Shown here: piece by piece, positions 1 through 14,628 of the stretch
Layout of the letters: every line of letters begins with the position of its first letter
Numbering within the stretch: the first letter of the stretch is position 1
DNA from: an uncultured Erysipelotrichaceae bacterium
Lineage (GTDB): Bacteria > Bacillota_I > Bacilli_A > Erysipelotrichales > Erysipelotrichaceae
Length of the DNA stretch: 14,628 nucleotides
Direction of reading: 5' to 3'
Assembly: GCA_902766675.1 (NCBI GenBank)
Contig: CACXEN010000071.1
Coordinates: forward strand, 1 to 14,628
The notes under the pieces: generated by a model
What the model saw: the letters and a program-made list of their open reading frames with translations, nothing else
Told to the model about the DNA's origin: nothing
The model's database searches: none
Position numbers and translations under genes: made by a program

Positions 1-2
1 AA

Positions 3-425
3 GTCTTAAATATCTTAGATGATGCAAAGATTGCCTATGATATCAATGATTTAAATATTGGATCTAGTATCTATGCCAATAAACCAGGAGATGGTAGTGC
101 TCGTGAGCAAGCAGCATCTTGTCAAAGAGTACTTGGTGCAGTAGCTAATTTTGCGAAAGAATATGCCACAAAGAGATATCGTAGTAATTGTATTAACTGG
201 GGTATTCTTCCATTTGTGGTAGAAGATAAAGAACCATTGAAAGATGCATGGGTACTCATTAAAAATGTGAGAGAAGCGATTGTAAGTGGAACTACATGTA
301 AGGCATATATCATCAAAAATGAAAAAGTTGAAGAAGTAGATTACCAATTAGGTAATCTAACAGAAGAAGAAAAGAAAATATTATTGGCAGGAAGTTTAAT
401 CAATTATTATAAAGAAAGTAATTAA
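3..425 (+). CDS. Aconitase-superfamily hydratase, C-terminal part (5' end outside window)
   Basis: This is the last 140 codons of a gene that enters from the left; the frame is open from base 3 to the TAA at 423-425. The residues match the C-terminal swivel domain of the aconitase/hydro-lyase superfamily. GSAREQAA corresponds to the family's GSSREHAA substrate-binding loop, and YRSNCINWGILPF corresponds to the conserved arginine-serine-asparagine segment that lines the active site. The family interconverts hydroxy-acids by dehydration and rehydration, using a 4Fe-4S cluster held by the N-terminal domains, which are not visible here. The short swivel and the 'hydratase' style (compare E. coli YbhJ) differ from classical aconitase AcnA, so the substrate is uncertain. 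The superfamily is well supported; the exact enzyme is not. Confidence 0.75.
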   Translation, partial: VLNILDDAKIAYDINDLNIGSSIYANKPGDGSAREQAASCQRVLGAVANFAKEYATKRYRSNCINWGILPFVVEDKEPLKDAWVLIKNVREAIVSGTTCKAYIIKNEKVEEVDYQLGNLTEEEKKILLAGSLINYYKESN

Positions 426-447
426 GGGATAAGATTAAGGGATAAGA
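422..447 (+). repeat. Perfect 13-bp tandem duplication over a stop codon
   Basis: The unit TTAAGGGATAAGA occurs at 422-434 and again, without a gap, at 435-447. The first copy includes the TAA stop of the hydratase; the second runs into the left arm of the following hairpin. It looks like a slippage duplication. Confidence 0.9.
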
Positions 448-479
448 TATGTTATATTATTTTAGTAACATATCTTTTT
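444..479 (+). terminator. Intrinsic terminator after the hydratase
   Basis: An 11-bp perfect stem (444-454 with 466-476) encloses an 11-base loop and is followed by a short T-run (475-479). The stem is AT-rich, so termination may be incomplete. Only 9 bases separate it from the next start codon. Confidence 0.65.
450..458 (+). promoter_or_regulatory. Possible extended -10 promoter inside the terminator hairpin
   Basis: TGTTATATT gives a TGn motif followed by TATATT (453-458). No good -35 is visible. A start near 465 would give the 489 gene a leader of about 24 bases. The element overlaps the terminator's left arm and loop, so this is a weak call. Confidence 0.3.
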
Positions 480-488
480 AGGTGTTTT

Positions 489-1508
489 ATGAGTGATATT
501 TATAGAGAAGAAAAGAAAAAGAAATCGCCAATAGGTTTTTTTGTGTTCGTTATTGTGATGATGATTATCGGATTAATAGCGGTCTTTTTTGGACCTCGTA
601 TTCTCCAATTCGCAAAAGATGAAATGCGTATTCGCTCCTATGAGCAAACAGATGAAGAATATGCAATTATGGAAAATTTAGAATTAACAAAAGAAGGAGA
701 AAGGTTATTTAAGATAGCCCATTTAAAAATTGTTGGTTCAGAAGAATTAAAAGATATGTGTGATCCAGACGTAAAGAAAGAATCTCTTACTGGTGGCTGT
801 TATTGGAATGAAAATATATATGTATATAATTTCGATACAGATTATACAAAGCTATACAAAGATTACACAGCTGCACATGAATTATTGCATGTTGTATATG
901 AAAGAATGAGTAGTAAAGAAAGAAAAGAAATAGATGCATTAGTGCAAGAAGTATTCAATGATGAAAGATATCATGAACAATTAGCAGAAGAAGTTTCTAA
1001 TGAAGCATATGATGAATATCGAGCAAATGAATTACATTCTAGAGTTGGTACAGAATTAATGGAATTACCAGAAGCTTTAGAAGCACATTATGGCAAATAT
1101 TTTACAAATAGAGAAAAGATCGTAGGATATTATGAATCTGTCTATAATCCAATTAAAGAAGCAGAAGAGCGCATCCTAGAGTTAGAAGAAAAACTAACAG
1201 AAATGGAAGTGAAAGTAGAAGAATATAATGAAAAAGGAACTGCTTGGGCAGAGGATTATAATAATCGCGTCAATGAATTTAATAAATGTGCATATACACC
1301 AGGTTGTTTTGTGGGTAATGAATTTGCACAAAAGCGTGCGAAATTAGCAAATGAGCAAGAGGAATTAGATGCATATTTAAGAGAATGGGATACATACTTT
1401 GATGAATATTCTAAAGTATATGATGAATATGCAGAATTATTTAATCAATACCAAGGATTCTTTGGAGAATTAAAAACTTGGAAGGAAGAAAGTGCACCTG
1501 AAAACTAG
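489..1508 (+). CDS. Membrane-anchored protein with HELLH zinc-peptidase motif and coiled-coil tail
   Basis: The 339-residue protein has a lysine-rich N-terminus, one hydrophobic segment (about residues 15-35) and then a large domain predicted to lie outside the cell, since the positive residues precede the membrane segment. Residues 130-134 read HELLH, the HExxH signature of zinc peptidases. E181 in the helix around ANELHS lies 47 residues further on and is a candidate third zinc ligand, with H183 as an alternative. Four cysteines (C91, C104, C267, C273) could form disulfides outside the cell. From about residue 220 onward the protein is rich in Glu/Lys heptad-like sequence, suggesting coiled coil. 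AGGTG at 480-484 lies 4 bases before the ATG. I do not recognise a named family; gluzincin-like protease activity is inferred from the motif alone. The stop interlocks with that of the convergent esterase. Confidence 0.75.
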   Translation: MSDIYREEKKKKSPIGFFVFVIVMMIIGLIAVFFGPRILQFAKDEMRIRSYEQTDEEYAIMENLELTKEGERLFKIAHLKIVGSEELKDMCDPDVKKESLTGGCYWNENIYVYNFDTDYTKLYKDYTAAHELLHVVYERMSSKERKEIDALVQEVFNDERYHEQLAEEVSNEAYDEYRANELHSRVGTELMELPEALEAHYGKYFTNREKIVGYYESVYNPIKEAEERILELEEKLTEMEVKVEEYNEKGTAWAEDYNNRVNEFNKCAYTPGCFVGNEFAQKRAKLANEQEELDAYLREWDTYFDEYSKVYDEYAELFNQYQGFFGELKTWKEESAPEN

Positions 1509-2281
1509 AATAGATGTGGATATAAGAATTCTAAAAAGATAGGAACTATCGTTTCCCAACTAGATTCACTATGCGTACCATCAACCACAAGATGCGGATA
1601 TGTTTCGCATCTTTTATTTGTGAATAAATGATTCATTTCCAATAATGTATTCATGCGACTCACAAATGTTTTTTTATTTTTTGCTTCTTCTGAGCCTAAA
1701 TCCATATAGATTCTTGAAGATTTAAAAGAAGTTTTTTCAATCAGTGTAAATAGTTCTTTATCACAGAAATATAAGGCAGGGGAAATACAAGCTGCTTTTG
1801 AAAATACATTATTATATTTCGAAATACAATAAGCAGACATCAAGCCACCCATACTACTTCCAGCAATGCCAACATGATTTCTGGATGAATAAATACGGAA
1901 TCTTTTTTCGCATTCTTTCTTTAATACATGCACAAACCATTTTGCGGTAATTTCACCCAATGGATTGATTGCTTGATCTAACCATTTTGGTTTGATTGCA
2001 GGATATGGACAGTATTCATCTAATCTTGTATTTCCAGTATGATTACAATCTTGTCCTACAACTACTAAATCAACATTATGTTTATCTAAATATTCTTTCA
2101 TTCCCCAACTTTTCCCATAGGTCGCAGTTTTGTCAAAAAAAAGATTGTGTCCATCAAACATGTATAACACATCATATTTTTTTGTGGTTTTAGCATAACT
2201 GTTTGGAAGATATACCCATATTTTTCTTGGGGATTGTAATAGTGGATCTATCTTTAATGAAAATGTAACTATTCTAGACAT
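1505..2281 (-). CDS. Putative esterase (alpha/beta hydrolase, esterase D-like)
   Basis: A 258-residue alpha/beta hydrolase of the putative-esterase family (Pfam 'Esterase', which includes esterase D and enterobactin-esterase relatives). The N-terminal strand KIWVYLP and then YDVLYMFDGHNLF match the usual opening of the family. GSSMGG at 141-146 supplies the nucleophile S143. D194 (in YMDLGSE) and H237 (in DGTHSE) are the likely remaining catalytic residues. No signal peptide is seen, so it is probably cytoplasmic. It follows plsY with only one base between stop and start and has no strong ribosome site of its own (GGATGGGA lies within the plsY end), so it is probably co-transcribed and translationally coupled. 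The substrate cannot be read from the sequence. Confidence 0.85.
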   Translation of the reverse strand: MSRIVTFSLKIDPLLQSPRKIWVYLPNSYAKTTKKYDVLYMFDGHNLFFDKTATYGKSWGMKEYLDKHNVDLVVVGQDCNHTGNTRLDEYCPYPAIKPKWLDQAINPLGEITAKWFVHVLKKECEKRFRIYSSRNHVGIAGSSMGGLMSAYCISKYNNVFSKAACISPALYFCDKELFTLIEKTSFKSSRIYMDLGSEEAKNKKTFVSRMNTLLEMNHLFTNKRCETYPHLVVDGTHSESSWETIVPIFLEFLYPHLF

Positions 2282-2282
2282 A

Positions 2283-2909
2283 TTATCCCATCCATTTCAC
2301 TTTATTCTCTGTGCCATCTTGTATTCTTTTTAAATTGTCTTTATGCCGATATGTCACAAAGCACCATAATAGGAATAAAGATACAGGTATTGCAAAAGAT
2401 GAATCTTCTGCAATCGCAAAATATAAAGATATACAAGCTGCAACAAAAAGAGAACCAAGAGATGAAATAGAAACCATCTTTGTAAGATATAACATGATAA
2501 AGAATACTAATATTGGAAATATAAATTGTAAAAAGTAATGATGATTAAAGAATAGGGTGATACCTAATAAATAACCATAACTAGTCGCAACTGCCTTTCC
2601 ACCTTTAAAACCTGCAAAGATTGGAAAACAATGCCCAATACAACAAGCAAGTCCAGCAAAGATTTCCATACCTGGTGCTAAGTAATGTGCAACAAGCATG
2701 GAAAGTAATGCTTTAAAAGCATCTAACACTGTCACAATTACTGCAACATGTTTTCCTAAAACACGTCCAGCATTGGAAGCACCTAGATTTCCACTACCTT
2801 CATTACGTATATCTTTCTTGTAAAAAACCTTACCAATCACAAGTGCCCATGGCACAGAGCCAAATAGGTAAGATAGTATTAATACAAGTATAGCTGTTAG
2901 ATTTTGCAT
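2283..2909 (-). CDS. plsY: Glycerol-3-phosphate acyltransferase PlsY
   Basis: A 208-residue integral membrane enzyme that transfers acyl groups from acyl-phosphate to glycerol-3-phosphate, the first step of phosphatidic acid synthesis in most Firmicutes. All three PlsY signature loops are present: GSVPWALVIGK near residue 17, the phosphate-loop-like EGSGNLGASNAGRVLG near 37-52, and FAGFKGGKAVATS near 98-110. Hydrophobic segments between them fit the family's multi-pass topology, and the length is normal (about 200 residues). The ATG at 2909 is the only sensible start: no start codon follows before the first conserved motif. It has no ribosome site, because the promoter sits directly in front of it. 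It leads a two-gene unit with the esterase. Confidence 0.96.
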   Translation of the reverse strand: MQNLTAILVLILSYLFGSVPWALVIGKVFYKKDIRNEGSGNLGASNAGRVLGKHVAVIVTVLDAFKALLSMLVAHYLAPGMEIFAGLACCIGHCFPIFAGFKGGKAVATSYGYLLGITLFFNHHYFLQFIFPILVFFIMLYLTKMVSISSLGSLFVAACISLYFAIAEDSSFAIPVSLFLLWCFVTYRHKDNLKRIQDGTENKVKWMG

Positions 2910-2915
2910 AGAAAC

Positions 2916-2944
2916 ATTGTACCATGATTCTTCCTAGATGTTAT
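2916..2944 (-). promoter_or_regulatory. plsY promoter (extended -10), placed for a leaderless mRNA
   Basis: Reading the reverse strand, ATAACA (2944-2939) is followed by a 17-base spacer that ends in TGG, and then TACAAT (2921-2916). Seven bases past the -10 is the A of the plsY ATG (2909), so transcription should begin at or one base before the start codon. Confidence 0.65.
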
Positions 2945-2978
2945 ATGGGATAACTAATCAAAAAACAGTATGAGGGAT

Positions 2979-2984
2979 TATAAT
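2979..2984 (+). promoter_or_regulatory. Probable promoter of the phosphate symporter gene (-10 box)
   Basis: A perfect TATAAT lies at 2979-2984; a weak -35 (TAATCA, 2955-2960) lies 18 bases upstream. It would give a leader of roughly 65 bases. A second candidate, TGATAAATT (3015-3023), is closer to the gene. This promoter diverges from that of plsY. Confidence 0.45.
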
Positions 2985-3056
2985 GAAGATATATAGAAAT
3001 CACATAGTAGATTGTGATAAATTTAATGTGTTGATGTTTTTAGGCGGAGGTGGATT

Positions 3057-4742
3057 ATGTCATTGGCATCTCTAAATTGGGGCATGATTCTAGGCGGTTT
3101 TGGTCTATTCATGTTCGGCATAAAGTTCATGGGCAATGGTTTGAAAGCTGTTGCTGGTGTTCAATTACGCGACTATATCAAAAAATATACATCGAATCCT
3201 TTATCTGCATTATGTATCGGTATTATTTTAACAATTATCATGCAGTCATCTTCTGCGACTTCTGCGATTTCAATTGGTTTAGTTCGTGCAGGTTTGATGA
3301 CGTTTGAGCAAGCAGCAGGCATTATACTTGGTGCAACAATCGGTACAACTGTAACCTCGTTCTTGATTTCAATTAATATTGAAAAATACGCAATGTTTAT
3401 TGTCTTTGTTGGTACGATGTTAATCTGTTTTGCGAAAAAACAGAAGTTTGTATATTTTGGGGATGTAATTTTAGGTTTCGGATTAATATTCTATGGTATG
3501 GCTGGCATGGGTGATTCCTTAGCTACATTAAAAGAATTGCCAGAATTCGAAGCAATTGCATTAACAATGAGTGAAAATCCTGTGCTTGCAATGCTTGCGG
3601 GTGTGGTATTAACTGCAGCAGTACAATCTAGTGCCGCAACGATTGGTGTAGTCCAGAAGTTGTATCAAGCAGGGGCATTAACATTTTCTGCTTCATTACC
3701 ATTTATGTTTGGGGCTAATATAGGAACGACCATGACTGGTATTCTAGCTTCAATTGGAGGAACACTTTCTGGTAAGCGAACCGCAGCATTACATACAACC
3801 ATCAATGTAATATCAACTATTTTTGGTATGTTGTTGTTGGTGCCATTTTCTAAACTTATTTTATCTATTGCTGGTGGGGTAAACCCAATGATGCAAATTG
3901 CGATTGCGAATATTATTTTTAAATTGATTACAACTTTATTATTCTTACCATTTACAAAGCAACTAGTAGCTTTTGTGAAGAAGGTTGTGCCTGGTGATGA
4001 GCCAGAAACATTAGAAGTAGATGTTGAAGAGATGGATACAGAGATTGCGGATATCTTACCATCTGCGGCTGTAAATGCTGCACAACAAGCAATTCTCAAA
4101 CTCTTAGATGTCGTTCGATTGAATATCACTGAGACTCGAAAGTTTATGACTGAAAAAGGATCGAGTGAGGCACGTGATCGAATTGAACAAACAGAGGCTG
4201 TAATCAATCGTTTTGACTCAAAGATTACGAGTTATCTGATTCGATTAAATACACGTGCAAATTTGACAAAGCAAGATACCAATGACATACGCGCATATTT
4301 TGATGCAGTAAAAAACTATGAACGTGTGGGTGACTTGGCAATGAATTTGGTGGAATTCTATAACATGGTTTATGAAAAAGATGAAAACTTCACCAATGAT
4401 GCTTTGAGTGATGTTCAAAAAATGTATGACATTCTTATAGATATGTTTGACTTATCTGCGCAAGTCTTTGTGACAAGAGATGATGAAACATATAAAAAAC
4501 TACAAGATTTAGAAAAACAATTAGACAAGATGGAAGAAACAGGAAGAGCTGCCCACTTCAAGAGAATGAGTGATGGTATCTGTACATCACCAATTGCAGA
4601 ATCTGTTTATGTGGATGTGTTAGGTACACTAGAACGTATGGGAGACCACTGCTGTAATGTGGCTAAATCTGCCTTTACAGGTAAAGCAAGTGATATTTCA
4701 GATGATGAAATTATTGCGCCTGGGCCATCAGATATTTATTAA
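3057..4742 (+). CDS. Na+/phosphate cotransporter with C-terminal PhoU-like domain
   Basis: The 561-residue protein belongs to the bacterial Na/Pi cotransporter II family (NptA/YjbB type). The membrane half (about residues 1-320) carries the family's two inverted repeats, each with its signature: QSSSATS at 63-69 and QSSAAT at 190-195, followed by GATIGTT and GANIGTT. The second half (about 340-545) is helical and charged and matches the PhoU-like domain found in this family, with repeated ERVGD/ERMGD motifs. It probably moves phosphate with sodium across the cytoplasmic membrane; the PhoU part is cytoplasmic and may regulate transport. The length is normal for this fused form. GGAGGTG (3046-3052) is a strong ribosome site for the ATG. 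It is a single-gene unit with its own terminator. Confidence 0.93.
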   Translation: MSLASLNWGMILGGFGLFMFGIKFMGNGLKAVAGVQLRDYIKKYTSNPLSALCIGIILTIIMQSSSATSAISIGLVRAGLMTFEQAAGIILGATIGTTVTSFLISINIEKYAMFIVFVGTMLICFAKKQKFVYFGDVILGFGLIFYGMAGMGDSLATLKELPEFEAIALTMSENPVLAMLAGVVLTAAVQSSAATIGVVQKLYQAGALTFSASLPFMFGANIGTTMTGILASIGGTLSGKRTAALHTTINVISTIFGMLLLVPFSKLILSIAGGVNPMMQIAIANIIFKLITTLLFLPFTKQLVAFVKKVVPGDEPETLEVDVEEMDTEIADILPSAAVNAAQQAILKLLDVVRLNITETRKFMTEKGSSEARDRIEQTEAVINRFDSKITSYLIRLNTRANLTKQDTNDIRAYFDAVKNYERVGDLAMNLVEFYNMVYEKDENFTNDALSDVQKMYDILIDMFDLSAQVFVTRDDETYKKLQDLEKQLDKMEETGRAAHFKRMSDGICTSPIAESVYVDVLGTLERMGDHCCNVAKSAFTGKASDISDDEIIAPGPSDIY

Positions 4743-4748
4743 ACAAAT

Positions 4749-4773
4749 AAGGATGTTTATAAAACATCCTTTT
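4749..4773 (+). terminator. Intrinsic terminator after the Na/Pi cotransporter
   Basis: A 10-bp perfect stem, AAGGATGTTT (4749-4758) with AAACATCCTT (4762-4771), has a 3-base loop and runs into TTTT (4770-4773). It starts 7 bases after the stop. Confidence 0.88.
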
Positions 4774-4795
4774 CATTAATTAATAAGCAAGCTAT

Positions 4796-4825
4796 CTCAC
4801 AGTAAAAGATAATCTGTTGTATGAT
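4796..4825 (+). promoter_or_regulatory. Probable promoter of the aldo/keto reductase-azlCD unit
   Basis: CTCACA (4796-4801) lies 18 bases before TATGAT (4820-4825). A start near 4832 would leave a leader of about 18 bases that contains the AGGAGG site. Confidence 0.4.
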
Positions 4826-4849
4826 AGATAGGCTATAGGAGGACACAAT

Positions 4850-5707
4850 ATGATGCAATTTACTTTAAATAATGGTACACAAATCCCATCCATTGGTCTT
4901 GGAACATATCGTTTAACACCAGAAGACTGCGAAGTTGCAGTAGAGCACGCATTAAATCATGGGTATCGATTAATTGATACTGCTAATTTTTATATGAATG
5001 AAAGAGCTGTTGGTAGAGGAATAAAGAAATCAAATGTGAAAAGAGAAGACATTTATTTAACAAGTAAGATTTGGCCTTGTGATTTCGGATACCAAAAAGC
5101 TTTAAAAGCAATAGATGATACATTGGAAAGATTAGATACACCATATGTAGATTTGATGTTATTGCATCAATCAGTTGGGAAATATAAAGATGCATATAAA
5201 GCATTGGAAGTGGCTTGTGAAGCTGGAAAAATCAAAGCGATTGGTTTATCAAACTTTGAAGGAAAAGAATTACAAGATATTTTAGATATCGCAACGATCA
5301 AACCAGTTCTTATTCAAGTAGAATGTCATCCATATTACCAACAAAAGAAATTAAAACAACAAGTGGAAAAAGATGGAATATTATTAGAATCTTGGTATCC
5401 ACTTGGTAGTGCAGATAAAAACTTATTAGAAGATCCTCTCTTTGTAAAACTTGCGGATAAATATCATAAAACGGTTGTGCAAGTGATATTGAAGTGGCAT
5501 ATCCAATATGGAAATATCGTAATACCTGGTTCTAAAAACCCAGTGCATATTGATGAAAACTTTGATATTTTTGATTTCACATTAACAGATGAGGAAATGC
5601 AAGAAATCGATGCTTTAGATAAGAACCATAGATATTTCAAAGTACCTCGATTTATTCAAAAAATGGCATTCCAAGCCATAAGGTTGAATTACAATAAACA
5701 AAAATAA
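4850..5707 (+). CDS. Aldo/keto reductase
   Basis: A 285-residue NADPH-dependent oxidoreductase of the aldo/keto reductase superfamily with a TIM-barrel fold. The catalytic tetrad is complete: D43, Y48, K73 (in TSKIWP) and H106 (in LMLLHQ). GLGTYR near the N-terminus, the loop KAIGLSNF, and the cofactor-binding IPGSKNPVHIDEN near the C-terminus are all typical. The overall pattern resembles the 2,5-diketo-D-gluconate reductase branch, which reduces small aldehydes and ketones; the natural substrate is not readable. AGGAGG (4837-4842) sits 7 bases before the first ATG. A second ATG directly follows (4853, 10 bases from the site), so the true first residue could be either. It leads a run of four genes with small gaps. 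Confidence 0.93.
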   Translation: MMQFTLNNGTQIPSIGLGTYRLTPEDCEVAVEHALNHGYRLIDTANFYMNERAVGRGIKKSNVKREDIYLTSKIWPCDFGYQKALKAIDDTLERLDTPYVDLMLLHQSVGKYKDAYKALEVACEAGKIKAIGLSNFEGKELQDILDIATIKPVLIQVECHPYYQQKKLKQQVEKDGILLESWYPLGSADKNLLEDPLFVKLADKYHKTVVQVILKWHIQYGNIVIPGSKNPVHIDENFDIFDFTLTDEEMQEIDALDKNHRYFKVPRFIQKMAFQAIRLNYNKQK

Positions 5708-5721
5708 TTAAAGGATAAAAT

Positions 5722-6522
5722 ATGACACAAACAAAAATAGAATTAGTGAAAACTGATCGCATGGAAATGGAATATTTCAAATTTGGGCAAGGGGAAAAGA
5801 CACTTGTGATTTTGCCTGGATTAAGTTTGCAAAATGTCATGCTATTAGCGGATGCTGTTGAAGAAGCATATGCATGTATGAAAGATGCATTCACTATTTA
5901 TGTTTTTGAAAGAAGAAAGAATTTGCCTGTTGATTATACAATCAAAGAAATTGCGGATGATGTCGCTAAGGCAATAGAAATATTAAATTTAAAACCTGTT
6001 TATTTATTTGGAACATCATTTGGGGGAATGATTGCAATAGAGCTTGCCGCAAATTATCAAGAATTAGTAGAGCGAGTTGTTGTAGGTTCTACTTCCGCAA
6101 ATGTAACGGATGAGCAATTTCAAATATTTGCGCAATGGATAAAGTTAGCCAAAGAAAAGAACTATTTGGATCTTTGTTTATCATTTGGGGAAAATGTTTA
6201 TCCAAAAGAAATATTTGAGAATAATAAACAAGCTTTTATGGATATGGCAAATGCAATTCGTGATGAAGATGTTGTAAGATTTATCACATTAGCGAAAAGT
6301 ATGAAGAATTATCAAGCTTTAGATGATGTAAAAAGAATTCAATGTCCAATGCTTGTGATAGGGGATAAAACAGATCGTATATTTGGACAAGAGGGTTCTA
6401 AGGATATTGTTAGTGGAATAAAAGAAAATATTGAAATATATTTCTATGAAGGTTATGGACATGCGGTATATGATTTAGCACCAAATTATAAAGATCGATT
6501 AATTGAATTTTATACAAAGTAG
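5722..6522 (+). CDS. Alpha/beta hydrolase
   Basis: A 266-residue soluble alpha/beta hydrolase. VILPGLSLQN forms the oxyanion-hole region, GTSFGG at 97-102 provides the nucleophile S99, and D218 (GDKTDRIFG) and H247 (GYGHAVYD) complete the triad in the expected order. The N-terminal part carries YTIKEIADDVAKAIEILNLKP, the common helix before the nucleophile elbow. It begins 14 bases after the aldo/keto reductase stop, with AAAGGAT as the ribosome site, so it is probably in the same transcript. No signal peptide is present. The fold is certain, but the reaction (esterase, peptidase or other) cannot be told. Confidence 0.88.
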   Translation: MTQTKIELVKTDRMEMEYFKFGQGEKTLVILPGLSLQNVMLLADAVEEAYACMKDAFTIYVFERRKNLPVDYTIKEIADDVAKAIEILNLKPVYLFGTSFGGMIAIELAANYQELVERVVVGSTSANVTDEQFQIFAQWIKLAKEKNYLDLCLSFGENVYPKEIFENNKQAFMDMANAIRDEDVVRFITLAKSMKNYQALDDVKRIQCPMLVIGDKTDRIFGQEGSKDIVSGIKENIEIYFYEGYGHAVYDLAPNYKDRLIEFYTK

Positions 6523-6529
6523 AAAAGAT

Positions 6530-7216
6530 ATGAATATAAAAACACTCCAACAAGCATTTTTGAAATCAATTCCAGTTTTAGCAGGATATCTTACAATTGG
6601 GATTGGTTTTGGTATCCTTATGCGTAATGCAGGATATGGTGTCTTTTGGACAATTGCGATGAGTGTTTTTATTTATGCTGGTTCTATGCAATATGTAGGA
6701 GTTACATTACTAACAGCAAGTGCTTCTATTCTTACTACTGCCATCACAACAATTATGGTAAATACGAGACATCTTTTTTATAGCATCTCAATGATTGATA
6801 CATATAAAGATGCAGGTGCATATAAACCATATATGATATTTGCATTAACAGATGAAACATATTCTTTACTAAGTGATGGAAAAACACCAGATGATATAGA
6901 TGCGTCTCAATATCGATTTCTAGTTTCTCTTTTTAATCATAGTTATTGGATTATAGGAAGTATACTAGGAAATATTCTAGGTTCTGTTTTACCATTTCCA
7001 ACTACTGGAATTGAATTTTCTATGACAGCATTATTTATTGCTTCATTTGTTGAACAATGGTTGACTACCAAAAATCACATGCCAGCTATCATTGGACTAG
7101 TTTGTACGATTTTATCTTTGCTTATATTTGGAAGAGAAAACTTTTTAATTCCTGCAATGTTATTCATTACACTTGCATTAACACTGATTAGAAATAGAAT
7201 GGAGGATACGATATGA
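6530..7216 (+). CDS. azlC: AzlC: large subunit of branched-chain amino acid exporter
   Basis: A multi-pass membrane protein of the AzlC family, which pairs with AzlD to export branched-chain amino acids or analogues such as azaleucine. Family features include the opening SIPVLAGYLTIGIGFGIL, the motif FIYAGSMQYVGV, and MVNTRHLFYSIS near the middle. The chosen ATG at 6530 gives 228 residues, typical for the family. The frame stays open to a TTG at 6503, but that start would overlap the upstream hydrolase and has no ribosome site, whereas 6530 follows AGAAAAGA just after the hydrolase stop. The stop overlaps the azlD start by 4 bases (ATGA), showing translational coupling. Confidence 0.93.
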   Translation: MNIKTLQQAFLKSIPVLAGYLTIGIGFGILMRNAGYGVFWTIAMSVFIYAGSMQYVGVTLLTASASILTTAITTIMVNTRHLFYSISMIDTYKDAGAYKPYMIFALTDETYSLLSDGKTPDDIDASQYRFLVSLFNHSYWIIGSILGNILGSVLPFPTTGIEFSMTALFIASFVEQWLTTKNHMPAIIGLVCTILSLLIFGRENFLIPAMLFITLALTLIRNRMEDTI

Positions 7217-7527
7217 ATTCAGCTATCCTTATTCTAACGATGTCACTTGTGACAATTTTTCTAAGATTCTTACCTTTTCTTATATTAAAAAAAGAACCAC
7301 CAGCATATATTTCTTATTTAGGAAAAGTATTACCACCAGCGATTATTGCGATGCTTGTTATATTTTGTTTAAAAGATATGACGATACTTGCATATCCATA
7401 TGCACTTTCAGAAATAATTGCTGCAGCATGTGTCATCGTAGCCCAAGTTTGGAAAAGAAATTCTATTATGAGTATTTTGATTGGCACAATTGTCTATATG
7501 ATATTAATTCAAATCATATTTGTATAA
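7213..7527 (+). CDS. azlD: AzlD: small subunit of branched-chain amino acid exporter
   Basis: A 104-residue membrane protein of the AzlD family with about four hydrophobic helices. The start MSLVTIFLRFLPFLIL and the motif YLGKVLPPAIIAMLVIFCLKD are characteristic. It functions as a complex with AzlC in the cytoplasmic membrane. GGAGG (7201-7205) precedes the ATG, and the ATGA overlap with azlC couples the two. It is the last gene of the unit, ending 9 bases before a terminator. Confidence 0.93.
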   Translation: MNSAILILTMSLVTIFLRFLPFLILKKEPPAYISYLGKVLPPAIIAMLVIFCLKDMTILAYPYALSEIIAAACVIVAQVWKRNSIMSILIGTIVYMILIQIIFV

Positions 7528-7536
7528 ATATCTTTG

Positions 7537-7559
7537 AAACTCTCAAATGAGAGTTTTTT
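7537..7559 (+). terminator. Intrinsic terminator after azlD
   Basis: An 8-bp stem, AAACTCTC (7537-7544) with GAGAGTTT (7549-7556), has an AAAT loop and a run of six T (7554-7559). Confidence 0.88.
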
Positions 7560-7601
7560 ATTCGTGATGTAAAATAAAAGCGGGACAAAAAGGACAACAG
7601 T

Positions 7602-7697
7602 ATTCCTAAGAAAAAAACTGTATTAATTGGATTTGCAGTAACGATACTATTGGCTATCATTAGCTTAATATTTGTTAATACAATCTTTTATTCTTAA
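7602..7697 (+). CDS. Possible 31-residue single-pass membrane peptide with AUU start
   Basis: The frame is open from 7578 to the TAA at 7695-7697 and contains no ATG, GTG or TTG start. The best start is ATT at 7602, placed 7 bases after an AAGGA ribosome site (7590-7594). From there it would read (M)PKKKT followed by about 20 hydrophobic residues (VLIGFAVTILLAIISLIFV) and a short NTIFYS tail, the shape of a small tail-anchored membrane peptide. It is bounded by its own terminator (7699-7739) and lies after the azlD terminator; TAAAAT at 7570-7575 could be its -10 box. AUU starts are known but rare (bacterial infC). It could instead be the surviving end of a broken gene. I recognise no family. 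Confidence 0.35.
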   Translation: MPKKKTVLIGFAVTILLAIISLIFVNTIFYS

Positions 7698-7698
7698 T

Positions 7699-7739
7699 AG
7701 CTATTAATCTAACGATGCTTTATTAGTGGCTTCTTTTTT
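7699..7739 (+). terminator. Intrinsic terminator after the small membrane frame
   Basis: AGCTATTAAT (7699-7708) pairs with ATTAGTGGCT (7722-7731) over 10 bp, including two G-T wobbles, with a 13-base loop, followed by TC and six T (7734-7739). The left arm is also part of a 14-bp perfect palindrome, TTAATAGCTATTAA (7694-7707). Confidence 0.6.
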
Positions 7740-7742
7740 CTA

Positions 7743-7751
7743 TGGTATACT
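7743..7751 (+). promoter_or_regulatory. Promoter of the FemA-like gene (extended -10)
   Basis: TGGTATACT gives a TGn element and TATACT (7746-7751), starting 3 bases after the preceding terminator's T-run. The -35 region is poor (TTAGTG, 7723-7728), as is usual for extended -10 promoters. The predicted leader is about 50 bases. Confidence 0.55.
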
Positions 7752-7807
7752 AGTAACATCTTGGAAAAGATAATAATATATGATGTTTTAAAATGAAAGG
7801 GATTAGA

Positions 7808-9064
7808 ATGTATACTTTTGAAATATTAAAAGAAGAGGAATATGAAGCTTTTCAAAGCCAACATGAATATGCGAATTTTTTGAACTCTGTTGAGGCTGGA
7901 AAGCTTAGAGAGTTTGAAGGTTGGGATGTAGAATATGTAGGCGTAAAAGAAGGTGGTAAAGTAGTTGCGGCTACGATACTTGCGTCTATACCAGTTATGA
8001 AAGTATTCAAATATTTTAATGCGCAAAGAGGGCTTCTTTTAGATTATGCAAATCTAGAATTATTATCTTTTTTCACAAGTGAATTGAAGAAATATCTAAA
8101 AGAAAAGAAAGCTTTATATTTGATGTGCAATCCCCATATTATCTATGAGACAAGAAATAATGAAGGTGAATTAGTATCCAATGAAAATATGAATTACATC
8201 ATTGAGAATATGATGAAAGTAGGTTTTATTCATAGTGGCTTTCAAGAAGAATATAATGCCAATAGTGAAGTGCAATGGGAATATTCATTATATTTAAATG
8301 GCATGAATGAAAAAGAATTATTAGATCATGTATCTTCGAGAACAAGATATACAATTAATAAAACATTGAAGCAAAAATTGAAGATACGCACTTTAAATAA
8401 AGATGAGATGGATATCTTCTTTGAAATATTAAAGAATACAGCAGATCGTAGAGGCTTTGAAGAATTACTCAGAGATGATAGCCATTATCTCAATATGCTT
8501 GATTTTTATGGTGAACATATTCGCGTATATTTATCTTATTTAAATTCCAAAGAGACACTAGATGGCGCAATCAATGATAAAAAAATGATTGAAGAAAAAT
8601 TAGTCGCAGTAGAAGAAGAAATCAATAAGCGTGGAAATAGTAAACGTTTCTTGAATCAAAAGAAAGAATTAGAAATAGAGTTAACTGCGAAAGATAAAAT
8701 CATTGCGGAAATGAATGAATTATCAAAAGAATATGGTGAAGAAATACCTTTATCAACTGGTATGTTTATCGATTATCCATATGAAATGTCATATATGTAT
8801 TCAGGTTCAATGGAAGATAAACGCCTAAGAAAATATGATGGACCATATGCGATACAATATGAAACTTTAAAATATGCAATAGAGCATCATATTGATCATT
8901 ATAATTTCTATGGTATTAAAGGTGATTTTTCATCCGAAGGTAATGATGGTGTTTTTGAATATAAAAAAGGCTTTAATGGTGTAGCAGAAAAGATTGTAGG
9001 TGAATTTGTGTTACCTATTAATCAAGCTGCGTATACGTTATATAAAAAGATTAAAAAAAGATGA
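7808..9064 (+). CDS. FemA/FemX-like tRNA-dependent peptidoglycan bridge ligase
   Basis: The 418-residue protein matches the FemABX family, which transfers amino acids from aminoacyl-tRNA to the stem peptide of lipid II (or to the growing cross-bridge) at the inner face of the membrane. Two GNAT-like halves are visible; SRTRYTINKTLKQKLKIRTL resembles the family's conserved Arg/Lys-rich segment. Residues about 252-310 form a charged heptad-like stretch that corresponds to the helical arm of S. aureus FemA, and the total length is close to FemA's 420. The C-terminal FYGIKGDF and FKKGFNG-like segment (YKKGFNGVAEKIVGEF) is diagnostic. The ATG at 7808 has AAAGGG six bases upstream; the ATG at 7793 has no ribosome site. 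The amino acid added cannot be determined. Confidence 0.9.
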   Translation: MYTFEILKEEEYEAFQSQHEYANFLNSVEAGKLREFEGWDVEYVGVKEGGKVVAATILASIPVMKVFKYFNAQRGLLLDYANLELLSFFTSELKKYLKEKKALYLMCNPHIIYETRNNEGELVSNENMNYIIENMMKVGFIHSGFQEEYNANSEVQWEYSLYLNGMNEKELLDHVSSRTRYTINKTLKQKLKIRTLNKDEMDIFFEILKNTADRRGFEELLRDDSHYLNMLDFYGEHIRVYLSYLNSKETLDGAINDKKMIEEKLVAVEEEINKRGNSKRFLNQKKELEIELTAKDKIIAEMNELSKEYGEEIPLSTGMFIDYPYEMSYMYSGSMEDKRLRKYDGPYAIQYETLKYAIEHHIDHYNFYGIKGDFSSEGNDGVFEYKKGFNGVAEKIVGEFVLPINQAAYTLYKKIKKR

Positions 9065-9087
9065 TGATAGAATGAGTATCATATTTT
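9064..9087 (+). terminator. Weak hairpin after the FemA-like gene
   Basis: ATGATA (9064-9069) pairs with TATCAT (9077-9082), followed by ATTTTA. Only 6 AT-rich pairs, so partial termination at most; the lipoprotein gene downstream may be read through. Confidence 0.25.
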
Positions 9088-9108
9088 AGTGATAAAGGTA
9101 GAAAGAAA

Positions 9109-9627
9109 TTGAAAAGGAATCAAAATAAATTTTTAAAAAGAATCAGTTTATATCTAATATGTATTTTAGTTATGTTTTTGAGTGCATGTCATACACAAAG
9201 TGAAGAAAATAATGTACCAGAATCGGAGGATATGATGGAAGAAAGTGGAAGAGTTGATTTAGATAATACAAATACAAAAGAAATAATGCTATATGTAGGC
9301 GATGAACAAGTAGATGTCATTTGGGAAGATAATGAAAGCATAAATGCTTTAAAAGATAAATTACAAGAAGGTGATATTGAAGTTGAAATGTCAATGTATG
9401 GTGGATTTGAACAAGTAGGTGCTTTAGGTTTTGAATTGCCAAGAAATGATGCAGAAACTACAACAACTTCTGGAGATATTGTCTTATATTCTGGAAATCA
9501 AATAGTCATGTTTTATGGTTCGAATTCATGGGCTTATACAAGGCTTGGTAAGATACAAGCTTCTAATCAAGAAATAGAAGAATTATTCGCAAATGGGGAT
9601 GTCACAATAAAACTTAGTTGTGAGTAG
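9109..9627 (+). CDS. Lipoprotein with cyclophilin-like domain
   Basis: A 172-residue protein with a basic N-terminus, a hydrophobic stretch, and the lipobox LSAC ending at C27, so it is predicted to be lipid-anchored on the outer face of the membrane. After an acidic linker (about 28-55) comes a domain (about 57-165) whose motifs, MLYVGDEQVDVIWEDN, the ELP..D loop, and GDIVLYSGNQIVMFYGSNSWAYTRLGKI, match the cyclophilin-like fold family common in Firmicutes lipoproteins. The domain's function is unknown, and the classical peptidyl-prolyl isomerase active site is not evident. The start is a TTG with AAAGG 10 bases upstream; no ATG occurs before the lipobox that would leave a signal peptide. 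It may be co-transcribed with the FemA-like gene, 44 bases away. Confidence 0.85.
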   Translation: MKRNQNKFLKRISLYLICILVMFLSACHTQSEENNVPESEDMMEESGRVDLDNTNTKEIMLYVGDEQVDVIWEDNESINALKDKLQEGDIEVEMSMYGGFEQVGALGFELPRNDAETTTTSGDIVLYSGNQIVMFYGSNSWAYTRLGKIQASNQEIEELFANGDVTIKLSCE

Positions 9628-9651
9628 TGATATCGATACATATAACAATTT

Positions 9652-9685
9652 AGAGCTGTTGCTAGATAATACGCACAGCTTTTTT
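9652..9685 (+). terminator. Intrinsic terminator after the lipoprotein
   Basis: AGCTGT (9654-9659) pairs with ACAGCT (9675-9680), extended by GC/GC with one bulged T, followed by a run of six T (9680-9685). Confidence 0.8.
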
Positions 9686-9735
9686 CATTCCTATCATTTA
9701 GATCAGGGCATAAACCTACACAATAATAAATTCTT

Positions 9736-9763
9736 AATAGCAGTTCACTAGGGAACTGCTATT
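9736..9763 (+). other. Strong 11-bp inverted repeat upstream of cysK
   Basis: AATAGCAGTTC (9736-9746) and GAACTGCTATT (9753-9763) are perfectly complementary around a 6-base centre. The downstream T-run is poor (CTTT), and another terminator already lies 50 bases before it. It could be a second terminator or an operator just upstream of the cysK promoter. No T-box or S-box consensus accompanies it. Confidence 0.6.
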
Positions 9764-9805
9764 CTTTAGATAATTATCAAAACAATATTATGAAAAGATA
9801 TGATA

Positions 9806-9811
9806 TATAAT
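9806..9811 (+). promoter_or_regulatory. Probable cysK -10 box
   Basis: A perfect TATAAT lies 18 bases before the cysK start, with no recognisable -35. The poor -35 suggests either activator dependence or use of the overlapping TATGAT at 9799-9804. Confidence 0.4.
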
Positions 9812-9829
9812 GAAACACAGAGGTGGACT

Positions 9830-10762
9830 ATGACAAAAGTATATCAATCTATTGAAGAATTAATTGGTAACACACCATTATTACAATTAAATAAAATCGT
9901 TGAAAATTTAAATTTAAATACGAAATTATTCGCAAAACTAGAAGGATATAATCTTACTGGTTCAATCAAAGATCGTACTGCTTTATCTATGATTAATGAG
10001 GCAGAAAAAGAAGGATTATTGATAAAGGGATCAACGATTATTGAACCTACTAGTGGTAATACAGGAATTGGTTTAGCATGTATTGGTGTTAATAGAGGTT
10101 ATAGAGTGATATTGGTTATGCCAGAAACAATGTCACTAGAAAGAAGAAAACTAATCAAAGCCTATGGAGCTGAAATTGTATTGACTGAAGGTTCTAAAGG
10201 AATGCAAGGTGCGATAGATAAAGCGAAAGAGTTAAATGAAGAAATAAACAATTCATTTATTCCATCACAATTTACAAATTTCGCAAATCCTAAGATTCAC
10301 TATCATACAACAGGAAAAGAAATATATGAGGACACGGATGGAAAAGTAGATATTTTAGTAAGTGCTGTAGGTACAGGTGGAACAATTACGGGAATTGGCA
10401 AATATTTAAAAGAGAAGAATCCTAATATTCAAATTGTGGCAGTGGAACCAGATAATTCACCAGTACTATCTGGTGGTTGTCCATCAGCACATAAAATACA
10501 AGGAATCGGAGCTGGTTTTATTCCAGAAGTATTAGACACAAATATTTATGACAGAGTTATTCGCGTCAAAGATGAAGATGCTTTAAAGATGGGAAATTAT
10601 ATTTCTAAAACAGAAGGCATATTAGTTGGTATATCTTCTGGGGCAGCTTTATGGGCAAGTATCCAATTAAGTAAAGAAGAAGAGAATAAAGATAAAACGA
10701 TTGTGGTTATATTCCCAGATTCTGGAGATCGTTATTTATCAAGTGAAATGTTTGAGGAATGA
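9830..10762 (+). CDS. cysK: Cysteine synthase (O-acetylserine sulfhydrylase)
   Basis: A 310-residue PLP enzyme that makes cysteine from O-acetylserine and sulfide. K47 in GSIKDR is the Schiff-base lysine, TSGNT at 74-78 is the substrate loop, GTGGT at 182-186 holds the cofactor phosphate, and the C-terminal SSGAAL segment is present. The segment before the lysine reads NLTGS where classical CysK has NPGGS, a small deviation. The true start is 9830, with AGAGGTGG (9819-9826) just before it; an open frame from 9800 lacks a ribosome site. cysE follows after 6 bases, so the two consecutive steps of cysteine synthesis are made together. Confidence 0.95.
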   Translation: MTKVYQSIEELIGNTPLLQLNKIVENLNLNTKLFAKLEGYNLTGSIKDRTALSMINEAEKEGLLIKGSTIIEPTSGNTGIGLACIGVNRGYRVILVMPETMSLERRKLIKAYGAEIVLTEGSKGMQGAIDKAKELNEEINNSFIPSQFTNFANPKIHYHTTGKEIYEDTDGKVDILVSAVGTGGTITGIGKYLKEKNPNIQIVAVEPDNSPVLSGGCPSAHKIQGIGAGFIPEVLDTNIYDRVIRVKDEDALKMGNYISKTEGILVGISSGAALWASIQLSKEEENKDKTIVVIFPDSGDRYLSSEMFEE

Positions 10763-10768
10763 TAGATT

Positions 10769-11593
10769 ATGGGAAATTGGCTAGATAGTTTACAAGATAT
10801 CAAATTAGATGAATTAGGAAATAAAAAGGTTCCTAAAAGAAATCATATTGTAAGAGTGATAAAAGAAATCCAAGGAATTCTATTTCCTAATTTTTATGAA
10901 TTTGCGAATTATGATGAAAATAAGATATCAGAATTATTGGTTGATGATTTGAATGAGATTATTAAATTGGCTTTTGCGTATGATAATAAAGAAGTTGATT
11001 CTTTTGAATATACAAATAAGATTCTAAATCAACTGCCAAAAATAAAAGAATATTTATTAACGGATATTACCGCAATTTATAATGGTGATCCAGCTGCTAA
11101 ATCCAAAGCAGAAATTGTTTTATGTTATCCGGGATTTTATGCAATTATGATATATCGCATTGCGCATGAGTTTTATGATTTAAAGATTCCTTATATTGCT
11201 AGAATAATGACGGAATATGCGCATGAAAAAACAGGGATTGATATTAATCCTGGTGCAACAATTGGCAAATATTTTTGCATAGACCATGGAACAGGAATTG
11301 TAATAGGGGAAACAGCAGTCATTGGTGAAAATGTGAAATTGTACCAAGGTGTAACAATTGGCGCAAAAAGTTTTGAATTGGATGAGAATGGCAATCCTTT
11401 AAAAGAAGGAAAAAGACATCCGGATATTGGTAATAATGTGGTAATTTATGCAAATGCGACTATTTTAGGAGGAGAAACAAAAATAGGCGACAATTGTGTC
11501 ATCGGTGGTAACGTTTGGTTTATCGGCGAAGCAAAAGAAGGAACGACACTTTACTACAATGACAAAGATATTGTTAAACAAAAGAAACTTTAA
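10769..11593 (+). CDS. cysE: Serine O-acetyltransferase (EpsC-type CysE)
   Basis: This 274-residue enzyme makes O-acetylserine from serine and acetyl-CoA, supplying CysK encoded just upstream. The N-terminal helical part (IQGILFPNFYEF) is of the longer EpsC-like type. The C-terminal half is a left-handed beta helix with hexapeptide repeats: INPGATIG, IDHGTGIVIGETAVIG, VKLYQGVTIGAKS. D158 and H173, spaced 15 residues apart as in E. coli (D143/H158), are the catalytic pair. GAGGA within the cysK end acts as the ribosome site. The protein ends in KQKKL and lacks the terminal isoleucine that lets typical CysE bind into the CysK active site, so the usual cysteine synthase complex may be altered or absent. 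Confidence 0.94.
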   Translation: MGNWLDSLQDIKLDELGNKKVPKRNHIVRVIKEIQGILFPNFYEFANYDENKISELLVDDLNEIIKLAFAYDNKEVDSFEYTNKILNQLPKIKEYLLTDITAIYNGDPAAKSKAEIVLCYPGFYAIMIYRIAHEFYDLKIPYIARIMTEYAHEKTGIDINPGATIGKYFCIDHGTGIVIGETAVIGENVKLYQGVTIGAKSFELDENGNPLKEGKRHPDIGNNVVIYANATILGGETKIGDNCVIGGNVWFIGEAKEGTTLYYNDKDIVKQKKL

Positions 11594-11620
11594 ATGCCAA
11601 AGATACCGAATTGAAAATAG

Positions 11621-11761
11621 TTAAAAAAAGAAGATAGGTAATGTGAACTTCTGTGTGGGTAAAACCGTATAATAGATTTGTCCGATTATATCCATCGCAA
11701 ATAGGATAGGACAATCTGTTTCATATATATTTTTATCTATTGGTAAATCTTTTTTAGCGAT
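11621..11761 (-). pseudogene. Decayed N-terminal fragment of an HxlR-family regulator
   Basis: On the reverse strand a strong AAAGGAG site (11775-11769) lies 7 bases before ATC GCT AAA AAA, where a start codon is expected. The frame runs 46 codons and encodes AKKDLPID, then DCPILFAMDIIGQ. The cysteine-proline pair followed by a helix ending in IIGG/Q and then KW is the hallmark N-terminus of HxlR winged-helix regulators. Here the match stops after GQ, where KWK is expected (IYYTVLP instead), and the DNA-binding part is missing. The sequence then reaches a stop beside a small hairpin with a T-run (11652-11623 on this strand). Start mutation (ATG to ATC) plus deletion is the simplest reading. 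The family call rests on a short segment. Confidence 0.5.
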
Positions 11762-11821
11762 TTAATTACTCCTTTAGTAATATCTATATTGTAAAAGTGT
11801 CACAGTTTAAGAGTTTAAAAT

Positions 11822-11847
11822 GAGAAGATGAAATCTTCTCTATTTTT
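11822..11847 (+). terminator. Intrinsic terminator downstream of cysKE
   Basis: GAGAAGAT (11822-11829) pairs with ATCTTCTC (11833-11840) around a GAA loop, followed by TATTTTT. It probably ends the cysKE transcript after it crosses the regulator remnant, and it insulates the operon beyond. Confidence 0.85.
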
Positions 11848-11903
11848 GTAAATGGGCTAAGGTATCAATAAGCAGTATTTTATGAAATGAAAAGAGATAA
11901 TTA

Positions 11904-11912
11904 TGCTATATT
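11904..11912 (+). promoter_or_regulatory. Promoter of the DUF4299-SUFU operon (extended -10)
   Basis: TGCTATATT contains a TGn element and TATATT (11907-11912); the -35 is poor. The predicted leader is about 85 bases. It lies after the terminator, so it is the only good candidate for the operon. Confidence 0.5.
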
Positions 11913-12003
11913 GTTAAAAAGAAGATAACTATGATGGACACTGGTAATTAATATCATTCATTTATGAAAGAAAGTAATAAATCGAAGTTCATGAGGAGGA
12001 TGC

Positions 12004-12912
12004 ATGGGTGTTGATGTAAGAATAAAGAACAGACAAATAATCAAAAAGGCTTTAAAAATTGAGGACATAACCCTGGGAAAGTACAAGTATGGTTCATTGG
12101 ATGACTATTGGAGAAACACCGGAGAACTTGCAGAAGGATATAATGTACTCTATGATCCAAACCATATTGGAAGAGGTATGGAATTCAAGTGGTCCAACAA
12201 TCTTAAGGATGAAATAGAACTTAGAGTAAACTTTCTATCTACAAAGTATGACATTGAAATGTTTTATGAAGTAATTCGAAACATCTTAAACGTGTGGAAG
12301 GTAAAACAATTTGATCATGACGCTTCTACTTGCACAATTGATGATTTAGATGCGCTTTATCAGTCATCTAAAGAATTCAATCTAGACTATATGTCTAACC
12401 AAGACATTGTTCCCGATAAATCCGAAAGCAACATTATTACCATTTTTGGTGCTATGTATCCAATAGATATTGATAAAAAACTTATTAAATCATATGGAGA
12501 GAATGAAGATGAAGACGGCTATGCTAACTACTTGCATAATCTACAATATCCAGACGCATATTATGCAGTTCCAATCATTTACTCATTGAACGATACAGAG
12601 TTTTTTGGCAATTATGTAATAACAGCAGAAACCGATACACTTTTCCCTAAGAGAGCAAGAGATCCGATGATGTTTAAAGACCCTAACACCGGAGAACAAT
12701 TAAAATGTAAATTCTTTGTTGTAACGCTTGTTTCTTTAGAAAAGAAAAGTGCAGTTGGTAGAATGGATTTTGATGAATTCGTTGATAAAGTAAATATTGC
12801 GAATTGCCCCCAACATGACATGACACGTGTTTTCTTGGAAGGATTATCTGAAGAAAAAATAGCTGAACTTACTGAATCCGAACATTATGATCCTTTAACA
12901 GAAGCCAAATAA
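12004..12912 (+). CDS. DUF4299-like protein
   Basis: A 302-residue soluble protein. The opening MGVDVRIKNR, the segment IGRGMEF followed by a strand ELRVNFLST and a helix FYEVIRNILNVW, and the later strand IFGAMYPIDID follow the layout I know from DUF4299 proteins of streptococci and other Firmicutes (about 270-315 residues, function unknown). Such proteins often stand among toxin-immunity genes. The ribosome site GAGGAGGA is strong but close (4 bases after AGGAGG). The gene lacks the MGLFD tag of the genes that follow. Early codons use C- and G-ending forms (GAC, TAC, ACC, AAG) more than cysE does, hinting at a different origin. It is the first gene of the terminal operon, 26 bases before the next. 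Confidence 0.7.
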   Translation: MGVDVRIKNRQIIKKALKIEDITLGKYKYGSLDDYWRNTGELAEGYNVLYDPNHIGRGMEFKWSNNLKDEIELRVNFLSTKYDIEMFYEVIRNILNVWKVKQFDHDASTCTIDDLDALYQSSKEFNLDYMSNQDIVPDKSESNIITIFGAMYPIDIDKKLIKSYGENEDEDGYANYLHNLQYPDAYYAVPIIYSLNDTEFFGNYVITAETDTLFPKRARDPMMFKDPNTGEQLKCKFFVVTLVSLEKKSAVGRMDFDEFVDKVNIANCPQHDMTRVFLEGLSEEKIAELTESEHYDPLTEAK

Positions 12913-12938
12913 ATCACAATTTATGAGGGAGAATAATT

Positions 12939-13619
12939 ATGGGCCTATTTGATATGTTTAAGAAAAAAGAAATTGCTCAAGAAGAGGTGTCTAGCAAACC
13001 TGAAGAAAAAGAAGTTGAAGCGATTGGTTGGAAGGCAATTGAACAAGAATTCCTAAGGGTTTATCCTGGCCAGACAAATCCAAAACACTATGGAACGATT
13101 TTACCGTGGATGCTTGGTGGTAATGATCCACTAGATGGAATTAGTGTATATGATGGAGGGAATTACTGGCACTTTGTTTCGTTTGGTCAAACAGAAATTT
13201 ATGAAAAAGAAAGTGATGTTAAAGAAATTAGTGGTTATGGCTATGAATTGACATTGAAGTTAAAAAAAGATGACTACGAAGATGAAGAGGCAGAGATTAG
13301 AAATATCTGCGGAATCCTACAGATGGTTGCGAGATTAACATTTACTAAAAAAGAGATTTTCCAACCATTTGAATTTCTTTATACTGGTCAAACAACAGGA
13401 ATTGATGCAAAGCAAAAGTCTAATCTAACTGGCTTTATTACAATAAAAGATCCTACAGTAGAAACAATCGATACACCAAATGGAAAAGTAGAATTTGTAG
13501 AGCTTATTGGAATGACAGATGCTGAACTAAAAACACTTTCAACAGTTGGCTCTGTCATGGAGATATATGAAAAACTAGGTTCAGATATTACAGATTATCA
13601 TCGTGAATCTATTGTTTAA
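12939..13619 (+). CDS. SUFU-domain protein with MGLFD N-terminal tag (copy 1)
   Basis: A 226-residue protein. Residues 1-9 (MGLFDMFKK) are an amphipathic tag, then a Glu/Lys-rich linker runs to about residue 28. From about 30 to 170 is a suppressor-of-fused (SUFU) domain: GWKAIEQEF, HYGTILPWMLGGNDPLDGISVY, WHFVSFGQTEIYEKES and SGYGYELTLKL are its conserved blocks. Bacterial SUFU proteins have been proposed as immunity proteins that neutralise secreted polymorphic toxins; the partner toxin is not in the window. The C-terminal part (IDTPNGKVEFVELIGMTDAEL) continues the family's usual extension. GAGGGAG (12925-12931) is 7 bases before the start. Confidence 0.88.
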   Translation: MGLFDMFKKKEIAQEEVSSKPEEKEVEAIGWKAIEQEFLRVYPGQTNPKHYGTILPWMLGGNDPLDGISVYDGGNYWHFVSFGQTEIYEKESDVKEISGYGYELTLKLKKDDYEDEEAEIRNICGILQMVARLTFTKKEIFQPFEFLYTGQTTGIDAKQKSNLTGFITIKDPTVETIDTPNGKVEFVELIGMTDAELKTLSTVGSVMEIYEKLGSDITDYHRESIV

Positions 13620-13633
13620 TAGAAAAGAGTAAA

Positions 13634-13664
13634 TATGGGATTATTTGATAAGTTTAAGAAAAAT
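13634..13664 (+). repeat. 31-bp direct repeat encoding the MGLFDKFKKN tag (copy 1)
   Basis: Identical to 14331-14361, base for base, beginning one base before each ATG. Downstream of the repeat the two genes are unrelated. Confidence 0.95.
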
Positions 13665-14321
13665 AAAAAAGATAATAAAGAAACAACTATATTACAGTAT
13701 CTATATGATGATAATGAAATCGAAATAATTGATGAATTTATCAGTGATACATTTGGTAAGTATGAAAGCGTATTTCATGAAATTGCATCTCCAGATATAC
13801 ATCTTGATGTATGTCTTGTAGATCCTAGTGAAGAGCAGCCATACTATAAGCTAGTGACTATGGGGGCAGGCGCTTATCGCATGAAGATTCCTCAAGAATA
13901 CGAAAAATATCATTTAGAATATGCAGAATATGTAATTTATTTACCAAAGGATTGGGATATTAAAAGTAATAAAGACGAAGATTATTGGCCTATTAGATTA
14001 CTAAAAGATACTGCACGTTTACCAATTTGGAATGACACCTGGCTCTCTTATGGTCATACAAGTCAAAGCGATGCTGAAGGTTCTCAATATGCATCTAATA
14101 CAAGATTTAATAGTATCGTTTTGAATTATGCCGGAGATAATAGACTGATTATGCCAAATGGCAAAATAATAAACTTCTATGAAATTATTCCATTATATCC
14201 TGAGGAATTGGATTTCAAATTACAAAACGATGCTGACACATTGTTTGATATGTTTCATAAGAAGAATATTCAATATAAAGTAATTGATTTAAACAGAGAA
14301 AGTGCAATCAAAAATGTGTGA
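13635..14321 (+). CDS. SUFU-domain protein with MGLFD N-terminal tag (copy 2)
   Basis: The 228-residue protein begins MGLFDKFKKN followed by a lysine-rich linker. The body is a second, clearly different SUFU-type domain: FHEIASPDIHLDVCLVDPSE, YYKLVTMGAGAYRM, AEYVIYLPKDWDI and the later ARLPIWNDTWLSYGHT are the blocks seen in the short bacterial SUFU group. It shares little sequence with the SUFU protein before it outside the N-terminal tag, so it is not a simple tandem duplicate. The ribosome site is weak (AGAG, 13626-13629), and the start lies 15 bases after the upstream stop, implying co-translation. The likely role is toxin immunity, by inference from the family. Confidence 0.85.
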   Translation: MGLFDKFKKNKKDNKETTILQYLYDDNEIEIIDEFISDTFGKYESVFHEIASPDIHLDVCLVDPSEEQPYYKLVTMGAGAYRMKIPQEYEKYHLEYAEYVIYLPKDWDIKSNKDEDYWPIRLLKDTARLPIWNDTWLSYGHTSQSDAEGSQYASNTRFNSIVLNYAGDNRLIMPNGKIINFYEIIPLYPEELDFKLQNDADTLFDMFHKKNIQYKVIDLNRESAIKNV

Positions 14322-14330
14322 GGAAAATAT

Positions 14331-14361
14331 TATGGGATTATTTGATAAGTTTAAGAAAAAT
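14331..14361 (+). repeat. 31-bp direct repeat encoding the MGLFDKFKKN tag (copy 2)
   Basis: Second copy of the repeat at 13634-13664, at the start of the next gene. Confidence 0.95.
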
Positions 14362-14628
14362 GAAACTAGTGTTTGGGATAACGCTTATAAAGCTAATCCC
14401 CAATTCTATGCTAAAGATGACGGAAGTCCTTTTGGCGCATTTGCAGTGACGGAAGGCACTGAAACGATTTTGCCAAAGGCACCGAATTATGCAGTCGATG
14501 GTAATGTAATCTCTGATTATAGACTTATGTTAGTAAGTACAACGAAAGATGGCGTGATTGGCGATGTAGACTACTTTGAGGCTTTATCAAAACTGGATCA
14601 ATTTAAACTTGATGAAAATGAGAATGAG
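14332..14628 (+). CDS. Unrecognised protein with MGLFD N-terminal tag (3' end outside window)
   Basis: The first 99 codons of a gene cut by the right edge. It opens with MGLFDKFKKN and then NETSVWDNAYKANPQFYAKDDG, PFGAFAVTEGTETILP, DYRLMLVSTTKDGVIGDVDYFEAL. No SUFU blocks are visible, and I do not recognise a named domain. The aromatic-rich, acidic character suits a small cytoplasmic immunity-type protein, but that is inferred from the neighbours only. It starts 10 bases after the previous stop, whose TGA is part of the ribosome site TGAGGA (14319-14324), so it is the fourth gene of the same operon. Confidence 0.85.
   Translation, partial: MGLFDKFKKNETSVWDNAYKANPQFYAKDDGSPFGAFAVTEGTETILPKAPNYAVDGNVISDYRLMLVSTTKDGVIGDVDYFEALSKLDQFKLDENENE

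Follow-up and report, generated by a model that had tools for sequence, protein, structure and literature searches.

A candidate polyimmunity operon with a shared N-terminal tag in an uncultured Erysipelotrichaceae bacterium

Genes and protein families of the operon

The window, a stretch of 14,628 nucleotides from an uncultured Erysipelotrichaceae bacterium that has kin among ruminant-gut species, ends in an operon of four genes, all on the + strand and separated by gaps of 26, 15 and 10 bases. Gene 1 (12004..12912) encodes a DUF4299 protein of 302 aa. Gene 2 (12939..13619) and gene 3 (13635..14321) encode SUFU proteins of 226 aa (type A, with 1544 homologues) and 228 aa (type B), which start with MGLFDMFKKK and MGLFDKFKKN, respectively, and gene 4 (14332..14628) encodes a short DUF4299-type protein, of which 99 aa could be read and which also starts with MGLFDKFKKN. 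The contig ends exactly at 14628, within gene 4, and the operon therefore continues beyond the window. The coordinates, the spacing and the extension of the operon past the window agreed with the first-pass annotation, which had also given the operon its own promoter and a terminator separating it from cysKE. Neither of these elements was recovered: a consensus scan of the + strand between cysE and gene 1 detected no sigma-70-like promoter, and the sole terminator-like stem in this interval (11822..11840, + strand) was at the chance level (1 found versus a mean of 1.1 in shuffled sequence).

Profile matches exceeded the curated cut-offs for the DUF4299-like gene 1 (PF14132; E value of 2.3e-12 and 47.7 bits for a cut-off of 31), whose AlphaFold model had a mean pLDDT of 93.4, and for the two genes previously described as SUFU genes (PF05076; cut-off, 25 bits), with values of 3.2e-25 and 89.4 bits for gene 2 and of 2e-35 and 122.7 bits for gene 3. 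A lack of SUFU and DUF4299 matches had been named in the first-pass annotation as grounds for giving up its polyimmunity reading; matches to both families were found. Gene 4, which had been called unrecognised, matched the C-terminal part of DUF4299 at 8.7e-6 and 26 bits, below the cut-off of 31 for what is a truncated gene, and two full-length relatives also fell below this cut-off (21.9 and 28.4 bits). Because the match was under the curated cut-off, we class gene 4 as no more than a C-terminal domain of DUF4299 type. Many of the gene 4 homologues listed carried a precomputed PF14132 label, and in the predicted models the order of strands and helices was the same as in the C-terminal half of gene 1. 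Overall, gene 4 encodes a C-terminal DUF4299-type domain that stands alone; longer relatives have about 113-124, 212 and 354 aa. Searches of PADLOC and NCBIfam gave no match for any of the four proteins.

The shared tag and differences between related arrays

Genes 2 to 4 have a common start of ~10 residues, MGLFDxFKK, referred to here as the tag. At the DNA level, the tags of gene 3 (13635..13664) and gene 4 (14332..14361) were identical at 30/30 nt, and the tag of gene 2 (12939..12968) was identical to both at 26/30 nt, all three lying on the + strand. The shared tag had been overlooked in the first-pass annotation.

Identical tag DNA between unrelated genes was seen in two arrays. In the second of these (L248, the same locus as L194; hereafter the sister array, from a same-genus relative), a SUFU gene and a short DUF4299 gene had a 48-nt identical run that began 11 nt before the start codon, and the Imm33 gene had 36 nt in common with the tag region of these genes as well as part of the SUFU linker. 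Chance agreement over eight tag codons, based on local codon use, was 0.7% for two genes and 0.008% for three genes. Tag pairs within arrays were identical at 57/64 codons, compared to 73/117 codons for same-genome pairs outside arrays. Three arrays with at least two tagged genes were seen in all, and the tag was also present on single genes outside arrays. The 272 family genomes contained 25 tag matches, all of which were Pfam scanned, with 12 on immunity-type domains, 6 on EIIA and 2 on SRP54-type GTPases, and the 20-nt start ATGGGATTATTTGATAAGTT recurred in other bacteria on short-DUF4299 genes that occur singly. The occurrence of tags on lone genes indicated that protein-level selection accounts for part of the tag likeness. 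A search of the open-access literature with the tag letters returned nothing related by title, and no shared tag on immunity proteins was found among open-access titles and abstract starts.

These single genes, EIIA-Glc and SRP54-type GTPases among them, together with the recurrence of the 20-nt start and the codon identity that persists in pairs outside arrays, would fit an ordinary polyimmunity locus in which tag likeness reflects peptide selection plus an AT-rich codon preference and no recombination occurs at the tags. We regard this explanation as rather unlikely, as it is at odds with the codon identity of array pairs, the start of the sister-array run upstream of the start codon, the linker segment in the Imm33 gene and a loss of collinearity at the tag end, at 13663 for L249 and at 13671 for the sister array.

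This last point came from a comparison of the window, the sister array and L249, made across genomes of different species, in which the number and type of genes differed. Between genes 2 and 4, the window had one tag-to-tag unit, the gene 3 body plus spacer (13664..14331, + strand), more than either relative. In blastn comparisons, the block with L249 stopped at 13663 and restarted at 14331, and that with the sister array stopped at 13671 and restarted at 14317. Identity between the window and L249 fell at 13664 from 38/40 and 8/8 to 12/25 and less. As judged from these alignments, homology to the relatives breaks at the end of the tag. Gene 4 was itself a mosaic, with an 87-nt tract (14542..14628, + strand) that aligned to L249 with full identity and was preceded by a stretch with 61/90 identity. 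In L291 the tag was followed directly by DUF4241, whereas L249 had a DUF4299 domain between the two, and L291 is, at the level of domain order, a third locus with a domain missing beside the tag. A phage-integrase family gene and a Tn916-type Xis gene were present beside L249, a related array; the right end of the locus is not visible in the window.

A difference of this kind could be produced by an assembler that misjoined contigs at the repeated tag. Short repeats are prone to such misjoins, L249 and the sister array both come from MAGs, and the window stops in gene 4 and belongs to an assembly of 251 contigs. We consider an artefact very improbable, as L249 is embedded in a contig of 227 kb and the sister array independently has the order seen in the window, SUFU and then short DUF4299.

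Immunity-type context and searches for toxins

The operon of the sister array consists of SUFU, short DUF4299, YcxB-like (below cut-off), lipoprotein and Imm33 (E value of 1.4e-16) genes. Fusions of the short DUF4299 domain were detected with Imm33 (P0142), with GAD-like and T6SS_Tdi1_C domains (L198) and with DUF4241 (L249); the DUF4299 parts of these proteins were under the Pfam cut-off and were backed by 70%, 42% and 65% identity, respectively, to a gene 4 relative. A full DUF4299 domain was fused with DUF7832 (L218), and SUFU was found inside giant proteins (L183, L184 and L185) with at least two of Imm68, Imm33, SUKH, DUF4261, DUF4253 and DUF7832. On a Campylobacter plasmid, the order was an AHH-domain gene, DUF1629 and short DUF4299. 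DUF4299 is no named Imm family, and the fusions suggest an immunity status for it. The polyimmunity reading of the first-pass annotation was strengthened by the unrelated families, the Imm33 gene of the sister array and the fusions to named immunity domains.

Some observations pointed away from immunity, to a regulatory or housekeeping set in which SUFU and DUF4299 proteins would bind cellular proteins at the membrane. A trmD gene was present in 11/19 fetched DUF4299 loci, the surroundings of lone SUFU genes varied and showed no toxin on visual inspection, and the tagged families whose role is known, EIIA-Glc and the SRP54-type GTPase, are housekeeping proteins. Alignment of 18 DUF4299 relatives to gene 1 (three trmD-linked ones were left out) separated the two groups: the 8 trmD-linked proteins had 17-20% identity, and of the 10 unlinked proteins 9 had 24-32% and one had 21%. 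As trmD was also absent from the window, a housekeeping neighbourhood was rejected for this locus; the conserved neighbourhood that the first-pass annotation had named as contrary evidence was confined to a distant DUF4299 clade. The families were patchy, with SUFU in 18/60 and DUF4299 in 19/60 relatives (cysE was present in 45/60 genomes). Together with the Imm33, Tdi1 and multi-immunity fusions and the gene order on the Campylobacter plasmid, these results make a housekeeping set improbable.

No toxin genes were present between the immunity-type genes in the part of the locus within the window. None of 60 genus genomes had an LXG match over the cut-off. WXG100 was detected in 62/70 genus genomes, with no match in the window genome, and in the sister genome a separate contig carried a WXG100 pair and an FtsK/SpoIIIE gene. 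None of the tagged genes was seen to have a toxin partner, and nothing toxin-like was recognised around the SUFU and DUF4299-type genes of relatives in sets of 38, 20, 20 and 29 stretches, which were scanned for gene starts by eye rather than by profile search and several of which included wrong-strand frames. Genus genes of ~680 aa that matched WXG100 (L238-L240) were discounted as possible toxins because of their lipoprotein-like starts and, by eye, ABC-transporter-like neighbours. Carriage by phages or plasmids was also rejected: there was no match in phages or viral contigs, and the 32 plasmid records matched were all from Campylobacter, with <60% identity and less than 80% of the query covered in each case.

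Proposed reading and comparison with known systems

The families, the operon, the shared tag and the tag-bordered difference between relatives can be read directly from the DNA, and the families and context point to an immunity function. We consider it probable that the locus is a heterogeneous polyimmunity operon of immunity genes with a constant tag and a variable body, whose units are exchanged at the tags. This reading is limited by the gene 2 tag, which differs at 4/30 nt, by gene 1, which is untagged, by the small number of arrays with several tagged genes, and by the negative results for toxins and for WXG100 in the window genome. The products, most likely in the cytoplasm, would bind and neutralise toxins delivered by rival bacteria, with each body (SUFU or DUF4299) directed against its own range of toxins. 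In three of the four genes, a constant 5' module of ~10 codons, plus 11 bases upstream in one array, precedes the variable body, and recombination between module copies would delete or add a single gene unit while preserving the reading frame and a functional start. Such single-unit loss or gain would be possible because the module DNA is nearly identical in neighbouring genes. We infer recombination as the cause of the array differences, and propose more tentatively that these are polymorphic immunity proteins, in which a mobile constant 5' module supplies the start region and a docking peptide and the bodies are swapped by recombination. Arrays could then acquire, shed and rearrange antidotes with the reading frame maintained, and docking would keep these antidotes at the site of toxin entry through the membrane.

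By analogy with the N-terminus of the PTS protein EIIA-Glc, the tag may dock the protein at the inner face of the membrane. The solved EIIA-Glc 3our_B starts with MGLFDKLKK, compared to MGLFDKFKK here (genes 3 and 4), and EIIA-Glc of V. cholerae is described as anchored to the membrane by its N-terminal helix (PMC6123446; Wang et al. 2000 cited there). That helix is longer, at 16-18 residues in the same source, whereas in genes 2 to 4 a charged stretch follows after ~10 residues. Amphipathicity of the tag was not exceptional: the hydrophobic moment of MGLFDKFKKKE was 0.34, a value reached by 35% of 1,047 other N-termini, compared to 0.54 for the 3our_B start and 0.28 for a genus EIIA. The tag is not classed as an EIIA-Glc-type membrane anchor. 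Its ordinary moment, and a low-confidence model (mean pLDDT of 53 over residues 1-10) ahead of a well-folded domain, are consistent with a translation or solubility leader that has no membrane role, which we view as possible if somewhat doubtful in light of the near identity to the EIIA-Glc N-terminus. If the tag does dock at the membrane, the fight with incoming toxins would be located there.

Arrays of orphan immunity genes are also known from V. cholerae T6SS clusters, with frequent homologous recombination (PMC5361080). Those arrays, which derive from displaced effector-immunity pairs, occupy the 3' region of the clusters, and the accessible part of that paper mentions no shared tag; the visible side of the window is without secretion genes. 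Disparate immunity proteins encoded together, as here, are described in PMC13392607, where, in the portion available, both act on one adjacent toxin, and none was seen in the window. A short DUF4299 protein of 116 aa from a toxin/immunity region of Campylobacter T6SS (PMC8285248) has 36-38% identity but, unlike gene 4, no tag; in the available text it is suggested, as speculation, to act as an adaptor or chaperone. Our reading would move DUF4299, which one paper of the open-access literature searched names, into the toxin-immunity field.

The closest likeness is to heterogeneous polyimmunity loci (Zhang et al. 2012, PMC3482391), described in the part of that paper available as unrelated immunity families on one strand, with small gaps, no toxin between them and content that varies between relatives. 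As far as it reaches, the window agrees in all of these features. An adjacent recombinase, reported there in several cases, was seen beside one related array, L249. The window differs in the common N-terminal tag, DNA included, and in the array difference that falls at the tag; the available text of PMC3482391 makes no mention of a shared tag on polyimmunity members and contains neither "amphipathic" nor "DUF4299". Polyimmunity loci are already known, and recombinases were suggested there as the means by which unrelated genes gather. The tag may be the joint where immunity genes are added or lost and, if so, a joint of both protein and DNA would provide a concrete mechanism for gathering unrelated antidote genes and a simple handle to find new immunity families. 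Polymorphic toxins, as described in the same source, have a constant N-terminus and an exchangeable C-terminal toxin. The tagged genes have a similar constant front and variable body, with exchange by recombination proposed here, but their variable bodies are of immunity type and the constant part is only ~10 residues. We propose that tagged immunity genes are the mirror image of polymorphic toxins.

The operon and its sister array

The four genes of the operon (12004 to 14628) all lie on the + strand, with a gap of 410 bases between cysE and gene 1. Pfam matches confirmed the DUF4299 assignment of gene 1 (302 aa) and the SUFU assignments of gene 2 (226 aa) and gene 3 (228 aa) made in the first-pass annotation. 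Gene 4, which is cut by the contig end, had been called unrecognised and proved to match positions 188 to 253 of the Pfam DUF4299 model, below the cut-off. Relatives of gene 4 were about 113 to 124 aa when stand-alone, and others had additional domains. An AlphaFold model of one relative was confident (mean pLDDT, 88.6), although residues 1 to 10 had low values (mean, 53), and its strands and helices came in the order seen in gene 1's C-terminal half. On this predicted fold, the best reading of gene 4 is a DUF4299-type C-terminal domain standing alone. The operon had also been credited with its own promoter, a claim that was not supported, and with a terminator separating it from cysKE, for which the candidate stem was only at chance level.

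A sister array, present under two handles (L194 and L248), is one 3,611-base contig of the same genus (uncultured Erysipelotrichaceae RUG14302). Its order is a small membrane protein, SUFU, a short DUF4299 with a tail, a YcxB-like protein (below the cut-off), a lipoprotein and Imm33 (E value of 1.4e-16). The SUFU protein was 90% identical to gene 2; over 98 residues, the short DUF4299 and gene 4 were 85% identical.

Spread and possible role of a shared N-terminal tag

Genes 2 (MGLFDMFKKK), 3 (MGLFDKFKKN) and 4 (MGLFDKFKKN) share a protein start, or tag, of which no description was found in the open-access literature searched. Of 70 genus genomes, 32 matched the DNA pattern of the tag, and the reversed control gave no match. 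A stricter pattern gave 25 matches in 21 of 272 family genomes, and all 25 were put through a Pfam scan. Twelve were on immunity-type domains (5 SUFU, 2 Imm33, 1 DUF4241, 1 DUF7832 and 3 short DUF4299, the last under the cut-off). A further six were PTS EIIA proteins, two were SRP54-type GTPases, presumably FtsY from their length and start, and of the remaining five, one was DUF6985, one was TerB-like (below the cut-off) and three had no match. Among the matches listed, the strict tag stood at the start of 96 of 120 SUFU and 72 of 120 short DUF4299 homologues (1,544 and 210 found, respectively) and of 7 of 20 Imm33 proteins, with 2 more at an inner methionine.

The start is MGFFDKLKK in FtsY-like SRP54-type GTPases of 315 to 317 aa from another genus (L280 and L281), and the tag also begins a protein of another family, DUF6985 (L279, 2 to 604). 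The lipoprotein-like gene of the sister array (L248, 2264 to 2785) has an MGLLDKIKK start immediately before the signal peptide.

The solved EIIA-Glc structure 3our_B, a Vibrio protein, starts with MGLFDKLKK. In V. cholerae, EIIA-Glc is anchored to the membrane by its N-terminal helix according to PMC6123446, in which residue letters are not printed. Because of this resemblance and this anchoring, docking at the inner membrane was the leading idea. However, the hydrophobic moment of the tag (0.34) was equalled or exceeded by 35% of 1,047 other N-termini, which counts against docking. The tag may dock the protein at the inner membrane, with an even chance at best.

The probability of two genes agreeing over eight tag codons was 0.7% with the codon use of the window, and that of three genes agreeing was 0.008% with the codon use of L248. 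Codons of shared residues agreed in 57 of 64 cases within arrays versus 73 of 117 for same-genome pairs outside arrays, these pairs being nonindependent and the latter including one that is possibly a single gene on two contigs. In a draw of 395 class genomes that left out the genome of L248, the 29-base form of the tag was present in a single genome, that of the window, which had two copies.

The tag as a possible joint

Window positions 12936 to 13663 aligned without gaps, at 90% identity, to a related array, L249, in which SUFU is followed by a short DUF4299-DUF4241 protein. The block ended at the 29th base of gene 3, inside the shared tag, and alignment restarted at 14331, one base ahead of the start of gene 4. 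Identity was 38/40 and 8/8 immediately ahead of the border, and on its far side it fell to 12, 8, 9 and 7 of 25. Against L248, the first block ended at 13671 and the second started at 14317, so that the border agrees to within 8 and 15 bases. Because the blocks break and resume at the same border in both relatives, the window, as judged by alignment, carries an additional unit within genes 2 to 4, the gene 3 body plus spacer. Further differences were gene 1, ahead of the window array only, and other downstream genes in L248.

The last 87 bases of gene 4 read were identical to L249, and positions 14451 to 14540 agreed at 61 of 90; on these bases, gene 4 is a mosaic relative to L249. The tag is joined straight to DUF4241 in the locus L291, and a DUF4299 domain lies between them in L249. 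In L248, both the tag and a portion of the SUFU linker recur in the Imm33 gene. The shared N-terminal module looks like a joint of gene gain and loss.

A phage-integrase family gene, an HTH regulator and a Tn916-type excisionase immediately follow the L249 array (11204 to 13705). In L269, a similar integrase lies just ahead of a short DUF4299 gene whose frame is broken.

Relatives and comparison with polyimmunity loci

The short DUF4299 domain was fused to Imm33 in P0142, to GAD-like and T6SS_Tdi1_C in L198 and to DUF4241 in L249, the DUF4299 part being under the Pfam cut-off in each and 70%, 42% and 65% identical, respectively, to a gene 4 relative. Three SUFU relatives of gene 3 are parts of giant polyimmunity-type proteins of 1,477 to 2,265 aa from the same family (L183, 7970 to 14767; L184, 6705 to 11138; L185, 5219 to 11437), each with SUFU then DUF7832 and with at least two of Imm68, Imm33, SUKH, DUF4261, DUF4253 and DUF7832. 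A Campylobacter plasmid carries, in this order, an AHH-domain gene, DUF1629 and a short DUF4299 that lacks the tag and scores 20.2 bits, below the cut-off. The authors of PMC8285248 speculated that the short DUF4299 of such regions acts as an adaptor or chaperone. We read it as immunity-type.

In L218 (5863 to 10149), a DUF4299-DUF7832 protein has two opposite-strand genes of 204 to 246 aa on either side, none of the four with a Pfam match over the cut-off.

Several results counted against an immunity reading. No toxin was seen, and LXG gave no matches over the cut-off in 60 genus genomes. WXG100 matches were present in 62 of 70 genus genomes, mostly as pairs, and were not found in the window genome (91.8% complete). 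The genome of L248 has a WXG100 pair on another contig, with an FtsK/SpoIIIE gene one gene on (L242, 4244 to 10756). A distant DUF4299 clade adjoins trmD in 11 of 19 loci (L033, L039 to L046, L048 and L050, of the same genus; rimM too in some), and thus not every DUF4299 protein is in an immunity array; this neighbourhood is conserved.

The proposal of a poly-immunity locus was upheld, with the strongest support coming from the relatives. Heterogeneous polyimmunity loci are described by Zhang et al. 2012 (PMC3482391) as unrelated immunity genes on one strand with small gaps, variable in content and without a toxin inside, and the window has this arrangement as far as it extends. The locus is a real polyimmunity-type operon, of a class that is already known.
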